The position numbers and the translations under genes are program-made. The notes beneath the pieces were generated by a model, which was not told the DNA's origin, ran no database searches, and saw only the letters and a program-made list of their open reading frames with translations. A DNA stretch of 64,000 nt from Pseudarthrobacter siccitolerans (lineage in GTDB: Bacteria > Actinomycetota > Actinomycetes > Actinomycetales > Micrococcaceae), in assembly GCF_030823375.1 (NCBI RefSeq), contig NZ_JAUSXB010000001.1:1-64000 (forward strand), given 5' to 3'. Position 1 is the first letter of the stretch, and each line of letters opens with the position of its first letter. Positions 1-64,000 of the stretch are shown here, piece after piece.

Positions 1-181
1 TGTGTCTGTTGTTTGAGAACTCAATAGTGTGCCAAGTTTGTTGATACCGATTTTTTATTAAATTGGTTGGATTTGCCGGGCTGCCCGCCCCTGTGGGTGG
101 TCTGGTTTTTACAGCTGGTTTCAAATTTTGTGCAGCTTTTGGTCCCGTTTTCCCGGGGCTGGGGGTTGTGTCTGTTTTTCT
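1..181 (+). promoter_or_regulatory. rRNA operon leader with 16S processing half-stem
   Basis: This is the transcribed leader before 16S rRNA; the promoters lie upstream of the window. Positions 6-35 hold the conserved actinobacterial leader motif (TTTGAGAACTCAATAG). They are complementary, over 30 positions with two mismatches and some G-U pairs, to 1913-1942 in the 16S-23S spacer. Such a stem is the usual RNase III entry site for releasing 16S precursor. The same motif recurs at 2071-2090 before 23S. The remainder (40-181) is T-rich with no gene. Confidence 0.75.
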
Positions 182-5366
<5,185 letters not shown>

Positions 5367-5603
5367 CCACACACCATTTCACCGTGAACGGACTCTTCGA
5401 AAGACGTTCACACCAGGTGATGGTAAAAAGAAACAAGACTGCTTGCGTCCACTATGTGGTTCCCAAACAACAAACCAAACCAATGGTTTCGTTGCCACGG
5501 GAACACACAATTGAATAACAACACCACTGCTGCATCACTGCAGAACATGTTGTAACCACAGATTTCCCACACCACCCCGCAAAGGGTGTGTGACGGGTAG
5601 AAG
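5367..5603 (+). other. 23S-5S spacer with 23S processing half-stem
   Basis: Spacer between 23S and 5S. Positions 5440-5473 are complementary to 2068-2101 in the upstream spacer over 34 positions with one mismatch and a few G-U pairs, so the 23S precursor can be closed by a long stem. A second local hairpin lies at 5384-5411 (GTGAACG / CGTTCAC). No tRNA or protein gene is seen. Confidence 0.75.
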
Positions 5604-5722
5604 GGTTACGGCGGTCATAGCGTGGGGGAAACGCCCGGTCCCATTCCGAACCCGGAAGCTAAGACCCACAGCGCCGATGGTACTGCACCCGGGAGGGTGT
5701 GGGAGAGTAGGTCACCGCCGGA
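5604..5722 (+). rRNA. rrf: 5S ribosomal RNA
   Basis: 5S rRNA of about 119 bases. It begins GTTACGGCGGTCATAGCG and ends GTCACCGCCGGAC, and these two arms pair. The conserved internal segments CCGAACCCGGAAGCTAAG and TGGTACTGCACCCGGGAGGG are present. It is the last gene of the rRNA operon and is followed after about 10 bases by a strong hairpin. Confidence 0.96.
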
Positions 5723-5732
5723 CATAAATTAA

Positions 5733-5771
5733 AGAGTAGGGCCCTGACAAACGACGTCAGGGCCCTACTCT
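5733..5771 (+). terminator. rRNA operon terminator
   Basis: A perfect 16-bp stem (5733-5748 with 5756-5771, arm AGAGTAGGGCCCTGAC) with a 7-base loop. It starts about 10 bases after 5S and is followed by a short T-containing stretch. This is the expected intrinsic terminator of the rrn transcript. Confidence 0.9.
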
Positions 5772-5795
5772 GCTTTAACCCCCAAAACCACCAAC

Positions 5796-5891
5796 ACGCC
5801 CCAACACCTCCCGCACCCATCCAGGGAACGCCCCATCACCTCCCGCACCGATCCGGGGGGCGCCCCATCACCTTCTCAGCGTTCCGCGACC
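5796..5891 (+). repeat. 32-bp-period tandem repeat, three direct units
   Basis: Three units begin exactly 32 bases apart at 5796, 5828 and 5860. Each opens with a core close to ACGCCCCATCACCT; the first has one changed base in the core (CCAACA) and the third diverges after the first 15 bases. The tract begins 24 bases after the rRNA terminator. The same core with the same 32-base period recurs inverted at 5904-5999 and directly at 34665-34728. It is unassigned to any known element. Confidence 0.8.
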
Positions 5892-5903
5892 CCCGCAGCA
5901 GCA

Positions 5904-5999
5904 CCGTCCAATCCCGCCGGCAACTGATGGAGCGTTGCTCCAAAACCCGCAGGGCCTGATGGCGCGTCGCCTCAAAACCTGCAGGAGGTGATGGGGCGT
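5904..5999 (-). repeat. 32-bp-period tandem repeat, three inverted units
   Basis: Read on the minus strand, units start at 5999, 5967 and 5935, again exactly 32 bases apart, with cores ACGCCCCATCACC, ACGCGCCATCAGG and ACGCTCCATCAGT. Together with 5796-5891 this makes two opposed triplets, so the transcript or single-stranded DNA could fold into a large imperfect stem. No coding potential is seen. Confidence 0.8.
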
Positions 6000-6067
6000 C
6001 GGTGTGAACATTGCCACGATGCAGTTCTTTGGCCTTGGGCCGGTCCTGCCCCGGGAGGCAACTCCAC

Positions 6068-6073
6068 TAGAAT
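6068..6073 (+). promoter_or_regulatory. candidate -10 element for the gene at 6188
   Basis: TAGAAT matches the actinobacterial housekeeping -10 (TAnnnT). No good -35 is visible. Transcription would start near 6080 and give a leader of roughly 108 bases before the strong ribosome site AGGAGG at 6175-6180. A seven-codon frame (MYGLRSA, 6082-6105) starts eight bases after this hexamer and could be a leaderless leader peptide, but this is speculative. Confidence 0.4.
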
Positions 6074-6187
6074 TGATGAAGATGTACGGACTTCGAAGCG
6101 CTTGATTTCGGGTTGCGTAGGAAACGAAACACGGATACGAGCGGCTGCGATTGCGCCAGTGGTCGGCTCACAACAGGAGGAATCCAC

Positions 6188-8170
6188 ATGGCTGAGCACA
6201 ACGGCGGCAACCGCGGCGGGAATGACCGCGGCGGGTTCCGCGGACACAACAACTCAGGCGGCGAGCCCCGCGGATTCCGGTCCCGCACCAACCGGGACAA
6301 CTCCGATCCCTCCAGGGGTGCAGCCGGTGGCGGAGAGCGGAAGCCTTTCGGTGACCGCGACAAGAAGCCTTTTGGTGACCGTCCGCGCCGCGAGGGCGAG
6401 GGCGATCGTCGTGGTTTTGGTGGAGGAGAGCGTAAGCCGTTCGGGGACCGCGACAGGAAGCCTTTTGGTGACCGGGACAACCGGTCCGCTGGTGACCGTC
6501 CGCGCCGCGAAGGCGAGGGCGATCGTCGTGGTTTTGGTGGAGGAGAGCGTAAGCCGTTCGGGGACCGCGACAGGAGGCCTTTTGGTGACCGGGACAACCG
6601 GTCCGCTGGTGACCGTCCGCGCCGGGACGGTGAAGGTGACCGCAGGGGTTTTGGTGGTGGAGAGCGGAAGCCGTTCGGTGACCGTGACCGTAAGCCTTTC
6701 GGTGACCGTCCGCGCCGTGACGGCGAGGGTGACCGTCGTGGTTTTGGTGGTGGAGAGCGGAAGCCGTTCGGGGACCGCGACAGGAAGCCTTTTGGTGATC
6801 GCGACAACCGGTCCGCGGGTGACCGTCCGCGCCGCGATGGCGAGGGTGACCGTCGTGGTTTTGGTGGTGGAGAGCGGAAGCCGTTCGGGGACCGCGACAG
6901 GAAGCCTTATGGTGACCGTCCGCGCCGGGACGGTGAAGGTGACCGCCGGGGCTTTGGTGGCGGAGAAAACCGCAAGCCGTTTGGTGACCGCAGCGAACGT
7001 CCAAGCAGCGACCGTCCCAGCCGCGGCGATGCTGGTCCCCGCACCTTCGGTCGCGACCGCCAGGAAGAACGCCCGGCCCGTGTACCCAACATGCGCGACC
7101 TCCGCAGTGCCAACCGTCCCGACCGGGAACGGTCTCCGGAGATCGACGAGGATGTCACGGGCAAGGAGCTTGACCGTGCCACACAGCACCAGATCAAAAC
7201 CCTTGAGGCAAACAACGCGGAATGGGTCGCCCGCCACCTCGTGATGGCCGGCCGCCTCATCGACGACGAGCCCGAGCTCGCCTTCCAGCACGCGCTGGCC
7301 GCCAGCCGGCGCGGCGGCAGGCTTGCTGCCGTCCGCGAAGCCGTAGGCCTCACCGCCTACGCGGCCGGTCACTACGGCGAGGCACTTCGGGAATTCCGGA
7401 CGTACCGCCGGATCAGCGGCTCCAACGTGCACCTGCCCGTGATGGCCGACTGTGAACGTGGGCTGGGCCGCCCCGACCGCGCACTCGACGTGGTCCGCTC
7501 CGAGGAAGCCCAGGACCTGGACGCCCCCGGCAAGGTTGAACTTGCCATTGTTGCAGCGGGCGCACGCACGGACCTTGGCCAGCTGGACGCCGCTGTTGCA
7601 GAACTGGAGATCGCACAGTTGGATATCAACCGCGCGTTCTCCTACAGCCCCCGGCTCTTCCGCGCCTATGCAGACGCACTGGCGGCCGTGGGCCGCACCT
7701 CCGAGGCCGAGAAGTGGCAGAAACAGGCCGTTGTAGCCGAAAACGCACTGGGCCTGGGCGTTGACGAAGAACCCGACATCATTGACCTTGGCTGGGACGA
7801 GGAAGAAGAAGCCCGCGAGGAGGCCGAGCGGCGCCGGCTCCTGGACCGCGCGTCCAGCGCGTCCGGTGCAGCCGCAACGGCACCTGCTGCCGCTGAAGCT
7901 TCCGCTGCACCCACAGAGGCTTCAACCGCAGATGCTGCAACCACGGACGCTGCCGGCACCGAGGCACTGGAAGCGCCCGCAGCCGAAGAAACGGTGGACG
8001 CAAGCATCGATGACCAGGAAGCGGACTACTTCGTTTCAGATGACGCTGAGTCTGACGAGGACTCGGTAGAGCTCGACGATCTGGACCAGAACGGAGAAGA
8101 CCTGGCGGAAGCCAACGATCCAGAGGACCAGCAGGACCAGCAGGACCACCAGGATCGCCGGGAAGACTAA
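6188..8170 (+). CDS. RG/GD-rich tandem-repeat protein with TPR-like domain (Rv1691-type)
   Basis: A 660-residue protein of unknown biochemical function. The start ATG at 6188 is chosen because AGGAGG lies just upstream and homologous proteins begin near this point. Residues 1-268 are a disordered, very basic region rich in Gly, Arg and Asp. From residue 67 it consists of near-identical units of 39 or 31 residues containing RRGFGGGERKPFGDR. Residues about 327-548 form an alpha-helical TPR-like region (for example AFQHALAASRRGG and YGEALREFRTYRR). The tail from about 556 is highly acidic, with Ala/Thr-rich and DQQDQQDHQD runs. The neighbours (HAD phosphatase, small protein, tlyA) match the Rv1691-Rv1694 order of mycobacteria. 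An RNA-binding or ribosome-linked role is an inference from the RG-rich domain and from the rRNA operon and rRNA methyltransferase alongside. Confidence 0.85.
   Translation: MAEHNGGNRGGNDRGGFRGHNNSGGEPRGFRSRTNRDNSDPSRGAAGGGERKPFGDRDKKPFGDRPRREGEGDRRGFGGGERKPFGDRDRKPFGDRDNRSAGDRPRREGEGDRRGFGGGERKPFGDRDRRPFGDRDNRSAGDRPRRDGEGDRRGFGGGERKPFGDRDRKPFGDRPRRDGEGDRRGFGGGERKPFGDRDRKPFGDRDNRSAGDRPRRDGEGDRRGFGGGERKPFGDRDRKPYGDRPRRDGEGDRRGFGGGENRKPFGDRSERPSSDRPSRGDAGPRTFGRDRQEERPARVPNMRDLRSANRPDRERSPEIDEDVTGKELDRATQHQIKTLEANNAEWVARHLVMAGRLIDDEPELAFQHALAASRRGGRLAAVREAVGLTAYAAGHYGEALREFRTYRRISGSNVHLPVMADCERGLGRPDRALDVVRSEEAQDLDAPGKVELAIVAAGARTDLGQLDAAVAELEIAQLDINRAFSYSPRLFRAYADALAAVGRTSEAEKWQKQAVVAENALGLGVDEEPDIIDLGWDEEEEAREEAERRRLLDRASSASGAAATAPAAAEASAAPTEASTADAATTDAAGTEALEAPAAEETVDASIDDQEADYFVSDDAESDEDSVELDDLDQNGEDLAEANDPEDQQDQQDHQDRRED
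6386..6991 (+). repeat. in-frame coding tandem repeats (117 and 93 bp)
   Basis: The DNA encodes five full units of 39, 39, 31, 39 and 31 residues (117 or 93 bp) plus a partial sixth. The short units lack an eight-residue block, DNRSAGDR. Units are nearly identical at nucleotide level, including silent positions, which suggests recent duplication or gene conversion and a copy number likely to vary between strains. Confidence 0.85.
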
Positions 8171-8174
8171 GCGG

Positions 8175-9164
8175 ATGACTGAAGCAAGCCTGATCTCCCG
8201 TTTCGATGCGTTGCTCGCCGACCTGGACGGGGTGGTGTACGCCGGCCCGCACGCGATCCCCGGTGCAGTGGAATCACTCCAGCAGCTTGCGGGCCTGGGC
8301 ATAGGCCTGGGCTACGTGACAAACAACGCGTCCCGGACCCCGGCGCAGGTCGCGGCCCACCTACGGGAGCTGGGCGCACCGGCCGCCGACGAGCAAGTGG
8401 TCAGCTCGTCGCAGGCAGCCGCGGAGCTGCTCGCCTCGGAGCTGCCCCCGGGTTCCCGGGTGCTCATTACCGGAAGCCCGGCCCTGGCCGAGGAAATTGA
8501 GCTGGTGGGCCTGGTACCGGTGTACAGCCAGGACGAGAACCCAGTGGCGGTAGTCCAGGGCTTCAACCCCGCCATCGGCTGGAAAGAACTCGCTGAGGCG
8601 TCCTACGTTGTGGCGGCCGGAACCCTGTGGGTGGCCACCAACACGGACATGTCCATCCCGCAGGCCCGCGGCATCGCACCCGGCAACGGAACCCTGGTGG
8701 CCGCAGTCACTGCTGCCACGGGCCAGACGCCCCGCGTCGCCGGCAAACCGGAGGCTCCGCTCTTCCACTCCGCCGCCAAGCGGCTCGGGGCCGAGCGCCC
8801 GCTGGTGGTGGGGGACCGGCTGGACACGGACATCCTGGGCGGCAACAACGCCGGCTTTGCCACCGTGGCCGTACTGACCGGCGTCGACACCCGGCAGACC
8901 ATCCTGGCTGCCCGCGCCGCCGAACGGCCCGACTACATCATCAGCTCCCTGACGGACCTCTACCGCCCCTATCCCGAGGTGACGCACGACGACGGCACCT
9001 ACGTGTGCGGTGAAGCAACGGCGCGCGTGGCTAACGGAGCCGTGGGCATCATTGGCAGCCAGGACAACCTCGATTCCTGGCGGGCGGCCTGTGCGGCCTG
9101 GTGGGCGGCCACCCCGGACGCCTCCGCGGCGAAGGCACCGCAACTGGCCTGGCTGGATCATTAG
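8175..9164 (+). CDS. HAD-superfamily NagD-like phosphatase (glycerol-3-phosphate phosphatase candidate)
   Basis: A 329-residue cytosolic hydrolase. The nucleophile motif DLDGVVY is at residues 16-22, with D16 and D18 as nucleophile and acid/base. The second motif is GYVTNNASR. The metal-binding end is GDRLDTDILGGNNAG, preceded by GKPEAPLFHSA. This layout, with a cap between motifs II and III, is the NagD/4-nitrophenylphosphatase type. The mycobacterial gene in the same position (Rv1692) is known as a glycerol-3-phosphate phosphatase, so that is the best substrate guess. The gene begins four bases after the TPR gene stop and is probably co-transcribed with it. The substrate cannot be fixed from sequence alone. 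Confidence 0.88.
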   Translation: MTEASLISRFDALLADLDGVVYAGPHAIPGAVESLQQLAGLGIGLGYVTNNASRTPAQVAAHLRELGAPAADEQVVSSSQAAAELLASELPPGSRVLITGSPALAEEIELVGLVPVYSQDENPVAVVQGFNPAIGWKELAEASYVVAAGTLWVATNTDMSIPQARGIAPGNGTLVAAVTAATGQTPRVAGKPEAPLFHSAAKRLGAERPLVVGDRLDTDILGGNNAGFATVAVLTGVDTRQTILAARAAERPDYIISSLTDLYRPYPEVTHDDGTYVCGEATARVANGAVGIIGSQDNLDSWRAACAAWWAATPDASAAKAPQLAWLDH

Positions 9165-9167
9165 ACT
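9162..9167 (+). promoter_or_regulatory. candidate leaderless -10 for 9174
   Basis: TAGACT, followed by exactly six bases and then ATG at 9174. Such spacing puts the transcript start on the start codon. It overlaps the stop of the HAD gene. The same layout recurs before six other genes in the window. Confidence 0.45.
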
Positions 9168-9173
9168 GTTTGA

Positions 9174-9398
9174 ATGACTGAGCTGAGTCCGCCTGACGAA
9201 TCCGCAGCAGCCCAGCCCTCTCCGGACTGGCCGCTGGACAGCCAACCCGAGGTGACCGACCATCTCGTCCATCAGGCCCTGGCGCCCTTGACGGCATTGC
9301 CTGGGCTTCCTGTGGCGGGGCACGAAGCGGTCTACAACGCACTTCACGACGAACTGCGGGGCGCCCTGGATTCGGACCCCTCGGACGGTGGCGCCTGA
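9174..9398 (+). CDS. small conserved acidic protein between phosphatase and tlyA
   Basis: A 74-residue protein of unknown function with no signal peptide or membrane segment. The N-terminus is Pro/Ser-rich and acidic; the middle is probably helical (DHLVHQALAPLTAL and VYNALHDELRGAL). It sits where mycobacteria have the small gene Rv1693. Its stop overlaps the tlyA start (TGATG), so the two are translationally coupled. No Shine-Dalgarno is seen at its own start, but a leaderless -10 lies six bases upstream. Confidence 0.75.
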   Translation: MTELSPPDESAAAQPSPDWPLDSQPEVTDHLVHQALAPLTALPGLPVAGHEAVYNALHDELRGALDSDPSDGGA

Positions 9399-10213
9399 TG
9401 CCGGTGCGGCTCGACCAGGCCCTGGTTGCCCGCGGCCTTGCCAGGTCCCGCACCCACGCCGCGTCGCTGATTGCAGAAGGAAAAGTCAGCTCAGCCGGCC
9501 AGGTGCTTGGCAAGGCATCGCTCCAGGTCGCTGAGGACAGGGACCTGGTGGTCCTGCATGACGATCAGGACACCTACGTGAGCCGGGCCGGGCACAAACT
9601 GGCCGGCGCACTCGATGCCTTCCCCGAGGTTTCGGCACAAGGCAAAAGGTGCCTCGACGCCGGCGCCTCCACCGGCGGCTTCACCGATGTCCTGCTCCGC
9701 CGGGGCGCCGCGCATGTGGTGGCGGTCGACGTCGGGCATGGCCAGCTGGTGCCGCAGCTGCGGGAGGATCCGCGCGTGGAAGTCCACGAGGGACTCAACG
9801 TGAGGTACATGTCGCCCGAAGACATCGGCGGCCCGGCGGCGCTGACCGTGGCTGACCTGTCCTTCATTTCGCTGACCCTGGTGGTCCAGCCCCTGGCGGA
9901 ATGCACCGAACCGGGCGGGGACCTGGTGCTCATGGTGAAGCCTCAATTTGAGATCGGCAAGGACCGGCTGGGACGCACCGGGGTGGTGACTTCCGAGCGG
10001 GAACGGCGGATGGCGGTGGAAAAAGTCGCCCGGGCCGCCCTCGACGCCGGCCTGGACCTGCGCGGCCTCGCACAGAGCCCGCTGCCCGGCCAGGACGGAA
10101 ACGTCGAATACTTCCTGTGGATAAACCGCCGGAACAGCCAAGAGTTGCCTAAGATCGAAGAGCGAGACGCAGCCACCGCTGCCTTGCTCGGACGAATCTG
10201 GCACAACCACTAG
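9398..10213 (+). CDS. tlyA: TlyA-family rRNA 2'-O-methyltransferase / hemolysin-like
   Basis: A 271-residue SAM-dependent methyltransferase. Residues 1-65 form an S4 RNA-binding domain (RLDQALVARGLARSR). The FtsJ-like fold follows: motif I LDAGASTGG at 86-94 and the K67 position in AGHKL expected for the first residue of the K-D-K-E tetrad, with further conserved segments VADLSFISL and MVKPQFE. TlyA proteins in mycobacteria methylate cytidines of 16S and 23S rRNA and determine capreomycin susceptibility. The coupling to the upstream small gene and the following nadK and recN is the standard actinobacterial order. Confidence 0.95.
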   Translation: MPVRLDQALVARGLARSRTHAASLIAEGKVSSAGQVLGKASLQVAEDRDLVVLHDDQDTYVSRAGHKLAGALDAFPEVSAQGKRCLDAGASTGGFTDVLLRRGAAHVVAVDVGHGQLVPQLREDPRVEVHEGLNVRYMSPEDIGGPAALTVADLSFISLTLVVQPLAECTEPGGDLVLMVKPQFEIGKDRLGRTGVVTSERERRMAVEKVARAALDAGLDLRGLAQSPLPGQDGNVEYFLWINRRNSQELPKIEERDAATAALLGRIWHNH

Positions 10214-10226
10214 AGAGCGGAACCTG

Positions 10227-11252
10227 ATGAGCAGGCGTGTACTGGTCCTCGCCCACACCGGCCGCGAGGAATCACTGAAGGCCGCCTGGGAGGCCTGCGG
10301 CCAGCTGCACGCCTCCGGCATCGTTCCGGTGATGCAGGACTCAGAACTGGCCGACATGGAACGCTTCTTCGGTCACCTTGCCCAGCCCGTGGAAGTGCTT
10401 CACGACCACGTCCAACTGCCGGACGTTGAACTGGTGATGGTCCTGGGCGGCGACGGCACCATCCTCCGCGCGGCCGAGCTGGTCCGGGAAGTTGATGTAC
10501 CCTTGCTGGGCGTGAACCTCGGCCATGTTGGCTTCCTCGCCGAGAGCGAGCGGGCGGACCTCGCCCAGACCGTTGAATGGATCGCCAGGCGGGACTACAC
10601 GGTGGAAGAGCGCATGACCATCGACGTCCAGGTCTGGGTCCGGGGGCAGAAGATCTGGCACACGTGGGCGCTGAACGAAGCAGCGATCGAAAAAGCCAAC
10701 CGGGAACGCATGCTGGAATTGGTGACCGAAGTGGATGAGCGTCCCCTGACTTCCTTCGGCAGCGACGGCATCGTGCTCGCGACCCCCACCGGGTCAACTG
10801 CCTACGCATTCTCCGCGGGCGGCCCTGTAGTCTGGCCGGAAGTGGAGGCGCTGGTCATCGTGCCCATCAGCGCCCACGCGCTCTTCGCCAAGCCCCTGGT
10901 GGTCTCGCCCCGCTCACGCCTCGCCGTCGAAGTCCTGGGCCGTACCGACGCCCAGGGCGTCCTCTGGTGTGACGGCCGGCGCTCGGTGGACCTGCCGCCG
11001 GGCGCCCGGGTTGAGGTCACCAAATCAGCCACCCCGGTGCGGCTGGCCCGCACCCACCAGACTCCGTTCTCGGCCCGGCTGGTACGCAAGTTTGAGCTGC
11101 CCATCCATGGCTGGCGCGGCCCTGTCCCCAAGGCTGACGCCATCCACACCGGCCCCATTCCAATTGTCCGGACGCCCCGTCCCATGCCGCCGCTCCAGGT
11201 GCCTGGCAGCGGGCAGCCGGACAGCGATCCCGATCCCTCAACCGCAAAGTGA
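10227..11252 (+). CDS. nadK: NAD kinase
   Basis: A 341-residue cytosolic enzyme that phosphorylates NAD at the 2'-OH of the adenosine ribose to NADP. Motif LGGDGTIL with the catalytic aspartate is at residues 73-80, the LNEAAI segment follows, and the glycine-rich TPTGSTAYAFSAGGP segment binds nucleotide. The C-terminus has a Pro-rich extension of about 40 residues beyond the catalytic core. It lies 13 bases after tlyA and three bases before recN, in one probable operon. Confidence 0.96.
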   Translation: MSRRVLVLAHTGREESLKAAWEACGQLHASGIVPVMQDSELADMERFFGHLAQPVEVLHDHVQLPDVELVMVLGGDGTILRAAELVREVDVPLLGVNLGHVGFLAESERADLAQTVEWIARRDYTVEERMTIDVQVWVRGQKIWHTWALNEAAIEKANRERMLELVTEVDERPLTSFGSDGIVLATPTGSTAYAFSAGGPVVWPEVEALVIVPISAHALFAKPLVVSPRSRLAVEVLGRTDAQGVLWCDGRRSVDLPPGARVEVTKSATPVRLARTHQTPFSARLVRKFELPIHGWRGPVPKADAIHTGPIPIVRTPRPMPPLQVPGSGQPDSDPDPSTAK

Positions 11253-11255
11253 ACC

Positions 11256-12995
11256 ATGCTTGAAGAACTGAGAATCCGCGATCTGGGCGTCATTACTGAC
11301 GCAACACTGCCGCTGGGCCCCGGGCTGAGCGTGGTGACCGGCGAGACCGGCGCCGGAAAGACCATGGTGGTCACCGCCGTCGGCCTCCTCCTCGGCGCCC
11401 GCTCTGACGCCGGTGCCGTCCGGAGCGGCGCCAAAAGCGCAACTGCCGAGGCAGTGCTGAAGCTCGACGCCGGCCATCCCGCCATCGAGCGTGCCCTGGA
11501 GGCGGGGGCGGAGGCGGAAGAGTTCGACGGCGGCGCGGAACTGATCCTGGCCCGCCGGCTGGGTGCGGACGGCCGCAGCCGCGCTTTCCTGGGCGGCAGG
11601 GCCGCCCCGGTGGGCGTCCTCGCCGAGATCGGCGAGACCCTGGTGGTGGTGCACGGCCAATCGGACCAGATCAGGCTCAAGGGCGCCACCGCCCAACGCG
11701 GGGCGCTGGACAAATTCGCCGGCGAAGCCCTCGCCGGCCAGCTAGCCGGCTACCAGGAGCTGTACAACCACTGGAAATCCAGCCAGGCCGAGCTGGACAC
11801 CCTGCGCAGCGCTGCCCGGGACCGGCTGCGGGAAGCAGAATCCCTGGAGGCCGCCCTCGCCGAAATCGACGACGTGGATCCCCAGCCCGGGGAGGACGAA
11901 CTCCTCAAGGCGGAGGCAGTGAAGCTGGCCAATGTGGAGGAGCTGCGGATCGCCGCGAGCACGGCACATCAGGCACTCATCGCCGAGGATTTCGGTGAGG
12001 CGGGCGACGCCACCACCCTGGTGGACGCCGCCAAGCGCACGCTGGAGCACGTGGCCGAGCACGACGCCGAACTCGGCTCCGCGGCAACCCGCCTCGCCGA
12101 GGTGGGCTTCCTGCTGAACGATATCGCCACTGATCTCGCCAGCTACCAGGCCAGCCTGGACACGGAGGGGCCGGAACGGCTCGCGGAGATCGAGGACCGG
12201 CGGGCCGTCCTGGCCAAGCTGATCCGCAAGTACGCCCCGTCCATTGACGAAGTCCTTGAGTGGGCCGAAAAAGCCCGCGTGCGGTTCGATGAACTGCAGG
12301 ACGATTCAACCCGCATCGAAGCCCTGGACGCGGAAGTGGTCAAGGCGGAGGCGGACCTGCAGAAGCAGGCTGCCGCCATCAGCAAGATCAGGGCCAAGGC
12401 CGCCAAGGACCTTTCCGCCCGGGTCAGTGCCGAGCTGAAGGCCCTGGCCATGGCCGATGCCACCCTGGTGATCAACCTCGAGGCCACAGGCCAACTGGGA
12501 CCGCACGGCGCGGACGAGATCAGCTTCCTGCTCCAGCCGCACTCCGGCGCCCCGGCCCGGCCGCTGGGCAAGGGGGCGTCCGGCGGTGAGCTCTCGCGGG
12601 TCATGCTGGCCATCGAAGTGGTGCTCGCCGCCGTCGACCCCGTCCCCACCTTCGTCTTCGACGAGGTGGATGCAGGAGTGGGCGGACGTGCCGCCGTCGA
12701 GATCGGACGCCGGCTGGCCATGCTGGCCCGGCACGTGCAGGTGCTGGTGGTCACGCACCTGCCGCAGGTGGCCGCCTTCGCGGACCAGCACATCACCGTC
12801 ACTAAAACTTCCGTCAGGGGAGCCGACGGCAAGACCGCCACGGGATTCACCTCGAGTGATGTCCGCCTCCTCAATGGCCCCGAGCGGGTCCGGGAACTGG
12901 CGCGCATGCTGGCCGGCCAGGAGGACTCGGAATCGGCCCGGGCGCACGCCCAGGAGCTGCTGGACGACGCGAAACTGCTGCCACAGCGGGCCTGA
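11256..12995 (+). CDS. recN: DNA repair protein RecN
   Basis: A 579-residue SMC-like ATPase that handles double-strand breaks. Walker A GETGAGKT is at residues 29-36, the ABC signature [11 protein letters not shown] and Walker [14 protein letters not shown] are near the C-terminus, and between them lies a helical coiled-coil region (about 170-390). Length is normal. In mycobacteria two genes (Rv1697, Rv1698) separate recN from pyrG; here pyrG follows directly. Confidence 0.97.
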
Positions 12996-13112
12996 CTGGG
13001 TACGGCAAGGCATTGGCAAACAGGGGCAGGCCCTTGCTTCCCGGACGGCCGGACCCGCAGACTGGATCATTTGGGGAACAGTTTCCGGACCCGTGGAAGG
13101 CTCATTTGATGA

Positions 13113-13118
13113 TAGGCT
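13113..13118 (+). promoter_or_regulatory. candidate leaderless -10 for pyrG
   Basis: TAGGCT followed by eight bases and the GTG at 13127. No Shine-Dalgarno sequence is seen before any nearby start, which supports a leaderless transcript and this start choice. Confidence 0.45.
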
Positions 13119-13126
13119 CGAATTCC

Positions 13127-14878
13127 GTGGTGCAGCGATCAAATTCCCGTATAAATTCCCGGTTCCCGGGCTCGTCCAAGACGACCAAACACATCTTCGT
13201 AACCGGTGGTGTGGCGTCCTCGCTCGGTAAGGGACTGACGGCATCAAGCCTCGGTCATCTGCTGCGGGCACGCGGCCTGTCTGTAACTATGCAGAAGCTC
13301 GATCCCTACCTGAACGTGGATCCGGGCACGATGAACCCCTTCCAGCACGGCGAAGTCTTCGTCACGGATGACGGCGCCGAGACTGACCTGGACATCGGAC
13401 ACTACGAACGCTTCCTCGATGAAAACCTTGAGGGTTCGGCCAACGTGACCACCGGCCAGGTGTACTCCACCGTCATCGCCAAGGAACGCCGCGGCGAATA
13501 CCTGGGTGACACCGTGCAGGTCATCCCGCACATCACCGATGAGATTAAGCGCCGCATGCGCCTGCCCGCCGAAGGCAAGAACGCCCCCGATGTCATCATC
13601 ACCGAAATCGGCGGCACTGTTGGCGATATCGAGTCCCAGCCGTTCCTCGAATCGGCCCGCCAGGTCCGCCAGGACATCGGCCGGACCAACGTCTTCTTCC
13701 TGCACGTCTCCCTGGTTCCCTACATCGGGCCGTCCCAGGAACTGAAGACCAAGCCCACCCAGCACTCCGTCGCCGCGCTGCGCTCCATCGGCATCCAGCC
13801 CGAAGCGATCGTTATCCGCTCGGACCGTGAAGTGCCGGACGCCATGCGCGAAAAGATCGGCCGCATGTGCGACGTGGACATCGACGCCGTGGTGAACGCC
13901 GCTGATGCACCCAGCATCTACGACATCCCCAAGACGCTGCACAGCCAGGGGCTGGATTCCTACATCGTGCGTGCCCTGGACCTTCCCTTCAAGGACGTGG
14001 ACTGGACCAGCTGGGACAAGCTCCTGGAGGCTGTCCACAACCCCAAGCACCACGTGGAAATCGCGCTGGTGGGCAAGTACATCGATCTGCCGGACGCCTA
14101 CCTGTCCGTGACCGAGGCCCTGCGCGCCGGCGGTTTCGCCAACGACACCAAGGTCAAGATCCGCTGGGTCCCCTCGGACGAATGCGAAACCCGCGAAGGA
14201 GCCATCCAGGCACTGGACGGTGTCGATGCCATCTGCGTCCCCGGCGGCTTCGGCATCCGCGGGCTGGAGGGCAAGCTCGGCGCGCTGAAGTTCGCCCGCG
14301 AAAGCAAGCTTCCGGTCCTGGGACTTTGCCTGGGCCTGCAGTGCATGGTCATCGAGTACGCCCGCAACGTGGTGGGGCTGGAGGGTGCGTCCTCCAGCGA
14401 ATTCGAGCCGGATTCCAAGTACCCCGTCATCGCCACGATGGAAGAGCAGCTGGAGTTCGTTGAGGGCCGCGGCGACCTGGGCGGCACCATGCGCCTGGGC
14501 CTGTACGAAGCAAAGCTCGACGCCGGTTCGGTCATCGCCGAAACCTACGGCAAGACCACCGTCAGCGAACGCCACCGCCACCGCTACGAGGTCAACAACA
14601 AGTACCGCGACCAGATCGCGGCCGAAGGGCTGGTCTTCTCCGGCACGTCCCCGGACGGCAAGCTCGTGGAGTTCGTTGAGCTGCCCGCGGAGGTCCACCC
14701 GTACTACGTGGCCACCCAGGCGCACCCCGAGCTGAGCTCCCGCCCCACCCGGCCGCACCCGCTGTTTGCCGGCCTGGTGAAGGCGGCGCTGGACCACCAG
14801 TCGGGCGCCGACACGGCCGCCACCCAGGGTGCCGGTGCTGCCGAGGCCGCGCCGTCCGGTACGGTAGCCGCTAAGTAG
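13127..14878 (+). CDS. pyrG: CTP synthase
   Basis: A 583-residue enzyme converting UTP, ATP and glutamine to CTP. The N-terminal synthetase domain begins at [16 protein letters not shown] (P-loop) and contains the [13 protein letters not shown] segment. The C-terminal class I amidotransferase has the nucleophile cysteine in GLCLGLQCM and the His/Glu pair in [11 protein letters not shown] short Ala/Thr-rich tail follows. The GTG at 13127 is preferred because of the -10 placed eight bases upstream; an ATG at 13109 is the alternative and adds six residues. Starts further upstream would add residues not expected in the family. Confidence 0.95.
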
Positions 14879-14903
14879 TTCGTACGATACAAAGGACGGC
14901 GCG

Positions 14904-15563
14904 ATGCCCGGTACACACGAAGCCACCCACGTAGTAAAGGTTTCGGATGCACCGAGCCCGCGCCATCTTTTGTCCACGGAGAAGGTCTACGAGGGCCGCA
15001 TCTGGGACGTGGTCAGTGATACCTTCCAGCTGCAGGACAGCGGCGAAGCCCTCACCAGGGATTACATTGACCACCCCGGCGCCGTTGCCATCCTGCCGAT
15101 GAACAACGACGGCGAGATCCTCCTCCTCAAGCAGTACCGGCACCCCGTGGGTATGGACCTGTGGGAGATCCCGGCAGGCTTGCTGGACGTGGAGGGCGAG
15201 GAGTTCCAGGCAGGCGCGGCACGCGAACTCGCCGAAGAGGCGGACCTCGCCGCCGGCACGTGGAACGTCCTGGCCGACGTCTTCAATTCACCGGGTTCCT
15301 CGAGCGAGGCCATCAGGATCTACCTGGCCCGAGACCTCATCGAGGTTCCGCACCACGAACGCCACGAGCGGACGGACGAAGAAGCCGAGATCGAGTTCCA
15401 CTGGATCAACCTGGATGACGCCGTGGAGTCCGTGCTGGCCGGCCGCCTCCACAACCCGTCCGCCGTCGTCGGGATCCTTGCGGCGGCAGCTGCCCGTGCT
15501 GACGGATTTGCCGGGCTCCGGCCAGCAGATGCGCCCTGGCCCGAGCACCACAGCCAGCGCTGA
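14904..15563 (+). CDS. NUDIX hydrolase, ADP-ribose pyrophosphatase type
   Basis: A 219-residue hydrolase. The NUDIX box is the ADP-ribose-pyrophosphatase form: [11 protein letters not shown] followed by [11 protein letters not shown], with the metal-binding REL..EE core intact and Asp in place of the usual last Gly. The downstream [13 protein letters not shown] segment also fits ADPRases. It probably splits ADP-ribose to AMP and ribose-5-phosphate. RBS AAAGGA precedes the ATG. The stop overlaps the xerD start, and the pyrG-NUDIX-xerD order equals Rv1699-Rv1701. Confidence 0.9.
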
Positions 15564-16603
15564 TGGCCCCTGGTCCTTCGGCTGAAGCGGCACTGCCGGC
15601 TGAGGCGGTGTTCCCGGCTGAAGCGCCATCGCCTGCTGGGGAGGCGGTGACCGTCCCGGCGGCGGCTCCAACGCCCGTCGAGCGGGGCATCACCGACTAC
15701 CTCCAGCACATGGGGGTGGAACGGGGACTGGCTGCCAATACCCTGGCCGCGTACCGCAGGGACCTGGCCCGGTATTCCCGTTACCTTGCGGCCGCGGGCT
15801 GCGGCCGGCCCGAAGACATCACCCGGCATCACGTCACGGGGTACGTGCGTGCCTTGGCGGACGGGTCCGACGGCGGTACAGCCTTGGGCGTGCGGTCTGC
15901 GGCGAGGACAGTGGTCGCCGTGCGCGGCCTGCACAAGTTCTGGGCATTGGAAGGGTTCACGCCCACCGACCCTGCCAGCGACGTCCATCCGCCGATGCCC
16001 GGGAAGCGGCTGCCGAAGGCCATCAGCGTGGACGAGGTCACCAGAATCCTGGAGGCGGCCGGCACGGATACCGCCACCGGCCTGCGGGACCGTGCCCTGC
16101 TCGAGTTCCTTTACTCCACCGGTGCCCGCATCAGCGAGGCCGTCGGCCTGGATGTGGACGACATTTCCCTCCAGGAAGCGGACACCGGGCCGGCGATCGT
16201 GCGCCTTTTCGGAAAGGGCTCCAAGGAACGGCTCGTGCCGCTCGGGTCCTACGGAGCCCGGGCTCTGGACGCCTACCTGGTCCGCGGCCGTCCGCTGCTG
16301 GCGGCCAAGGGTAAAGGCACGCCGGCCTTGTTCCTGAATGCGCGCGGCGGCCGGATCAGCCGCCAGAGTGCGTGGACCATCCTGAAGGCTGCGGCAGAAA
16401 AGGCCAACATCACCAAAGACGTTTCACCGCATACCCTCCGGCACTCCTTCGCCAGGCACCTGCTCGAAGGCGGCGCGGACGTTCGAGTAGTCCAGGAACT
16501 GCTGGGTCACGCCTCGGTGACGACCACCCAGGTGTACACACTGGTCACCGCGGACACCTTGCGCGAAATCTACGCTGCGGCCCATCCGCGCGCGCTCGGC
16601 TGA
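15563..16603 (+). CDS. xerD: Tyrosine recombinase XerD
   Basis: A 346-residue site-specific recombinase that resolves chromosome dimers at dif with a partner. The catalytic residues are all present: R189 (TGARISE), H290 and R293 (HTLRHSF), H316 (LGHAS) and Y325 (TTQVYTLV). The N-terminal SAM-like domain starts near residue 38. Residues 1-37 are a Pro/Ala-rich extension encoded by an 18-bp tandem repeat, which is unusual; a GTG at 15647 is an alternative start that removes most of it. The ATG at 15563 overlaps the upstream stop, favouring the longer form. Confidence 0.93.
15580..15633 (+). repeat. 18-bp tandem repeat in xerD N-terminus
   Basis: Three consecutive 18-bp units beginning GGCTGAAGCG, GGCTGAGGCG and GGCTGAAGCG at 15580, 15598 and 15616. 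They encode PAEA-type hexapeptides in the N-terminal extension of XerD. Confidence 0.7.
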
Positions 16604-16651
16604 GGCTGCCAGGAGCAGCCCTGGGCTGCCTGCATTTTCTCCGGGGGACAG

Positions 16652-17341
16652 CTAGGGCAGCGCCTCGAGGGTCAGTTCCACCGGGCCCAGCAGGAAAGCC
16701 AGCACGGACGTGCCCATCCCCGCGAGCAACATCAGCCCCGGATGGGCCAGGCCAACCACCACCCGGCGCAGCCGCGGACGGCCGCGGAGGAACGATTTCG
16801 GCACCCGCGATAGCGCAGGGGTCTGCCGCCAGCCGCGAAGCCTCCGCAGGAACCAGGCACAACGGCCAACAAACGCCAGCCACAGGACGGCCACCACCAG
16901 CGGAAACAAGGCTGCCATCAGGTTGAGCCCCAGGGCAGTCACTTCACGCTCGGAATCACCCGCCAGGGCTTGGATGGTGGTGGAGATGGACGCACTCAGG
17001 ACCACCGATATGGCCCACACCATAAATGCCGCAACGAGCGCCAGGAAACGCACGAAGAACAGGCCCAATACTGATTCCCGGGCGGCCTTCACCTGCTGTC
17101 GTGGAGTCACATGCAGCACGGCCAGGGTGCTGAGCAGCGTGGGCAGGGCAGCCGCGGCCACCAGCAAATACCAGGTCCAGCCCGCCAGGTCCACGAATTC
17201 ATCCGTCACAATGAGCACCGTCCAGAAACCGGCCCAGGCCCAGCCCCAGTACAAAGGGTTATGCACCAGCCACTCCGGCAGCCGGGCGTCAAGGTTCGAG
17301 ATGCGGGCCGGCCGTATCCCGGGTGCAGTTTCGGGAGTCAC
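16652..17341 (-). CDS. multi-pass membrane protein of unknown function
   Basis: A 229-residue protein with no recognised family. Hydrophobic segments at about residues 32-48, 53-77, 92-118, 138-160 and 200-225 suggest four or five transmembrane helices. A basic loop (RRLRGWRQTPALSRVPKSFLRGRPRLRRVV) lies before the last one. The GTG at 17341 is used as start; no clear ribosome site is seen, so the start is uncertain. The gene is convergent with xerD and opens the non-conserved block between xerD and parA. Confidence 0.7.
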   Translation of the reverse strand: MTPETAPGIRPARISNLDARLPEWLVHNPLYWGWAWAGFWTVLIVTDEFVDLAGWTWYLLVAAAALPTLLSTLAVLHVTPRQQVKAARESVLGLFFVRFLALVAAFMVWAISVVLSASISTTIQALAGDSEREVTALGLNLMAALFPLVVAVLWLAFVGRCAWFLRRLRGWRQTPALSRVPKSFLRGRPRLRRVVVGLAHPGLMLLAGMGTSVLAFLLGPVELTLEALP

Positions 17342-17404
17342 ACGTAGAGCTTGGCATATTCAGCGCCCGCTGGCGCTCCTTCATTGAGAACTCCCCAGAC
17401 GCCA

Positions 17405-17410
17405 TAGGCT
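17405..17410 (+). promoter_or_regulatory. candidate leaderless promoter of the NUDIX gene at 17418
   Basis: A -10 TAGGCT lies seven bases before the ATG at 17418, with a -35-like TTGAGA at 17384-17389 (15-base spacing). No Shine-Dalgarno sequence is present. Confidence 0.5.
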
Positions 17411-17417
17411 TGAGCGC

Positions 17418-17900
17418 ATGACTGCAGCCCGGATTAGTCTCTGCTTCCTGCTCCGTGACGGGGATTCCGGCCGGCAAGTGCTGCTGGGCCTGAAGAAGAC
17501 CGGATTCGGGCGCGGAAAGATCGTCGGCATTGGCGGCCACGTCGAAGCGGGGGAGAGCGAGGCCGAAGCCGCGATCCGCGAGGTGCGGGAGGAAGCCGAC
17601 ATCGGGCTCCGGCACGAAGACCTGAGGGACGCGGGCGTTGTGCGCTTCGTGTTTCCCGCCAAACCGGAGTGGGACATGGACACCCGGCTGTTCACTGCCG
17701 TCCGCTGGGACGGCGAGCCCACCGAGAGCGCCGAGATCGCTCCGGCCTGGTTCGACACCGCCAGCCTTCCGGTGGACAGGATGTGGCAGGACGCCGACCA
17801 CTGGCTGCCGGTAGTCCTGGAAGGCGGCAGGGTCAACATCGTGGTGACCATGGACAACGACAACGAAGCCGTGGCCTCCTCGGAAAGCCTTCTCTTCTAA
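17418..17900 (+). CDS. MutT-like NUDIX hydrolase (8-oxo-dGTP diphosphatase type)
   Basis: A 160-residue protein with a NUDIX box GHVEAGES..EAAIREVREEADI. The metal ligands REV.EE are intact and the final Gly is replaced by Asp. The box sits near residue 40 and the protein is short, both like MutT/MTH1-type sanitising enzymes; the WDMDTRLFTA and EIAPAWFDTASLP segments resemble the 8-oxo-dGTP diphosphatase branch. The substrate is inferred. It stands alone, convergent with prpC. Confidence 0.8.
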   Translation: MTAARISLCFLLRDGDSGRQVLLGLKKTGFGRGKIVGIGGHVEAGESEAEAAIREVREEADIGLRHEDLRDAGVVRFVFPAKPEWDMDTRLFTAVRWDGEPTESAEIAPAWFDTASLPVDRMWQDADHWLPVVLEGGRVNIVVTMDNDNEAVASSESLLF

Positions 17901-17921
17901 ACAAGTGCCAGGGAACCGTCG

Positions 17922-17951
17922 CGGCCCGGCCACCGTGAGGTGACCGGGCCG
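17922..17951. terminator. bidirectional terminator between NUDIX gene and prpC
   Basis: A 13-bp stem with one mismatch (17922-17934 with 17939-17951, arm CGGCCCGG) and a GTGA loop. It lies in the 75-base gap between two convergent genes. There is no T-run, as is common in high-GC genomes. Confidence 0.6.
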
Positions 17952-17975
17952 GCGTCGTGCTTCCGGAAACCCTCC

Positions 17976-19115
17976 CTAGGGAACGTGCCGCTCCTCGGGG
18001 CCCACGTATTCGCTCAGCGGGCGGATCAGCGAGTTGGCGTCCAGCTGCTCCATGATGTGTGCCGTCCACCCGGTGATGCGGCTGGCCACAAACAGGGGGG
18101 TGAACGTGGCGGTGTCGAACCCCATGAGGTGGTAGGTGGGGCCGGCAGGATAGTCCAGGTTGGGCTTGATGGCCTTGGCTTCTTCCATGGCCGTCTCCAG
18201 GCCGTTGTACAGCCCCAGCAGCTCGGGCCGGCCGTAGTGGGCAATCATCTTGTCCAGGGCGGCCTTCATGGTGGGCACGCGGGAGTCGCCGTGCTTGTAG
18301 ACGCGGTGGCCGAACCCCATGACCTTCTTTTTCTGCGTCAGCGCGTTTGCCATCCATGTTTTGGCCCGCGCCGCCGCGTCCTCCAGTGACTCCTGCGGCC
18401 GGATGCCGATCTCGTCGAAGGTGTGCATGACGGCCTCGTTGGCACCACCGTGCAGTGGGCCCTTCAACGCGCCTATGGCTCCGGTGACCGCCGAATGGAG
18501 GTCCGAGAGGGTAGAGGTGATGACCCGGGCGGTGAAGGTGGACGCGTTGAACGAATGCTCCGCGTAGAGGATCATCGACACGTTGAAGGCCTCCACCACC
18601 TCGGGCACCTGTTCCTCGCCGAAGGCCATCCACAGGAAGTTGGCCGAATAGCCCAGGTTGTCACGGGGTTCAATAACGCCCTGCCCGTGGCGCCGCCGCT
18701 GGTCGTACGCCACCACCGCCGGCATGGCAGCAAACAGGTCAATCGCCTTGGCCATGTTGGCCTCTCGCGAGGAATCCTCGGCCAGCGGGTGCCGGGCGCC
18801 CAGCACCGAGGCCGCCGTCCGGCACACATCCATCGGATGGGACGTCTCCGGCAGAGCATCGATGACCTGCTTGACCACCGGATCCAGGGCGCGGCCGGCC
18901 CGCTCCCGCGCCATGAACTCCGCCAGCTGCTCCTGGCTGGGCAGCTCACCGTTCCACAGCAGGTAGGCCACCTCCTCGAAGCTGCACCTTGCGGCCAGCT
19001 CCTGGACGGGGTAGCCCCTGTACAGCAGGGAGTTGGTGTCCGGGTTGACCTTCGAGACGGACGTGTAATCCACTACGACGCCGTCAAGACCCTTTTTGAT
19101 GTCCACTTCAGCCAT
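17976..19115 (-). CDS. prpC: 2-methylcitrate synthase
   Basis: A 379-residue type II citrate-synthase-fold enzyme condensing propionyl-CoA with oxaloacetate. The catalytic histidines are in HGGANEAVM and GFGHRVYK, and the aspartate in MGFDTATF. The short length and the N-terminal IKKGLDGVVVDYTSVS are typical of the methylcitrate branch rather than the housekeeping citrate synthase. It is the last gene of the minus-strand gntR-prpD-prpB-prpC operon, 57 bases after prpB. Some activity with acetyl-CoA is common in this family. Confidence 0.93.
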   Translation of the reverse strand: MAEVDIKKGLDGVVVDYTSVSKVNPDTNSLLYRGYPVQELAARCSFEEVAYLLWNGELPSQEQLAEFMARERAGRALDPVVKQVIDALPETSHPMDVCRTAASVLGARHPLAEDSSREANMAKAIDLFAAMPAVVAYDQRRRHGQGVIEPRDNLGYSANFLWMAFGEEQVPEVVEAFNVSMILYAEHSFNASTFTARVITSTLSDLHSAVTGAIGALKGPLHGGANEAVMHTFDEIGIRPQESLEDAAARAKTWMANALTQKKKVMGFGHRVYKHGDSRVPTMKAALDKMIAHYGRPELLGLYNGLETAMEEAKAIKPNLDYPAGPTYHLMGFDTATFTPLFVASRITGWTAHIMEQLDANSLIRPLSEYVGPEERHVP

Positions 19116-19172
19116 GCTGAAACTCCTTCGTTCCTGTCGCCTGTTGTACCGGCGGTACCGGCGCGGTTTTCC

Positions 19173-20075
19173 CTACTCCCCGGGGACCCGGAAATTGAAC
19201 ACTCCGCTGTCAAAGCGGTTGTAGCCTTCGTAGTCAACGAGATCGTATAGCCGGGCACGGGTCAGCATGCTGCCAACCTGCGCCTCCTGCGTGCCGTCAG
19301 CCTTGATCGATTCCAGCGTACGCTCGGCAGCACCCATGGCACTACGGAGAAGGGTCACGGGATAAATGACCAGGTTGACGCCCACGGCCTGCAGCTCTCT
19401 CGTCGAGAAGAGCTCGCTTTTGCCGAATTCGGTCATGTTGGCCAGAATCGGCACGTTGACGGCGTCGCGGATGGCCTGGAATTCGGCGAGGTCGCGCATG
19501 GCTTCGGGGAAGATCGCGTCGGCGCCGGCTTCCACGAGGGCTTTGACGCGGTCCTTCGCGGCTTCCAGCCCCTCCACCGCCCGGATGTCGGTGCGGGCCA
19601 TGATGAGGAAGTTCGGGTCCCGCCGGGCATCGGCGGCAGCGCGGATCCTCTTGGTGGCAGTCTCCAGGTCCACCACGTTTTTGCCGTCGAGGTGCCCGCA
19701 GCGTTTGGGGTTGAACTGGTCCTCGATGTGCAGCCCGGCCAGGCCGGCGTTTTCGATCTCCTGCACGGTGCGGGCCACATTCATCGGTTCCCCAAAACCG
19801 GTGTCAGCGTCGACGATGGCGGGCAGGTCGGTCATGCGGGCGATCTGCCCGGCCCTCGTGGCCACCTCCGTGAGGGTGGTCAGGCCAATGTCCGGCAAAC
19901 CCAGGTCATTGGCCAGGACTGCGCCGGAAATGTACACCCCGGCGAAGCCCTTCTCCTCGATCAGCCGGGCGGAGAGGGGGTTGAACGCCCCGGGGAACTG
20001 GGCGATGGTGCCGGCGGCCAGCAGTTCGCGGAACCGGATGCGCTTCTGTTCGGGGGTGACTTTGGAGTACAGCAT
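19173..20075 (-). CDS. prpB: 2-methylisocitrate lyase
   Basis: A 300-residue enzyme of the isocitrate lyase/PEP mutase family that splits methylisocitrate into succinate and pyruvate. The active-site loop is PKRCGHLDGK (catalytic Cys). ADTGFGEP carries metal-binding Asp residues, and IMARTDIRA is also characteristic. The length is right for PrpB and too short for AceA. Its ATG overlaps the prpD stop (TGATG), so translation is coupled. Confidence 0.94.
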   Translation of the reverse strand: MLYSKVTPEQKRIRFRELLAAGTIAQFPGAFNPLSARLIEEKGFAGVYISGAVLANDLGLPDIGLTTLTEVATRAGQIARMTDLPAIVDADTGFGEPMNVARTVQEIENAGLAGLHIEDQFNPKRCGHLDGKNVVDLETATKRIRAAADARRDPNFLIMARTDIRAVEGLEAAKDRVKALVEAGADAIFPEAMRDLAEFQAIRDAVNVPILANMTEFGKSELFSTRELQAVGVNLVIYPVTLLRSAMGAAERTLESIKADGTQEAQVGSMLTRARLYDLVDYEGYNRFDSGVFNFRVPGE

Positions 20076-21595
20076 CAGAAGAGCCCCTTGGGTGCGGCGC
20101 CGAGGTCAATGACCCCGGGGGCGGCGGTGATGTTCAGCTGGTCCAGTTCCCTTGCGGCGAGTTCGGGGAGGCGTTCGACGGCGGCGAGGAACCTTTCGAT
20201 TTCGGCTTCCTCCACCAGTCCGGCGGCGAGGGTGCGGAACTTGTTGATGTACTGTTCCCGGCCGAAGGGGCGGGCGCCGAGCGGGTGGGCGTCGGCGACG
20301 GCGATCTCATCGGTAATCACGGTGCCGTCGGTGAGCGTGATTTCCACCGAACCGCCGAAAGCCTTCTCTGCAATGTCCAGGGAGTGGTAGCGGCGGGTCC
20401 ATTCCGGGTCTTCCTCCGTGCTGACCTTCTGCCACAGTTCCACGGTGTCCGGCCGGCCGGCTCGTTCGGGGGAGTAGGAGTCCACGTGGTGCCAGGCGCC
20501 GTCCTGCAGAGCGACGGTGAAGATGTACGGGATGGAGTGGTCCAGCGTCTCCCTCGAGGCGCTGGGGGAGTACTTCTGCGGATCGTTGGCGCCGGAACCG
20601 ATGACGTAGTGCGTGTGGTGGCTGGTCCTGATCAGCACCGACTTCACGTTAGCGGGGTCGGTTGCCTCGGGGTGCTCGCGGTTGAGCTTGCGGGCGAGGT
20701 CGATCCAGGCCTGGGCCTGGTACTCGGCTGAGTGTTCCTTCGTGTAAGTATCCAGGATGGCGCGCTTGGCCTCCCCTGGAGTTGGCAGCGGAACCATGTA
20801 GGAGGCGTCCGGCCCGTCGAGCAGCCAGGCGATCACGCCGTCTTCGCCTTCGTAGATCGGCACCGGGGAGGTCTGGCCGCGCATGGCACGGTCTGCCGCT
20901 TCCACGGCCATCTTGCCGGCGAACGCAGGGGCGTGCGCCTTCCAGGTCGAGATCTCGCCCTTGCGGGATTGCCGGGTCGCGGTGGTGGTGTGCAGTGCCT
21001 GCCCGACGGACTGGAAGATCGTTTCGACGTCGAGCCCCAGCAACGTGCCGATCCCGGCCGCGGCTGACGGGCCGAGGTGGGCCACGTGGTCGATCTTGTG
21101 CTTGTGCAGGCAGATCGCCTTCACCAGGTTCACCTGGATCTCATACCCGGTAGCGATGGCCCGCACCAGGTCCCGGCCGGTGGAGCCCACGTGCTGTGCC
21201 ACAGCCAAAATCGGCGGGATGTTGTCACCCGGGTGGGAATAGTCTGCGGCAAGGAAGGTGTCGTGGTAGTCCAGTTCACGGACTGCAACGCCGTTGGCCC
21301 AGGCAGCCCATTCGGGCGAGACGCGTTCGCCGATGCCGAACACCTTCGCACCCTTCCCGCCGGTGCTGGGCGCGTGCGCCAAGGCCTGGGCCCGGGCCGC
21401 CACGATCGGTGCCCGGTTCAGTGATGCGACCGCCACCGAAGCGTTGTCGATGATCCGGTTGATGACCATCTCTGTGACCTCGGCGGTCACCTCCACGGGG
21501 TCGGCGGCAACCGTGGCGATCTTATGGGCAAGCTGGTCCTCGCGGGGAAGGTTCTCTTCGCTCTTGTAGACGCGGACGTGGTGTTCCTTGACCAT
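20075..21595 (-). CDS. prpD: 2-methylcitrate dehydratase
   Basis: A 506-residue MmgE/PrpD-family enzyme that dehydrates 2-methylcitrate to 2-methyl-cis-aconitate. Recognisable segments are [24 protein letters not shown], split around HPGDNIPPI, and the [17 protein letters not shown] region. The start is the ATG at 21595, chosen because AAGGAG lies upstream and it follows the regulator stop by 10 bases; the frame remains open for 33 more codons but that extension overlaps the regulator and looks non-native. Confidence 0.93.
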
Positions 21596-21605
21596 CGGGC
21601 TCCTT

Positions 21606-22247
21606 CTAGCGGGGTGTGTGGGTTGCTTTGATGTGGGACAGGCTGCGGTGCAGATGCAGGGTGGTGGCTGCCTGCGCCAGGCGGGGGTTGCCAAGGGCGA
21701 TGGCCTCGGCGATTGCCGCGTGTTCGGCTGCTGCGGCTGTCAGCCGGGTGGCATCGTCGGCTGCCAGGCGGCGTATGCGGACCAGGTGGACCCGCAGGCC
21801 GCGCATGGCCTGGGCAAGGTAGGAATTGGAGCTGGCCGCGTCGATGGCGGAGTCCAGCCGTTCCACCAGCAGGTAGTAGTCCTCCAGGGCGGGTGTGCTG
21901 CCGTTAAGGAGTGATGGGGCGGCCCGGAAGTCTGCCTCAAGGGTCCGGAAAATGCCGGCGTCGCCATGTTCGGCAGCGAGTGCCGCAGCCTTGCTTTCCA
22001 GCGTCTCGCGGAGCTCGAAGAGTTCCTCGATATCCTCCAGCGAGATGCCGGTGACGACGACGCCGCGGCCGCCCGCCGCCGTCGTCAGCCCTTCTGCTGT
22101 CAGGCGGCCCAGCGCCTCCCGGAGCGGCGTACGTGAGACGCCCAGCCGCTCCGCCTGTTCCACCTCGGCCAGCAAGGCGCCCGGCTGGAGCCGCCACTGG
22201 ACGATGTCATCGCGGAGCGCGGTATAGGCGCGGTCGCTGGCTCGCAA
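21606..22247 (-). CDS. GntR-family (FCD subfamily) regulator of the prp operon
   Basis: A 213-residue repressor-type protein. The N-terminal winged helix reads [40 protein letters not shown], typical for GntR, and is followed by an all-helical FCD ligand-binding domain. The TTG at 22247 is chosen because GAAGGGA precedes it; the frame is open further upstream but that part reads through two palindromes. It is the first gene of the prp operon, so it likely senses a methylcitrate-cycle metabolite and controls its own transcript. Confidence 0.85.
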
Positions 22248-22274
22248 TGGCTGTCCCTTCGTTGGTAAAGCCAG

Positions 22275-22282
22275 TGTATACA
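22275..22282. promoter_or_regulatory. GntR operator-like palindrome, proximal copy
   Basis: TGTATACA, a perfect 8-bp palindrome, 28 bases upstream of the regulator start. An identical copy is at 22338-22345. FadR/VanR-type GntR proteins often bind TGTATACA-like palindromes, so this is the best candidate for prp autoregulation. Confidence 0.55.
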
Positions 22283-22337
22283 GAAACGCCAGAAAAAGGG
22301 AGAACTGGGCGGAGTTCTCGCACATTTTGACGTTCCA

Positions 22338-22345
22338 TGTATACA
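22338..22345. promoter_or_regulatory. GntR operator-like palindrome, distal copy
   Basis: A second perfect TGTATACA exactly 63 bases from the first (six helical turns), which suits cooperative binding or looping by a dimeric GntR protein. Confidence 0.55.
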
Positions 22346-22360
22346 GGGAGCGATCCGAGA

Positions 22361-22423
22361 CTTCGACAGGCTCAACCACCCGGCGGGGCAGCGGTGGTGG
22401 GGGATTCCGACAGGTCAACCACC
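22361..22423 (+). repeat. duplicated CGACAGG(C)TCAACCACC motif
   Basis: CGACAGGCTCAACCACC at 22364-22380 and CGACAGGTCAACCACC at 22408-22423 flank a G-rich stretch containing GCGGTGGTGGG. The motif resembles a short repeat that I remember being scattered in intergenic regions of Micrococcaceae and Microbacteriaceae, but this was not verified. It lies between the prp operon promoter and the end of the response-regulator gene. Confidence 0.45.
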
Positions 22424-22434
22424 GACAGTGGCAG

Positions 22435-23148
22435 TCACCGTCCGCCCCAGCGGTATTCGTTCTCGGGCCGGCCTGGCGTGCCGTAGCGGGCAGTCCTGGT
22501 CACCGTCCCTGCATCGGCGAGGTACTCCAGGTAGCGGCGGGCAGTAACGCGGGACATGCCCAGGGCGTCCATGACTTCCGTGGCGGACACGGCACCCTGC
22601 TGCTCCTTCATAAACTCCTGGACGGAAGCCAGCGTTGATACCGCGAGGCCTTTTGGCAGGGGCAATTCAGAGGGCGCGCGCAGGCTGGCGAACGCCTGGT
22701 CCACGTCTGTCTGCGAAGCTCCAGCCTTTCCCGAACCCCCTGCAGGCCCTGCCAGCTGCTGCCGGAACTGGCGGTAACTTTCCAGTTTGTCGGCGAAGGT
22801 TGCATAGGTGAACGGCTTAATCAGGTACTGGACCACGCCAATGGCCACGGCGCTGCGGACAATGGCCAGTTCGCGGACGGCAGTGATGGCGATGATGTCC
22901 GCCAGGATCCCAGACGCCCTCATGCGGCGGGCGATGTCGAGGCCGTGCAGATCTGGCAGGTTCATGTCCAGGAGGACAAGTTCCACCGGTTTTCCCGCTG
23001 CCGCGAATTCGTTGAGCAGCCGCAGGGCGGACTGGCCGTCCGGGGCCGTTCCGGCGAGCTCGAAGCCTGCCAGCCGTCCTACGTAGGTTGCGTGGGCGGC
23101 AGCTGCGATGGCCTCATCCTCGACGACGAGGACCCGGATGTTGCTCAC
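22435..23148 (-). CDS. response regulator, CitB/DcuR family
   Basis: A 237-residue two-component response regulator. The receiver has E10/D11 and phospho-acceptor D61 (LLDMNLPDLHG), with the lysine in YLIKPF. The C-terminus carries a winged-helix segment VSATEVMDALGMSRVTARRYLEYLADAG, the CitB/DctR type. It overlaps the kinase gene by four bases. Dicarboxylate control is inferred from dctA lying divergent to the pair. Confidence 0.9.
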   Translation of the reverse strand: MSNIRVLVVEDEAIAAAAHATYVGRLAGFELAGTAPDGQSALRLLNEFAAAGKPVELVLLDMNLPDLHGLDIARRMRASGILADIIAITAVRELAIVRSAVAIGVVQYLIKPFTYATFADKLESYRQFRQQLAGPAGGSGKAGASQTDVDQAFASLRAPSELPLPKGLAVSTLASVQEFMKEQQGAVSATEVMDALGMSRVTARRYLEYLADAGTVTRTARYGTPGRPENEYRWGGR

Positions 23149-24779
23149 GGTTTGTGCTCCTTCTCTGCTGGCACCGCTGCGGGGAGGAACACTTCGAACT
23201 TGGCGCCGCGCCGTCCATTGATGGTCAGGGTACCCCGCAGGCGCTGCACTGCCTGGCGGACCAGCGCGAGTCCGATGCCCCGCCCGCCCGGACCTGCCGG
23301 TTTGGTGCTGAACCCATGCCGGAAAATGTTCTCAGCGGCAGCAGAATCAATGGCGGGACCGGAATCGTGGACCGTGATATCCAGTCCTTCCTCATCCGAT
23401 TCCACGGTGAGCTCCACCCGCCGGGGCGGCGGACCTTCCGCGGCAGCATCCATGGCGTTGTCGAGCAGGTTACCAAGGATGGTGACCAGATCCTGGACGG
23501 CAATTCCCGCCACGCTCGCCGAACCGAGTGCGGCAACGTCCAGCTGCACTCCGCGTTCGTGGGCCTCGGCCACCTTGCCCATCACCAGGGCTCCCAGGAT
23601 GGGCTCGTCGACGGAACTGACCATGTCATCCGTCAGCTGCTGGCTAAGTTCCAGGTCCTTGGTGGCAAAGTTGAGTGCTTCCTGGGTGCGGCCCAGCTCC
23701 AGGAGCGAAACCATGGTGTGCAGCCGGTTGGCATGCTCGTGTGTCTGTGCACGCAGCGCGTCGGAGAGGGTGCGCATGGTCTCCAGCTGATTGCCCAGGG
23801 CCTCAATTTCTGTCCGGTCCCGCAGGGTGGCCACGGTTCCGTAGACGGGGGTCTTGCCGCGGCTGCCGGGAGATTCGGGCCCCTTGGCGGGTCCTTGATT
23901 GACCACCAGGATGCGGGACCCGGTGAGGATGATCTCGTCGTTGGCGCTGCGGCCGGACTCGAACAGGGTCCGGAGCCCCTCATCAAGGGGCAGTTCGGCC
24001 AGCGACGGAGGCCGGGTGGGATCTTTGCTGCCCGGGCCCTCCAGTCCCAGCAGCTCGGCGGCCTGGTCGTTGTACATCACCACACGGCCCCTGGTGTCGA
24101 TCAGGATCAATCCTTCCCGCACGGAATGCAGCACCGATTCGTAGTACGCGAACAGCTGGGCCAGCTGCTCCGGCCCCCAGCCCCGGGTGACGCCGCGCAG
24201 GTACCGGCCCAGCAGCCACGAAGCCAGCGAACCGCCCACCAGCAGGGTAAGGCCGATGGCCAGGAGAGCGGGCAGCCGGCCGGACAAGGCAACGTCCACG
24301 CTCCGGACGGTGACGCCCGCGGCCACCAGCGCCCTCACGTTTCCGGCCGCATCCTTCACCGGCGCGATGGTGCGGACCGAGGGTCCCAGCGTTCCCGCCG
24401 TGACCTCGGTAAAAGTCTCGCCGCGCAGCGCGGCCTCGATGGAGCCGATGTAGGGCCTGCCCAGTTCCTCGCTTCGCGGATGCGTCCAGCGGGTCCGGTC
24501 CGGCGCCATGATGGTCACAAAATCGGCTCCCGAGCCGGCCATGACGTCAAGGGCATAGGGCTGCAGCAGAGCAGATGGATTGGTGGTGTCCGCAGCCTGG
24601 AGAACCAGGGGATTGGCGGCGATCGCGGCGGCTACGCCGGTCATCCGGCGGCCCGCTTCGTCGTAAGTGCGGTCCCGTGCGTCGATGAACGTGGCGGTAC
24701 CAACGATCGCGATAAACGACACCACAATCAGCAGGTTCGCCACAAACAGCCGGCGGGCGATACTCCAGCGGTGGATCAT
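23145..24779 (-). CDS. sensor histidine kinase, CitA/DcuS family
   Basis: A 544-residue membrane kinase. TM1 is at about residues 9-31, an extracytoplasmic PAS-like sensor domain follows to about 165, and TM2 lies at about 168-190. A cytoplasmic PAS domain follows (ESVLHSVREGLILIDTRGRVVMYND). The phospho-acceptor region is AQTHEHANRLHTMVSLLELG. The ATPase has N-box GNLLDNAMDAA and G-box GGRGIGLALV. CitA/DcuS kinases sense citrate or C4-dicarboxylates. It is transcribed divergently from dctA, its likely target. Confidence 0.92.
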   Translation of the reverse strand: MIHRWSIARRLFVANLLIVVSFIAIVGTATFIDARDRTYDEAGRRMTGVAAAIAANPLVLQAADTTNPSALLQPYALDVMAGSGADFVTIMAPDRTRWTHPRSEELGRPYIGSIEAALRGETFTEVTAGTLGPSVRTIAPVKDAAGNVRALVAAGVTVRSVDVALSGRLPALLAIGLTLLVGGSLASWLLGRYLRGVTRGWGPEQLAQLFAYYESVLHSVREGLILIDTRGRVVMYNDQAAELLGLEGPGSKDPTRPPSLAELPLDEGLRTLFESGRSANDEIILTGSRILVVNQGPAKGPESPGSRGKTPVYGTVATLRDRTEIEALGNQLETMRTLSDALRAQTHEHANRLHTMVSLLELGRTQEALNFATKDLELSQQLTDDMVSSVDEPILGALVMGKVAEAHERGVQLDVAALGSASVAGIAVQDLVTILGNLLDNAMDAAAEGPPPRRVELTVESDEEGLDITVHDSGPAIDSAAAENIFRHGFSTKPAGPGGRGIGLALVRQAVQRLRGTLTINGRRGAKFEVFLPAAVPAEKEHKP

Positions 24780-24846
24780 CTGTACCTTCCCGGACCATTG
24801 CCTGCGGCCTGACTGTTTACTGTGTCACGACCAATATGAACGCAAC

Positions 24847-24862
24847 GGTGAGCTGGGTCACC
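24847..24862. promoter_or_regulatory. inverted repeat in the kinase-dctA divergent region
   Basis: GGTGA-N6-TCACC lies in the 174-base divergent region, about 90 bases before dctA. It is a candidate site for the response regulator encoded at 22435-23148. The palindrome is short, so confidence is low. Confidence 0.3.
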
Positions 24863-24953
24863 ACCTGCCCAATGATGGATATCACACCGGAGGACGTGTT
24901 GAGCCCAGAGACTGTGCCGCAGCGTCTACCAGATTATCCAAAGGAGACACATC

Positions 24954-26300
24954 ATGGCTTCTCAACGAGGAGAGTCGCTTGACAGCGTGAAGACGCCGCG
25001 CAAGGGCCTGGACAAATCGCATTACCTCTACATCGCTGTCATCGTCGCCGTGATCCTGGGCGCCGTTGTCGGCCTGCTTTTCCCCGAGGTGGGCAAATCC
25101 CTCAAGCCGCTCGGCGACGGGTTCATCAAGCTCATCAAGATGATGATCGCACCGATCATTTTCTGCACCATCGTCCTGGGCATCGGTTCCATCGCGAAAG
25201 CCGCAACGGTCGGCAAGGTCGGAGGCCTGGCGCTGGGCTATTTCGTGGTCATGTCCACCTTCGCCCTGGCCATCGGCCTGGTGGTCGGCAACATCATCCA
25301 CCCGGGCGAGGGCCTGAAGCTCGCTCCCTACGATCCCAACAAGAAGGCCGCGACGGACAGCACTGTGGACTTCCTGCTGGGAATCATCCCCAGTGACGTC
25401 CCCGTCCTGCCCACGCTGCTGGCAGCCATCCTCGTCGGCTTCGCACTGCAGAAGATGGGCCCCCAGGGCGCTCCCATCCTCAAAGCCGTCAGCCACGGCC
25501 AGGCGCTCGTATTCCGCATCCTCATCATGATCATGTGGCTGGCCCCGGTAGGCGCCTTCGGTGCCATCGCCGCCGTCGTCGGGGCCACCGGCTTCCAGGC
25601 AATCGTCAGCATGTTCACCCTGATGATCGCCTTCTACATCACGTGCGCACTGTTCATCGTGGTCATCCTCGGCGGACTGCTCCAGGTGGTGTCGGGAGTC
25701 AACATTTTCAAGCTGATGAGGTACCTGGCCCGCGAATACCTGCTCATCTTCTCCACCTCCTCCTCCGAAGCCGCGCTGCCCCGCCTGATCGCGAAGATGG
25801 AACACCTCGGCGTCTCCAAGCCCGTCGTCGGCGTCACGGTTCCCACCGGCTACTCCTTCAACCTTGACGGCACGGCCATCTACCTGACCATGGCATCCCT
25901 TTTCGTGGCCAACGCCATGGGCACCCCGCTGGACCTCGGCGCCCAGATCTCGCTGCTGATCTTCATGATTATCGCCTCCAAGGGTGCTGCCGGCGTCACC
26001 GGCGCCGGACTTGCCACCCTTGCCGCCGGCCTGCAGGCGCACAAGCCCGAACTGCTGGGCGGCGTGGGCATGATCGTCGGCATCGACCGGTTCATGTCCG
26101 AGGCCCGCGCCCTGACCAACTTCACCGGCAACGCCGTCGCCACCATCCTGATCGGCACGTGGGTCAAGGAGATCGACGGCGGCCAGGTAGGCAGGGTCCT
26201 CTCCGGCGAACTGCCCTTCGACGAACAGACCATGATCGCCGGCCACGGCGAGATGGCGCCGAAGGAAGAGGGCGCACGGACGGTCGCAACCACGGCCTAG
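24954..26300 (+). CDS. dctA: C4-dicarboxylate:cation symporter DctA
   Basis: A 448-residue membrane transporter of the glutamate/dicarboxylate symporter family, importing succinate, fumarate and malate. Characteristic segments are the serine-rich loop STSSSEAALPRL, the NLDGTAIYLTMASLFVANA helix and GVGMIVGIDRFMSEARALTNFTGNAVAT, all typical of DctA. About eight membrane helices plus re-entrant loops are expected. AAGGAG lies 8 bases before the ATG. The gene is divergent from its probable two-component controller. Confidence 0.94.
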   Translation: MASQRGESLDSVKTPRKGLDKSHYLYIAVIVAVILGAVVGLLFPEVGKSLKPLGDGFIKLIKMMIAPIIFCTIVLGIGSIAKAATVGKVGGLALGYFVVMSTFALAIGLVVGNIIHPGEGLKLAPYDPNKKAATDSTVDFLLGIIPSDVPVLPTLLAAILVGFALQKMGPQGAPILKAVSHGQALVFRILIMIMWLAPVGAFGAIAAVVGATGFQAIVSMFTLMIAFYITCALFIVVILGGLLQVVSGVNIFKLMRYLAREYLLIFSTSSSEAALPRLIAKMEHLGVSKPVVGVTVPTGYSFNLDGTAIYLTMASLFVANAMGTPLDLGAQISLLIFMIIASKGAAGVTGAGLATLAAGLQAHKPELLGGVGMIVGIDRFMSEARALTNFTGNAVATILIGTWVKEIDGGQVGRVLSGELPFDEQTMIAGHGEMAPKEEGARTVATTA

Positions 26301-26322
26301 CCTCCGGCATCGGCCACCCGCC

Positions 26323-26358
26323 AAACTGCCCCCGCAGCCTCTGCTGCGGGGGCAGTTT
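26323..26358 (+). terminator. dctA terminator
   Basis: A perfect 15-bp stem (26323-26337 with 26344-26358, arm AAACTGCCCCCGCAG) with a six-base loop, 23 bases after the dctA stop. The descending arm ends in TTT. Confidence 0.9.
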
Positions 26359-26533
26359 CGTGCCGGGAGGGAGGGGAACCTTCGACCTCAGCTAGAGGGT
26401 CAAGGCTCAACATCCGCGGAAAGTCAAGTTGCCTCGAATACCGTGTCGGGCGCTGTAACCTTGGGAAGAAGCAGGAGCGTTGCTGGCCATCCAGCGGCAG
26501 GAAATCACCGTCATCGAAAGTGTGGATAGATAC

Positions 26534-27433
26534 GTGAGCAGCGAACAGGGTTCAGCAACTCTGGAGGGCACGGAATTCGACCTGGAAGACGCGGTGATGG
26601 GGCCCACCGGGCGCCCATACCGCGAGTTCCCGGAACCCGCGCCGCTGTCCTCCCACGGTCCGGCCCGCGTCATCGCCATGGTCAACCAAAAGGGCGGCGT
26701 CGGAAAGACCACCTCCACCATCAACCTCGCGGCAGCGCTGGCCGAATACGGCCGCCGCGTCCTCCTGGTGGACTTCGATCCCCAGGGCGCCCTGTCAGCA
26801 GGCCTGGGCGTCAACCCCCACGAGCTGGACCTCACTGTCTACAACGTGCTGATGGACCGGAAAGTGGACATCCGTGACGCCATCCACCAGACCGGCGTGG
26901 AAAACGTTGATTTGCTGCCGGCCAACATCGACCTCTCGGCAGCCGAAGTGCAGCTGGTTAATGAGGTGGCACGCGAGCAGGTGCTGGACCGTGCACTCAA
27001 GAAAGTCGAAGACGACTACGACGTCGTCCTCATCGACTGCCAGCCGTCCCTCGGCCTCCTCACCGTCAACGCCCTGACCGCCGCGCACGGCGTTATCATC
27101 CCGCTGATCTGCGAGTTCTTTGCCCTGCGTGCCGTGGCGCTGCTGGTGGAAACCATCGACAAAGTCCAGGACCGGCTCAACCCCCGCCTGCAGGTGGACG
27201 GCGTGCTGGCCACCATGTACGACGCCCGCACGCTGCACAGCCGCGAAGTGATCGCCCGCCTGGTGGAGGCCTTCGGGGACAAAGTCTTCGAAACCGTGAT
27301 CAAGCGCTCCATCAAGTTCGCCGACGCCACCGTAGCTGCTGAACCCATCACCAGCTACGCCGCCACCCACGTGGGGGCCGACGCCTACCGGAGGCTGGCC
27401 AAGGAACTGATTTCGCGCGGCGGCGCACCCTAG
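26534..27433 (+). CDS. ParA/Soj-like ATPase upstream of scpAB
   Basis: A 299-residue deviant-Walker ATPase. The Walker A motif is NQKGGVGKTTST, followed by VDFDPQGALSAG and VLIDCQPSLGLLTVN. No parB is adjacent; in Actinobacteria this Soj-like gene precedes scpA (as Rv1708) and is distinct from the parAB near oriC, so a role with condensin loading or chromosome organisation is inferred. The GTG at 26534 (VSSEQGS) is favoured by similarity to expected family starts; TTG at 26480 or GTG at 26522 are alternatives. Confidence 0.88.
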   Translation: MSSEQGSATLEGTEFDLEDAVMGPTGRPYREFPEPAPLSSHGPARVIAMVNQKGGVGKTTSTINLAAALAEYGRRVLLVDFDPQGALSAGLGVNPHELDLTVYNVLMDRKVDIRDAIHQTGVENVDLLPANIDLSAAEVQLVNEVAREQVLDRALKKVEDDYDVVLIDCQPSLGLLTVNALTAAHGVIIPLICEFFALRAVALLVETIDKVQDRLNPRLQVDGVLATMYDARTLHSREVIARLVEAFGDKVFETVIKRSIKFADATVAAEPITSYAATHVGADAYRRLAKELISRGGAP

Positions 27434-27440
27434 CCACGCC

Positions 27441-28253
27441 GTGGCCGAAACCAGGCCCGGCTTCGAAGTGCGGCTGGCCAACTTCACGGGTCCGTTCGAC
27501 CTCCTCCTGGGGCTGATCGCCAAACACCAGCTGGACATCACCGAGGTGGCCATCGCCACCGTCACCGATGAGTTCATCAAGTACATCCGGAAGCTGCAGA
27601 AGCTGGGCGAAGAGTGGGCCCTCGATGAAGCCAGCGAGTTCCTGGTGATCGCCGCAACGCTCCTGGACCTCAAAGCTGCGCGGCTGCTGCCCGCCGGAGA
27701 AGTCGAAGACGGCGAAGACATCGCGCTGCTGGAAGCCAGGGACCTGCTCTTCGCCCGGCTGCTCCAGTACAAGGCCTTCAAGCAGGTGGCCGGCATCCTC
27801 GGCGAAACGCTGCATCAGGAGGCCCTCCGCTTTCCCCGCCAGGTGGCACTGGAGGAACACTTCGCCGCGATGCTTCCCGAGCTGGTCTGGAGACACACCC
27901 CGGAACAGTTTGCCCGCCTGGCGGAAGCGGCCATGCAACCCAAGGCTCCGCAGCCAACAGAAGTGGGCCTGGCCCACCTGCACGGCGGCAACGTCAGCGT
28001 CAAGGAGCAGGCTGAAATCATGGGCCTGCGGCTTCAGCTCGAATCGCCGCTGGCCTTCCGGACCCTGATCGCCGACGCTGACTCCACCCTGGTGGTGGTT
28101 GCCAGGTTCCTTGCCCTCCTGGAGCTCTTCCGTGACAAGGCAGTTTCCTTCGACCAGCTCTCGCCGCTGGGGGACCTGGCGGTGCACTGGACGGCGGGGA
28201 GCGGGGATTGGTCTGCGCAGAACCTAAGCGAGGAATTTGAGGAGCAGCTGTGA
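27441..28253 (+). CDS. scpA: segregation and condensation protein A
   Basis: A 270-residue kleisin of the SMC-ScpAB complex that condenses chromosomes. The hallmark N-terminus is VRLANFTGPFDLLLGLIAKHQLDI. The middle has the ASEFLVIAATLLDLKAARLLP helix, and the C-terminus the winged-helix part that binds the SMC head. The GTG start follows parA by seven bases, and the end overlaps scpB by four. Confidence 0.95.
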   Translation: MAETRPGFEVRLANFTGPFDLLLGLIAKHQLDITEVAIATVTDEFIKYIRKLQKLGEEWALDEASEFLVIAATLLDLKAARLLPAGEVEDGEDIALLEARDLLFARLLQYKAFKQVAGILGETLHQEALRFPRQVALEEHFAAMLPELVWRHTPEQFARLAEAAMQPKAPQPTEVGLAHLHGGNVSVKEQAEIMGLRLQLESPLAFRTLIADADSTLVVVARFLALLELFRDKAVSFDQLSPLGDLAVHWTAGSGDWSAQNLSEEFEEQL

Positions 28254-28912
28254 CTGAACGTCCGACAGAGGACACAAGCCAGGAAGAGTCAGACGCCGGA
28301 AGTCTTCCCGGCGGCGCCAAAGCCGCCCTCGAGGCCGTGCTGATGGTCATCGACCAGCCCGCCACAGAAGAGGAACTGGCTGCGGGCCTGGAGCTGACCG
28401 TAGATGCGGTCATCGGCCTGCTGGCAGAACTTCAGCAGGAGTATAACGGCTATACTGTTAAAGCCCCGGATATGGATTCAGCCAGCGCAGCTGGTTTCGG
28501 CTCCAGCCCCCGGGGTTTTGAATTGCGGAAAGTCGCCGGTGGCTGGCGGATCTACTCCCGTGCCGAATTCGCCCATATCGTGGGCAAATATGTGCTGGAG
28601 GGGCAGACGGCCAGGCTCACCCAGGCCGCCCTGGAAACGCTCGCGGTGATCGCTTACCGCCAGCCGGTGTCCAGGGCCAGGGTGTCCGCAATCAGGGGAG
28701 TCAATGTTGACTCCGTCGTACGGACACTCGCGCAGCGCGGGCTGATCGAGGACTCGGGAACAGATCCGGAGTCCGGCGCCATCCTCTACCGGACCACCTC
28801 TTACTTCCTGGAGCGGATGGGAATCGGTTCAGTGGCCGAGCTGCCGCAGCTGTCCCCGCACCTCCCGGGGCTGGACGGGATCGCGGAGTTCTACGACGTC
28901 GAAAGAACGTAG
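28250..28912 (+). CDS. scpB: segregation and condensation protein B
   Basis: A 220-residue partner of ScpA with two winged-helix domains. Family segments are KAALEAVLMVIDQPATEEELA, LTQAALETLAVIAYRQPVSRARVSAIRGVN and GLIEDSGTDPESGAILYRTTSYFLERMG. It begins at GTG within the scpA stop (GTGA overlap), which gives tight stoichiometric coupling. Confidence 0.95.
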   Translation: MTERPTEDTSQEESDAGSLPGGAKAALEAVLMVIDQPATEEELAAGLELTVDAVIGLLAELQQEYNGYTVKAPDMDSASAAGFGSSPRGFELRKVAGGWRIYSRAEFAHIVGKYVLEGQTARLTQAALETLAVIAYRQPVSRARVSAIRGVNVDSVVRTLAQRGLIEDSGTDPESGAILYRTTSYFLERMGIGSVAELPQLSPHLPGLDGIAEFYDVERT

Positions 28913-29026
28913 GCAGGGGACCAGCCCTGGCTGCGGCACGAGTACTTACAAGGGCAGATTATTTCTGCGCGGCTGGTTAGGGTTGTCCTTGGACACCTTG
29001 CCGGTCAATATATCGAAGGACGGGTC

Positions 29027-30250
29027 ATGACACAGGCGGGACGCCAGGGTTCACCACGTAACGGTTCGGGACGCAACAGCCCCGGACACAACAGCACGCC
29101 GGGACGCAACACGTCCCAGGGCGGCAATTCCGGCGGCGGCAATTCCGGCGGCGGCTTCCGCGGCGGTTCCGCCAAGCGCGCCGCCGGGTTCGGAAGCGAC
29201 CGGCCGCACCGCGCCCCGAAGCCGCGCGAGGAGCGCTTTATCGATCCGGACCAGGCGCCAGAAGCCCGGACCGGACGCGGAGCGGCGGAACAAAAGTCCG
29301 CCAAGCCCTCTTCACGGAAGCCTGCTGCGCGCAAGCCCGGAGCCAAGAAGGCGCCCGGAACGCCCGGCGCGCCCAAGCAGAAGCCGCGTACCGGCGCACC
29401 GGGAGCAGCCGCTTCGCGTGCGTTCGGCAGCGAACGCTTCGGCCAGAACCTGGGGCCCGTCCGCAGGCCAACACGGAAGAAGGGCCCGCGCGGCGAGGTT
29501 GCCCAGTCTGAACTCCACGATGCCGATGGCGTGCGGCTGCAAAAGGTGATGGCCTCGGCCGGAGTGGCATCACGCCGCGTCTGCGAAGAGATGATCGCTG
29601 AAGGCCGGGTGGAAGTGGACGGCCAGGTAGTCACCGAGCTCGGCGTCCGCATCGATCCCAAGACTGCCGTTATCCACGTGGACGGACTGCGCATCCAGCT
29701 GGACGAAAACCTGGTGTACATGGTGTTCAACAAGCCCAAGGGTGTTGTGTCCACCATGGAGGATCCCGAAGGCCGCCCCTGCATCAGCGACTTCCTCCGC
29801 AACCAGCACGGCGAACGGCTCTTCCACGTGGGCCGGCTTGACGTCGCCACCGAGGGGCTGCTCCTGCTGACGAACGACGGCGAGCTGGCCAACCGCCTGA
29901 CCCACCCGTCCTACGAGGTTCCCAAGACGTACCTGGTGCAGGTCCGTGGGCCGTTCCCCCAGGGTATCGGTGCCCAGCTCAAGCAGGGTGTGGAACTCGA
30001 GGACGGCTTCGCCTCCGTCGACTCCTTCCGGCTGGTGGATTCCACCCCCGGCCATGTGCTGATCGAAGTTGTGCTGCACTCGGGCAAGAACCGCATCGTC
30101 CGCCGCCTGTTCGACGCCGTCGGATTCCCGGTCCTGCGGCTGGTCCGCGTCAAGGTGGGACCCATCGGCCTGGGTGACCAGCGCCAGGGAAGCATCCGCA
30201 ACCTGGGCAAGCAGGAAGTCGGCCACCTGCTGGCATCCGTAGGGCTCTGA
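29027..30250 (+). CDS. rluB: 23S rRNA pseudouridine synthase RluB-type, with long disordered N-terminus
   Basis: A 407-residue RsuA/RluB-family pseudouridine synthase. Residues 1-165 are low-complexity: first Gly/Asn/Ser-rich (GGNSGGGNSGGGFRGG), then Lys/Pro/Ala-rich, so very basic. The S4 domain starts near residue 167 (VRLQKVMASAGVASRR). The catalytic aspartate is in GRLDVATEGLLLLTNDGEL. GAAGGA precedes the ATG. The core is normal length; the extension is long for the family and may help RNA or ribosome contact (inference). Confidence 0.92.
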   Translation: MTQAGRQGSPRNGSGRNSPGHNSTPGRNTSQGGNSGGGNSGGGFRGGSAKRAAGFGSDRPHRAPKPREERFIDPDQAPEARTGRGAAEQKSAKPSSRKPAARKPGAKKAPGTPGAPKQKPRTGAPGAAASRAFGSERFGQNLGPVRRPTRKKGPRGEVAQSELHDADGVRLQKVMASAGVASRRVCEEMIAEGRVEVDGQVVTELGVRIDPKTAVIHVDGLRIQLDENLVYMVFNKPKGVVSTMEDPEGRPCISDFLRNQHGERLFHVGRLDVATEGLLLLTNDGELANRLTHPSYEVPKTYLVQVRGPFPQGIGAQLKQGVELEDGFASVDSFRLVDSTPGHVLIEVVLHSGKNRIVRRLFDAVGFPVLRLVRVKVGPIGLGDQRQGSIRNLGKQEVGHLLASVGL

Positions 30251-30252
30251 CC

Positions 30253-31362
30253 ATGTCCGCTTTCCAGAGCCAGGGCCGCGGGCACCTGGACGGGCCGGTG
30301 GTGGTCATCGGTACGGGGCTGCTGGGGACCAGCATTGGCCTGGGACTGCGCGGGCGCGGGGTACCTGTCTACCTGTCCGATCCATCGCCCACCAACCAGG
30401 CTGTTGCGGTGGACATCGGGGCAGGGCAACCACTGGATGCGCTTGCCGGTGAGGTGCCGCAACTGGTGGTTGTTGCCGCGCCGCCGGATGTCACAGCCGA
30501 TGTGGTGGCGAAGGCGCTGGCTGACTACCCGGAATCCGTGGTGGTGGACATTGCCAGCGTCAAGGCGGGAATCCTCTCGGCCCTGCGCAGCCGTGGCGTG
30601 GACCTGTCACGCTACGTCGGCACCCATCCCATGGCAGGACGGGAAAAGTCGGGGCCGGTTGCTGCCCGCGGCGAGCTGTTCACGTCAATGCCCTGGGTGG
30701 TATGCCCATCCGATGAGACTTCCGGTGCCGCCCTCCAGGTGGCCCGCTCGCTGGCCACCGACCTGGGGGCTGTGGTTTCCAGGTTCACGGCCGACGAGCA
30801 CGACGAAGCAGTGGCCCTGGTCTCGCACCTGCCCCAGGTGATGTCATCGCTTTTGGCCAGCCGCCTGCAGGGCACGCCCCTGCATGCGCTGTCCCTGGCG
30901 GGCAACGGGCTGCGGGACGTTACCCGGATCGCTGCCAGCGATCCCACCCTGTGGGTGCAGATCCTGAACGGCAACGCGGCGAAAGTGGTGGAGATCCTCT
31001 ACGGCGTGCGCGAGGACCTCAACCGGCTGATCGGCACCTTGGAACGGCCGGCAGCGCCAGGTGCCCGCCTGGATCTTGCGCAGCTGATCAGCGAAGGCAA
31101 CGCAGGCCAGGCCCGGATCCCTGGCAAGCACGGCGGTCCTCCGCAGGCGTATTCGTGGCTCACCGTCCTGGTGGACGACAAGCCGGGCCAGATCGCGCAG
31201 CTCCTGACCGAGATCGGTGAAATCGGCGTAAACGTTGAGGACTTGCGGCTGGATCATTCGTCGGGCCAGAACGTGGGCATGGTGGAATTGTCAGTGTTGC
31301 CCAATAAGCATGACCACCTGATCGAAGCATTAAACGACCGCGGATGGCGGGTACTTCAGTAA
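30253..31362 (+). CDS. tyrA: prephenate dehydrogenase
   Basis: A 369-residue enzyme of tyrosine synthesis that oxidises prephenate with NAD(P). The Rossmann motif GTGLLGTSIGLGL lies near residue 18, the substrate region GTHPMAGREKSG is near residue 120, and a C-terminal ACT domain (WLTVLVDDKPGQIAQLL) probably mediates feedback by an aromatic amino acid. It starts two bases after rluB, and its stop overlaps the cmk start. Confidence 0.95.
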   Translation: MSAFQSQGRGHLDGPVVVIGTGLLGTSIGLGLRGRGVPVYLSDPSPTNQAVAVDIGAGQPLDALAGEVPQLVVVAAPPDVTADVVAKALADYPESVVVDIASVKAGILSALRSRGVDLSRYVGTHPMAGREKSGPVAARGELFTSMPWVVCPSDETSGAALQVARSLATDLGAVVSRFTADEHDEAVALVSHLPQVMSSLLASRLQGTPLHALSLAGNGLRDVTRIAASDPTLWVQILNGNAAKVVEILYGVREDLNRLIGTLERPAAPGARLDLAQLISEGNAGQARIPGKHGGPPQAYSWLTVLVDDKPGQIAQLLTEIGEIGVNVEDLRLDHSSGQNVGMVELSVLPNKHDHLIEALNDRGWRVLQ

Positions 31363-32075
31363 TGACACAGGAACTTCTTGACACCCTGCCGGCGCTCCGC
31401 CTCGGCAGGCCGCTGGTGGTTGCCATTGACGGGCCGTCAGGCTCAGGCAAGTCCAGCGTCAGTAAGGAAGTGGCCCGCCGGCTCCGCCTGGCCTACCTCG
31501 ATACCGGTGCGATGTACCGCGCCCTCACCTGGTACTGCGTTTCCGGCGGGATCGACCTGGAGGACGCCGCCTCCGTTGAGCAGGCCTCCCGCGACCTTGT
31601 CCTGGACCTGAGCACCAGCCCCAACGAGGAGTATGTCCGGGTGGACGGGGCGGACGTTACAGACGCCATCCGCGAACCGGCCATCTCCTCGGCAGTCAGC
31701 GCCGTGGCCACTACCCTCGGCGCCAGGACGGAACTCATCCGACGGCAGCGGGCACTGATCGAAAAGCACCACCGCCGCATGGTGGTGGAAGGCAGGGACA
31801 TCACCACCGTCGTCGCACCCGGAGCAGAGGTGCGGATGCTGCTGACCGCCAGCGAGGAAGCCCGGCTTCGCCGCCGCGGCATCCAGCTTGGCGGTACGCA
31901 GAACGCCGAACAGCTGGCCGCACAGGTCACCCATCGCGACGCCAAGGATTCCACGGTGGTCAACTTCACGCAGGCCGCCTCCGGCGTGGTCACCCTGGAC
32001 TCCTCGGACCTCGACTTCGACCAGACAGTTGCCGCAGCCCTGGTGATTGTGACCAAGGTCCTGAACCGTGACTGA
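31362..32075 (+). CDS. cmk: cytidylate kinase
   Basis: A 237-residue kinase phosphorylating CMP and dCMP. The P-loop is AIDGPSGSGKSS, the substrate segment YLDTGAMYRALTW, and VVEGRDITTVV and HRDAKDSTVV are also diagnostic. The ATG at 31362, overlapping the tyrA stop (TAATG), is preferred to an in-frame ATG at 31344 inside tyrA. Confidence 0.96.
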   Translation: MTQELLDTLPALRLGRPLVVAIDGPSGSGKSSVSKEVARRLRLAYLDTGAMYRALTWYCVSGGIDLEDAASVEQASRDLVLDLSTSPNEEYVRVDGADVTDAIREPAISSAVSAVATTLGARTELIRRQRALIEKHHRRMVVEGRDITTVVAPGAEVRMLLTASEEARLRRRGIQLGGTQNAEQLAAQVTHRDAKDSTVVNFTQAASGVVTLDSSDLDFDQTVAAALVIVTKVLNRD

Positions 32076-32802
32076 GCCGGTAATGCCTCATGGCACGCCG
32101 GGGATTCCCGCCGGCTGGACCATGGCCTGGAGCAGGCCCGTGGGCTGGATCCTGGACCACCTGGTCTACCGGACATCCGTCACAGGGCGGCACAACGTCC
32201 CCACCGGCGGTCCGGTGATTTTCGCCGGGAACCACATTAGCTTCCTGGACGGGCCGGTCATGTTCGGTGCCTCGCCGCGGCCCATGCACATCCTGGTGAA
32301 ACAGGAGATGTTCACCGGGTTCCTGGGCCGGGTCCTCACCGCCTCCGGGCAACTGCCGGTGGACCGCTCCGGAGACCGCGCTGCGCTGCAGCGCTGCAGG
32401 AAAGTGCTCGACGCCGGCCGTTGCGTAGGGATCCTCCCGGAAGGAACGCGGGGGAGCGGGGCAGCGGAAGACATCAACGGCGGCGTTGCCTGGCTGGCCC
32501 TGAACTCCGGCGCGCCGGTAGTGCCGGTTTCGATTTTGGGTACCCGCAAGGGCGACGAGCACCTTGATTCCGTACCGCGGCCGGGCAGGCGCTTCCACGT
32601 CAGCTTCGGCAATGCGCTGACCCTGAGCCGCAGGGCCGGGGAAAGCGGCCGTGCTTCAATGGACAGGGCGGCGCTGGAGATCCGGGCCGCACTGTCAGGG
32701 CACGTGCAGGATTCCATTCAGCTGACCGGGCAGCCACTGCCGGCGGCCAGCAATTCACAAAGACTTCAAGCAGTAGCCGGGACGCCGGCAGATGACCACT
32801 AA
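32068..32802 (+). CDS. plsC: 1-acyl-sn-glycerol-3-phosphate acyltransferase
   Basis: A 244-residue lysophosphatidate acyltransferase-like protein. The catalytic HX4D motif is [10 protein letters not shown], the second motif is near LPVDRSG, and the phosphate-binding motif is LPEGTRGSG. It acts at the membrane in phospholipid synthesis. GTG at 32068 overlaps the cmk end by eight bases. A second paralogue lies at 48985. The exact acyl acceptor is not decided by sequence. Confidence 0.9.
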
Positions 32803-32812
32803 GGACAGTGCA

Positions 32813-34363
32813 ATGAGCGACACCACCCAGACCTCCGGCCACCCAGGCGCCGGCGACGACGAATACACCCCCACAGGCACCGACCAGGTGGCCGAGCGGC
32901 TGGCGGCCATTGACGACGACGAAGCGGAGCTCCGCGCGGCGTCCCTCCGGGCGGGCCTTGAGGATTACGACCTTGACGAGGACGACGCCGCGCTCCTGAG
33001 CGGCGAGTACGACGACGAGGACTATGACGGCCCCGTCAAACTTGACCCCGTCCTGGCCATCATCGGCCGGCCCAATGTAGGCAAGTCCACGCTGGTGAAC
33101 CGCATCCTCGGCCGGCGTGAAGCCGTGGTCGAAGACACCCCCGGCGTCACCCGCGACCGTGTGATGTACTCCGCGCACTGGAACGGGCGCAACTTCACCC
33201 TGGTGGACACCGGCGGCTGGGAACACGACGCCCGTGGCATCCACGCCCGGGTGGCCGAGCAGGCCGAAATGGCCGTGGAGCTCGCGGACGCAGTGCTCTT
33301 CGTCGTCGATTCCGCCGTGGGCGCCACCGCCACCGACGAAGGCGTAATGAAGATGCTGCGCCGCAGCAAGAAGCCCGTCATCATGGTGGCCAACAAAGTG
33401 GACGACTTTGCGCAGGAAGCGGACTCCGCTGCACTGTGGGGCCTCGGCTTCGGCGAGCCCTACCCGGTATCCGCCCTGCACGGCCGGGGTGTGGCTGACC
33501 TGCTGGACCATGTGATGGACGTCCTTCCCGAGTTCTCCACCATTGAGGGACTGGAACGCTCCGGCGGCCCCCGCCGCATTGCCCTGATCGGCCGCCCCAA
33601 CGTGGGCAAGTCCTCGCTCTTGAACAAGCTCGCCGGCACCGAACGGGTGGTGGTGGACAACACCGCCGGCACCACCCGCGACCCCGTGGACGAATTCATC
33701 GAACTCGGCGGCCGGACCTGGCGGTTCGTGGACACCGCAGGCATCCGCCGCCGCCAGCACATGGCCCAGGGCGCGGACTTCTATGCCTCCCTGCGGACGC
33801 AGTCCGCGCTCGAAAAGGCGGAGGTCGCCGTCGTGCTCCTCGCCGTGGACGAGGTCCTCAGCGAGCAGGACGTCAGGATCCTGCAGCTCGCCATTGAATC
33901 GGGCCGCGCCCTGGTGCTGGCGTTCAACAAGTGGGACCTGCTCGACGACGAACGCCGGCGCTACCTCGAACGCGAGATCGAGCAGGACCTGGCCCACGTG
34001 AGCTGGGCTCCCCGGGTCAATATCTCGGCCAAGACCGGATGGCACAAGGACCGCCTGGCTCCTGCCCTGGACGTGGCGCTGGAAAGCTGGGACAAGCGCA
34101 TTGCCACTGGCCGCCTGAACGCCTTCCTGGGCGAACTCGTCGCTGCCCACCCGCACCCCGTGCGGGGCGGCAAGCAGCCGCGCATCCTTTTCGGCACCCA
34201 GGCCTCAAGCCGGCCGCCGAAGTTCGTGCTGTTCACCACAGGCTTCCTGGACCCCGGATACCGGCGCTTCATCACCCGCCGGCTGCGCGAAACCTTTGGC
34301 TTCGAGGGCTCGCCCATCGAGGTCAACATGCGGGTGCGGGAAAAGCGCGGCAAGAAGCGTTAA
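32813..34363 (+). CDS. der: ribosome-assembly GTPase Der (EngA)
   Basis: A 516-residue protein with two GTPase domains and a C-terminal KH-like domain, needed for 50S assembly. P-loops are GRPNVGKST and GRPNVGKSS; the G4 motifs are VANKVDD and FNKWDLL. An acidic N-terminal extension of about 80 residues precedes the first G domain. The ATG at 32813 has AAGGACAG upstream and is preferred to the ATG at 32792 inside plsC. Confidence 0.96.
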
Positions 34364-34522
34364 TTGCGGTGATGTGCGCAACACGCATTGGCCCAATGCC
34401 CGGAAAGTGTCACTGGCACCCTCCGGGATCGTGTAAGCTCTTCTAGGTGGTTCGGCCGGACTGCTGGTGGAAATCCCCGGGTTAGCCCGCGGATGAAGCG
34501 CAGCGGAGAACGGCGGAACTGA

Positions 34523-34599
<77 letters not shown>

Positions 34600-34601
34600 A
34601 A

Positions 34602-34641
34602 AAGTGGAAGCACCGGAGAAATCTGGTGCTTCCACTTTTTT
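34602..34641 (+). terminator. tRNA-Pro terminator
   Basis: A 13-bp perfect stem (34602-34614 with 34625-34637, arm AAGTGGAAGCACC) followed by a T-run. It begins three bases after the tRNA end. Confidence 0.92.
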
Positions 34642-34664
34642 GTTGCCTCTTTGCTCCTCGAAAA

Positions 34665-34728
34665 ACGCGCCATCACTTCCGGCATCAATCTGGGCAACGC
34701 GCCATCACTTCAGGAACTTTGACGTCCT
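34665..34728 (+). repeat. 32-bp-period repeat, two direct units after tRNA-Pro
   Basis: Cores ACGCGCCATCACTTC begin at 34665 and 34697, exactly 32 bases apart. They share the core and the period with the arrays at 5796-5999. The second unit contains the stop codon of the glycosylase gene (TCA at 34705-34707 on the plus strand), so the repeat reaches into the 3' end of a coding sequence. Confidence 0.8.
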
Positions 34729-35574
34729 GCGGTCGGCCAGGATCTTGCCTTTCGTCTGGCAGGTGGCGCAGTACTGCAGGGCGGTATCGGCGAAGGAAAC
34801 CTCGCGGACCGTGTCCCCGCACACGGGACACGGCAGGCCGGTCCGCGCGTGGACCCGCATGTGGCTCCGTTTGACGTCCTTGAGGTCCTTCGGCGGCTTG
34901 CCGCGTGCCTCCGCCAGTGCCGTGCCCAGGACGCTGTGGATGGAGTCATAGAGGACCTGGACCGTTCCGCGGTCCAGCGACTTGGCCGTGGCGAAGGGCG
35001 AGATCCGGGCTGCATGCAGGATCTCGTCGCTATAGGCGTTCCCGATGCCGGCGATCACGCTCTGGCTCCTCAGGAGCCCCTTGATCTGCTGCGAACTGCC
35101 CGCGAGGATCTCCGCCAGCATGTCGGCGTCGAACGCCTCGGTGAACGGGTCCGGGCCCAAGGTGGCGATCCCGGGAACGTCCTGCGGGTCCCGCACCACG
35201 TACACGGCCAGGCTCTTTTTGGTTCCGGCCTCGGTAAGGTCGAAGCCGCGCGGCCCATCGGAGCCTTCGAAAGTGAAGCGCGCCGCGATGTGGCCCTTGC
35301 CCATCCTCAACTGCGCATCAGTGGGGGAATCCGTGAAGCGCACCCAGCCGGCCCGCGCCAGATGGAACACCAGGGAAATTCCATCGGTGTCGATGCTGAC
35401 AAACTTGCCGAAGCGGCGCACACCCGTCACGGTCCTGCCCTCAAGGGCGTTGAAGGGTGGATCAGCCGTCTTGAGCACGGCGAAGGACACGATCTGCACC
35501 TTGGTCACCGACGTTCCCTGCAGATGCTTGTCAAGAAATTCAGCCAGGCCGGCCACCTCGGGAAGTTCGGGCAT
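34705..35574 (-). CDS. Fpg/Nei-family DNA glycosylase
   Basis: A 289-residue base-excision enzyme. N-terminal PELPEV supplies the catalytic Pro2 and Glu3. The helix-two-turn-helix region contains GIGNAYSDEILHAARISPF, and the C-terminal zinc finger is CPVCGDTV...YCATCQ. It removes oxidised bases and nicks the strand. Whether it prefers 8-oxoguanine (Fpg) or oxidised pyrimidines (Nei) is not clear. It lies convergent to the tRNA-Pro gene. Confidence 0.92.
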   Translation of the reverse strand: MPELPEVAGLAEFLDKHLQGTSVTKVQIVSFAVLKTADPPFNALEGRTVTGVRRFGKFVSIDTDGISLVFHLARAGWVRFTDSPTDAQLRMGKGHIAARFTFEGSDGPRGFDLTEAGTKKSLAVYVVRDPQDVPGIATLGPDPFTEAFDADMLAEILAGSSQQIKGLLRSQSVIAGIGNAYSDEILHAARISPFATAKSLDRGTVQVLYDSIHSVLGTALAEARGKPPKDLKDVKRSHMRVHARTGLPCPVCGDTVREVSFADTALQYCATCQTKGKILADRRTSKFLK

Positions 35575-35669
35575 GGTTACCCTGATGCTTCCCGGGGCAG
35601 GGGGACAGTGCGCGCGGTCATGCGTCCCATCTTGTCAGAATCCCCCGCGAACGCCCCGGCAGTTATGCC

Positions 35670-35675
35670 TATACT
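35670..35675 (+). promoter_or_regulatory. candidate -10 of gcvH
   Basis: TATACT in the context TATGCCTATACT, a good extended -10, about 60 bases before the gcvH ATG. No clear -35 is seen. Confidence 0.45.
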
Positions 35676-35737
35676 TTCAGCGGCGGCCTGTTTGGGCCCC
35701 CGTTGACATTGGTGTTCGACCCGATGAAAGGCCCCTG

Positions 35738-36124
35738 ATGAGCAACATTCCCGAAGACCTGTCCTACACCGCCGAGCACGAGTGGATTTCTGCCCCCAAT
35801 GCCGACGGCGTGGTGCGCGTGGGCATTACTGACTTCGCCCAGGACGCGCTAGGGGATGTTGTCTACGCCCAGATGCCCGAAGTCGGCACGAAGATTACGG
35901 CGAACGAAGTAGTGGGCGAGGTTGAGTCCACCAAGAGCGTCAGCGACATCTACGCCCCGGTCAGCGGCGAAGTAGTGGCCCGTAACGACTCCCTGGACAC
36001 TGATTCGGCCCTGATCAACACCGATCCCTACGGCGACGGCTGGCTCATCGAAGTCAAACTGGCCGAACCGGACGCCGTCGAGTCATTGCTCAGTGCATCC
36101 GAGTACGAACAACAGGTAGGCTAA
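35738..36124 (+). CDS. gcvH: glycine cleavage system H protein
   Basis: A 128-residue lipoyl carrier of the glycine cleavage complex. The lipoylated lysine is K66 in EVESTKSVSDIYAP. Other family segments are YTAEHEWI and VGITDFAQDALGDVVY. The ATG at 35738 has GAAAGG upstream; the frame is open far upstream but that part overlaps the glycosylase promoter and is not coding. gcvT and gcvP are absent here; gcvH heads the conserved gcvH-garA-ftsR group as in Rv1826-Rv1830. Confidence 0.95.
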   Translation: MSNIPEDLSYTAEHEWISAPNADGVVRVGITDFAQDALGDVVYAQMPEVGTKITANEVVGEVESTKSVSDIYAPVSGEVVARNDSLDTDSALINTDPYGDGWLIEVKLAEPDAVESLLSASEYEQQVG

Positions 36125-36280
36125 AAGCTAACCGGTACATCCGGTTCGGCCGGTCGTGCAGACGGAACGTCTTCGCACGTCAGCGGCCGGATCGGGAGCC
36201 GGTGCCGGACCTGCCGGGCAGGCCGGAGAGTAAAAGTTGAATGTCGGCCTGAGAGCCGCATCGTCGAAGAGGAGGAGTCC

Positions 36281-36757
36281 ATGGCTGGCCACACACACAA
36301 CCCTGCCGATGGGGAATACGGCACTGGTGCGGCCAGGGCATCGGAGACCACCTCGATCCATCTCACCCCGGTGACCGATGAACCCACCATCGCGCCCAAG
36401 CTGTCATCGGACGAGCGCAGCTCGGTGGAGGCACTGCCGGCCGGCTCCGCGCTCCTCGTTGCGCACAGCGGCCCGAACGCCGGTGCGCGTTTCCTGCTGG
36501 ACTCGGACGTCACCACCGCCGGCCGCCACCCCGACGCCGACATCTTCCTTGATGACGTCACCGTCTCCCGCCGGCACGTGGAATTCCGCCGCACTGCCCG
36601 GAGCTTCGAAGTGGTGGACAAGAACAGCCTCAACGGTACCTACGTCAACCACGACCGCGTGGACAGCGTGGAGCTCAGGTCCGGCAGCGAAGTCCAGATC
36701 GGCAAGTTCCGCCTCACCTTCTACCTCAGCCCTGCCAGCGCTGCAGGCCGCGGCTGA
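36281..36757 (+). CDS. garA: FHA-domain regulator GarA/OdhI
   Basis: A 158-residue phospho-switch protein. The N-terminal tail has the ETTS motif (residues 22-25) that Ser/Thr kinases phosphorylate in this family. The FHA domain carries AGRHPDADIFL, VSRRHVEF and LNGTYVN, the phosphothreonine-binding residues. In relatives the unphosphorylated form inhibits 2-oxoglutarate dehydrogenase and adjusts glutamate metabolism. GAGGAGGA lies upstream of the ATG. The kinase at 51433 is one possible phosphorylating partner in this window. Confidence 0.94.
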   Translation: MAGHTHNPADGEYGTGAARASETTSIHLTPVTDEPTIAPKLSSDERSSVEALPAGSALLVAHSGPNAGARFLLDSDVTTAGRHPDADIFLDDVTVSRRHVEFRRTARSFEVVDKNSLNGTYVNHDRVDSVELRSGSEVQIGKFRLTFYLSPASAAGRG

Positions 36758-36774
36758 TCCGGGGACCGCTGCCT

Positions 36775-37497
36775 GTGGCAATGGCACAACCGGAACGCCG
36801 GGGACCGCAGGTCCTGAACATCGGCGAAGTCCTCGCCCAGCTCAGCGGTGACTTCCCAGGGATGACAGCGTCAAAAATCCGGTTCCTTGAGGAAAAGGGG
36901 CTGATTAATCCCCGGCGTACCCCTGCAGGCTACCGCCAGTATTCCGACGGCGACGTGGAACGGCTACGTTTTGTCCTGGCTTTGCAGCGGGACCAGTACC
37001 TGCCCCTGAAGGTCATCAAGGACTACCTCGACGCCATCGACAGGGGAGAACGCCCGGAAAACCTGCCGCCCGGCGTCGTGGTTTCCCCTCGGATCGTGTC
37101 CGATGAGCTGGCGGCAGAACTCCAAAGCCGGGGGCGCAAGCTCACTGAGGAACAGTTGCGGACGGAGTCCGGCGCCAGCGTGCCGCTGCTCCAGGCCCTG
37201 CTGAGCTTCGGGCTCATCAGCCATTCCAACGGACAGTTTGACGAGCACGCCCTCCAGGTGGCCCGGGCCTGCGTGCAGCTGGAAAGCCATGGGCTTGAGC
37301 CGCGGCACCTCCGTCCGTTCCAGGCAGCTGCCGAGCGGGAGTTCGGGCTGGTGGAACGCGCCGTGGCGCCGCTTGCCTCGCGCAGGGACGCCGCGTCCCA
37401 GGCGCGCGCGGCGGAGGCTGCCCGCGAAATCAGCGACCTCTGCCTTACCCTGCACCGGGCTCTGGTGCAGGACCACATCTCACGCATGGACATCTGA
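36775..37497 (+). CDS. ftsR: MerR-family regulator, FtsR/Rv1828 type
   Basis: A 240-residue DNA-binding protein. The winged helix reads LNIGEVLAQLSGDFPGMTASKIRFLEEKGLINPRRTPAGYRQY, the form found in Rv1828 homologues, which regulate division genes in corynebacteria. The C-terminal part is helical without metal-binding cysteines. The GTG at 36775 has GGGGAC at suitable distance; ATG at 36781 is an alternative. It overlaps the next gene (TGATG). Confidence 0.9.
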   Translation: MAMAQPERRGPQVLNIGEVLAQLSGDFPGMTASKIRFLEEKGLINPRRTPAGYRQYSDGDVERLRFVLALQRDQYLPLKVIKDYLDAIDRGERPENLPPGVVVSPRIVSDELAAELQSRGRKLTEEQLRTESGASVPLLQALLSFGLISHSNGQFDEHALQVARACVQLESHGLEPRHLRPFQAAAEREFGLVERAVAPLASRRDAASQARAAEAAREISDLCLTLHRALVQDHISRMDI

Positions 37498-38000
37498 TGA
37501 TTGAAGTTGAGATCGTAGGCGTTCGGATCGAACTGCCCTCCAACCAGCCACTGGTCCTCCTGCGGGAGATGCACGGCGAACGGCACGTGCCCATCTGGAT
37601 CGGCACCCCGGAAGCAAGCGCCATCGCCCTCGCCCAGCAGGGTGTTGTTCCGCCCAGGCCCATGACCCACGACCTCCTGGTGGACGTCGTTGAATCGCTG
37701 GGCCACTCCGTGGTCAGTGTGAACATCGTGGCGGTGGAGGACAACATCTTCTACGGCCAGCTCCAGTTTGAGAACGGCACCACCGTGAGCTCCCGTGCCT
37801 CCGATGCACTCGCCATCGCCCTGCGTGCCAAGTGCCGCATCTGGTGTGCCGATTCGGTGATGGACGAAGCAGGCGTCCGGATCACCGAGCACGATGAGGG
37901 GGAGGACGCCGAGCCCGGCCCCACCGTGGACGAAGAGCGCGAACTGCGCCGCTTCCGGGAGTTCCTGGACGACGTGGAGCCCGAGGATTTCGACGGCTAA
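37497..38000 (+). CDS. bifunctional nuclease family protein (DUF151)
   Basis: A 167-residue protein. Family features are VEIVGVRIELPSNQPLVLLRE, LPIWIG-like HVPIWIGTPEASAIALAQQG, and PRPMTHDLLVDVVESLG. DUF151 members have reported nuclease activity in plants and bacteria; the physiological role in Actinobacteria (Rv1829) is unclear. An acidic C-terminal tail follows the domain. It is translationally coupled to the MerR gene before it. Confidence 0.9.
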   Translation: MIEVEIVGVRIELPSNQPLVLLREMHGERHVPIWIGTPEASAIALAQQGVVPPRPMTHDLLVDVVESLGHSVVSVNIVAVEDNIFYGQLQFENGTTVSSRASDALAIALRAKCRIWCADSVMDEAGVRITEHDEGEDAEPGPTVDEERELRRFREFLDDVEPEDFDG

Positions 38001-38006
38001 GGTCAC

Positions 38007-38024
38007 GTTAAGGTTAAAGTTGAG
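38007..38024 (+). promoter_or_regulatory. three tandem GTTRAR hexamers upstream of merR2
   Basis: GTTAAG, GTTAAA and GTTGAG follow each other without gaps, just after the stop of the nuclease-family gene and about 65 bases before the -35 of the next promoter. They form a candidate direct-repeat operator for one of the two MerR-type proteins. A related TAAAAGTTGA occurs at 36231-36240 upstream of garA. Confidence 0.4.
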
Positions 38025-38065
38025 GATGAAAGTTCCGACACGCCTCGTTGAACCGGCCAACGTCT

Positions 38066-38094
38066 TTGACCTTGCGTCCCCGCGGGCCTAACGT
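38066..38094 (+). promoter_or_regulatory. promoter of the second MerR gene
   Basis: -35 TTGACC (38066-38071) and -10 TAACGT (38089-38094) with a 17-base spacer. This is the best-matching housekeeping promoter in the window. It would give a leader of about 135 bases before the GTG at 38237. Confidence 0.6.
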
Positions 38095-38236
38095 CGAAGT
38101 ATCAAGTTCCCATTGCTTACGGCAGCCGCGCAAGTCACACTGGAAGGTGCGCCCCGCGGAAATTACAGGCATGGTCTTCGTACCTGTTCCTGCCGCTGCA
38201 GTAGTTCACGGGGGGCTTATGACAAGGAGGATCCAG

Positions 38237-38830
38237 GTGAGTCCCAAAGGCGAAGCAGGCGGGCTGAAGCAGCCCACGGCTGGTGTTGCGATGCCCGCGA
38301 GCGGTGCCCAGGGCCTCCTGTTCACCGAAGACCTTCCCGTCCTGGACGAGGACGCAGGCTACCGGGGTCCCACCGCCTGCAAGGCCGCAGGCATCACCTA
38401 CCGCCAGTTGGACTACTGGGCACGCACCGGACTGGTTGAACCCGCCGTCCGCGGCGCCGCCGGCTCAGGGTCCCAGCGGCTTTACGGCTTCCGCGACATC
38501 CTGGTGCTGAAGGTGGTCAAGCGACTGCTGGACACCGGCGTCTCGCTGCAGCAGATCCGCACCGCCGTTGAGCACCTTCGGGAGCGCGGCGTGGAAGACC
38601 TCGCCCAAATCACCCTGATGAGCGACGGCGCCAGCGTGTACGAGTGCACCTCGGCTGACGAAGTGATTGATTTGGTGCAGGGCGGCCAGGGTGTGTTCGG
38701 CATCGCCGTAGGCCGGGTCTGGCGCGAGGTGGAAGGCAGCCTGGCATCACTGCCGAGTGAGCATGCCGCAGAGCAGTCCTTTCCCGACGACGAACTAAGC
38801 AAGCGGCGCGCTGCCCGCAAGATCAGCTGA
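38237..38830 (+). CDS. MerR-family regulator, Rv1830 type
   Basis: A 197-residue DNA-binding protein. The winged helix is GYRGPTACKAAGITYRQLDYWARTGLVEPAVR, followed by LYGFRDILVLKVVKRLLDTGVSLQQIRTAVEHL, as in Rv1830 homologues linked to cell division and growth. The GTG at 38237 is chosen for the perfect AAGGAGG at 38224-38230; upstream in-frame ATGs would read through the promoter. Confidence 0.9.
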   Translation: MSPKGEAGGLKQPTAGVAMPASGAQGLLFTEDLPVLDEDAGYRGPTACKAAGITYRQLDYWARTGLVEPAVRGAAGSGSQRLYGFRDILVLKVVKRLLDTGVSLQQIRTAVEHLRERGVEDLAQITLMSDGASVYECTSADEVIDLVQGGQGVFGIAVGRVWREVEGSLASLPSEHAAEQSFPDDELSKRRAARKIS

Positions 38831-38842
38831 GTGTTTAAATGG

Positions 38843-38876
38843 CAGAAGCCGCTCTCCCCACGGAGAGCGGCTTCTG
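38843..38876. terminator. bidirectional terminator between merR2 and the ParA-like gene
   Basis: A perfect 15-bp stem (38843-38857 with 38862-38876, arm CAGAAGCCGCTCTCC) with a four-base loop, in the 63-base gap of two convergent genes. Confidence 0.85.
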
Positions 38877-38893
38877 TCGTTGAGCCTGATTTT

Positions 38894-39712
38894 CTACCGG
38901 GTGCGGCTGCGCAGGCCGCTGCCCACTGACATGAGGTTTGCCAGCAGGTCATCAAACAAAGCTGCAGCGGACTTGGCCGAGTCGCCGGGCCAGTGGTGCA
39001 CGGGGTGGGCGGCGCCCTGGATCTGCTGCCAGTTCGCCTGCTCCGGGATCCTCGGGCTCAGCAGGAGCTCACCAAACATGGATTCCATTTCGGCCAGCCG
39101 GTAGCTGTGCTCGGAGGAACCGGACCGCACGCGGTTGGCGATGATGCCTGCGGGTGAAAGGTTGGGCGCAAACTCCTGTCGGAAAAGCTGGATGGCCCGC
39201 ATGGTCCGCTCGGTACCGGCCACGGAGAACAAGCCCGGCTCGGCGACCAGGGCCACTTTGTCGCTGGCCGACCACGCCATGCGGGTCAGGCCGTTGAGGG
39301 ACGGCGGGCAGTCGATCAGGACCAGTTGGTAGTCATCCGCGCCGGCCAGCACAGTGGACAGCCGACGGAGGTCACGGCGGCTGAGGTCCGGGCGGTCATA
39401 GATTCCCGTGTAGGCAGAGCCGACGGCGACATCCAGGACCGCCGGGCCGGAACCGTTGGACTGGGCGAGCGCCGTCCAGCTGCTGCCCACAACATTCTCT
39501 GCCAGCTTGGCGCGGCGGGCGTTCTTGAGCATCCTGCCAATGTCCAGCTGGTCGCCCGGCTGAACGCCCAGGGCGGTGGTCGCATCGGCGTGCGGATCCA
39601 GGTCCACCACCAGCGTGCGGACGCCTGCGGCAAGCGCGGCAGATGCCAATCCTGTGGTGACGGAAGTCTTGCCGACTCCACCCTTGAGGCTGCTGATGCT
39701 GACTACTTGCAC
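38894..39712 (-). CDS. orphan ParA-family ATPase
   Basis: A 272-residue deviant-Walker ATPase. The motifs are SSLKGGVGKTSVTTG, VVDLDPHADATTALG and LVLIDCPPSLNGLTRM. No ParB gene or parS-like site is recognised next to it, so partition of a plasmid is unlikely; ParA-like proteins also position other cargo. The GTG at 39712 (VQVVSISS) gives the usual short ParA N-terminus; TTG at 39722-39724 is the alternative. It is divergent from pyruvate carboxylase. Confidence 0.85.
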   Translation of the reverse strand: MQVVSISSLKGGVGKTSVTTGLASAALAAGVRTLVVDLDPHADATTALGVQPGDQLDIGRMLKNARRAKLAENVVGSSWTALAQSNGSGPAVLDVAVGSAYTGIYDRPDLSRRDLRRLSTVLAGADDYQLVLIDCPPSLNGLTRMAWSASDKVALVAEPGLFSVAGTERTMRAIQLFRQEFAPNLSPAGIIANRVRSGSSEHSYRLAEMESMFGELLLSPRIPEQANWQQIQGAAHPVHHWPGDSAKSAAALFDDLLANLMSVGSGLRSRTR

Positions 39713-40014
39713 TTGAGAGACCAAAACCTAACGCCGGGTGCCGTGTTGAGGGTAATGTTTGCTCCGGCAGCGCCGAAGCCGGACGGTCCTGCCGCCCTAC
39801 TCATCATATGTGGATGCGTCGGCGAATCCTGCTTTATCGGGCGTCGGCATGGCACCTGCTGTGCTGCAGGGGGCGGTTTCCGCCCGGCCCGGCGAAAGGG
39901 CGCGGGACATGACGGGGAATTCTGTGATGGTGGCCACAAAGATTTGTGTTTGTCCTTGTAGGTCCTAGACACTGTGACCACTCACCGATCCACCCGCAAT
40001 GATGCAGGAGAAGT
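39713..40014. other. divergent intergenic region before pyc
   Basis: About 300 bases without a gene. A weak pyc promoter is possible: -35 TTGTGT at 39944-39949 and -10 TAGACA at 39966-39971, 16 bases apart. On the other strand a TAGGTT about 12 bases before the ParA GTG could be its -10. No riboswitch or tRNA is recognised. Confidence 0.4.
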
Positions 40015-43000
40015 ATGTTTTCCAAAGTTCTGGTGGCCAACCGCGGCGAAATCGCGATCAGGGCCTTCCGCGCCGGCTACGAGCTGGGCGCAAAGACCGT
40101 TGCCGTTTTCCCCCAAGAGGACAGGAACTCGATCCACCGCCAAAAAGCGGACGAGGCCTACCTGATTGGCGAAGAGGGCCATCCCGTCCGTGCTTACCTG
40201 GACGTTGCTGAAGTAGTGCGGGTGGCCAAGGAGTCCGGCGCCGACGCCATCTACCCCGGCTACGGGTTCCTCTCCGAGAACCCGGACCTGGCCCGGGCGG
40301 CCAAGGACGCGGGTATTACCTTTGTAGGTCCACCGGCCGAGGTGCTGGAACTCGCGGGCAACAAGGTGGCGGCGCTGAAGGCTGCCCGTGACGCGGGTGT
40401 TCCGGTCCTGAAGTCCAGCGAGCCCTCCAAGGACCTGGACGAGCTTATTGCGGCGGCCGATGAAATTGGTTTCCCCATCTTCGCCAAGGCCGTGGCGGGC
40501 GGTGGCGGGCGCGGCATGCGGCGGGTGGACACCCGCGAAGCCCTGCCCGAGGCACTGCAGTCCGCCATGCGCGAGGCAGATGCGGCGTTCGGCGATCCCA
40601 CCATGTTCCTCGAGCAGGCAGTACTGCGCCCGCGGCACATCGAAGTGCAGATCCTGGCCGATGCAGAGGGCAACGTCATGCACCTCTTCGAACGCGACTG
40701 CTCCATCCAGCGGCGCCACCAGAAAGTGATCGAGATTGCCCCGGCTCCCAACCTGGACGAGGGCATCAGGCAGGCCCTCTACCGGGACGCCGTCAAGTTC
40801 GCCAAGGCCCTGAACTACGTCAACGCCGGCACCGTGGAGTTCCTTGTGGACACCGTGGGTGAGCGCGCGGGCCAGCACGTCTTCATCGAAATGAACCCCC
40901 GCATCCAGGTGGAGCACACCGTGACGGAGGAGGTCACCGACGTCGACCTCGTGCAGGCGCAGATGCGTATCGCAGCCGGCGAGACGTTGGCTGACCTTGG
41001 CCTGTCCCAGGACACCGTCAGGCTGCGCGGCGCCGCCCTGCAGAGCCGCATCACCACCGAGGACCCGGCCAACGGCTTCCGCCCCGACGTCGGAAAAATC
41101 ACCGGCTACCGCTCCGCCGGCGGCGCGGGTGTAAGGCTCGACGGCGGCACTGTTTACTCAGGTGCCGAAATCAGCCCGCACTTCGACTCCATGCTGGTCA
41201 AGCTCACCTGCCGCGGCAGGGACTACCCGGCCGCCGTCGCCCGCGCCCGCCGTGCCCTCGCGGAGTTCCGTATCCGCGGCGTCTCCACCAACATCTCCTT
41301 CCTGCAAGCAGTACTGGACGATCCCGATTTCATCGCCGGCGATGTGGCTACGTCCTTCATCGACGAGCGCCCGGAGCTGCTCAAGGCCCGCGTCTCTGCC
41401 GACCGCGGCACCAAGCTCCTCACCTGGCTGGCGGATGTCACCGTCAACAAGCCCAACGGCGAGCTGACCGTCCACTCGAACCCGGCCAGCAAACTCCCTT
41501 CCGTCAAGGACAAGCAGGCGGCACCGGGCTCACGGCAGAGGCTCCGGGAGCTCGGCCCGGAAGGCTTCGCCAAAGCGCTTCGTGAGCAGAATGCGGTGGC
41601 CGTCACGGACACCACCTTCCGTGACGCACACCAGTCGCTGCTTGCCACCCGGGTCCGGACCCGGGACCTCGTCGCGGCCGGCCCTGCCGTCACGGCGTTA
41701 ATGCCGGAGCTGCTGTCCGTTGAAGCCTGGGGCGGTGCCACCTACGACGTTGCCCTGCGGTTCCTGGGCGAAGATCCGTGGGACCGGCTCGCTGCCCTGC
41801 GCCAGGCGCTGCCCAACGTCTGCATCCAGATGCTGCTCCGCGGACGCAACACTGTGGGCTACACGCCGTACCCCGAAGAGGTCACCGAGGCGTTCGTCAA
41901 CGAGGCTGCGGCCACAGGCATCGACATCTTCCGGATCTTCGACGCCTTGAACGATGTCAGCCAGATGGCACCCGCCATCCGCGCAGTACGGGCCACCGGC
42001 ACCGCCGTCGCGGAAGTGGCGCTCTGCTACACCGGCGACATGCTGGACCCCAACGAGAAGCTCTACACCCTGGACTACTACCTGGAGCTCGCCGGGAAGA
42101 TCGTTGACGCCGGAGCCCACATCCTGGCGATCAAGGACATGGCCGGCCTGCTTCGTCCGGCGGCAGCCGCGAAACTGGTGGCAGCCCTCCGGGAACGCTT
42201 CGACCTTCCGGTGCACCTGCACACCCACGATACCGCCGGAGGCCAGCTGGCCACCCTGCTGTCTGCTGTGGATGCCGGTGTGGATGCTGTGGACGTCGCC
42301 TCGGCGTCGCTGGCCGGAACTACCAGCCAGCCGTCAGCCTCGGCCCTGGTGGCAGCCCTGGCGCACACCCCGCGGGACACCGGCCTTAGCCTGGAGGCCG
42401 TCAGTTCCCTGGAGCCGTACTGGGAAGCTGTCCGCCGCGTCTACGCCCCGTTCGAATCGGGCCTTCCGGGCCCCACCGGCCGCGTGTACCAGCACGAGAT
42501 CCCGGGCGGGCAGCTCTCGAACCTGCGCCAGCAGGCCATGGCCCTGGGCCTGGGGGAGCGCTTTGAAGCGATCGAGGACATGTACACCGCCGCGGACCGT
42601 ATCCTGGGCCACCTGGTCAAGGTCACGCCGTCGTCGAAGGTAGTGGGCGACCTCGCCCTGCACCTGGTGGGCCTGAACGCGGACCCGGCGGACTTCAACG
42701 AGAACCCGCAGAACTACGACATCCCTGATTCGGTTATCGGGTTCCTGTCCGGCGAACTCGGCGATCCTCCGGGCGGCTGGCCTGAGCCTTTCCGCACCAA
42801 AGCCCTCCAGGGCCGGAGTGTGAAGGTCCGGGACGCTGAGCTCAGCGCCGAGGACAGCGCTGCCCTGAAGTCAGATTCGAAGACCCGCCAGCACACCCTG
42901 AACAGGCTGCTCTTCGATGGCCCCACCAAGGATTACCTGAAGAGCGTGGAGACGTACGGCAACATCTCGGTGCTGGATACCCGCGACTACCTGTACGGCC

Positions 43001-43413
43001 TCCAGCGCGGCAAGGAGCACGAGATCCAGCTGGAGAAGGGCGTGCGGTTGATCGCGTCCCTCGAAGCCGTGTCCGAGCCCGACGAAAAGGGCATGCGCAC
43101 GGTTATGTGCACCTTGAATGGCCAGTCCCGTCCCGTGGTGGTCCGCGACCGTTCCGTGGTCAGCAACGTCAAGGCGGCCGAGCGGGCAGACCCCGCCCAG
43201 CCCGGTCACGTCGCAGCCCCGTTCGCCGGTGCCGTCACCGTCACGGTCAAGCCCGGCGACGAGGTCAAGGCAGGCGACACCGTGGCAACCATCGAGGCAA
43301 TGAAGATGGAAGCATCCATCACGACGCCGGTAGCCGGCAAGGTCTCCCGGCTCGCCATCTCCGCTGTGGAGCAGGTACAAGGTGGAGACCTGCTGCTGGT
43401 GGTTGAGCAGTAG
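40015..43413 (+). CDS. pyc: pyruvate carboxylase
   Basis: A 1132-residue biotin enzyme making oxaloacetate from pyruvate, bicarbonate and ATP. The biotin carboxylase domain (about 1-450) begins KVLVANRGEIAIRAFRA and has the glycine-rich loop KAVAGGGGRGMRRV. The carboxyltransferase domain (about 530-830) has DTTFRDAHQSLLATRVR. The biotinyl lysine is in the C-terminal EAMKMEASI. Full length for a single-chain enzyme. AGGAGA precedes the ATG. It replenishes oxaloacetate, which the methylcitrate synthase of this window also consumes. Confidence 0.97.
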   Translation: MFSKVLVANRGEIAIRAFRAGYELGAKTVAVFPQEDRNSIHRQKADEAYLIGEEGHPVRAYLDVAEVVRVAKESGADAIYPGYGFLSENPDLARAAKDAGITFVGPPAEVLELAGNKVAALKAARDAGVPVLKSSEPSKDLDELIAAADEIGFPIFAKAVAGGGGRGMRRVDTREALPEALQSAMREADAAFGDPTMFLEQAVLRPRHIEVQILADAEGNVMHLFERDCSIQRRHQKVIEIAPAPNLDEGIRQALYRDAVKFAKALNYVNAGTVEFLVDTVGERAGQHVFIEMNPRIQVEHTVTEEVTDVDLVQAQMRIAAGETLADLGLSQDTVRLRGAALQSRITTEDPANGFRPDVGKITGYRSAGGAGVRLDGGTVYSGAEISPHFDSMLVKLTCRGRDYPAAVARARRALAEFRIRGVSTNISFLQAVLDDPDFIAGDVATSFIDERPELLKARVSADRGTKLLTWLADVTVNKPNGELTVHSNPASKLPSVKDKQAAPGSRQRLRELGPEGFAKALREQNAVAVTDTTFRDAHQSLLATRVRTRDLVAAGPAVTALMPELLSVEAWGGATYDVALRFLGEDPWDRLAALRQALPNVCIQMLLRGRNTVGYTPYPEEVTEAFVNEAAATGIDIFRIFDALNDVSQMAPAIRAVRATGTAVAEVALCYTGDMLDPNEKLYTLDYYLELAGKIVDAGAHILAIKDMAGLLRPAAAAKLVAALRERFDLPVHLHTHDTAGGQLATLLSAVDAGVDAVDVASASLAGTTSQPSASALVAALAHTPRDTGLSLEAVSSLEPYWEAVRRVYAPFESGLPGPTGRVYQHEIPGGQLSNLRQQAMALGLGERFEAIEDMYTAADRILGHLVKVTPSSKVVGDLALHLVGLNADPADFNENPQNYDIPDSVIGFLSGELGDPPGGWPEPFRTKALQGRSVKVRDAELSAEDSAALKSDSKTRQHTLNRLLFDGPTKDYLKSVETYGNISVLDTRDYLYGLQRGKEHEIQLEKGVRLIASLEAVSEPDEKGMRTVMCTLNGQSRPVVVRDRSVVSNVKAAERADPAQPGHVAAPFAGAVTVTVKPGDEVKAGDTVATIEAMKMEASITTPVAGKVSRLAISAVEQVQGGDLLLVVEQ

Positions 43414-43430
43414 AGCCCGGGGCTGAGTTA

Positions 43431-43472
43431 ACCAAGGAAGGGTCCTCCCCGACGGGAGGACCCTTCCTTGGT
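43431..43472. terminator. pyc terminator
   Basis: A perfect 19-bp stem (43431-43449 with 43454-43472, arm ACCAAGGAAGGGTCCTCCC) closed by a CGAC tetraloop, 17 bases after the pyc stop. Confidence 0.93.
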
Positions 43473-43526
43473 TGCCGGCGCGGGCTGCGGTCGAGGCAGG
43501 CCTCATCCTCTGCGTGCTATGCCCCT

Positions 43527-43562
43527 CGCCCCGCTTGGGCCGCTTCGCGGCGAGCGGGGGCG
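43527..43562. terminator. possible second stem-loop between pyc and fadD
   Basis: CGCCCCGCT pairs with AGCGGGGGCG (one bulged G), enclosing an inner GCCGC-TTC-GCGGC hairpin. It lies downstream of the minus-strand acyl-CoA synthetase gene and could terminate it. There is no T-run on that strand. Confidence 0.4.
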
Positions 43563-43618
43563 CGGGGCCCCTTTTACGCACGCTTCCGGACCAGGGCATG
43601 CCTCTTAGTGGTGCCTTG

Positions 43619-45427
43619 CTACGAGCGGGGCGCCGCGTACATCTCTTCGATGACGGTTTCGAAATCCTTCATCACTTGTGCTCGCTTGACCTTCATCGAG
43701 GGGGTCAGATGACCTGATGCCTCGGTGAAGTCGGCCGGGACGATGCGGAAGGACTTGATGGCCTCGGCCTGGGAAACCGATGTATTGGCTGCGGTAACCA
43801 GGTCCTGGACGGCGGCCTTGACCACAGGGTTGTTGGCCGCCTCCTCCAGCGTGGTGTCCGCCGGAAGGCCGTGGCGCTGCAGCCAGCCGGGCAGGGCCTC
43901 CTGGTCGAGGGTGACGAGAGCTCCGATGAAGGGCCTGTTGTCACCCACCACCAGAACCTGGGAGACCAGGGCGTCGGCCCGGATCTGGTCCTCCAGCAGT
44001 GCGGGGATCACGTTCTTGCCGCCGGCGGTGACAATGATTTCCTTCTTCCGGCCGGTGATCCAGACGAAGCCGTCCTCGTCGAGGCGGCCCACGTCGCCGG
44101 TACGGAACCAGCCGTCGTCGAACGTCTCGCCGGTGAGGTCCTCGCGCTTGTAGTAGCCGTGCATCACACAGACGCCCTTGGCCAGTATCTCGCCGTCAGC
44201 GGCGATCCTGACCGCGTTCCCCGGCAGGGGCTTTCCCACGGATCCAATTTTGATCAGCGATGGTGTGTTGACCGAGATCGGGGCTGTGGTTTCCGTGAGG
44301 CCGTAGCCTTCAAGCACCTGCAGGCCGATGCCCTGGAAGAAATGTCCCAGGCGTTCGCCCAGCGGCCCGCCCCCGGATACCGCGTGGGCGACGTGGCCAC
44401 CCATCGCAGCCCGCAGTTTGTCGTACACCAGTTTGTCGAAGAGGGCGTGGCGAAGCTTCAATCCCAGCCCCACCCGTCCATTCTGGCGTGCCTTGGAGAA
44501 GGCGATGGCAGTATCGGCAGCCCGGTGGAAGATGGCTCCCTTGCCGCCGTCCTCGGCCTTGGTCAATGCCGAGTTGTACACCTTTTCGAACACCCGGGGC
44601 ACGGCGAGGATGAAGGTGGGCTCGTAGCTCTGCAGGTCGGAGAGGAGGTTCTTGATGTCCGGCGTATGGGCCACGGTGGTCCCGGCGGCCATGGCGAGGA
44701 CGGAGATGAAACGGGCGAAAACGTGCGCCAAGGGCAGGAACATGATGGTTTTGGCGTTCTCGTGGACTATCTCGCCGATGATGCCGAGGGCGTTCTCCGA
44801 AAGTTCCACGAAGTTTCCGTGGGTGAGTTCGCAGCCCTTCGGGCGACCCGTGGTGCCGGATGTGTAAATGATGGTGGCCACGTCCGCCAGGCTGGCTGAA
44901 GCGCGGCGCGTTTCCAAGTCCGCATCATTGATATTCCGTCCGGCTTCGCGCAGCGAATCCAACCCGCGGCCTTCCAGTTGCCATACATGCTGGAGCGCCG
45001 TGAGGCCCTCGGCGTTCACGGCCTGGCGGATCACGTCTTCGTGGTGGGCGGTTTCGCCGAACGCTGCGACGGCACCGGAATCCCCGAGGTTCCAGGCCAC
45101 CTGCGACGGGGAGGAAGTTTCATAAATCGGTACCGAAACGGCTCCCGCGAACCAGATGGCGAAGTCAACCAGGGCCCACTCGTAACGGGTCCGGGACATA
45201 ATTCCCACGCGGTCGCCGACGGACACGCCGCTGGCCATCAGGCCCTTGGCGAGGGCGGTGACATCGGCAAGGAAGTCCGTGGCGGAAATGTCCTGCCAGG
45301 ATCCGGCGGAGTCCAGCCGGGAAAACAGTGAAGGGTTGCTGGGCTTGGCGGCCTGCCGCAGTACCAGGTCCGTGATGTTGGTTTCCGGTGGGACAACAAC
45401 AAGAGGCGGAACACTGAATTCGCGCAC
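43619..45427 (-). CDS. long-chain fatty-acid--CoA ligase (FadD15-like)
   Basis: A 602-residue AMP-forming synthetase that activates fatty acids with ATP and CoA. The AMP-binding motif is IIYTSGTTGRPKG, the second core motif is LEGYGLTETTAPISVN, and the C-terminal motif is WFRTGDVGRLDEDGFVWITGRKKEII. The GTG start has AAAGGAG upstream. The position relative to PlsC, class II DAHP synthase and PknL matches fadD15 (Rv2187) of mycobacteria. Chain-length preference is not determined. Confidence 0.93.
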   Translation of the reverse strand: MREFSVPPLVVVPPETNITDLVLRQAAKPSNPSLFSRLDSAGSWQDISATDFLADVTALAKGLMASGVSVGDRVGIMSRTRYEWALVDFAIWFAGAVSVPIYETSSPSQVAWNLGDSGAVAAFGETAHHEDVIRQAVNAEGLTALQHVWQLEGRGLDSLREAGRNINDADLETRRASASLADVATIIYTSGTTGRPKGCELTHGNFVELSENALGIIGEIVHENAKTIMFLPLAHVFARFISVLAMAAGTTVAHTPDIKNLLSDLQSYEPTFILAVPRVFEKVYNSALTKAEDGGKGAIFHRAADTAIAFSKARQNGRVGLGLKLRHALFDKLVYDKLRAAMGGHVAHAVSGGGPLGERLGHFFQGIGLQVLEGYGLTETTAPISVNTPSLIKIGSVGKPLPGNAVRIAADGEILAKGVCVMHGYYKREDLTGETFDDGWFRTGDVGRLDEDGFVWITGRKKEIIVTAGGKNVIPALLEDQIRADALVSQVLVVGDNRPFIGALVTLDQEALPGWLQRHGLPADTTLEEAANNPVVKAAVQDLVTAANTSVSQAEAIKSFRIVPADFTEASGHLTPSMKVKRAQVMKDFETVIEEMYAAPRS

Positions 45428-45476
45428 TATAGCTCCTTTGATATCCGAAGACCCGGGCAGGGTATGCCTAAAGACT

Positions 45477-45527
45477 AGTACGCCAGTAACGGGCCATGGT
45501 GTATCTAAAGTTACTTGCCGGTAACTT
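45477..45527. promoter_or_regulatory. TetR-like palindromic operator pair before fadD
   Basis: AAGTTAC-N6-GTAACTT at 45508-45527 is a perfect 7-bp inverted repeat. A related site, AGTACGCCAGTAAC at 45477-45490 (minus strand GTTACTGGCGTAC), lies closer to the fadD start. Palindromes of the GTTAC...GTAAC kind are typical of TetR-type lipid regulators in Actinobacteria, so fatty-acid-responsive repression of fadD is inferred. Confidence 0.5.
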
Positions 45528-45590
45528 AGCCGTCAATGCAACAGAGCGGACATCCCTGGCCGGGAGCCGCCCGCCCGGGAGTCGCCCGCC

Positions 45591-45596
45591 TAGAAT
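45591..45596 (+). promoter_or_regulatory. candidate leaderless -10 of glucokinase gene
   Basis: TAGAAT eight bases before the ATG at 45605, with no Shine-Dalgarno sequence between them. No clear -35. Confidence 0.5.
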
Positions 45597-45604
45597 GGGT
45601 GACT

Positions 45605-46696
45605 ATGTATGCACCGCCTCCCGGCGAACAGGCCGGCCCCTTGCGACGTCCGGTTCCATGGCGGCGGCGGCCAACCCCTGGCCGCGCAGGGATGCGGCAC
45701 GGGGAAAGTTTCCGCGAGCACCTGCGCCTCGGACGGCGGGGCCTCGCCATCGGTATCGACATCGGTGGAACCAAGGTTGCTGCGGGCGTGGTGGACGCCG
45801 AGGGCAGGATCCTCAGCGAGGCCCGCCGTTCAACGCCCGGGACGGATCCGCGGGCAGTGGAGCAGGTCATCGTCGAGCTCGTCGAAGAGCTGGGCCGCGG
45901 GCACCGGATCTGGTCCGTAGGGATCGGCGCCGCCGGGTGGATGGACCTCGACGGCGGCACCGTGCTTTTCAGCCCGCACCTGGCCTGGCGGAACGAGCCG
46001 CTGCGGGACAACCTGCAAAAACTGCTGCGCCGTCCCGTCCTGCTGGCCAACGATGCCGACGCCGCGGCCTGGGCGGAATGGCGCTTTGGTGCCGGGCAGG
46101 GTGAGGACCGGCTGGTATGCATCACGCTGGGCACGGGAATCGGCGGCGCCATGGTGATGGACGGCCGGGTGGAGCGCGGCAGGTTTGGCGTGGCCGGCGA
46201 GTTCGGGCACCAGATCATCATGCCCGGCGGGCACCGGTGCGAGTGCGGCAACCGGGGCTGCTGGGAGCAGTACGCCTCCGGCAATGCGCTCGGACGGGAA
46301 GCGCGGATCCTGGCGCGGGCAAATTCTCCGGTGGCGCAGGAACTCCTGGCAGCCGTGGGCGGACACCCCGAGACCATCACTGGCGCAATCGTCACCGAAC
46401 TTGCGCTCTCAGGCGACGCAGCCTCGCGTGAACTTCTTGATGAGGTGGGCGAGTGGCTTGGGCTGGGGCTCGCCAACCTGGCGGCGGCGCTGGATCCCGG
46501 CCTGTTCGTCATCGGCGGCGGGCTGTGTTCCGCCGGAGACCTCCTGGTGGAGCCTGCCCGGAAGGCATTTGCGCGGAACCTTACCGGCCGGGGCTTCCGG
46601 CCCGCAGCCGGCATTGAGTTGGCAGCGCTGGGACCTAACGCCGGCCTGATCGGCGCGGCGGACCTCTCCCGGGTCAGCAGCCGGTTGCGGGGCTGA
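45605..46696 (+). CDS. ROK-family glucokinase
   Basis: A 363-residue sugar kinase. The ATP-binding motif GIDIGGTKVAAGVVD begins near residue 50, the catalytic Asp is in NDADAAAWAEW, and the ROK zinc site is GHRCECGNRGCWEQY. It probably phosphorylates glucose. The N-terminal 48 residues are basic and Pro-rich and not part of the fold. ATG at 45605 is chosen by the leaderless -10; ATG at 45692 is an alternative that removes most of the extension. Confidence 0.9.
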   Translation: MYAPPPGEQAGPLRRPVPWRRRPTPGRAGMRHGESFREHLRLGRRGLAIGIDIGGTKVAAGVVDAEGRILSEARRSTPGTDPRAVEQVIVELVEELGRGHRIWSVGIGAAGWMDLDGGTVLFSPHLAWRNEPLRDNLQKLLRRPVLLANDADAAAWAEWRFGAGQGEDRLVCITLGTGIGGAMVMDGRVERGRFGVAGEFGHQIIMPGGHRCECGNRGCWEQYASGNALGREARILARANSPVAQELLAAVGGHPETITGAIVTELALSGDAASRELLDEVGEWLGLGLANLAAALDPGLFVIGGGLCSAGDLLVEPARKAFARNLTGRGFRPAAGIELAALGPNAGLIGAADLSRVSSRLRG

Positions 46697-46716
46697 AGCA
46701 AGGGCCGCCGGCGGTG

Positions 46717-47286
46717 CTAAACCCGCGCGCCGTCGTCGTTGTCGTCTTTTTCCTGCGGAAGCTTCATGATCAGGTAGACCGCGCCGAGGACAAACACGGC
46801 GACGATTCCCACGATGGCCAGCAGCGGCGCCGAGCGCCAGAACATGGCCGACAACAGCAGTGCTATGGGCCCGCCCACCGCGGCGAGCCAGGCCAGCATG
46901 GTCAACGGGTCCGTGCCGGCAAGGCTGGGCGGTTCCTCGGGGATGAACTCGCCCCCGTCCTCCGCCGCATCGTAGTCGCGCGGCCCTGATGCGTTGCCGT
47001 CCGTGGCGGATTCGTTGGCGTTCCGGCCGTCCGCGGAGGCTTCCTGCCGTTCGGCTGCAGACAGTTCGGCGGGCGCGGCTCCCGCAAGGCCCAGGGGGTC
47101 GAAGTCCCGGAAGGTCGCTGCCCGTCCCGGCGGGGCAAGTGGGCCGCCTGCCGCGGGGTTCTGCTCCGTTGCCGCTTCATCAGGTTGGTTGGGGGAGTTC
47201 CCTTCGAGCCGGGCTACCAGGTCAAGCCAGACGGCGTCGTCCTGGTTGGCGCCCTGGTCCGGCGAGCCGGGGTCAGGCCTGTTCAT
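46717..47286 (-). CDS. C-terminal membrane-anchored protein of unknown function
   Basis: A 189-residue protein with no recognised family. Residues 1-125 are acidic, Pro/Ala/Asn-rich and probably disordered; residues about 130-150 and 155-175 are two hydrophobic helices; the end is charged (KLPQEKDDNDDG). It is the last gene of a minus-strand group and overlaps the hydrolase gene before it by 14 bases, suggesting coupled expression with the two esterases. Confidence 0.75.
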   Translation of the reverse strand: MNRPDPGSPDQGANQDDAVWLDLVARLEGNSPNQPDEAATEQNPAAGGPLAPPGRAATFRDFDPLGLAGAAPAELSAAERQEASADGRNANESATDGNASGPRDYDAAEDGGEFIPEEPPSLAGTDPLTMLAWLAAVGGPIALLLSAMFWRSAPLLAIVGIVAVFVLGAVYLIMKLPQEKDDNDDGARV

Positions 47287-48088
47287 GGGTAGCCTCCTGG
47301 CCCGACGCTGCGGGAAAAGCGGATGCAGGACCGGCAGCAGAGACTACGCTGCGGATAAAGTCCACCGAACCCTGGAAGATCTGTTCCGCGTCGTTGTCCA
47401 TGGTGGCCACGTGGTAGCTGTTGTGCAGCCGGACAAGCTCCAGGGGCGCGTTGGTAAGGCCGCGGCGAAGGGCCGTAATGCTGGCGTCGGAGACCACGTG
47501 GTCAATGGTGGACCGGTAGACGCGGACGGGTGCGGTGACCCTGGGCAGGAGCCGGACGGTGTCCTTGAACATTTTGTTGAGCTCGTGCGCGGCGGCTACG
47601 GGGGTGCGCGGGTAGGCTCCCTCGTCCATGCCTTCCTTGAGGATGTCGTTGGCTATGGCCGGGGTGCTTTTCATGACCAGCTTCAGGATCCCGGCGAGCG
47701 GCGCGCGCGGATCGTCAATCACGAGCCCCGGATTCACGAGGACCACCCCGGCCACGGGGCGCGTGGCGGCGACCCGCAGGGCGAGTGTTCCACCCATGCT
47801 CAGGCCGGCTGAAAAGACGAAGTCGCAGTCCGCGTCGAGCTTCAGGTACGCGTCATCAAGGGCGCCGTGCCACTCCTGCCACCGGGTCCGTGCGAGCTCC
47901 TGCCAGCTGGTGCCATGCCCCGGCAGCAGGGGCATGCGGACAGCGAAACCCGCCGCGGCGAAGGCCTCGGCCCAGGAACGCAGGCCATGGGGGCTTCCGG
48001 TGAACCCGTGCGAGAGGACCACGCCGATCCGCGGCCCCTCGTTTCCGAACGGACTGCTGAAGGGGCTGTGGTCCGGAGTGGAGGTCAT
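47273..48088 (-). CDS. alpha/beta hydrolase, carboxylesterase type (copy B)
   Basis: A 271-residue cytosolic hydrolase. The oxyanion region is VVLSHGFTGSPHGL, the nucleophile elbow GLSMGG, and the C-terminal catalytic His in NSYHVATMDND. The sequence resembles monoacylglycerol lipase/carboxylesterase proteins such as Est30. It overlaps copy A by four bases (ATGA) and shares with it GHGT.W.ELARTRW, the serine elbow and the overall plan, so the two are tandem paralogues. Confidence 0.88.
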   Translation of the reverse strand: MTSTPDHSPFSSPFGNEGPRIGVVLSHGFTGSPHGLRSWAEAFAAAGFAVRMPLLPGHGTSWQELARTRWQEWHGALDDAYLKLDADCDFVFSAGLSMGGTLALRVAATRPVAGVVLVNPGLVIDDPRAPLAGILKLVMKSTPAIANDILKEGMDEGAYPRTPVAAAHELNKMFKDTVRLLPRVTAPVRVYRSTIDHVVSDASITALRRGLTNAPLELVRLHNSYHVATMDNDAEQIFQGSVDFIRSVVSAAGPASAFPAASGQEATHEQA

Positions 48089-48873
48089 GGCGTCTCCATT
48101 GAGGTGGTCTGGCGGGCATGGGCGCGGAAAAAGGCGCTGGATTTCGTAAAGATCTCCGGCGCGTCCACGTCCAGCGTAGCTACATGGCCGCTGCTGGCAA
48201 GGCCCACCACCTCAATGAGGCGGGCGCCCAGCCGGTTTCGCAAGACGGCCAGTGAGGTGGGCGGGACCACTGCGTCCGTATCGGACTTGAATACCTGCAC
48301 CGGGGCTGTGATACGGGTAAGGCCCCGCAGGGCTGCGCCAAACAGTTTCTTCAGTTCGTGCACCGCCGACAGGGGAGTGCGCGAATAGTCCCCGTCCTCA
48401 GTAACGGTTGCGGTGGCCTGCTCCTCCTGGATGGGCATGGTTGTTCTCTGGAAATACTTGAGCACGCCGATGACCCGGATCCGCCGGTCGTAGAAGCTGA
48501 GGCCGGGGTTGACCACCGAGACGCCAGCCACCGGGTGCCGGGAGGCGGTGAGCAGGGCGATGGCTCCGCCCATGGACAAACCGGCAACAAAACATGTCTC
48601 GGTGCGCTCCGAAAGGTCGAGGTAGGCGGTTTCGAAACTGCTGTACCAGTCGGTCCACCGGGTCCGGGCCAGCTCGCGCCAGTCAGTGCCGTGGCCGGGC
48701 AGCAGGGGAACGGTCACTGCGTACCCTTGGGAGGCGAGGTGCTGCGCCCACGGCAACACACTCAGCGGGCTGCCGGTAAAGCCGTGGCAGATGGCCACGC
48801 CGATCCGCGCGTTGGCTCCATGGCCGGGATAGCTGAAAGCGGCAGGACGTGACGGGATGCTGCTTTCGCTCAT
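48085..48873 (-). CDS. alpha/beta hydrolase, carboxylesterase type (copy A)
   Basis: A 262-residue paralogue of the next gene. Motifs are VAICHGFTGSPLSVLPWA, GLSMGGAIALL, and the catalytic His in SSGHVATLDVD. It is first in the three-gene minus-strand group. Substrate unknown; nearby PlsC and acyl-CoA synthetase genes make an acyl-ester role plausible but this is only context. Confidence 0.88.
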   Translation of the reverse strand: MSESSIPSRPAAFSYPGHGANARIGVAICHGFTGSPLSVLPWAQHLASQGYAVTVPLLPGHGTDWRELARTRWTDWYSSFETAYLDLSERTETCFVAGLSMGGAIALLTASRHPVAGVSVVNPGLSFYDRRIRVIGVLKYFQRTTMPIQEEQATATVTEDGDYSRTPLSAVHELKKLFGAALRGLTRITAPVQVFKSDTDAVVPPTSLAVLRNRLGARLIEVVGLASSGHVATLDVDAPEIFTKSSAFFRAHARQTTSMETP

Positions 48874-48984
48874 GACTCCATCGTGTCACTGTTCCGGGCA
48901 AATCTCACTAGAGTAGGGTTTCATTGAACTGCCGACCAGGCCCGATGCCGGGCGTGAAGGCTGCCTTCCGGAGGGGTTTCGCAC

Positions 48985-49866
48985 GTGTTCTATTGGGTGA
49001 TGAAAAGGATCTTTCTCGGTCCGGTGCTGAAGCTGCTTTTCCGGCCCTGGGTCAAGGGCCTGGACAACATCCCCGGCGAGGGGGCAGCAATCATCGCCTC
49101 GAACCACCTCTCGTTTTCCGACTCGATCTTTATGCCGTTGATGGTCCGCCGTCCCGTGGTGTTCCTGGCCAAATCCGAGTACTTCACCGGCACCGGGATC
49201 AAGGGCAGGTTGACCGCACTGTTCTTCCGGCTGACCAACCAGCTGCCCATGGACCGGTCCGGCGGTGCCGCCTCGGAGGCGTCGTTGAGCGCAGGCATGG
49301 AGGTCCTCTCGCACGGCGGGCTGCTGGGCATCTACCCCGAGGGTACCCGGAGTCCCGATTCGCGCCTCTACCGGGGAAAGGTGGGCGTAGCCAGGCTTGC
49401 GCTTAAGGCCGGGGTACCGGTTATTCCGGTGGCCATGATCGGCACGGATAAGGTGCAGCCGATCGGGAAGCGGCTCCCGAACATCCGCAGGATCGGCATG
49501 ATTTTTGGCGAACCACTCGACTTCGCCCAGTACAGGGATCAGGCCGAGGACCGGGTTGTCCAGAGGCAGGTCACGGACGAAATCATGTTCGAGCTGATGC
49601 GGCTCTCCGGGCAGGAGTACGTGGACGAATATGCCGCCGTGGTGAAGCTCCGGCTGTCGGGCAAGCCCGCCGGCGCGGCGGCAGCCGCTGAACCGCCCGC
49701 AGCACCGGCGCACGTGCAAGGCGGCCAGGCCGGGGCTGGGCATGACGGGCCTGGCCATGACGGGGCCGGCGAACAGCAGCAGGATCCCGGAAACCAGCAG
49801 GGCGCGGCCGAGCAGGAGGAGGCAGCCACACAGGAGGACGACGGCGGGGCTGCCGCCGCTGTCTGA
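48985..49866 (+). CDS. PlsC-type acyltransferase with low-complexity tail
   Basis: A 293-residue 1-acylglycerol-3-phosphate O-acyltransferase-like protein. The HX4D motif is SNHLSFSDSI, and the acceptor motif is YPEGTRSPDSRLYRG. Residues 1-225 are a normal PlsC; the last 65 or so are Ala/Gly/Gln-rich and acidic (QQQDPGNQQG, EQEEAATQEDDGG). Its position next to the DAHP synthase matches Rv2182c. GGAGGGG precedes the GTG start. It differs from the paralogue at 32068. Confidence 0.9.
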   Translation: MFYWVMKRIFLGPVLKLLFRPWVKGLDNIPGEGAAIIASNHLSFSDSIFMPLMVRRPVVFLAKSEYFTGTGIKGRLTALFFRLTNQLPMDRSGGAASEASLSAGMEVLSHGGLLGIYPEGTRSPDSRLYRGKVGVARLALKAGVPVIPVAMIGTDKVQPIGKRLPNIRRIGMIFGEPLDFAQYRDQAEDRVVQRQVTDEIMFELMRLSGQEYVDEYAAVVKLRLSGKPAGAAAAAEPPAAPAHVQGGQAGAGHDGPGHDGAGEQQQDPGNQQGAAEQEEAATQEDDGGAAAAV

Positions 49867-49994
49867 CAACGGTCACCTGGCTGCCGGACTGGCCGCGCAC
49901 GTACCTCCGGCGCAGGTACCTCCAGGGGCGGATGTCTGTGACGCCCTGGCCCGGACGCGTGACGCTGCGGTGTCCGGCGGCCCGGCGCTGCCGT

Positions 49995-50000
49995 TAGTCT
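49995..50000 (+). promoter_or_regulatory. leaderless -10 of DAHP synthase gene
   Basis: TAGTCT with exactly six bases to the GTG at 50007, so the first transcribed base would be the start codon. No Shine-Dalgarno is present. Confidence 0.55.
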
Positions 50001-50006
50001 TAGAGG

Positions 50007-51398
50007 GTGACTGAGCTATCTGCAAAACCTGCCTTCTCGCTGTCCAGTACCGCCCAGAGCGGCGCGGCCAACTATCCGGGACTCGATAACTGGCGGGACC
50101 TTCCCATTTCCCAGCAGCCCAGCTGGCAGGACCGGGAGGTGTTCGATGCCTCGGTGAAGGAACTCTCCGTCCTTCCCCCGTTGGTGTTTGCCGGCGAGGT
50201 CGACGTCCTGCGCGAACGGCTGGCCGCCGCTGCCCAGGGCAAGGCGTTTCTGCTCCAGGGCGGTGACTGCGCCGAGACCTTCGAAGCTGCCACCGCGGAC
50301 AAGATCAGCGCCCGCGTCAAAACCATTCTCCAGATGGCCGTGGTCCTGACCTATGGCGCTGCGATGCCCGTCATCAAGATGGGCCGGATGGCTGGCCAGT
50401 TCGCCAAGCCGCGCTCGTCCAACGATGAAACCCGTGACGGCGTGACGCTTCCCGCCTACCGCGGCGACATCGTCAACGGCTACGATTTCACCCCTGAGTC
50501 ACGCGGCCACGACGCTGCACGGATGCTCCGGGCTTACCACACCTCAGCTTCCACCCTTAACCTCATCCGGGCCTTCACCCAAGGCGGGTTCGCGGACCTG
50601 CGCTCGGTACACCAGTGGAACAAGGGCTTCACTGAGAACCCGGCGCACGCCCGTTACGAGTCCCTGGCGCGGGACATCGACCGGGCCATCAAGTTCATGG
50701 CTTCCTGCGGGGCTGACTTCGAGGCGCTGAAGCGTGTTGAATTCTTCGCCAGCCACGAGGCTCTGCTGCTGGACTACGAGCGCGCCCTCACGCGGATCGA
50801 CTCCCGCACCGGCTTCCCGTACGACACCTCGGCGCACTTCCTCTGGATCGGTGAGCGGACCCGCGAACTGGACCACGCCCACATTGATTTCCTGTCCCGG
50901 GTGCGGAACCCCATCGGCGTGAAGCTGGGTCCGTCCACCACCGGCGACGACGCCCTCCGCCTGATCGACAAGCTGGACCCGGACCGCGAGCCCGGCCGGC
51001 TGACCTTCATCACCCGTATGGGTGCGGGCAACATCCGGGAGAAGCTGCCCGCCGTCGTCGAGAAGGTCACTGCCTCAGGTGCGCAGGTGCTCTGGGTCAC
51101 CGACCCCATGCACGGGAACACCGTCACGTCCCCGAACGGCTACAAGACCCGCAACTTCGACGACGTCATTGACGAAGTGCGCGGCTTCTTCGAGGTGCAC
51201 CACGCCCTGGGCACGGTTCCCGGCGGCCTGCATGTGGAGATGACCGGCGACGACGTAGCCGAATGCCTGGGCGGGGCGGATCCGATCGACCAGGAAGCCT
51301 TCCTGGACCGCTACGAGTCAGTCTGCGATCCCCGCCTGAACCACATGCAGTCCCTGGAGATGGCCTTCCTGGTGGCGGGAGCCCTCGCCAAGCGCTGA
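50007..51398 (+). CDS. aroG: 3-deoxy-7-phosphoheptulonate synthase, class II
   Basis: A 463-residue enzyme condensing PEP and erythrose-4-phosphate, first step of the shikimate pathway. Class II signatures are FLLQGGDCAETF, KMGRMAGQFAKPRS, and WVTDPMHGNT. It is named after the mycobacterial AroG (class II). The start GTG is fixed by the leaderless -10. It converges on the kinase gene with a 34-base gap and no hairpin. Confidence 0.95.
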   Translation: MTELSAKPAFSLSSTAQSGAANYPGLDNWRDLPISQQPSWQDREVFDASVKELSVLPPLVFAGEVDVLRERLAAAAQGKAFLLQGGDCAETFEAATADKISARVKTILQMAVVLTYGAAMPVIKMGRMAGQFAKPRSSNDETRDGVTLPAYRGDIVNGYDFTPESRGHDAARMLRAYHTSASTLNLIRAFTQGGFADLRSVHQWNKGFTENPAHARYESLARDIDRAIKFMASCGADFEALKRVEFFASHEALLLDYERALTRIDSRTGFPYDTSAHFLWIGERTRELDHAHIDFLSRVRNPIGVKLGPSTTGDDALRLIDKLDPDREPGRLTFITRMGAGNIREKLPAVVEKVTASGAQVLWVTDPMHGNTVTSPNGYKTRNFDDVIDEVRGFFEVHHALGTVPGGLHVEMTGDDVAECLGGADPIDQEAFLDRYESVCDPRLNHMQSLEMAFLVAGALAKR

Positions 51399-51432
51399 TG
51401 TCCTTCAGCGGTGGTGCGGGCAGCGGGGCCGC

Positions 51433-53502
51433 CTACACCACCGTGAGGGTGATGACTGAGCCTTCAGGTACTTTGGTGCCTACGGGATCCTGGTCCCGTA
51501 CGGTGCCGAAGAAGCCGCCCAGGATGTTGTTCACCTTCACCTGGAAGCCAAGACCTTCAAGGGCCTTCCTGGCCTCCGAGGCCTGCTTGCCGATGTAGCT
51601 CGGCACCTCCACCATCTTGGGGCCCTTCGAGATGGTCAAGGTCACGGTGCCGCCCCGGGTGAGTGTCCCGTTCGCGGGCGACTGGCTCACCACCGAGCCC
51701 TTAGGGATGTTCCTGTCGAACACCTCTTCGCGCGCCTCCTCCGCCTTGAGGCCGGCTGCCTCGATGGCGTCTTTGGCGTCGTTGTCCTCCAGGCCCACGA
51801 CGTTGGGCACAGGGATGGGCTCAGGTCCTTTGGACACCGCCAGCTTGACAGGCGTCCCATGCCGGGCCGGCGTCCCGGGAGCGGGATCCTGCGAGAGGAC
51901 GGTTCCTGCCGCTGCCGTTTCGCTGAACTGCTCGGTGACGTTACCGAGGGCCATCTCCGCTGCGTTCAGGCCGGTCTTGGCTTCCTCCAGGGTGCCGCCG
52001 GTAAGCTTCGGCAGCGGGAAAAGTTGCGGTCCTTTGGAGACGAACAGGGAGACCGGCAGGAACTTCCGGATCTCTGAACCGGCTGACGGCTCCGTCCCCA
52101 CCACCAGGCCACCAGGCACATCGTCGTCGAAGACATCACTGGTGGTGGACCTGAATCCCGCCTTGCTGAGGAGCTCCTGCGCCTCCGCCACCGTCTTGTT
52201 GGCCACTGCCGGGATGGCAGCGGCAGACCCGGGGCCCATGCCGAAGAACCAGCCGGCGCCGGTGGCCAGGAGCGCGGCAATGACCAGGACTACTACCCAG
52301 ATGACTCCGCGGCGGCGCGCGCTGCCCTCGCGCAGGCTTCGGGCGGGGACAGCGGCAGCCCGTGCACGGGCCTTCAGGTCTTCCTGTTCAGCCTTCCGCT
52401 GCGCCCGTTTGCTGAGGGCGGCCGGCGCTGGAGCCCAGGCCTGGTCATCATCAGAGTCGCGTGGAGTCAGATTGTGCCGCGCCCCGGCGGCCGCAGGGGG
52501 CGCGGTCAGGCCGGCATGTGTCTGCACGGGGCGGTGAGGGGGTGCGGAAGGGCGTCCGAAAGGCATAACGCTTGTTGGATTGTTGGTGCGGGCTATGACT
52601 TCCGTATGGCTTTGCGATTCCATCCCTTCAGCCGCCGGTGGCTGCAGGTCCAGTTCCCGGTCGCTGAGGTTGGTCCTGATGTGGCGCAGTTCCTGAAGCA
52701 GCGCATTCCCGTCGATCGGCCGGTTCTCGGGATCGTTGGCGGTGCACCATTGCACCAGTTCGTCTACTTCGGCCGCGAGGCCGGGCACCATGGCCGAGGG
52801 AGGGCCCACCGCCCCGTTGACATGCTGGTACGCCACCTGGATGGGGACCTCGCCTGTGAACGGCTGCTGGCCCGTGAGCATCTCATAAAGCATGATGCCC
52901 ACGGAGTACACATCGCTGCGTGCATCAGCGGGCTTGCCCAGGACAAGTTCAGGCGAAAGGTAGGCGACAGTTCCCAGCAAAGCTCCCGTGCTGGTGGACG
53001 TGGTGACGGCGCGGGCCAGTCCGAAGTCGCCGATCTTGATCCTGCCGTCGTCCGCTATCAGGACGTTTTCCGGTTTGACGTCCCGGTGGATGAACCCGGC
53101 GGCGTGGGCGGCCCCAAGCCCCTCCACCACGGGATCGATCAGCGCCAGGGCGAGCCTGGGCGGGAGTGCGCCTTTCGTGTTCAGGACATCCCGCAGCGTG
53201 TGGCCCTTGATGTACTCCATCACCAGGTAGGCGGTGTGGTGGTCAGTGCCCTGGTCCAGGACGCCCACAACATGGGGGTGTGACAACCTGGCGGCGGCCT
53301 TCGCTTCGCGGCCCAACCTGCCCAGGAAGCTTTCATCCGCGGACAGATGCGGGTGCAGCACTTTCAGGGCCACGTCCCGTTCCAGCCGCTGGTCGGTGGC
53401 CACGTAGACAGTGGACATTCCGCCACGCGCCAGTCTGGACCGGACGGCGTACCGGTTGTCCACCAGGGTTCCTACCAGCGGGTCTGACACGTGTTCCTGC
53501 AC
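51433..53502 (-). CDS. pknL: PASTA-domain Ser/Thr protein kinase, PknL type
   Basis: A 689-residue membrane kinase. Kinase domain at about residues 8-275: glycine loop LARGGMSTVY, ATP lysine VALKVLHP, catalytic loop HRDVKPENVL, DFGLAR, and the activation-loop threonines TTSTSTGALLGT. A juxtamembrane linker leads to one TM (about 415-435, VIWVVVLVIAALLATGAGWFF), then four extracellular PASTA domains. Neighbours (aroG, an Rv2175c-type gene) identify it as PknL; in corynebacteria PknL also carries PASTA repeats. GTG at 53502 is chosen by a -10 six bases upstream; TTG at 53523 is the alternative. Confidence 0.93.
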   Translation of the reverse strand: MQEHVSDPLVGTLVDNRYAVRSRLARGGMSTVYVATDQRLERDVALKVLHPHLSADESFLGRLGREAKAAARLSHPHVVGVLDQGTDHHTAYLVMEYIKGHTLRDVLNTKGALPPRLALALIDPVVEGLGAAHAAGFIHRDVKPENVLIADDGRIKIGDFGLARAVTTSTSTGALLGTVAYLSPELVLGKPADARSDVYSVGIMLYEMLTGQQPFTGEVPIQVAYQHVNGAVGPPSAMVPGLAAEVDELVQWCTANDPENRPIDGNALLQELRHIRTNLSDRELDLQPPAAEGMESQSHTEVIARTNNPTSVMPFGRPSAPPHRPVQTHAGLTAPPAAAGARHNLTPRDSDDDQAWAPAPAALSKRAQRKAEQEDLKARARAAAVPARSLREGSARRRGVIWVVVLVIAALLATGAGWFFGMGPGSAAAIPAVANKTVAEAQELLSKAGFRSTTSDVFDDDVPGGLVVGTEPSAGSEIRKFLPVSLFVSKGPQLFPLPKLTGGTLEEAKTGLNAAEMALGNVTEQFSETAAAGTVLSQDPAPGTPARHGTPVKLAVSKGPEPIPVPNVVGLEDNDAKDAIEAAGLKAEEAREEVFDRNIPKGSVVSQSPANGTLTRGGTVTLTISKGPKMVEVPSYIGKQASEARKALEGLGFQVKVNNILGGFFGTVRDQDPVGTKVPEGSVITLTVV

Positions 53503-53508
53503 CCTACG

Positions 53509-53514
53509 ATCGTA
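53509..53514 (-). promoter_or_regulatory. leaderless -10 of the kinase gene
   Basis: On the minus strand TACGAT is followed by six bases and the GTG at 53502. No ribosome site is seen, so the transcript is probably leaderless. Confidence 0.5.
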
Positions 53515-53527
53515 ATCCAGCAATGAA

Positions 53528-53559
53528 ACGGGTCCGAACCGATTCCGGTCCGGACCCGT
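53528..53559 (-). terminator. terminator after the LysM transglycosylase gene
   Basis: ACGGGTCCG (53528-53536) pairs with CGGACCCGT (53551-53559), with an inner ACCG/CGGT pair. It lies downstream of the minus-strand LysM gene and just upstream of the kinase promoter. Confidence 0.7.
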
Positions 53560-53605
53560 GCCGATTTTCCTCCGCAGGCCCGGTTTTACTGGGCGGCAGG
53601 CTGCC

Positions 53606-54988
53606 TCAGCCGAAGTTCTTTTGGTGCGCCTTGATGGCTTCGACGTACGCCTTGGTGTCGTCGTACATGCCGTACTTGCTCACCGAGTACTGGCCCTGGT
53701 AATAACCGGCGATGGCAGTGTCCCGGTCCTTGCTGGTGGCCAGGAGTTGGCGGATGATCGCCACGCCGGCCGTTGCGTTGTCATAGGGGTCCAGGAGGTT
53801 CAGTTTCCGGCCCACCAGGTCAGATGCCCACTGGCCGGAGCTGGGAATAACCTGCATGGTCCCGATCGCGTTGGCGGGGGAAACCGCGCGCTGGTTGAAC
53901 CCTGATTCCTGGTAGGCGAAGGCGAGGGCGAGCGAGGGTTCTACCCCCATCGCGCGCGCCGTATCCGCCACAATGCCCTGCATCTGTTCCCGCGAGGGGA
54001 CCGGGGAAGCATTCAGGAGTGCCTTGTTTTCGTTGGCCGAGCTCACCACGGCTGCGGGATAGCTGAATCCGAGGAAGGATCCGGGAACCAATGGCGTAAC
54101 GGACGCCGCCGGTTGCGGGGCGGGCTGGCCCGCAGCGCCCGGGATTGCCAGCTTGTTGCCCGGGTAGATCACTGAAGTAAGGCTCAGCTGGTTGGTGGAG
54201 AGGAGCTCCGACAACTTGACACCGTGACGGGAAGCGATGGCGGACAGCGTGTCGCCGGCCTTAACAGAGTAGGAGCCGGTTGCCGGCGCGGGGGCGGCGG
54301 GGCTGGCCGGGGCAGCTGACGTGACAGCCAGGGCTGGAGCAGGTGCTGCCGGAGCCGGGGCAGCCTCGCCGGCGCCTACTTTGACTTTTTGTCCGGGGTA
54401 AATGATGGAACGCATGTTGAGGTTGTTCCAGGCGAAAACGTCCGAAAGGCTCACGTTATGCTTCGCCGCGATGGCCCCCAGCGTGTCGCCTGGCTTCACC
54501 GTGTACGAGGCGCCCGCCCCCGCCGCCTGCGGAGCCGCAGGCGCCGGCTGTGCAGCGGGAGCCGCCGGGCCGGTTGGCGAACCCGACAGCTTGATCTTCT
54601 GTCCAGGGTAAATGATGGTGTTGGCCTGGAGGTTGTTCAGCCTGAGGACGTCGCCGGTGTTCAGCCCGAACCTGCCTGCGATGCCGCTGATGGTGTCGCC
54701 CCTGGCGATGGTGTATTCCGCCGGTGCGGCCGGCTGTGCCGGCTTGAAGGCGGCAGGGATGGTGGTGGAAACAGACGACGCCGGGATCACGGCTGCCGTC
54801 GCCTTGGCCGCCTGGGCCTTCATGGCCGCTGCGAGGGTGGCCGGGACGGCGCGTGCAGGCTGCTGGGCAGCGGCGGGCTGGGCGAGGGCTAACGATGACA
54901 ATACGACCGCTGGCAGCGCCGCCGTTGTGGCAGCAATCATGGGCAGGCTCGGCTTCTGGGGCTGCTTCGGCGAGCGGGACATCGTCAT
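53606..54988 (-). CDS. secreted LysM-repeat lytic transglycosylase
   Basis: A 460-residue exported cell-wall enzyme. A signal peptide covers about residues 1-42 (SLALAQPAAAQ). Three LysM domains follow (YTIARGDTISGIAGRFG, YTVKPGDTLGAIAAKHN, YSVKAGDTLSAIASRHG), joined by Pro/Ala linkers. The C-terminal SLT-like domain has AYQESGFNQRAVSPANAIGTMQVIP with the catalytic glutamate. It probably cuts glycan strands of peptidoglycan. ATG at 54988 has AGAGGA upstream. Three 9-bp direct repeats further upstream resemble MtrA boxes. Confidence 0.9.
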   Translation of the reverse strand: MTMSRSPKQPQKPSLPMIAATTAALPAVVLSSLALAQPAAAQQPARAVPATLAAAMKAQAAKATAAVIPASSVSTTIPAAFKPAQPAAPAEYTIARGDTISGIAGRFGLNTGDVLRLNNLQANTIIYPGQKIKLSGSPTGPAAPAAQPAPAAPQAAGAGASYTVKPGDTLGAIAAKHNVSLSDVFAWNNLNMRSIIYPGQKVKVGAGEAAPAPAAPAPALAVTSAAPASPAAPAPATGSYSVKAGDTLSAIASRHGVKLSELLSTNQLSLTSVIYPGNKLAIPGAAGQPAPQPAASVTPLVPGSFLGFSYPAAVVSSANENKALLNASPVPSREQMQGIVADTARAMGVEPSLALAFAYQESGFNQRAVSPANAIGTMQVIPSSGQWASDLVGRKLNLLDPYDNATAGVAIIRQLLATSKDRDTAIAGYYQGQYSVSKYGMYDDTKAYVEAIKAHQKNFG

Positions 54989-55034
54989 GTGAAGGAATCC
55001 TCTTCTCAACTGCGGGCGCGGACGGGGATGCCGC

Positions 55035-55074
55035 TGTTATTCGATACTACTGTTACTGCTGTTATTTCTGTTAC
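55035..55074 (-). promoter_or_regulatory. TGTTAY direct repeats, candidate MtrA box
   Basis: On the minus strand GTAACAGAA-ATAACAGCA-GTAACAGTA form three direct 9-bp repeats (55051-55074 on the plus strand as TGTTAC, TGTTAT, TGTTAC), with a fourth half-site at 55035-55040. MtrA response regulators of Actinobacteria bind direct repeats of this kind upstream of peptidoglycan hydrolase genes. The array is 63-86 bases before the LysM gene start. Confidence 0.5.
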
Positions 55075-55229
55075 GAAAGTGATCTATGTGAATCTCTCAT
55101 GGATTCGCGATTAGCACAAGAATTCCCGCATTCCCGGCATAGGAGAATTTCCGGAGTGTCCGCAGGTCAGGGCACCCTGCAATATTCCCCGACTAGGCGC
55201 CACGGCGGGCAGCATGGCAACCTTGATCC

Positions 55230-55583
55230 GTGAGTAATGTAGAAAACCTCGTGGGCGAATGGTTGCCCCTGCCGGACGTCGCCCGTTTATTGGACGTTTC
55301 CATCACTAAAGTCCATAGCCTGATTGATGAACGGGCACTGGCCGCTGTGCGGGTGGGGGAGCGGAATATCCGTTCCGTCCCGGCTGAATTCATCCAGGAT
55401 GGCCAAGTAGTGGACAGCCTCAAAGGCACCATTGTTGTGCTGGCTGACGCGGGCTATTCGGACGAAGACCTCATCATTTGGCTTTTCACGCCCGACGAGT
55501 CACTCCGGGGACGCCCCATCGATGCATTGCGGGAAGGCCGCAAGACCGAAATCCGGCGCAGGGCGCAAACCCTGGCCTGGTAA
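55230..55583 (+). CDS. Rv2175c-family DNA-binding protein
   Basis: A 117-residue protein with a small winged-helix/excisionase-like DNA-binding domain at residues 8-60 (WLPLPDVARLLDVSITKVHSLIDERALAAVRVGERN), then a conserved C-terminal part LKGTIVVLADAGYSDEDLIIWLFTPDESL..RPIDALREGR. In mycobacteria the homologue lies beside pknL and is a PknL substrate whose DNA binding is lost on phosphorylation. Here it is separated from the kinase only by the LysM gene. The GTG start has no clear ribosome site. Confidence 0.9.
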   Translation: MSNVENLVGEWLPLPDVARLLDVSITKVHSLIDERALAAVRVGERNIRSVPAEFIQDGQVVDSLKGTIVVLADAGYSDEDLIIWLFTPDESLRGRPIDALREGRKTEIRRRAQTLAW

Positions 55584-55607
55584 TTACCCGCACCCGACAC
55601 TGCGGAA

Positions 55608-56699
55608 TCAGGAGGCCCGGCTGACGGTTGCTTCGGCCAGCCTCCGCAATGCGGTTTTTGGCAGGTCATCCAGGGGAAGTGTCTCCAGGGCCTCAAAGGC
55701 GGCTTCGCCAAATTCGTTAATCAGGACCTCGGTGGCTTGCAGTGCACCCGACGCTTCGATAATCCGCCGGATCTCACGAATGTCCTCATCCGTGAGGTCC
55801 GGGCTGCCCAGCCGGGCGTCGATAAAAGCGGATTCCGCCGCCGAGGCCTGGTCCAGGGCCAGCGCCACCAGCACCGTGCGCTTGCCCTCCCTCAGGTCGT
55901 CCCCGGCAGGTTTGCCGGTAGTGAGCGGATCACCAAAAACGCCCAGGACGTCGTCGCGGAGCTGGAAGGCTTCGCCCAGGGGCAGGGCAAACGCCGAATA
56001 GCCGCGGAGCAGTTCGTTTGAGGCTCCCGCCAGGGCACCACCCAATGCCAGGGGATGCTCGGTGGAGTACTTGGCGGACTTGAACCTGATGATGGACTGG
56101 GCCCTGCTGACGGCACCGGCACGGTCGCGGACCGGCCCGGCAACTTCTTCCAGGATGTCCAGGTACTGACCCGCCATGACCTCCGCCCGCATGAGGTTGA
56201 AGATCAGCCGCGCCCGGCTCCCTGCTGCAGCACGCTCGCCTATATCCGTGAAGGCCTCTTCGCTGAACGACAGGCAGAGGTCACCGGTGAGAATCGCCGC
56301 TGCCTGCCCGAACCGCTCACTGTCCAGGGCCCAGCCGTGGGTACCGTGCAGTTGGCTGAAGCGGCGGTGGACACTGGGGCCGCCCCGCCGGGTGTCCGAC
56401 CGGTCAATGATGTCGTCATGGATCAGCGCGGCGGCCTGGAACAGTTCCAGGGCTGCTCCCGCCGTCACCACCTGCTGCGCGCCGGACCCGCCCCCCGCGC
56501 CCCGCCAGCCCCAGTAGCACATCAGCGCCCTGAGGCGCTTGCCGCCAGTGACCAGGTTGGAGATGGAACCCATGAGCGGTTCAATGTCCGGGGAGATCGC
56601 GGACATAACGGACTGCCGGGAAGTGAGGAAATCGGTCAGTTCGCCGGCTACCGACGCCACGAAGGCGGCCTGTTCGTTCCTTAGCTGCTCCGCCGTCAC
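55608..56699 (-). CDS. polyprenyl (geranylgeranyl-type) diphosphate synthase
   Basis: A 363-residue trans-prenyltransferase adding isopentenyl units. The first Asp-rich motif is LIHDDIIDRSDTRRG and the second FQLRDDVLGVFGDP; KSAKYSTEHPLALG is also conserved. Product length is not fixed by sequence. Position equals idsA2 (Rv2173) in mycobacteria. GTG start overlaps the lipoprotein stop by four bases, so both are co-translated. Confidence 0.93.
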   Translation of the reverse strand: MTAEQLRNEQAAFVASVAGELTDFLTSRQSVMSAISPDIEPLMGSISNLVTGGKRLRALMCYWGWRGAGGGSGAQQVVTAGAALELFQAAALIHDDIIDRSDTRRGGPSVHRRFSQLHGTHGWALDSERFGQAAAILTGDLCLSFSEEAFTDIGERAAAGSRARLIFNLMRAEVMAGQYLDILEEVAGPVRDRAGAVSRAQSIIRFKSAKYSTEHPLALGGALAGASNELLRGYSAFALPLGEAFQLRDDVLGVFGDPLTTGKPAGDDLREGKRTVLVALALDQASAAESAFIDARLGSPDLTDEDIREIRRIIEASGALQATEVLINEFGEAAFEALETLPLDDLPKTALRRLAEATVSRAS

Positions 56700-57223
56700 T
56701 TGGCTGACTCAGCTGCCACGTTGGCGCCGATGGTAAAAGTCACAATGCCCGCCGCTTCCACAGCGGACAGGTTGACCGTCTCGTTGTCCCCCCGGACAAA
56801 ATCCTTCGAGGCCACAGCCCCCACTGCCTCACCCGGAACAGCTTTGAATCCCCGTGCCTCAAGTTCCTTGGTGTAGAAGTCCAGGACGGCGGCAGTGGGC
56901 GCGGTGACGGTGGCAACCAGGGCCGCGGTGGCAGGCGTTGACGCCTTGTCCAAGCTGCTGGACACCACACTTGCGCCCGGCATGAGGGGCAGAAGTTGCT
57001 GGGGGAAGCCTTCGACGACGGCGCCTACCGTGGCGGACGTGTTAGGTGAAGCAGAGGGGCTGGCGGAGGCTGTGGTGGCCGACTGGACTGTTCCGGGCGA
57101 GGAAGCGGAGGCGGTGGGACCAGGCGTTCCTGACGGTGTTGGGCTGCAGGCAGCGAGGGCCAGTGCTGCCGCAGCAGCAAAAGCGGCCAGGGCTGCTGGC
57201 TTGAGGTTTCCAATGACCGTCAC
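56696..57223 (-). CDS. lipoprotein of unknown function
   Basis: A 175-residue exported lipoprotein. The signal peptide ends in lipobox LAAC with Cys26; a Pro/Ser/Thr-rich linker follows to about residue 70, then a small domain with VSSSLDKASTPATAALVATVTAPTAAVLDFYTKELEARGFKAV. I do not recognise the family. AGGAGG precedes the GTG start. It is coupled to the prenyl synthase gene and divergent from dinB. Confidence 0.8.
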   Translation of the reverse strand: MTVIGNLKPAALAAFAAAAALALAACSPTPSGTPGPTASASSPGTVQSATTASASPSASPNTSATVGAVVEGFPQQLLPLMPGASVVSSSLDKASTPATAALVATVTAPTAAVLDFYTKELEARGFKAVPGEAVGAVASKDFVRGDNETVNLSAVEAAGIVTFTIGANVAAESAK

Positions 57224-57284
57224 AGGGACTTTCCTCCTGGTGTTGATGCCGGATTCAGCCTCCAGTTTAGTCAGTACAAAGCGA

Positions 57285-57290
57285 TAGGAT
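57285..57290 (+). promoter_or_regulatory. leaderless -10 of dinB
   Basis: TAGGAT followed by seven bases and the GTG at 57298. No LexA box is recognised nearby, so SOS control is not indicated. Confidence 0.5.
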
Positions 57291-57297
57291 TGCAGCC

Positions 57298-58533
57298 GTG
57301 GGACCTGTTGGGACGAACGAGCCGGCCGGAGCAGGTCTCCGGGCCCGCCGGCGCAAGTGCATCATGCACGTGGACATGGACGCCTTTTTCGTCTCCGTGG
57401 AACTGCGCACGAGGCCCGAGCTTCGCGGTAAGCCGGTCATCGTTGGCTTTCCGGCTGAACGTTCAGTGGTCCTCTCGGGCTCCTATGAGGCCAGGGCTTT
57501 TGGCGTGAAGTCAGCCATGCCCATGGCTGTGGCAATGCGGATGTGCCCGCAGGCGGTGATCATCGAGCCGCGGCACAACGTGTACTACGAGGTCTCGGCG
57601 GAGTTGATGGCAATCTTCGAATCCGTGACCGAACTCGTGGAGCCGCTCAGCGTGGACGAGGCGTTCCTTGATGTGACCGGTGCCATCCGCCGGCTGGGTC
57701 CACCCCGGGCCATTGGCGAGCTGATCCGCAGCAGGGTGGCTGCGGAGCTGGGGATTACCGCCTCGGTGGGGATAGCGGAGACAAAGTTCGTAGCCAAAAT
57801 CGCCTCCACCCGCTGTAAGCCGGACGGACTGCTCCTCATCGGCCCCGATCAAACGGTGCCCTACCTGCACAGCCTGCCGGTAGGCGCACTCTGGGGCATA
57901 GGCGCCAAAACCGCAGAGGTCCTTGCACGGATGGGCATCCGGACCGTCGCCGATGTGGCAGCCACGCCGGTCTCGTCGCTTCGGAAGATGCTGGGCGCCA
58001 CAGGAGTGCATGTCCATCAGCTGGCCTGGGGACAGGACCCGCGTCCCGTAACGCCCGTCCGGCTGGAAAAAAGCATCGGTGCCGAAGAAACGTTTGCCGT
58101 GGATACAGCGGACGACGCCCTCCTTCACCGGGAACTGCTCCGCCTCGCGCACCGGACGGCCGGGCGCCTGCGCAGTTCGGGAATGGTGGCCCGGACCATC
58201 GCGCTGAAGCTGCGCTTCGCCGATTTTTCCACCATCACCCGCAGCCGCACGGTCCAGACACCCGTGGACAGCGCCCAGCTCATCTATGGAGTCGCGCTGC
58301 AGCTCCTGGGCTCGGTGGACCGGCCAATGACGGTGAGGCTGGTGGGCGTGCGGGCCGAACAGCTCGAAGACGCGGCCACCACCTCGCTCCAGCTCAGTAT
58401 TGACCGGCGGGATGACAACTGGCGGGCGGCCGAGCAGGCCCTTGACCAGGTAGCACGCAAATTCGGCAATAAATCCGTTCTTCCTGCCCGTCTCCTGGAC
58501 CCGGGGAGCGGACCTGATGAACGGGCTGGATAA
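57298..58533 (+). CDS. dinB: DNA polymerase IV
   Basis: A 411-residue Y-family translesion polymerase. The metal-binding motif is HVDMDAFFVSVE, the second is SVDEAFLDVTG, and the little-finger domain follows after about residue 240. No clear C-terminal beta-clamp motif is obvious. GTG at 57298 fits the leaderless -10. The gene precedes DUF3040 and mraZ, as usual in Actinobacteria. Confidence 0.93.
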   Translation: MGPVGTNEPAGAGLRARRRKCIMHVDMDAFFVSVELRTRPELRGKPVIVGFPAERSVVLSGSYEARAFGVKSAMPMAVAMRMCPQAVIIEPRHNVYYEVSAELMAIFESVTELVEPLSVDEAFLDVTGAIRRLGPPRAIGELIRSRVAAELGITASVGIAETKFVAKIASTRCKPDGLLLIGPDQTVPYLHSLPVGALWGIGAKTAEVLARMGIRTVADVAATPVSSLRKMLGATGVHVHQLAWGQDPRPVTPVRLEKSIGAEETFAVDTADDALLHRELLRLAHRTAGRLRSSGMVARTIALKLRFADFSTITRSRTVQTPVDSAQLIYGVALQLLGSVDRPMTVRLVGVRAEQLEDAATTSLQLSIDRRDDNWRAAEQALDQVARKFGNKSVLPARLLDPGSGPDERAG

Positions 58534-58805
58534 GCGCCCGGAATAAGCTCCCTGGAGTGCCGGCGAAAGTCATTGCCGTCTTTCAGAACGGCCCTCAACA
58601 AACTATCCTTATAAATACAAAGTTTGTGAGTGACTGGACTTACTGCCAGGCTCTCCTGGACATGCTTCCGCACCGGTCTGCATGCCCGGTTTTCGTTTAC
58701 CGCCACAGCCGGCGGGTACGGGAACCACCAGGGCATACCAGACGTTATTGGTGCAGAAGAATGGCTGGGACCAGCCCGGACGTTGGCCTACAAAAGGAGG
58801 TCGTG
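58534..58805 (+). other. intergenic region before the DUF3040 gene
   Basis: About 270 bases with no credible gene. It is locally AT-rich at 58598-58627, where ACAAACT and AGTTTGT form a 7-bp dyad around a -10-like TATAAAT. The dyad could be an operator over the promoter of the DUF3040 gene. An open frame crosses the whole stretch but has no gene-like content. Confidence 0.4.
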
Positions 58806-59177
58806 ATGCCGCTGTCGGAGCACGAGCAGAAGCTGCTGGAGCAGCTGGAGAAGCAGCTTCACGAGGATGATCCAAAGTTCGCGAATTCCATGGGGTCGGA
58901 CCCCGGGCGTTCGTGGTCGACAAGACACGTCGTGATCGGCGTTCTTGGTGCGCTTGCCGGCGTCTTCCTGTTACTCGTCGGCGTCACCCTCCAAAGCATC
59001 TTCGTCGGTGTCCTTGGTTTTGTTGTGATGGGCGGCGGCGTGTATTTCGCCACCATGCGCAGCAGTTCGTCCGGCAAGGGCTCGAAGTCCGGCACGGGCA
59101 AGGCCGGTAAGCAGCGCAGTTCGTTTATGAGCAGTCTCGAGGAACGTTGGGACGAGAGGCGCAGGGGAGAATCCTGA
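58806..59177 (+). CDS. DUF3040 membrane protein
   Basis: A 123-residue protein. The N-terminus MPLSEHEQKLLEQLEKQLHEDDPKFA is the DUF3040 signature, followed by two hydrophobic helices (about 42-60 and 62-80), then a Ser/Gly/Lys-rich basic tail. Function is unknown; the gene is usually found just before mraZ in Actinobacteria. AAAAGGAGG upstream of ATG 58806 fixes the start. Confidence 0.9.
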   Translation: MPLSEHEQKLLEQLEKQLHEDDPKFANSMGSDPGRSWSTRHVVIGVLGALAGVFLLLVGVTLQSIFVGVLGFVVMGGGVYFATMRSSSSGKGSKSGTGKAGKQRSSFMSSLEERWDERRRGES

Positions 59178-59244
59178 GTCGCCCTGCCTGCTGACCCGGG
59201 CGCCCCCGATCCACCACTTTGCTCCCCCGAATTGGGAGAGAGCA

Positions 59245-59275
59245 GCAAAAGGACCCGCTTCGGCGGGTCTTTTGC
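59245..59275 (+). terminator. terminator after DUF3040 gene
   Basis: GGACCCGC-TTCG-GCGGGTCT with flanking AAAA/TTTT forms a stable tetraloop hairpin followed by TTTTGC, about 68 bases after the stop. Confidence 0.88.
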
Positions 59276-59461
59276 GTTTAATTCAGGTCCTTTGAGGACC
59301 TGGCCGCCTGGCTGCGACAAGATCCGGCGGCTGGACGGCCCGCGCGGCGGGTAATTCCGACCTTGCGCCGGGAAAGTCCTCCACTTCCCACCACCAGTGC
59401 AATTCCGCGCGAATTCGCGCCTTCTTTCCCAAAGTTTGACCGCCGCCGGCGCCAATTTGCG

Positions 59462-59493
59462 TTGACTGTGGGGGAAAGTGGAGTAATGTGGAG
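59462..59493 (+). promoter_or_regulatory. mraZ promoter with MraZ operator repeats
   Basis: -35 TTGACT (59462-59467) and -10 TAATGT (59484-59489), 16 bases apart. Between and over them lie three GTGGRG repeats at 59468, 59478 and 59488, exactly 10 bases apart. MraZ binds direct TGGGN-type repeats of this spacing and represses its own operon, so this is an autoregulated promoter of the division cluster. The transcript leader to mraZ is about 60 bases. Confidence 0.75.
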
Positions 59494-59558
59494 GACATAA
59501 GAGGGTGGTTGCAACATAGGGGATGTGCAGTTCCTGACATCGGACAGGCGGTGGGCCA

Positions 59559-59987
59559 GTGTTTCTGGGCACTCACTCGCCGCGTCTGGATGAAAAGGGC
59601 CGGATCATTCTCCCCGCGAAGTTCCGGGAGGAACTTGCCAGCGGACTGGTCCTTACCAGGGGCCAGGAACGTTGCATCTACGTCTTCAGCGAGAAGGAAT
59701 TTGCCCGGGTCCACGAGCAAATGCGGGAGGCGCCAATCTCCTCAAAACAGGCGCGGGACTACATCCGCGTCTTTCTCTCTGGAGCCTCGGACGAGGTACC
59801 TGACAAGCAGGGGCGCGTGACGATTCCGCCAGCGCTCCGGGAATACGCAGGACTCGGGAGGGAGCTGGCCGTGATTGGTGCCGGAATCCGCGCCGAGATC
59901 TGGGACGCCCAGGCCTGGAATGAATACCTCGCAGAGAAGGAAACGGCCTTCTCTGAAACCGATGACCCCATTCCGGGCATTTTGTGA
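59559..59987 (+). CDS. mraZ: transcriptional regulator MraZ
   Basis: A 142-residue AbrB-fold regulator with two repeats, each with the DEKGRI/DKQGRV core ([19 protein letters not shown] and [19 protein letters not shown]). It represses the dcw operon through the repeats at 59468-59493. GTG at 59559 begins [11 protein letters not shown], the usual family N-terminus, with only a weak ribosome site. Confidence 0.95.
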
Positions 59988-60153
59988 CCGGAGCAGGACA
60001 GCGGACAACTTCTTGGTTGGGATCTCCAGCCGGCCCACCGGCCGTCCAACCTGGCTCAACTTCCCCGGAGCCAGGCGGGCAGGACGGTAGGCGCGGATGG
60101 GGATCCGGGCCAAGAAGCATCCAGGTGACAGCGACGGCGAGAAAGGACGAGGC

Positions 60154-61146
60154 ATGAACGATCAACCGAAGCCCACGTCCGAACGCCATGTACCGGTCCT
60201 TCGGGACCGGTGCATCAATTTGTTGGTGCCCGGATTCGAAGCGGCCAGGGGCCGCGGTGAAACCCCCGTGGCCATCGATGCCACGCTCGGTATGGGTGGC
60301 CACTCCGAGGCCATGCTGCAGCGCTTCCCCGACTTGCACCTGATCGGTATCGACCGTGATGAAGAAGCCCTTGCCCTGGCCGGAGAACGGCTGGCGCCCT
60401 TCGAAGCGCGCACAGACCTTGTGCACGCCGTCTACGACGAAATCGAAGACGTCCTGGCTGACCTCGGCGTTCCCGAAGTGCACGGAATCCTGATGGACCT
60501 CGGCGTTTCCTCCCTCCAGCTCGATGAGCGTGAACGCGGCTTCGCCTACTCCTTTGACGCTCCGCTGGATATGCGGATGGACACCAGCCGCGGGCAGACA
60601 GCTGCGGACGTGGTGAACAACTACAGCGAAGAGGAACTGGTCCGGATAATCCGTAAATGGGGCGAGGAAAAGTTCGCCGGCCGGATCGCCAACCGGATCG
60701 TGGCTGCCAGGGCCGCCAAGCCATTCACCACCACCGGCGAACTCGTGGAGCAGATCCGCTCCGTCGTTCCGGCCGGCGCTGCCAAGTCCGGCGGACACCC
60801 GGCCAAGAGGACGTTCCAGGCTCTGAGGATCGAGGTCAACGAGGAACTCGAGGTGCTGGAACGGGCGGTACCCGCCGCGGTGGACGCCACGGCACTGGGG
60901 GGCCGCATCGTGGTCATGTCGTACCACTCCCTCGAGGACAAGATCGTCAAGGGTGTCTTCCAGGCCCGCTCGAAATCCTCGGCTCCTCTGGGCTTCCCGG
61001 TGGAGCTGGAAGAACACAAACCCGAACTGAAGACCCTGACCAAAGGCACCGAGGTGCCAACCGCCGTCGAAATCGCCGAAAACCCCCGCGCTGCCTCAGC
61101 AAGGCTCCGCGCTGTGGAACGAATCCGAGCCAGGAGAGCTGAATGA
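60154..61146 (+). CDS. rsmH: 16S rRNA m4C1402 methyltransferase
   Basis: A 330-residue SAM-dependent methyltransferase (MraW) acting on C1402 of 16S rRNA. SAM motif [14 protein letters not shown], then [33 protein letters not shown] and the C-terminal [21 protein letters not shown] precedes ATG 60154, preferred to an earlier in-frame ATG at 60097. It follows mraZ after 166 bases and overlaps ftsL by four. Confidence 0.96.
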
Positions 61147-61850
61147 GCACCGCTGCCGTGAAGAACTTTCCCGTCGTCTCAGGCGCGGCGGCGAAGCAGC
61201 TCCCCGCAGGTTCGCCTGAGGCGCCGCGCAGGAGCCGGACGCCCCTCTCCGTAGTCCGGACGGTTCCCCGCAAGCGGCGGGCGCCTTTTGTTGTGCTGTG
61301 CTTCGGCATGCTGGCCCTGGCCCTGATCGCCGTCCTGGTGCTGAACATCTCTGTTTCCACCGCCCAGTACCAGCTGGTGGAATTGCGCGCCACCCAGAGC
61401 ACGCTGACGAAACAGAACCAGGACCTCACCCAGCAGGTCCAGAACTTCGAAGCACCGCAGAATCTTGCCGCGCAGGCGACGAAACTGGGGATGGTCCCTT
61501 CCACCGTGAAGGGCCAGATTGACTTGTCCACCCTCTCGGTGACCGGGAAAGCCACGCCGGCTGTCAAGGATGGTGCCGTCGGAGCCGTGATCCCGGCGCC
61601 GGCAGTCGCCGGACAGCTGACTGTGGTTCCGCCGCCAAGCAAGGGCGACCCCCTGGAAGCACAGAAACCTGTAGAACAGGCCCCGGCACCGGCTCCGGCC
61701 GCTGCAGCCCCCGGTGCCACAACAGGCACCACTGCCGGCGCTGCGCCGGCAGCAACGCCGGCCCAGGCACCCGCAGCCCCGGCGGTGCCCCCCGTTGAAC
61801 TCCACGGTGGATCGGTTCCCGCTCCGGAGCAGAAGGTTCCCGGGCAGTAA
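61143..61850 (+). CDS. ftsL: FtsL-like division protein
   Basis: A 235-residue bitopic membrane protein. The cytoplasmic basic part (1-48) precedes a single TM at about 49-69, then a short coiled coil (about 72-110: [25 protein letters not shown]). The C-terminal 100 residues are Pro/Ala-rich. FtsL acts with FtsB/FtsQ and FtsWI at the septum. Identity rests on topology and position between rsmH and ftsI. Confidence 0.85.
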
Positions 61851-61898
61851 CACGGCAGGTCTGACAGGCAACAAGGTCGAGCAGCAAGGAATATCACG

Positions 61899-63701
61899 GT
61901 GGCGCAGAGGACCGGCAAGGCAAGAAGCAGCAAGGTGCCCAACGCCACCAAACGCCTCCGGCTCGGCCTGGGAATCATGCTCACGCTCTTGCTGGTGGTG
62001 GGCGGGAAACTCTTCCTGGTCCAGGGGCTCGACGTCGGGGGAATGGCCGAAGCGGCCCTCAACAGCAGGATGAAGCAGACTGTGCTTCCCGCCGAGCGGG
62101 GCAGCATCGTGGACTCCACCGGCACGGTCCTGGCCAACAGTGTGATCCGCTACAACGTTGTGGTGGACCAGCGGGTCAACACCAAAACCGAGACGTTCAA
62201 GCGCCTGGAGACGGTGGACGGCAAGGAGAAACTGGTGGACGTCAGCCGGGACCAGGGGCTGACAGAGCTCGGCGCGGCGCTCGGCATGCAGAAGGATGCC
62301 ATCCGCGATGCCGTCACCGGCAAGCAACCCTATTACATTGTGGCCAAGGATGTGAAGCCCGACGTTGAGGACCGCATCTCCAAGCTCCAGATCCCGGGCA
62401 TCGTCACCGAAGGTGTCAGCAAGCGGGTCTATCCCAACGGTTCCGTGGCGGGCGGCATCATCGGCTTCCTGCAGGACGGCACCACCGGCCTGGCAGGCAT
62501 CGAGCAGACCCAGGACGGACAGCTGAAGGGCACGGACGGCAAACGCCTGTTCGAGATCGGTGCCGACGGCCTGCGGATCCCGGTGGGCATGGATGAGCTG
62601 ACGCCGCCGGCGGACGGCAAGGACGTCAAGCTCACCATCAATTCGGACCTGCAGTATTTCGCCCAACAGGCCATCCAAAGCCAGTCAGACAAGCTGGGTG
62701 CGGAATGGGGGGTCATCATCGTGATGGACGTCAAAACCGGGAACCTGGTGGCCATGGCCGATACCAATGCTCCCGATCCCAACGATCCCGGCCGCGTGGC
62801 CGCCAAGGACCGCGGCGTCCGCGCCATCACCGCTGCCTATGAGCCCGGTTCGGTTGAAAAAATGATCACGGCGGCCGCGCTGATCGATGAGGGGAAGGCC
62901 ACGCCCCTGGATACCTTTACCCTTCCGCCGTCCTACACAGTGGACGGTCAAACGTTCAGCGATTCATTTGCCCATGGGACCGAGGAGCGCACGCTGGCGG
63001 GCATCCTTGGCTACTCCATGAACACCGGTACTGTGATGGCCGGGCAGCGCCTCAGCAAGGAACAACGGTACAACTGGCTCCAGAAGTTCGGCATCGGCGA
63101 CGCTCCGGACATTGGACTCCCCGCCCCGGCGTCCGGCATCCTCACGCCGTGGGAGCAGTGGGACGGGCGGCAGGAATACACCGTGCTGTTCGGGCAGGGC
63201 GTCTCCCAGTCCACCCTCCAGACGGTGCGGGCGTTCCAGTCCATTGCCAACAACGGCGTCATGCTCCAGCCGCGGCTTATCGACTCCTATATTTCCGCCG
63301 ACGGAACAGAGGAGAAGGTACCCGCCGCCGAGGCACGGCAGATTGTCTCGGAGAACACGGCCCAGCAGGTCCAGGACATCCTGGAAAGCGCGGTAACCGA
63401 AGGCCAGATCAAGGACGCCGGAATCGACGGCTACCGGGTCGGGGCAAAGACGGGCACCTCGGAATCGCCCTGCGACGACGGCAAGTCCGGTTTCTGCGGG
63501 TACACCGCCTCCATGGTGGGGATGGCACCGATGGATGATCCGCGGTTTATTGTGGAGGTGGTACTCCAGCGGCCCAAGGGCAGCATCTACGGGATTACCA
63601 ACGGGCCGGTCTTCCGGTCGGTCATGAGCCAGGCGCTGCGGACGTACAACGTCCAGCCGTCCACGGGTGAACCGGCCCGGCTGCCCCAGTTCGCCAAGTA
63701 G
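61899..63701 (+). CDS. ftsI: penicillin-binding protein FtsI (septal transpeptidase)
   Basis: A 600-residue class B PBP cross-linking septal peptidoglycan. TM at about 22-42. Catalytic SxxK is S318-V-E-K321, SxN is S373-M-N375, and KTG is K517-T-G519. The N-terminal dimerisation domain has RGSIVDSTGTVLANS. Start GTG 61899 after an ACGG-type ribosome site. It sits in the normal dcw position before murE. Confidence 0.96.
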   Translation: MAQRTGKARSSKVPNATKRLRLGLGIMLTLLLVVGGKLFLVQGLDVGGMAEAALNSRMKQTVLPAERGSIVDSTGTVLANSVIRYNVVVDQRVNTKTETFKRLETVDGKEKLVDVSRDQGLTELGAALGMQKDAIRDAVTGKQPYYIVAKDVKPDVEDRISKLQIPGIVTEGVSKRVYPNGSVAGGIIGFLQDGTTGLAGIEQTQDGQLKGTDGKRLFEIGADGLRIPVGMDELTPPADGKDVKLTINSDLQYFAQQAIQSQSDKLGAEWGVIIVMDVKTGNLVAMADTNAPDPNDPGRVAAKDRGVRAITAAYEPGSVEKMITAAALIDEGKATPLDTFTLPPSYTVDGQTFSDSFAHGTEERTLAGILGYSMNTGTVMAGQRLSKEQRYNWLQKFGIGDAPDIGLPAPASGILTPWEQWDGRQEYTVLFGQGVSQSTLQTVRAFQSIANNGVMLQPRLIDSYISADGTEEKVPAAEARQIVSENTAQQVQDILESAVTEGQIKDAGIDGYRVGAKTGTSESPCDDGKSGFCGYTASMVGMAPMDDPRFIVEVVLQRPKGSIYGITNGPVFRSVMSQALRTYNVQPSTGEPARLPQFAK

Positions 63702-63772
63702 CAGTCCCGCCCAGAGCATCACCACCGGCCCACCCATGCCGGGCATGATCCACTAGCACCATCGGAGATTCC

Positions 63773-64000
63773 TTGTCAGAGATCAACTCGCCGGATAACC
63801 GCGCCGTCCCGGAGGGACCCGCCGGCCAGGGGCGCTTCCGCCCCTCAAACGTCGAACCGGTGCGGCTGGCAAGCATCGGCGAAGCCATGGACGTTGCGGT
63901 GCCCGGCCCCGCAGCTGAAGTGGAAGTCACCGGGATTTCATTGAACTCGCGGACCGTGGAGCCGGGGGACCTGTACGTCGCACTGCCCGGAGCCAGCCGG
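63773..64000 (+). CDS. murE: UDP-N-acetylmuramyl-tripeptide synthetase, N-terminal part
   Basis: The first 76 codons, cut by the window end. The start is TTG at 63773 with GGAGA upstream. The visible part ends in VTGISLNSRTVEPGDLYVALPGASR, the N-terminal Mur ligase pattern (SR.V.PGDL+VAL.G). The order ftsI-murE is universal in Actinobacteria, so MurE is preferred to MurF, which shares the motif. Confidence 0.85.
   Translation, partial: MSEINSPDNRAVPEGPAGQGRFRPSNVEPVRLASIGEAMDVAVPGPAAEVEVTGISLNSRTVEPGDLYVALPGASR

What the first reader, a model, noticed from the sequence alone, without database searches (positions are those of the whole stretch)
5796..5999. Unassigned 32-bp-period repeat in two opposed triplets right after the rRNA terminator
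Three direct units (5796, 5828, 5860) and three inverted units (5999, 5967, 5935 on the minus strand) share the core ACGCNCCATCA and keep an exact 32-base step. The two triplets are complementary, so a large imperfect fold is possible. They start 24 bases after a terminator. I know no named element with this layout. It may be a dispersed repeat family, a nucleoid or topology-related site, or a read-through control element.
Basis: seen in the sequence. Interest (0 to 1): 0.72.

Follow-up and report, generated by a model that had tools for sequence, protein, structure and literature searches.

The report
Gene-end repeats matched to a nuclease
The odd repeat behind the rRNA genes is one of dozens of copies of a repeat found across Arthrobacter-like soil bacteria, whose 'spelling' differs from strain to strain and follows the version of a predicted DNA-cutting protein whose gene sits between copies of the same repeat, which looks like a selfish repeat system that I could not find described.

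Summary
The window holds three inward-facing 32-bp units on each side (5796-5999) and a second element at 34665. In this genome the core ACGCnCCATCA occurs 125 times (reversed pattern: 4), mostly in 32-bp arrays between genes, favouring 3' ends. A generalised core with the 32-bp step is in 106 of 121 genomes of the genus; genomes have their own dominant dialect at core positions 7-8 (CA, TC, GC, GG, CC). Related genomes carry different dialects at the same site, regardless of phylogeny. RAYT-type transposases are absent (0 of 30 genomes). Instead a gene for an AbiEi-like/DUF559 nuclease (VSR/I-Bth0305I fold) lies between copies of the repeat. The flanking dialect follows the nuclease tree (6 changes, minimum 5; shuffled 22.7) and agrees with the dialect at a site about 120 kb from the usual gene locus in 23 of 30 genomes (shuffled mean 8.8, maximum 19). 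This genome has two such genes, one between CA arrays (the window's dialect), one between TC arrays. Most other DUF559 genes checked have other hairpins on both sides. I infer a homing-like repeat system, working like REP/RAYT with an unrelated enzyme. The coupling is well supported, with exceptions; binding, cutting and mobilisation are not shown.

The parts
5733..5771 (+). inverted repeat of the rRNA terminator in front of the element
   Evidence: 16-bp arms, 100% complementary; 5S rRNA at 5607-5723
5796..5827 (+). 32-bp unit 1 of the + array (core with 1 mismatch)
5828..5859 (+). 32-bp unit 2 of the + array
5860..5870 (+). closing core of the + array (1 mismatch)
   Evidence: last units lose conservation after about position 19
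5925..5935 (-). closing core of the - array
5936..5967 (-). 32-bp unit 2 of the - array
5968..5999 (-). 32-bp unit 1 (outermost) of the - array
34665..34707 (+). second element of the same family in the window: one 32-bp unit plus closing core, overlapping the stop codon of a convergent formamidopyrimidine-DNA glycosylase gene
   Evidence: glycosylase by Pfam PF06831, PF01149

Best explanation
The window feature is a dispersed, gene-less copy of a two-part repeat system. Part one is the element: two facing copies of the core ACGCnC[NN]TCA, usually around a short central hairpin, with arms extended outward in 32-bp units, lying between genes and mostly at 3' ends. Part two is a gene for a protein with an AbiEi-like N-terminal part and a C-terminal DUF559 nuclease domain of the VSR / I-Bth0305I (EDxHD homing endonuclease) fold; the gene lies between two elements of its own dialect. 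Shown: elements, phase, placement, dialects, turnover at a fixed site, and the agreement of nuclease relationship with dialect, next to the gene and at a distant site. Inferred: the N-terminal part reads the core (dialect = positions 7-8), proteins stack on one face of the DNA at 32 bp, the nuclease nicks or cuts resident gene-end hairpins, and repair from another copy overwrites the site with the resident dialect: a homing-like process that spreads and homogenises elements and replaces one dialect by another when a new nuclease allele arrives.
Confidence: 0.52

Rival explanations
1. Phased protein-binding sites that serve the cell: a transcription roadblock, insulator or terminator at gene ends. 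The DUF559 protein, or another protein, binds them, and dialect is kept by selection at each site, not by copying.
For: Preference for convergent gaps and 3' ends, avoidance of divergent gaps; strict 32-bp phase; elements directly behind three rRNA terminators (these were found through the arrays).
Against: Site-by-site selection would have to rewrite many sites after each change of specificity; sister genomes 94.4% identical over 198 kb aligned differ completely at hemA and ino1; catalytic residues are invariant; neighbouring species lack an element at the tRNA/fpg gap.
Confidence: 0.2
2. AbiEi-like regulator with operators: the flanking repeats regulate the gene itself and dispersed copies are a regulon or decoys; the nuclease acts elsewhere, for instance in defence.
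For: AbiEi-family antitoxins bind tandem inverted repeats in their own promoters (PMC7319586, passages); N-terminal AbiEi profile matches.
Against: Elements also lie behind the gene and mostly at 3' ends, and avoid divergent gaps where promoters are.
Confidence: 0.13
3. Ordinary miniature elements moved by an unidentified transposase; the nuclease gene is a passenger and correlates with dialect by linkage only.
For: Gene and flanks are physically linked; seven of 30 genomes disagree at the distant site.
Against: 23 of 30 agreement at a site about 120 kb away; dialect follows the protein tree across different gene locations; distant DUF559 genes also have hairpins on both sides.
Confidence: 0.12
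4. A REP/REPIN family mobilised by a RAYT (Y1 transposase).
For: Same layout: dispersed intergenic palindromes and an enzyme gene flanked by inverted copies (PMC2817692, passages).
Against: PF01797 in 0 of 30 genomes, while the same search rang in 5 of 14 control genomes; no GTAG in the unit profile.
Confidence: 0.02

Closest known systems
REP / REPIN elements with RAYT (REP-associated tyrosine transposase)
   Same: Dispersed, intergenic, palindromic or paired, differing between lineages; an enzyme gene flanked by inverted copies of its own repeat (PMC2817692, passages)
   Different: Enzyme of another superfamily (AbiEi-like part plus DUF559/VSR-fold nuclease, not Y1); no GTAG tag; 32-bp phased direct arrays; wholesale dialect differences at one fixed site
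EDxHD homing endonucleases (I-Bth0305I)
   Different: Not in an intron or intein; instead between repeats that are dispersed in the genome
AbiEi antitoxins of type IV toxin-antitoxin systems
   Same: N-terminal profile matches; family members bind tandem or inverted repeats (PMC7319586, passages)
   Different: Here joined to a nuclease domain; no toxin gene was looked for systematically, and at ino1 the neighbours are other genes
CGTC-tagged REPs, Neisseria DUS dialects, pneumococcal BOX (the last two recalled)
   Same: Short lineage-specific motifs at gene ends, often inverted; BOX has variable numbers of internal tandem units
   Different: No link to a DUF559 nuclease is known to me; CGTC REPs are said to lack a dedicated transposase, and that paper's text does not mention Arthrobacter (PMC3733652, passages); about half of the units here have CGTC on the minus strand (position 0 is G in 48%), so it is not a fixed tag

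Membership tests
REP/RAYT system | Y1 (PF01797) REP-associated transposase in the genome | tested here: not met
   0 of 30 genomes, 15 array-rich and 15 without 32-step pairs; rings in 5 of 14 control genomes
REP/RAYT system | GTAG-type tetranucleotide tag next to the hairpin | tested here: not met
   unit profile of 87 + 47 units has no GTAG
REP/RAYT system | enzyme gene flanked by two inverted copies of the repeat | tested here: met
   35 of 40 genes, but with another enzyme
EDxHD homing endonuclease | VSR / I-Bth0305I catalytic fold | tested here: met
EDxHD homing endonuclease | EDxHD motif residues | tested here: inconclusive
   E207, D239, D252, H255, H256 invariant, but not mapped residue by residue onto I-Bth0305I
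EDxHD homing endonuclease | cleavage that drives copying of its own gene or element | not testable with these tools
   needs experiment
AbiEi | AbiEi winged-helix plus antitoxin region | tested here: inconclusive
AbiEi type IV toxin-antitoxin | adjacent AbiEii nucleotidyltransferase toxin | not tested
   not searched for
CRISPR array | unique spacers between repeats | tested here: not met
   spacer parts within an array are often nearly identical and share conserved positions
Intrinsic terminator | hairpin followed by a run of T | tested here: inconclusive
   no T-run seen by eye behind the hemA-site hairpins; no terminator scan or expression test was made

The most novel reading that the evidence does not exclude
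A new class of genome-rewriting repeat system, widespread in Arthrobacter-like bacteria and perhaps beyond: each AbiEi-like/EDxHD (DUF559) nuclease allele reads a two-letter dialect in hairpins at gene ends and converts resident hairpins, at the same chromosomal places, to its own dialect, so that whole populations of repeats are swapped when a nuclease allele is exchanged between species. One nuclease clade, with an added C-terminal tail, has turned the simple hairpin into 32-bp phased arrays.
Probability: 0.4. Interest if true: 0.92.

Novelty: categorically new. Interest (0 to 1): 0.86.

Why it matters
Dedicated enzymes for small dispersed bacterial repeats are known to me only as RAYTs. A second, unrelated enzyme-repeat pairing would show that this logic arose more than once, and would give a role to the many unexplained AbiEi-like/DUF559 genes. 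It offers natural matched sets of recognition domain and dialect (CA, TC, GC, GG, TA) for reading out a specificity code. It also makes a long-standing question testable, namely how short repeats are kept alike across a genome, because single genomes (G000, G346) carry two nuclease-dialect pairs side by side.

Tried and rejected
Chance or a local oddity: rejected. A large two-armed hairpin as the defining structure: several arrays have one arm. CRISPR-like polarity: mean core mismatches by position from either end show no consistent gradient in 30 arrays of three or more units. Neighbour-gene screen: the 15 largest protein clusters shown were recurrent orthologous neighbours; the eight proteins scanned were metabolic, transport or phosphatase genes. 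That list included ino1, but my simple gene caller missed the nuclease ORF beside it. RAYT: rejected. Covariation outside the core in the hemA hairpin: not significant (267 of 2000 shuffles as high; 17 of the 20 array genomes gave a hairpin by the pattern used). Clean empty site: G324/G316 show replacement, not insertion; for G297/G319 one site was shared and the other query had no alignment in the stretch fetched. Paper searches on the repeat or on a repeat-nuclease link listed nothing on it as far as titles and abstract starts show (one search found no paper at all). Two further searches were for background. One listed paper on palindromes, PMC12306157, names Arthrobacter livingstonensis once in a table of palindrome counts (one passage seen), so such palindromes may have been counted there. 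Papers were seen as passages only. Most subscription journals are not held, so absence from print is not shown.

Rows dropped or weak: four loci of unrelated taxa (L055, L069, L103, L127) were left out, and a few loci occur twice among the 155 arrays. The forms at the hemA site were assigned by reading, and those 30 genomes are the best DNA matches of 121, not a random draw. One search used 40 proteins: 21 of the 22 ino1-gap genes (G300 truncated, left out) and 19 others; both G361 matches, G289 and the fragments were left out. Labels came from the flanks, so the 39 of 40 majority agreement is circular; the tree is the test. G352's TC label rests on degenerate units read by eye. In one search the second G000 gene was mapped onto the very similar G346 locus; its own flanks are. 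The hairpin stems have no chance control.

Full report
1. The observation. The window has a second element at 34665-34707, between a tRNA gene with a terminator-like hairpin (by eye) and a convergent formamidopyrimidine-DNA glycosylase gene. In the window's genome (G000, 4.50 Mb) the core ACGCNCCATCA occurs 63+62 times against 2+2 for the pattern read backwards, and as a pair at the 32-base step, with up to 3 mismatches, 49+56 times against 0. The unit profile has the core, T at 14, GC at 18-19 and a T- or A-rich stretch at 24-26.

2. Where the arrays lie. None of 47 arrays in the fetched G000 stretches overlaps a called gene, nor does any of 155 arrays in all loci then held (a few loci occur twice). 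In the array's own direction the neighbours are convergent in 56, tandem in 88 and divergent in 11. Twenty evenly spaced stretches of G000 have 12 convergent, 45 tandem and 24 divergent gaps of 60 bp or more. Three rRNA operon ends carry an element right behind the terminator; they were found through the arrays, and I did not look for further operons. In G000, where + and - arrays are close, the + array is on the left, so that units point inward; a few pairs in other genomes are the other way round. Several arrays have one arm only.

3. Genus-wide, with dialects. An exact-pair scan of named species genomes gave 92 stretches, 80 listed, 76 of them from Arthrobacter, Pseudarthrobacter or Paenarthrobacter. 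In the family, 15 of 295 genomes have CA-type pairs. With the core generalised to ACSCNCNNTCA, 106 of 121 genomes of the genus have 32-step pairs, up to 159+178; the reversed pattern matched in two genomes (3 and 1 times). Where places were listed (a capped part), each genome has a dominant spelling at core positions 7-8: CA in G000, CC in G321, TC in G363, GC in G353 and G334, GG/GC in G340, and GC with G at position 5 in G344.

4. Same place, different dialect. At the hemA-thiF convergent gap all 30 genomes examined (the best matches of 121) carry an element: 20 with 32-bp arrays (TC 10, CA 5, GC 4, CC 1) and 10 with one compact hairpin TTGCTCTATCAGATATGG... or a variant (TA). The compact hairpin is itself dispersed in array-poor genomes. 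On a tree of the neighbouring coding DNA the form needs 15 changes (least possible 4; shuffled mean 16.3; as low in 48 of 200), so it ignores host phylogeny, and sister genomes differ. Two of these, G324 and G316, are 94.4% identical over 198 kb aligned. By contrast, the element at the tRNA/fpg gap is in G000 alone; by eye none of the 25 other genomes with a readable junction, of 29 fetched, has it.

5. The gene. The comparison of G324 and G316 led to the gap beside the inositol-1-phosphate synthase gene (ino1). In both, an open reading frame lies there between two elements: CA arrays with one allele in G324, compact TA hairpins with another in G316. G000 has the gene at C1:1305626-1306576 between CA arrays. 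Of 30 genomes, 22 have such a gene at ino1, with surrounding dialects TA 9, GC 7, CA 3 and TC 3 (G300 has a truncated gene and elements on one side). The other eight have TC arrays there, and four of the six that I printed show a MerR-like gene by eye.

7. Coupling of gene and dialect. A profile search in 26 genomes gives 29 matches at E up to 3.3e-122 and two fragments (1.6e-87, 1.0e-82), then other DUF559 proteins from 1.9e-78. All eight genomes without the ino1 gene have a close relative elsewhere. On a tree of 40 proteins the flanking dialect needs 6 changes where 5 is the minimum; shuffles need 22.7 on average, 0 of 200 as low (a quick tree with SH-aLRT support only). Array-type dialects (26 proteins) lie on one side of a branch with support 100; compact TA and a further hairpin type (ACGCGGGGTCAC) lie on the other. 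TC itself needs 3 changes. The matching core is within 500 bp on both sides in 35 of 40 genes; of 117 ordinary G000 genes 4 have the CA core on some side and none on both. G000 has a second gene (C1:3033859-3034809) with TC arrays on both sides.

8. Linkage or function? Flanking repeats travel with a gene, so a distant site is the better test. The hemA site is about 120 kb from ino1 in G000, G324 and G316. Its dialect agrees with a close-family gene of the same genome in 23 of 30 cases (shuffled mean 8.8, maximum 19, 0 of 100000 as high), or 20 of 26 without two-gene and damaged-gene genomes. This is not corrected for relatedness, though the hemA form is not clustered on the host tree; for 14 of the 30 only the ino1 gene is known. 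Array-clade proteins are in 20 of 22 array-bearing genomes (not G315, G321) and 0 of 4 array-free ones (G300, G361 and G289 judged without the tree). The dialect that dominates genome-wide equals the gene's flanking dialect in G000, G252, G334, G340, G344, G353 and G363, but not in G177 and G321. Against: for the seven genomes whose hemA and ino1 dialects differ I predicted a second, matching gene; only G346 has one, while G177, G300, G315, G308, G380 and G331 do not. G385 carries a CC element at hemA with a TC-type gene.

9. Generality. Of 20 more distant DUF559 genes fetched, 17 have a perfect stem of at least 10 bp on both sides, of other sequence types (CCCAACTAGGTAGCGC..., CATCGATTGCTCCGTA...; no chance control for this count). 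Upstream and downstream share a word of 14 or more bases in 13 of 20, against 85 of 378 mismatched pairs. So the pairing of this protein family with flanking hairpins looks wider than the 32-bp arrays.

10. Reading. The window feature is a dispersed, gene-less copy of an element whose likely partner is a homing-endonuclease-like protein. That the protein binds the core, that 32 bp reflects stacking on three helical turns, and that cut-and-copy overwrites sites are inferences. The main rivals are a phased roadblock or terminator and an AbiEi-type operator. It works like REP/RAYT but fails that family's enzyme and tag tests. I rate it categorically new because neither the repeat nor the enzyme belongs to a described repeat-enzyme pair that I could find; only openly licensed papers were searched, so priority is not proven.

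Noticed in passing
L364-L383; also L355, L358, L361-L363: More distant DUF559 genes carry long hairpins of other types on both sides, sometimes the same type up- and downstream.
   Followed up: partly
L044 (G000 C1:1371760-1372400): Two arrays inside two copies of a roughly 325-bp non-coding block lie within a ribosomal protein gene cluster (genes named by eye).
   Followed up: no
G000 C1:2540000-4430000: CA elements are sparse here: 5 clusters among those listed, against about 30 in the other 2.5 Mb (the lists were capped).
   Followed up: no
window 5893-5915; L037, L039, L144, L150, L151, L153: Between + and - arrays, near the - array, a second shared motif like GCGGCAGCACCGCCGTCGAACCCC recurs and looks like a small hairpin.
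   Followed up: no
L255 (G334 C10:118365-118889): A whole element with flank is repeated in tandem with a 184-bp step in the genome richest in pairs.
   Followed up: no
L307, L310, L312, L326: A MerR-like gene (by eye) stands where other genomes have the DUF559 gene, beside TC arrays.
   Followed up: no
L333, L344, L354: Damaged copies of the nuclease gene: truncated or fused in G300, frameshifted in G361, split in G363.
   Followed up: no
G340 C3:49768-49897 and C3:336042-336203; G334 C47:75271-75368: A few pairs are in outward order (- array left of + array), against the usual inward order.
   Followed up: no
window 6188-8167 (+): The gene after the element encodes a 660-residue protein with a long repetitive RGG/GDR-rich N-terminus and no Pfam match at E 0.01.
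   Followed up: no
window 5827-5842 and other units: CA units often read ATCACCTCC(T), which resembles the 3' end of 16S rRNA (recalled); probably coincidence, as other units and dialects differ there.
   Followed up: no
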